A stretch of DNA of 7,504 nt from Nitrososphaerota archaeon. GTDB lineage: Archaea; Thermoproteota; Nitrososphaeria; Nitrososphaerales; CADDZS01. Positions 1 through 7,504 of the stretch are shown here, in pieces; the stretch's first letter is position 1, and each line of letters starts with the position of its first letter. The position numbers and the translations under genes were made by a program. Location of the stretch: positions 1-7,504 of the forward strand of contig JAPCJV010000080.1 in NCBI GenBank assembly GCA_027886785.1, given 5' to 3'. Below the pieces are notes generated by a model, which saw nothing but the letters and a program-made list of their open reading frames with translations, did not search any database and was not told where the DNA came from.

Positions 1-957
1 CCCGTTGCGATTGCCAATGGTGTTCCGTACATCGACGCTCAAGCTGACGAAATTCCGATCTTTGCCCAACAAGGAGCTAGCGACTGGGTTGTCGGTTCTC
101 TGAACATAATCAACTACTGGATGTGGAACTATCTCAACCTTATCAAAGAGACTGACCCAAGCGCTAAAATTGCCCTAGTTGACGAGGGTGATGATTTCGA
201 TGCTGAGGCAGCGGGAACGGGGCCTTCAAAGTTTGGAGCGTACCAAATGTGTAAGAGCCTTGGTCTGAATGTGGTCTTGCAAGATACCGGTGTCAATAGC
301 GGATTCAGCTCTACCTTTGATTATTCTACAGAGGTACAAAAACTGAAGAGTGCTGCAGCAGATGTTGTGATCTACTTCGATCTCACAGCAGCATTTGCCG
401 CTATCTTTCTCGAGGCAATCCACAACGAGTTCAAGTCCAGTGGTTGGAAGCCAAAAGCATATCATACAACTAACGGTGCCCAGGTCGCGTTCACTTCGAC
501 TGCTGGCGCGTTGGCAACAGGATATACAGCTGACGTTTATTGGGATCAGTCATTCCCGTACGAGGGACTGTGGGGCAAGAACACTTGGCAGCAAGTCCAG
601 ACAAGCGCCAATTTCACAGATCTCAACTGGCCTTGGATATCAATAGGATACTCTTGTGTGGAGGATGCAGTACAGGCTGTTCAGGTCGCTGGAACTACTG
701 ACAAGCATTCTGTAATGAATGCCCTAAAGACGATGGAATTCACAAATATTCTGGGGCCATGGCGGGCACAAAATCCGTTAAAGGATCCATTCGCACCGCC
801 ATCGGGTTTGAACACAGGAGTCGGAATGAGCCTTTCAAGAGCGATACCCGTTCAACTGATAAATGTAAATGGAACACTCAAGAGGAATCTGGTCTATCCG
901 GCTGACATCGCCACAGCAGCGTACCAGTATCCAGAGCCGCTATTCCCGAATGGCTAG
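1..957 (+). CDS. Branched-chain amino-acid type ABC transporter solute-binding protein (5' partial)
   Basis: This is the extracytoplasmic receptor of a HAAT/Liv-type ABC importer, which captures the ligand and delivers it to the LivH/LivM channel. The frame is open from the first base, so the true start, any signal peptide and the first lobe lie upstream; 318 codons are present. The visible part has the alternating strand/helix pattern of a type 1 periplasmic-binding fold (Peripla_BP_6 family), for example KIALVDEGDDF followed by a long helix and later DVVIYFDLTAAFAAIF. Towards the C-terminus there is a helix (SVEDAVQAVQ-like, about codons 220-230) and the HSVMNALKTMEF segment, which resembles the usual 'ALK...F.G..G' region of the family. 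Two permease genes follow on the same strand, which supports the assignment. The ligand is unknown: relatives bind amino acids, urea, short amides or aromatic acids. Confidence 0.9.
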   Translation, partial: PVAIANGVPYIDAQADEIPIFAQQGASDWVVGSLNIINYWMWNYLNLIKETDPSAKIALVDEGDDFDAEAAGTGPSKFGAYQMCKSLGLNVVLQDTGVNSGFSSTFDYSTEVQKLKSAAADVVIYFDLTAAFAAIFLEAIHNEFKSSGWKPKAYHTTNGAQVAFTSTAGALATGYTADVYWDQSFPYEGLWGKNTWQQVQTSANFTDLNWPWISIGYSCVEDAVQAVQVAGTTDKHSVMNALKTMEFTNILGPWRAQNPLKDPFAPPSGLNTGVGMSLSRAIPVQLINVNGTLKRNLVYPADIATAAYQYPEPLFPNG

Positions 958-1007
958 CTAAAAGAAAGTAAAAAGCATCTGTCGACTGGAAGCTGATTGT
1001 GTAGCCA

Positions 1008-1913
1008 TTGGTTCTTTTAGGAACCACGGCCGTAATCAGCATACTTCTCCAAGGGATACTGTTCGGTGGGATTCTATCTCTTGTTGGAGTTGGGTTGACT
1101 CTCATCTTTGGAGTCACTCGCGTGCTCAACATCGCCCACGGAGATTTTTTGGTCCTGGGCGGGATAGCGACTGTTGTACTATTCGGTGCATTAGGGCTAA
1201 ACCCTTTCGAGAGCCTTATTGTGGTTATACCGGTTTTTGCTCTTATTGGAGTCGGATTCAGTTTCTTGATGAGGAGGTCAATGTCTGCAAGAACCGCAGA
1301 AGCTAGTCTCGCATCAAGTGTTCTTGTTACATTGGGACTTTCAAACCTAATCGAAGGATTAGGGCTACGCATAGTTGCACAGTTTGGATACTCCGTCTTT
1401 GCCATCTCTTTGGCGCTTGGATCGTTCACGATTGGGGGCGTTACTGTGGATTATATTCTACTGATCTCCTTTGCCTTCATAATTGCTATCTCAATCTTCA
1501 TGACTTATTTTGTGTACAATACGTCGTTTGGTGCACAGATGCGAGCATCCATGGCCGACAGAGAAGTAGCCTTGATGCTTGGCGCTGACACGAACAGAAT
1601 ATCAATGATTACGTTTTCGATCGGAATAGTCCTTGCTGCTGTAAGCGGGACAATCTACGTTTTGGTGACGAGTATTTCTGCAAACACAGGATTATTGCTT
1701 ACTACGGATGCTCTGACTGTTGTGATTTTAGGGGGTTTAGGAAGTTTCCTGGGGGCTCTACTTGGAGGATTTGTGATTGGACTGGCCAATTCAACCTTTG
1801 AGATTGTGCTCACAGAATTAGGACTGCCAGGCACGGAGTGGGTCGCAGTTGTGCCGTTAGCTATATTGATCATAATACTGATCGTCCGTCCCAAAGGTCT
1901 TCTCAAGCGCTAA
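1008..1913 (+). CDS. livH: Branched-chain amino-acid type ABC transporter permease, LivH family
   Basis: This is one of the two membrane-spanning subunits of the Liv-type importer. The 301-residue protein is the usual length and almost wholly hydrophobic, with about eight predicted membrane segments. Family hallmarks are TLIFGVTRVLNIAHGDF near residues 31-47, the cytoplasmic coupling loop around residues 175-195 (QMRASMADREVALMLGAD) that contacts the ATPase, the glycine-rich VILGGLGSFLGALLGG near 239-254, and the terminal RPKGLL motif. The start is TTG at 1008. An in-frame TAG lies two codons upstream and no ATG or GTG fits the family's N-terminus better. No close Shine-Dalgarno motif is visible (GGAAG is 15 bases away). 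The gene lies 50 bases after the binding protein and 7 bases before livM, so it is very likely in one operon with both. Confidence 0.93.
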   Translation: MVLLGTTAVISILLQGILFGGILSLVGVGLTLIFGVTRVLNIAHGDFLVLGGIATVVLFGALGLNPFESLIVVIPVFALIGVGFSFLMRRSMSARTAEASLASSVLVTLGLSNLIEGLGLRIVAQFGYSVFAISLALGSFTIGGVTVDYILLISFAFIIAISIFMTYFVYNTSFGAQMRASMADREVALMLGADTNRISMITFSIGIVLAAVSGTIYVLVTSISANTGLLLTTDALTVVILGGLGSFLGALLGGFVIGLANSTFEIVLTELGLPGTEWVAVVPLAILIIILIVRPKGLLKR

Positions 1914-1920
1914 CAAAAAA

Positions 1921-2991
1921 ATGAAAACGAGGATATTCAATCTCTTTCAAAGAGATAGAGGGATTTTTGCCGGGGCGTACGGTGGATACTTCAGATGGAC
2001 TCTAATTGTGATGGTCATTCTCACTCCATTATTTTTCTTTGCGGGTAATGGACTTCTCATTCAACTTATCATAATCTATTCCATCCTTGCCCTAAGTTAC
2101 GACTTTTTTTCAGGCTACACTGGCTACTATAACTTGGGATTCGGCGCGATTTCTGCGGTAGGTGCCTACACCTTTACCTTTGTGAGCAATGCTGGCGTAA
2201 ATGTGTTCGTAGCTCTTCTAATCGCAGGAATTATGGGAGGAATCTTTGCCCTCGGTATAAGCTATCCGTTCCTACGTCTGAGGGGAGCTTATTTCGCCAT
2301 CGCAACTCTTGCCTTGGTTCTCTTTCTGGATATTGCTGATATTAATCTCACCCCATATACAGGTGGGGAAGTGGGACTTCACGTCTTTATTTCCACACAA
2401 ATCGCATCCTACAACGGATCGCTTCTCTTCCTCCTTGGAACTCTTCTGCTACTTCTTGCTTGTCTTTCAGTTCATTTCACGATTGGACGATCAAGATTGG
2501 GACTTGCTCTAAGAAGCATCCGTGAAGAAGAAGACGTGTCGGAAAGCTATGGAGTGAATGCATTCAGGATTAAACAAATCGTGCTACTCCTTAGCGGCTT
2601 CTTCGGTGGGCTCGGTGGCGCCGTCTTTGCGATTTACTTCGGATTCATAAATCCGGACAACGTTTTAGGGCTGAGCACGGCACTCCTCCCGGTCGTAGCT
2701 TCAATGATAGGCGGTCCTGGAATATTTCTCGGTCCTCTGGTGGGCGGGTTCGTCCTAGAAGGTATCAACCTGACGCTCCCTACCTATATCGATACGATAA
2801 ACCCTTCGTACAACTTTATCGGCCCACTTGTGGTTACTGGTGTTCTCCTGCTGATTGTGGGGCTATTTTTGCCAACGGGAATTGTACGGTTGAGATTTTT
2901 ACAAAAATATATGTATCGCAATCCCGATCGTTTTCTGACTTTACGTAGAAGAGCTACTACGACCGAAACCGAAACGAAAGAAAAACACTAG
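1921..2991 (+). CDS. livM: Branched-chain amino-acid type ABC transporter permease, LivM family
   Basis: This is the second membrane subunit of the Liv-type importer and is expected to heterodimerise with LivH. The 356-residue protein carries the family signature SYDFFSGYTGYYNLGFGAI around residues 59-77, YPFLRLRGAYFAIATLAL around 115-132, and the EAA-like ATPase coupling loop around 189-218 (GRSRLGLALRSIREEEDVS...YGVN). This is followed by the conserved GFFGGLGGAVFA and GGPGIFLGPLVGG stretches. It ends in a charged cytoplasmic tail rich in Arg, Thr and Lys that is somewhat longer than in many relatives. The ATG start is 7 bases after the livH stop, behind an A-run and without an obvious Shine-Dalgarno motif. 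No livG or livF ATPase gene follows, so these must lie upstream of the window or elsewhere. Confidence 0.93.
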   Translation: MKTRIFNLFQRDRGIFAGAYGGYFRWTLIVMVILTPLFFFAGNGLLIQLIIIYSILALSYDFFSGYTGYYNLGFGAISAVGAYTFTFVSNAGVNVFVALLIAGIMGGIFALGISYPFLRLRGAYFAIATLALVLFLDIADINLTPYTGGEVGLHVFISTQIASYNGSLLFLLGTLLLLLACLSVHFTIGRSRLGLALRSIREEEDVSESYGVNAFRIKQIVLLLSGFFGGLGGAVFAIYFGFINPDNVLGLSTALLPVVASMIGGPGIFLGPLVGGFVLEGINLTLPTYIDTINPSYNFIGPLVVTGVLLLIVGLFLPTGIVRLRFLQKYMYRNPDRFLTLRRRATTTETETKEKH

Positions 2992-3092
2992 CTAAAATTC
3001 GCAACTATTTCTGCGCGCCAACTTTTCAAAATAAATCAGAATTTAACAAGTTCACAGCAAGAACTCCCTCGAAGCGAGAACATTTGAGAAGT

Positions 3093-3111
3093 GGGACAAA
3101 GATATTGTCCC
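3093..3111. other. Hairpin, perfect 7-bp stem, in the livM 3' flank
   Basis: GGGACAA (3093-3099) and TTGTCCC (3105-3111) pair perfectly around a five-base loop. A second hairpin, CCCG...CGGG, lies at 3132-3145. The 5' arm TGGGAC (3092-3097) can also pair with GTCCCA at 3122-3127, so two folds exclude each other. No T-run follows directly, so this is not a textbook intrinsic terminator. It may be a 3' end structure of the liv transcript or may have no function. Confidence 0.35.
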
Positions 3112-3239
3112 GTGATCGCTAGTCCCATCCTCCCGAAGCTCCGGGTCTCAGCTTTTGCTTTGAAATGGCAAGTTTTTGTTCTGTGATTTTCATTGATTTC
3201 AAAAGAAATTAGGGCCTTCCTTGTATCCTGCAAAAGTTT

Positions 3240-3266
3240 GAAATGTTAAATAGAATTTTTCGTTCG
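3240..3266 (+). promoter_or_regulatory. Archaeal-type TATA promoter, copy 1 (upstream of molybdoenzyme/Rieske genes)
   Basis: TTAAATA at 3246-3252 is preceded by a purine-rich BRE-like GAAATG. A transcript start about 25 bases downstream would fall near 3274-3277, only a few bases before ATG 3281. The 27 bases 3240-3266 match 4698-4724 with a single mismatch, and the shared core GAAATGTTAAATAGAATT is identical over 18 bases. This conservation in an otherwise non-coding area argues that the element is functional. The first confident gene downstream begins at 3467, leaving an unusually long leader if this promoter drives it. Confidence 0.6.
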
Positions 3267-3280
3267 CTAGACTGAAGATT

Positions 3281-3316
3281 ATGTCCTCTCATCGAAAGAA
3301 GTGGCACAAATCGTGA
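3281..3316 (+). other. 11-codon ORF or relic gene start (MSSHRKKWHKS)
   Basis: ATG at 3281 lies 35 bases after the TATA-like box. This matches the geometry seen at the hydratase gene, where the distance is 40 bases. Its first twelve bases, ATGTCCTCTCAT, match the first twelve of the gene at 4744 (ATGTCCTCCCAT) at 11 positions, and both encode MSSH. The frame stops at TGA 3314-3316. Either this is a duplicated gene start that has lost its body, or it is a leader peptide upstream of the molybdoenzyme. It is too short for any functional call. Confidence 0.35.
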
Positions 3317-3466
3317 ATAAATTATCGGGGATAAAAGCATACTTCCACGCGGCGAGATTTCGTACATTCTTTTCGCCACTCCCTGCGAGCCGGAACCTAG
3401 ATCCGATCTTAGCTTGGATGAAATCGCTCAAAGGTTTTATGGCGCTGTTTTGCTACAGCCAAATAC

Positions 3467-4162
3467 ATGGTCCCGTCAAGCGCGGAAGGAAGAGGATATC
3501 CGAGTTTCAAGGAAAGGATTCCAAATGGATGGCGTGTGGTTCCTTCTGAAGCTTGGCCGATCAATACAACCTTTGGTCCAGAGGAAAAACTGGATCTAAA
3601 TGAATGGCGATTTGAGACTTACGGTGAAGTCGAAAAGGAAGTTTCGCTAAATTATGATGACTTGAGCAAACTCAACCAAAGCACCGTGATTACTGATCAT
3701 CATTGCATTGATGGGTGGAGCTATCTCGGTCATGAGTGGTCCGGCTTGGACCTCAGGGAAATAATCGAACACACTTCGCCAAAGAAAAGTGCGAAGTACA
3801 TCTTGATTGAATGCGAAAGAGGATTAACTCAGGCGTTTCCACTTACCCAGGATATTCTTTTTGCTACGAGGCGGAATGGCGTACCGCTTCTGAGGGGAGG
3901 CGGATTCCCACTTAGAGCAGTTGCCCCAGGTGAATATGGCTACAAGAGCGTAAAATGGGTTCGAAGAGTCAAGTTTACAGAAAAAAGAGAATTGGATTTC
4001 TACGAAAAAAAATTGTTAGACTGGGGCATGGAGGTTCCTCCTCCAGAAGAGAATCCCTGGAACTGCGAGAACGGCAACAGGAAGAAGCTTCTGCGCGCAG
4101 TTTTCTCAAGGCTGCTGGATGAGGAAAGAACGAGGAGAATAGAGAAAGCGCATGCCAGGTGA
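3467..4162 (+). CDS. Sulfite oxidase-fold molybdopterin-dependent oxidoreductase
   Basis: This is a predicted molybdenum enzyme with the Oxidored_molyb domain (sulfite oxidase / YuiH / MsrP superfamily). In the 231-residue protein, IPNGWRVV near residue 18 resembles the 'IPPGQ..V' entry of the stand-alone family members, and DLNEWRF...G.V leads into the domain. DHHCIDGWS places the expected Mo-ligating cysteine at C80. A loop GGGFPLRAVAPGEYGYKSVKW (about residues 144-164, read in two parts) matches the pterin-phosphate binding region. There is no signal peptide or twin-arginine motif, so it should act in the cytoplasm. About 45 C-terminal residues are charged and not part of the core. The start is ATG 3467, because an in-frame TGA lies at 3419-3421; a weak TTTTAT box sits about 30 bases upstream. 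The stop overlaps the Rieske gene by 11 bases. The substrate is unknown, and sulfite is not assured. Confidence 0.88.
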   Translation: MVPSSAEGRGYPSFKERIPNGWRVVPSEAWPINTTFGPEEKLDLNEWRFETYGEVEKEVSLNYDDLSKLNQSTVITDHHCIDGWSYLGHEWSGLDLREIIEHTSPKKSAKYILIECERGLTQAFPLTQDILFATRRNGVPLLRGGGFPLRAVAPGEYGYKSVKWVRRVKFTEKRELDFYEKKLLDWGMEVPPPEENPWNCENGNRKKLLRAVFSRLLDEERTRRIEKAHAR

Positions 4163-4508
4163 AATCTTGCTCTGCAGGGAGAGCGAGATCCCGTCGGAGG
4201 GCAGATCGAGAAAGTTTGTTGCGGGTGGGAGAGACGTCCTTCTCTTCAGATTGAACGGTTCGATTAGGGCAATTGAATCGATTTGTCCGCACGTGTGGAC
4301 TGACTTTGAGCAGGCTAGACTCAATGCTAGAGCCGGCACGATAAAGTGTCCGAACCACGGTGCGGTTTTTGATCTCACAACCGGAAAACCCCTTTGCGGA
4401 CCTTATGGGGTCGATGGAGATATTCTTCCAAACCTCACGTTTTTTGATATCATTTTGAGGAACGGGGATGTACTTCTAATTTCTGGGATACCTGCCATCT
4501 CGGACTGA
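4152..4508 (+). CDS. Rieske [2Fe-2S] ferredoxin-like protein
   Basis: This is a small soluble electron carrier of the NirD/BphF-like Rieske type. The 118-residue protein has both cluster motifs: ICPH (C45, H47) and KCPNHG (C66, H69), giving C-x-H-x18-C-x2-H. A short beta-rich N-terminal part (ILLCRESEIPSEG...VLLFRLNGSIRAIES) precedes them, and a third loop LCGPYG closes the cluster region. There is no membrane anchor or signal peptide, unlike respiratory Rieske proteins. The ATG overlaps the end of the molybdoenzyme gene by 11 bases, and GAGGAG (4132-4137) lies 14 bases upstream, which suggests translational coupling. The likely role is to accept electrons from, or pass them to, the molybdoenzyme encoded just before it; this is inferred from context. 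Confidence 0.92.
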   Translation: MPGEILLCRESEIPSEGRSRKFVAGGRDVLLFRLNGSIRAIESICPHVWTDFEQARLNARAGTIKCPNHGAVFDLTTGKPLCGPYGVDGDILPNLTFFDIILRNGDVLLISGIPAISD

Positions 4509-4563
4509 AGCTGGTACCAACCTCGAAGGCCCTGGATCTTCAATTTAATCAGCTCTCTAGAAA

Positions 4564-4586
4564 GTTTAGAGGATCGTCTTCTAAAC
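4564..4586. terminator. 10-bp hairpin downstream of the Rieske gene
   Basis: GTTTAGAGGA and TCTTCTAAAC form a ten-base-pair stem with one G-T wobble around a three-base TCG loop. It starts 55 bases after the Rieske stop codon. No U-tract follows, so if it marks the transcript end it does so as a 3' stability or processing structure rather than a bacterial intrinsic terminator. The rest of the 4509-4743 spacer shows no ORF of note. Confidence 0.4.
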
Positions 4587-4697
4587 ATAGACCGTTGTTC
4601 TCGGAGGCGAACCTGATAGTGAGGGGAACAGGAGTTGTCGGATACAGATAGTTCTTAGCTGCGTGCGATAACTTGACAAGCTCATGCGATGTAATTA

Positions 4698-4724
4698 GAA
4701 ATGTTAAATAGAATTATTCGTTCG
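4698..4724 (+). promoter_or_regulatory. Archaeal-type TATA promoter, copy 2 (nitrile hydratase-like operon)
   Basis: TTAAATA at 4704-4710 is preceded by BRE-like GAAATG. The start of transcription is expected near 4732-4735, leaving a leader of about ten bases before ATG 4744. The element differs from the copy at 3240-3266 at one base of 27. It is followed by TTCGTTCGTTCG (4717-4728, partly inside the repeat), a three-unit TTCG run. A shared regulator or simple co-expression of the two operons is likely. Confidence 0.65.
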
Positions 4725-4743
4725 TTCGTCAACAGATTTTGTA

Positions 4744-5730
4744 ATGTCCTCCCATATGCACGACTTTGATGACCACATAAGAGCGATCGTAGAAGATCTT
4801 GGGTATTGGCGGGCCAAGCGGTTTGAAGCCTCGGTCTTTCGCTTTGCAAGAATCGGGGCTCTAACTCTCTACGACATTATGAATTCTTACTCAAATATTC
4901 GAGAAATACCAGATCCACCTGAGGTGGAAAATGCTGAGAGCGAGACTGAAGCTCGAATTAGGGCCCTTGAAATCGCTCTCGGGGATTACATCAAAGGAGT
5001 TATGATTATTGAGACCGTCCCTATCGGGACCGTAGTAATCGATGATCTGAGAAAGGAAGGAGGATCGTATGACAAATTCTTCGTGATAGAGCATAAATCT
5101 TACACAGGTTCGCTAGATCAAAAAATCCACGACATTCAGAAAGATCTGAAAGATTACAGAACTTTCCTAGAGGCGTTTACAATGGCGTTGATTGCTAAAG
5201 GGTTTATGACTCAAGGGGAGCTCGAGAAAAAGCGCGAGGAAATTAAGAAATCCTCGATCGAAAACGGTGGCAGAATTGTCGCAAGAGCTTGGGTGGACCC
5301 CAAATTCAAAGCCCACCTTCTTTCTAATGCCAGAGATGCCGTGCGAGATTTTGGAACGCCGTTAAGCGGAACGCCTAACCTGATTGTCGTGGAAAATTCG
5401 GAATCAGTGCATAATGTGGTCGTATGTACGCTCTGCTCCTGCTACCCGTACGACCTGCTCGGAAATCCGCCATGGTGGTACAAACACGACAGTTACAAAA
5501 CAGCTATCATAGAAAACCCCAGAAAAACTCTCGACGATATGTTCGGTTTGAAGATAAAAAAAGAGGTTGAGATCCGCGTGCACGACAGCACTTCAGATTT
5601 CCGATATCTCGTCTTGCCAACGAGACCTTCCAACACCGAACATATGGCAGAAGGTGAACTTGCGAAGCTAATCACTTCGGAAAGTCTCATTGGAACTGCA
5701 GAGCCATTGAGCCCTGCAAAACAGAGTTAA
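4744..5730 (+). CDS. Nitrile hydratase alpha / thiocyanate hydrolase gamma-like protein with N-terminal beta-like extension
   Basis: This is a predicted metal (Co or Fe) hydratase catalytic subunit of 328 residues; stand-alone alpha subunits are usually about 200-245. The C-terminal half, from about residue 140, is a clear NHase-alpha domain: IVARAWVDPKFKAHLL (178-193), then VVVCTLCSCYP with the claw C228-T-L-C231-S-C233, then GNPPWWYK, PRKTLDDMFGL, EVEIRVHDST, FRYLVLPTRP and ESLIGTAEP. C-T-L-C-S-C is the form typical of cobalt-type enzymes. C231 and C233 would be the oxidised cysteines. The N-terminal part, FEASVFRFARIGAL...NIREIPDPP (about 27-59), resembles the NHase beta N-domain. Residues about 85-130 match nothing I recognise. 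ATG 4744 sits about ten bases after the predicted transcript start. The reaction would be nitrile to amide, or thiocyanate/other C-N triple bond hydration; the substrate is not resolved. The separate beta C-domain follows 12 bases later. Confidence 0.88.
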   Translation: MSSHMHDFDDHIRAIVEDLGYWRAKRFEASVFRFARIGALTLYDIMNSYSNIREIPDPPEVENAESETEARIRALEIALGDYIKGVMIIETVPIGTVVIDDLRKEGGSYDKFFVIEHKSYTGSLDQKIHDIQKDLKDYRTFLEAFTMALIAKGFMTQGELEKKREEIKKSSIENGGRIVARAWVDPKFKAHLLSNARDAVRDFGTPLSGTPNLIVVENSESVHNVVVCTLCSCYPYDLLGNPPWWYKHDSYKTAIIENPRKTLDDMFGLKIKKEVEIRVHDSTSDFRYLVLPTRPSNTEHMAEGELAKLITSESLIGTAEPLSPAKQS

Positions 5731-5731
5731 C

Positions 5732-5735
5732 GGAG
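5732..5735 (+). promoter_or_regulatory. Shine-Dalgarno site for the beta C-domain gene
   Basis: GGAG sits seven bases before ATG 5743, in the 12-base gap after the stop of the alpha-like gene. It fixes the start of the small gene and shows independent translation initiation inside the operon. The first gene of the operon lacks such a motif, a contrast common in archaea. Confidence 0.65.
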
Positions 5736-5742
5736 TGGGACA

Positions 5743-6009
5743 ATGCAGGATAATTTCAAACCTGGAAAAAAAGTGCACATCAAGACGACTAATCCAGAGG
5801 GCACTCACCGGACGCCGAAATACATCATGGGAAAATCTGGAACGATTTATATTTCGCACGGCGCCTTGACTGGTTACGAAGTTGATCACAGTGAAGATTG
5901 GGGGCCCCTCTACACGGTGGAATTTCAGACAGAAGAAATCAGCAGATCCAAGAGTATCGACAAAATCCTTGTCGATGTTCACGAGGATTGGCTGGAACCC
6001 GAAAACTAG
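5743..6009 (+). CDS. Stand-alone nitrile hydratase beta-subunit C-terminal domain (SH3-like barrel)
   Basis: This 88-residue protein matches only the C-terminal barrel domain of nitrile hydratase beta subunits, equivalent to the small alpha subunit of thiocyanate hydrolase. Diagnostic parts are FKPGKKVHIKT at residues 5-15 (family 'F..GD.VR...'), NPEGTHRTPKYIMGKSGTI at 17-35 (family 'P.GHTR.P.YvrGk.GtI'), then ISHG, GPLYTVEF (54-61) and VDVHEDWLEP (77-86). R23 occupies the place of the beta arginine that hydrogen-bonds the oxidised cysteines in known enzymes (R157 in Pseudonocardia numbering, from memory). Full beta subunits are about 200-230 residues, so the N-terminal helical half is absent here and may be supplied by the upstream fused protein. 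The two products most likely form one complex. Confidence 0.87.
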   Translation: MQDNFKPGKKVHIKTTNPEGTHRTPKYIMGKSGTIYISHGALTGYEVDHSEDWGPLYTVEFQTEEISRSKSIDKILVDVHEDWLEPEN

Positions 6010-6047
6010 GTTTTCTTATGCTGAGGCAAAGCGATCGAATTATTCGG

Positions 6048-7100
6048 TTAGAAGGATTGCAATACCTCATTAGAAGTTTTTTGGAGCATTGAAATTTGAT
6101 CCTTTGACCCCATGATCAGTTTCATCACCTGAACTCCCGCCTCTTTGTATTTCTCTATTCTCTTGATACACTCGTCTGGAGTTCCGTAGATAGACCAGCG
6201 GTCAATTGTTTGGTCGTCTACCGGATTCCCGAAATAAGATTCTATCATTTCCGCGACTTCTCTCCTCGCTATATCTCTCTCTGAGTTCACGTTGAACCAG
6301 CATTCAATTGCTCTGATAATATTACTCGGCTTACGCTTGTTATCTACGGCGAGGTTAGAAATTAATTCGGAACTATTTTTGAACTCCGCGGGATCTGCCA
6401 TGATTGTAATCCATCCATCAGCAAGTCTTCCTACACGGTTGAAAGATCCTGAGTAACCGCCATGCGATTTTTTCGTGAATCCGGGCGTACCGGAAATTTG
6501 CTTAACGTTGTCTTTCGGAACGTAGACCCCGCTGGCAATCCAGATAGGAGGAGGATTTTGGGTGGGACGAAATCCGAGCTTCACATCGTGCATTTTGTAA
6601 ACAGCTCCATCATATTGTAATGTGTCGCCTCTCCAAAGAGTTCTAAGAATCTCCACGGTTTCTTCGAGCGCTTTCCCTCGCTTGGTAACATCCACCCCTA
6701 CAAGTTCTGCTTCCTTTGCGACGCCTTTCGGGGTCCCTCCTCCGATGCCCAGAGTTAGAATCGCTCGCCCCAGTGAAATCCTGTCAAGAGTGGCCCAAGA
6801 CAGAGCGAGCATGATGGGATTACGAAAATGTGGCTGAATTATCGAACCTCCTATTTTCACCTTTTTCGTTTTTGATGCGACAGCGCCTAGCAAAGTCAAG
6901 GGTTCGAATCGGGGGCTGTCGATTAAGCTGTCACCCACCCACAAAGATTCAAACGACAATTCTTCTGCTTTTTCCGCGAGTGAAATAAGATCGGCGATGC
7001 TATAACCCGGGAGATAGACTAAAGCTCGATTATTGAGCGAAAGGCCGAATCCAAGTTTGCTCAAAGAAAATTTCTCTAATGGGTAGATTCCTAGACTCAA
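6048..7100 (-). CDS. Luciferase-like (LLM class) flavin-dependent oxidoreductase
   Basis: This 350-residue TIM-barrel oxidoreductase belongs to the bacterial luciferase superfamily, whose members use FMN or coenzyme F420. Visible hallmarks are LGFGLSLNNRA at the first strand (about 16-26), ISLAEKAEELSFESLWVGDSL (about 39-59, in two parts), KIGGSIIQPHFRNP (82-95), the ATLDRISLGRAILTLGIGGG block (103-122) and GKALEETVEILRTLW (142-156). The C-terminal YGTPDECIKRIEKYKEAGV is typical of the family. The start is TTG at 7098-7100, two codons after an in-frame stop; a TATA-like AAATATTT 26 bases away fits leaderless initiation. A second TTG at residue 13 is possible. The gene converges on the hydratase operon, with 38 bases between the stops. 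Substrate and cofactor cannot be told from the sequence; in an archaeon F420 is possible. Confidence 0.9.
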   Translation of the reverse strand: MSLGIYPLEKFSLSKLGFGLSLNNRALVYLPGYSIADLISLAEKAEELSFESLWVGDSLIDSPRFEPLTLLGAVASKTKKVKIGGSIIQPHFRNPIMLALSWATLDRISLGRAILTLGIGGGTPKGVAKEAELVGVDVTKRGKALEETVEILRTLWRGDTLQYDGAVYKMHDVKLGFRPTQNPPPIWIASGVYVPKDNVKQISGTPGFTKKSHGGYSGSFNRVGRLADGWITIMADPAEFKNSSELISNLAVDNKRKPSNIIRAIECWFNVNSERDIARREVAEMIESYFGNPVDDQTIDRWSIYGTPDECIKRIEKYKEAGVQVMKLIMGSKDQISMLQKTSNEVLQSF

Positions 7101-7121
7101 AATAAGTCAAGCTGAAATAGC

Positions 7122-7134
7122 AAATATTTTATTA
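7122..7134. promoter_or_regulatory. Shared palindromic TATA-like element between divergent oxidoreductase genes
   Basis: AAATATTT (7122-7129) is a perfect palindrome inside an AT-rich run extending to 7134. Read leftwards, its centre lies about 26 bases before the TTG start of the LLM gene, the expected archaeal TATA-to-start-site distance. Read rightwards, a transcript would start near 7151-7155, 11-15 bases before TTG 7166. One box could therefore serve both genes; two overlapping boxes are also possible. Confidence 0.5.
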
Positions 7135-7165
7135 CGGATCCCAATTCGACCGCTTGCACTCGTAA

Positions 7166-7504
7166 TTGAAAACTTCAGAAAGACAGGTGTGGCCGGATGT
7201 CGTTGAACAGCTAAAGACTGCGCTAGGAGAATCCAACGTTAGCACCAACAAGCTGGATCGTTTCATGTATGGAAGGAGTCTCGCCTGGCCTTTCCTCATG
7301 AGAGAGCCGGATATTGTCGTCAGACCAAGAACTCCGATGGACGTTTCTGCTATATTGCGGATTGCTAATCGGGCGAGGGTTCCGGTTACTGCAAAAGGTG
7401 GAATTGGGGAGGGCGCGAGTGTTCCTTTGGAGGGCGGGATTCTCATTGACCTAACGACTCTCAACAAAATCGAGGTTCACCCGGAAGAAAGAGTCGTGGT
7501 CGTC
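7166..7504 (+). CDS. FAD-linked oxidase, GlcD-like (3' partial)
   Basis: This is the N-terminal 113 codons of an FAD-binding PCMH-type oxidase (FAD_binding_4; glycolate/lactate oxidase GlcD or vanillyl-alcohol oxidase-like superfamily). It is cut by the window end. PDIVVRPRTPMDVSAILRIAN (about residues 52-72, in two parts) is the classic entry of the FAD domain. VPVTAKGGIGEGASVPLEGG follows in the pyrophosphate-binding loop position, then ILIDLTTLNKI. The proposed start is TTG 7166, because a TAA lies immediately upstream in frame (7163-7165); GTG 7187 is the alternative. These enzymes oxidise alpha-hydroxy acids, or phenolic and other alcohols, and pass electrons to quinones, cytochromes or iron-sulfur partners. 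The substrate specificity lies in the missing part. Confidence 0.85.
   Translation, partial: MKTSERQVWPDVVEQLKTALGESNVSTNKLDRFMYGRSLAWPFLMREPDIVVRPRTPMDVSAILRIANRARVPVTAKGGIGEGASVPLEGGILIDLTTLNKIEVHPEERVVVV

Follow-up and report, generated by a model that had tools for sequence, protein, structure and literature searches.

A nitrile hydratase-family locus with an N-terminally extended alpha subunit and a free beta C-terminal domain in archaea and bacteria

Introduction

Nitrile hydratases (NHases) have industrial uses as catalysts, and their active site is believed to depend on arginines of the beta subunit; toyocamycin NHase is an example of an enzyme with a split beta subunit. In thiocyanate hydrolase (SCNase) and in the S. 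canus NHase (AnhD/AnhE/AnhA) the C-terminal domain of beta (beta-C) is likewise the product of a separate small gene. Excerpts of one paper describe a three-chain NHase with beta in two parts and report that S. canus AnhD, one of the two beta-part subunits, doubles as a chaperone (PMC7329996). The eukaryotic beta-alpha fusion NHases (Monosiga and others) carry extra sequence ahead of alpha in one chain, which according to an excerpted report is the whole of beta (PMC2603476), and a further study, in excerpt, reports beta-alpha fusions as absent from prokaryotic data sets (PMC3323583). Engineered NHases with fused subunits or a fused activator are described, again in excerpt, as acquiring cobalt by a changed route (PMC4709657). 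Among archaea, partial texts record NHases and SCNases in halophiles (PMC10098168) and nthA in two ammonia-oxidising lineages (PMC12625717).

Here we describe a locus in which an extended alpha subunit is paired with a free beta-C. The window, by which we mean the whole 7,504-nt stretch of DNA that was analysed, contains two genes that, by sequence comparison, represent a real and apparently undescribed NHase-family architecture. This combination is not among the six NHase gene organisations in the excerpted parts of a review (PMC7193024), and a search of the open-licence literature found no description of a fused N-domain-alpha protein with a free beta-C, although one may exist elsewhere.

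The two genes of the window

The first gene encodes, by translation of its open reading frame, a protein of 328 residues (P0001; 4744-5730, forward strand) and is followed after 12 nt, in the same frame, by a gene for a protein of 88 residues (P0002; 5743-6009, forward strand). Residues 138-328 of P0001 (5155..5727, +) form the NHase alpha domain including its arm, and residues 1-137 (4744..5154, +) form an N-terminal domain, hereafter the N-domain. A first-pass annotation of this DNA had seen a complete alpha domain with a CTLCSC claw in the C-terminal half of the protein, and a Pfam scan bears this out, PF02979 (NHase_alpha) matching residues 141-319 over positions 6-184 of the 184 in the profile (E 5.9e-64). 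A threonine within the claw marks the cobalt type, and both the claw and its flanks look like those of Co-type NHases. The claw itself, C228-T-L-C231-S-C233 (5425-5442, +), satisfies the C-[TS]-L-C-S-C definition for NHase alpha given in an excerpted source (PMC7329996), and the alpha domain is 32-44% identical to solved NHase alphas. P0001 also scores above the cut-off of the NCBIfam model for NHLP leader peptides (62.8 vs 50.9 bits), as do three of three control alphas.

That the next gene encodes the beta C-terminal barrel alone was likewise confirmed: PF02211 (NHase_beta_C; E 6.2e-13) is the only family above cut-off in P0002. The protein keeps the conserved arginine of the Co-type beta C-domain, its Arg23 aligning with Arg149 of P. 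putida NHase beta and corresponding by counting to beta-Arg157 of P. thermophila NHase, which we take to be an active-site residue; in the PDB listing, some solved NHase entries are mutated at this position. An R-x-P motif is present in 57 of 58 beta-C rows, counted anywhere in the row. Relative to Co-type NHases the pair differs on both sides, P0002 being without the N half of beta and P0001 carrying about 137 additional residues ahead of alpha.

A putative Shine-Dalgarno-like GGAG (5732..5735, +) lies 7 nt 5' of the start codon of the beta-C gene. For the fused gene, a putative archaeal TATA-box-like element, TTAAATA (4704..4710, +), lies 34 nt before the last bases that precede its ATG. When 4500-6200 was scanned for promoters and terminators, matches were about as numerous as in shuffled sequence, and the window had no Rfam match at gathering thresholds.

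Distribution of the fused layout

A protein search retrieved 7595 relatives, ordinary alphas included, among 7999 scored candidates, and 118 of the best 120 rows, query included, spanned 96% or more of the fused protein. Among the matches listed, the best named relative (73% identity) comes from an archaeon of the Nitrososphaerales. The window is therefore likely to be archaeal, as the first-pass annotation had supposed; other named relatives among those matches come from Deltaproteobacteria, Candidatus Binatia and Chloroflexota.

The homologue search that the same annotation had proposed shows a shared layout. All 18 related loci with N-domain and alpha (L001-L005 and L026-L038), archaeal and bacterial, have a beta-C frame 3' of the fused gene, as does the window, and this was upheld on longer stretches of 17 loci and the window. 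Five of these loci also go by second names (L001 = L023, L002 = L040, L003 = L025, L005 = L022, L038 = L052), and the fused gene of L005 has its start cut off by the contig end. In most loci the beta-C frame follows within about 31 nt or as an overlapping open frame, with wider spacings of about 170 nt in L032 and 460 nt in L052. L050 has another open frame, of 86 residues and some 970 nt 3' of its fused gene, which clustered with the beta-C frames and is possibly a second beta-C.

The fused family is widespread, yet patchy. The N-domain was found in 14 of 35 genomes of the bacterial order holding L001 and in 2 of 46 genomes of the family that contains the genome of L002. Even draws over whole phyla returned a fused gene in 1 of 300, 1 of 247 (two matches, one of them false) and 1 of 250 genomes, each time in the query genome itself only; the draws of 300 and 250 share many genomes and so seem to represent one archaeal phylum drawn twice. 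Two candidate members were set aside. L024, which matched the profile of the N-terminal extension at 2.8e-5, reads as an HlyD-like coiled-coil protein, and L039 (902-1768, minus strand, genome G554), which was left out of the 18 loci, carries a second N-domain joined to an apparent IspG C-terminus and has no alpha; we read this joint as a rearrangement or an assembly chimera.

Place in the nitrile hydratase family

In a tree of 53 alpha rows, the 23 fused rows lie on one side of a branch of length 0.94 with support 100/100, the comparison rows being 20 alphas from full-beta and 10 from split-beta systems, one of the latter (L058) falling among the full ones. A beta-C tree of 58 rows agrees (support 100/98) on only 90 columns. 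These branches describe a third clade relative to the sample, the trees being unrooted and the comparison rows coming mostly from one bacterial class. Split-beta loci such as L006, L011 and L018, which have a separate gene recognisable as beta-N and an alpha with no extension, fall on other branches in both trees.

Curated models place the fused proteins in the same way. P0001 scores 200.4 bits and five other fused members 197.6-215.1 bits against TIGR01323, the NCBI equivalog for NHase alpha, all below its cut-off of 249.85 bits, whereas three of three control alphas exceed it (260.8, 269.5 and 298.6 bits). Against TIGR03887, the SCNase-gamma model with a cut-off of 291.45 bits, P0001 reaches 145 bits and the other five 149.2-164.4. 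The fully supported branch, together with scores below both cut-offs in six of six members, points to a third and apparently undescribed architecture. The new subunit architecture suggested by the first-pass annotation stands in part: an extended alpha with a free beta-C lies outside the six organisations of the review as excerpted (PMC7193024), and what finds no support is the description of the extended protein as a beta-N/alpha fusion, for the reasons that follow.

The N-terminal domain

The extension, put at about 140 residues by the first-pass annotation, measures about 137 and is conserved in 136 aligned fused rows (which count the protein of the window twice). Part of it had been said to resemble the N-terminal domain of beta (beta-N), and here the comparison of profiles built from the 136 fused rows and from 47 beta-N sequences gave a different result. 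Residues 1-137 match the beta-N profile with Prob 3.6%, and residues 138-175, the alpha arm, with Prob 95.8%; when residues 1-170 are compared (Prob 90%) the aligned portion is 135-168 only, so that significant resemblance (Prob 90-96%) is confined to residues 135-168. As a control, the arms of 30 ordinary NHase alphas match the same beta-N profile with Prob 96.0%; compared with these arms, residues 138-175 of the fused profile give Prob 95.8%. Because ordinary arms match beta-N equally well, the beta-N likeness in P0001 is one of NHase alphas generally. A shallower comparison had reached Prob 55% over residues 66-166 (64% for the arm only), and the part of that match ahead of the arm was discarded, deeper profiles keeping the arm only. 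The profiles thus do not support reading the extension of about 137 residues as a recognisable beta-N; in this, and in encoding beta-C separately, the layout departs from the eukaryotic beta-alpha fusions.

Residues 1-137 of P0001 have no Pfam match and contain no cysteine, and no PF21006 (beta-N) match was reported in P0001, in a scan that removes most matches with E above 0.1. PF27793, which many homologues carry as a further precomputed Pfam domain, was considered as the N-domain and is probably something else, since it is present on P0054 and P0224, which are without the first ~85-90 residues, and missing from P0129-P0133, which keep nearly the whole N-domain. Helices are predicted at residues 8-36, 42-51, 67-90 and 99-105. 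The model of P0001 and P0002, joined through an artificial read-through linker of five residues, has a modest pTM of 0.67; the alignment used for folding left out short beta-C rows that had been misplaced in earlier alignments. The models yielded no placement at the level of single residues. A structural relation to beta-N, on which the fusion proposal depended, was not found: a PDB structure search with the N-domain folded alone gave no clear match, which leans towards refuting that proposal, a missing match not being proof.

The N-domain is nevertheless strongly conserved. All 136 aligned fused rows share R103, E105, G107, Y109 and E28, and H11, D18, Y21, R23, R26 and E76 are conserved in 135. 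Estimates of dN/dS are 0.06-0.36 for the N-part (five of six locus pairs computable, with dS at least 1 and near saturation) and 0.04-0.19 for the alpha part (five of six pairs, synonymous sites again near saturation), values by which the N-domain is under purifying selection. Such conservation fits a role at the active site or an interface and not that of a passive linker. According to an excerpted review the active-site arginine of NHase beta-N is beta-Arg56 (PMC7193024); the invariant R103 is a candidate counterpart only, the alignment of the N-domain with beta-N being untrustworthy.

Beta-N genes elsewhere in the genomes

The first-pass annotation had also considered that a separate beta-N gene might partner the fused protein. 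In the archaeal sequences scanned this finds no backing: PF21006 was found neither among eight proteins of the window nor in any of the four archaeal drafts that carry the fused gene (G002-G005). Among bacterial genomes with the fused gene, 13 of 14 have a PF21006 match (partial in G571; none in G577), never on the contig of the fused gene, and 14 of 21 genomes of the bacterial order that are without the fused gene have one too. A borrowed beta-N is thus conceivable in bacteria but, as a rule, is not needed. PF21006 also matched short genes adjoining full beta genes, which we read as putative activators. As a separate observation, G006 and G001 contain a split-beta, SCNase-like set of three genes (beta-N, beta-C and alpha) at L006 (2131-3415) and L011, and G001 has the fused enzyme too, on another contig.

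Genomic neighbours

Among neighbour groups occurring in at least three loci, none besides beta-C is positionally conserved across both archaea and bacteria. In one bacterial order a divergent protein of the asparaginase family is usually encoded directly upstream of the fused gene: 10 of the 13 bacterial loci surveyed (L001 and L041-L052; L032 was left out) have it, at 22-188 nt. Where complete it has about 560-572 residues (e.g., L042 461-2140 and L047 8405-10117); PF00710 is above cut-off in the two copies scanned (E 1e-8 and 9.8e-10) and PDB asparaginases match one copy down to 8.6e-11, whereas a 296-residue piece scanned by itself matched no Pfam family at E 0.01. Compared by eye, the catalytic Thr-Asp pair of asparaginases is Ser-Pro in this protein, so its substrate may differ. 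A protein of 190-223 residues, read as a cupin with no Pfam match in the copy scanned, occurs in 11 of the 13 loci (L001 at 7286-7954, L041, L042 and L044-L051), and genes read as metK and ahcY lie further upstream in several. Classically, an NHase and an amidase together convert a nitrile to the acid and ammonia, and the asparaginase-family neighbour hints at such a route, through the amide, in the bacterial loci. The fused enzyme and this partner may act on a substrate resembling a cyano amino acid; one guess in keeping with the family of the partner is beta-cyanoalanine, converted first to asparagine and then to aspartate.

Neither the asparaginase-family nor the cupin-like gene occurs in the five archaeal loci, window included. 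The window instead has genes for an ABC uptake system (branched-chain or urea type), a molybdopterin oxidoreductase domain and a Rieske protein, none of which belongs to the neighbour groups common to at least three loci. Within 3467-4508 the molybdopterin domain gene (PF00174) overlaps the Rieske gene by 11 nt, and we read these two upstream genes as a small redox pair. A gene for a luciferase-like oxidoreductase of the F420 type (6048-7100, minus strand) converges on the beta-C gene, and a luciferase-like gene is also found near the fused gene of L003.

Proposed function and alternatives

The reading that we favour, with confidence and reservation in equal measure, is that the locus encodes a two-chain hydratase of the NHase family, probably cobalt-dependent, in which a helical N-domain and alpha share one chain, beta-C stands alone and the N-domain replaces beta-N. 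P0001 would bind the metal through its claw and P0002 would supply one active-site arginine. To judge from the absence of beta-N and from its own conservation, the N-domain would cap the active site and supply a second set of polar residues, the work of beta-N, for which R103, E105 and Y109 are the best candidates and R23, R26, E28 and R36 further ones. The substrate would be a small nitrile, or a cyano compound related to one, which the enzyme would hydrate to the amide. In the bacterial loci that amide may then be hydrolysed by the asparaginase-family protein encoded upstream. The broader proposal, that archaea and several bacterial groups share a third natural NHase architecture in which beta-N was replaced outright by an unrelated, alpha-fused helical domain, we advance more tentatively, our doubt somewhat outweighing our confidence.

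The fold of the N-domain could instead be that of a beta-N diverged beyond recognition, an ordinary beta having been cut in two and its N half placed before alpha. The best alignment of the N-domain with beta-N (residues 32-56) scores 19.3, above each of 100 column shuffles (the highest at 18.75) and above the 13.1 of the reversed profile, a faint signal in favour, in which the motif is again helix-Gly-Thr-helix; set against the near-absent profile match of residues 1-137 and the lack of a clear solved-structure match, it leaves this origin unlikely in our view. An improbable alternative is that the N-domain serves metal insertion or assembly, as a maturation factor built into the chain and sitting outside the active site, with beta-N dispensable or provided by another gene. 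The archaeal genomes that have the fused gene and no PF21006 protein would suit this, as would the PF21006 matches to putative activators beside full beta genes, the changed cobalt uptake of engineered fusions (PMC4709657, in excerpt) and the double role of S. canus AnhD (PMC7329996, in excerpt), but residues 1-137 contain no cysteine, and no search tied them to an activator (COG0523-type activators were outside the searches). Least probable to us is an enzyme that has moved from nitriles to a different small cyano or thiocyanato compound, in a new pocket shaped by the fused domain. The failure of six of six members tested to reach the cut-off for either NHase alpha or SCNase gamma, the long separating branch of the alpha tree and the lack, among groups found in at least three loci, of any neighbour common to archaea and bacteria but beta-C agree with it, while the Co-type claw and flanks speak for NHase chemistry and nothing points to a specific alternative substrate.

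Implications

Several fused genes are labelled 'nitrile hydratase subunit alpha' by their sources, and their beta-C partner is easily overlooked because its gene has only about 80-100 codons. If replacement of beta-N by the N-domain is correct, half of a catalytic subunit, including an arginine thought to be essential, would be swappable for a non-homologous one. A natural family that keeps one half of beta and has apparently replaced the other would then offer a test of what the parts of beta contribute to catalysis, metal insertion and substrate choice.
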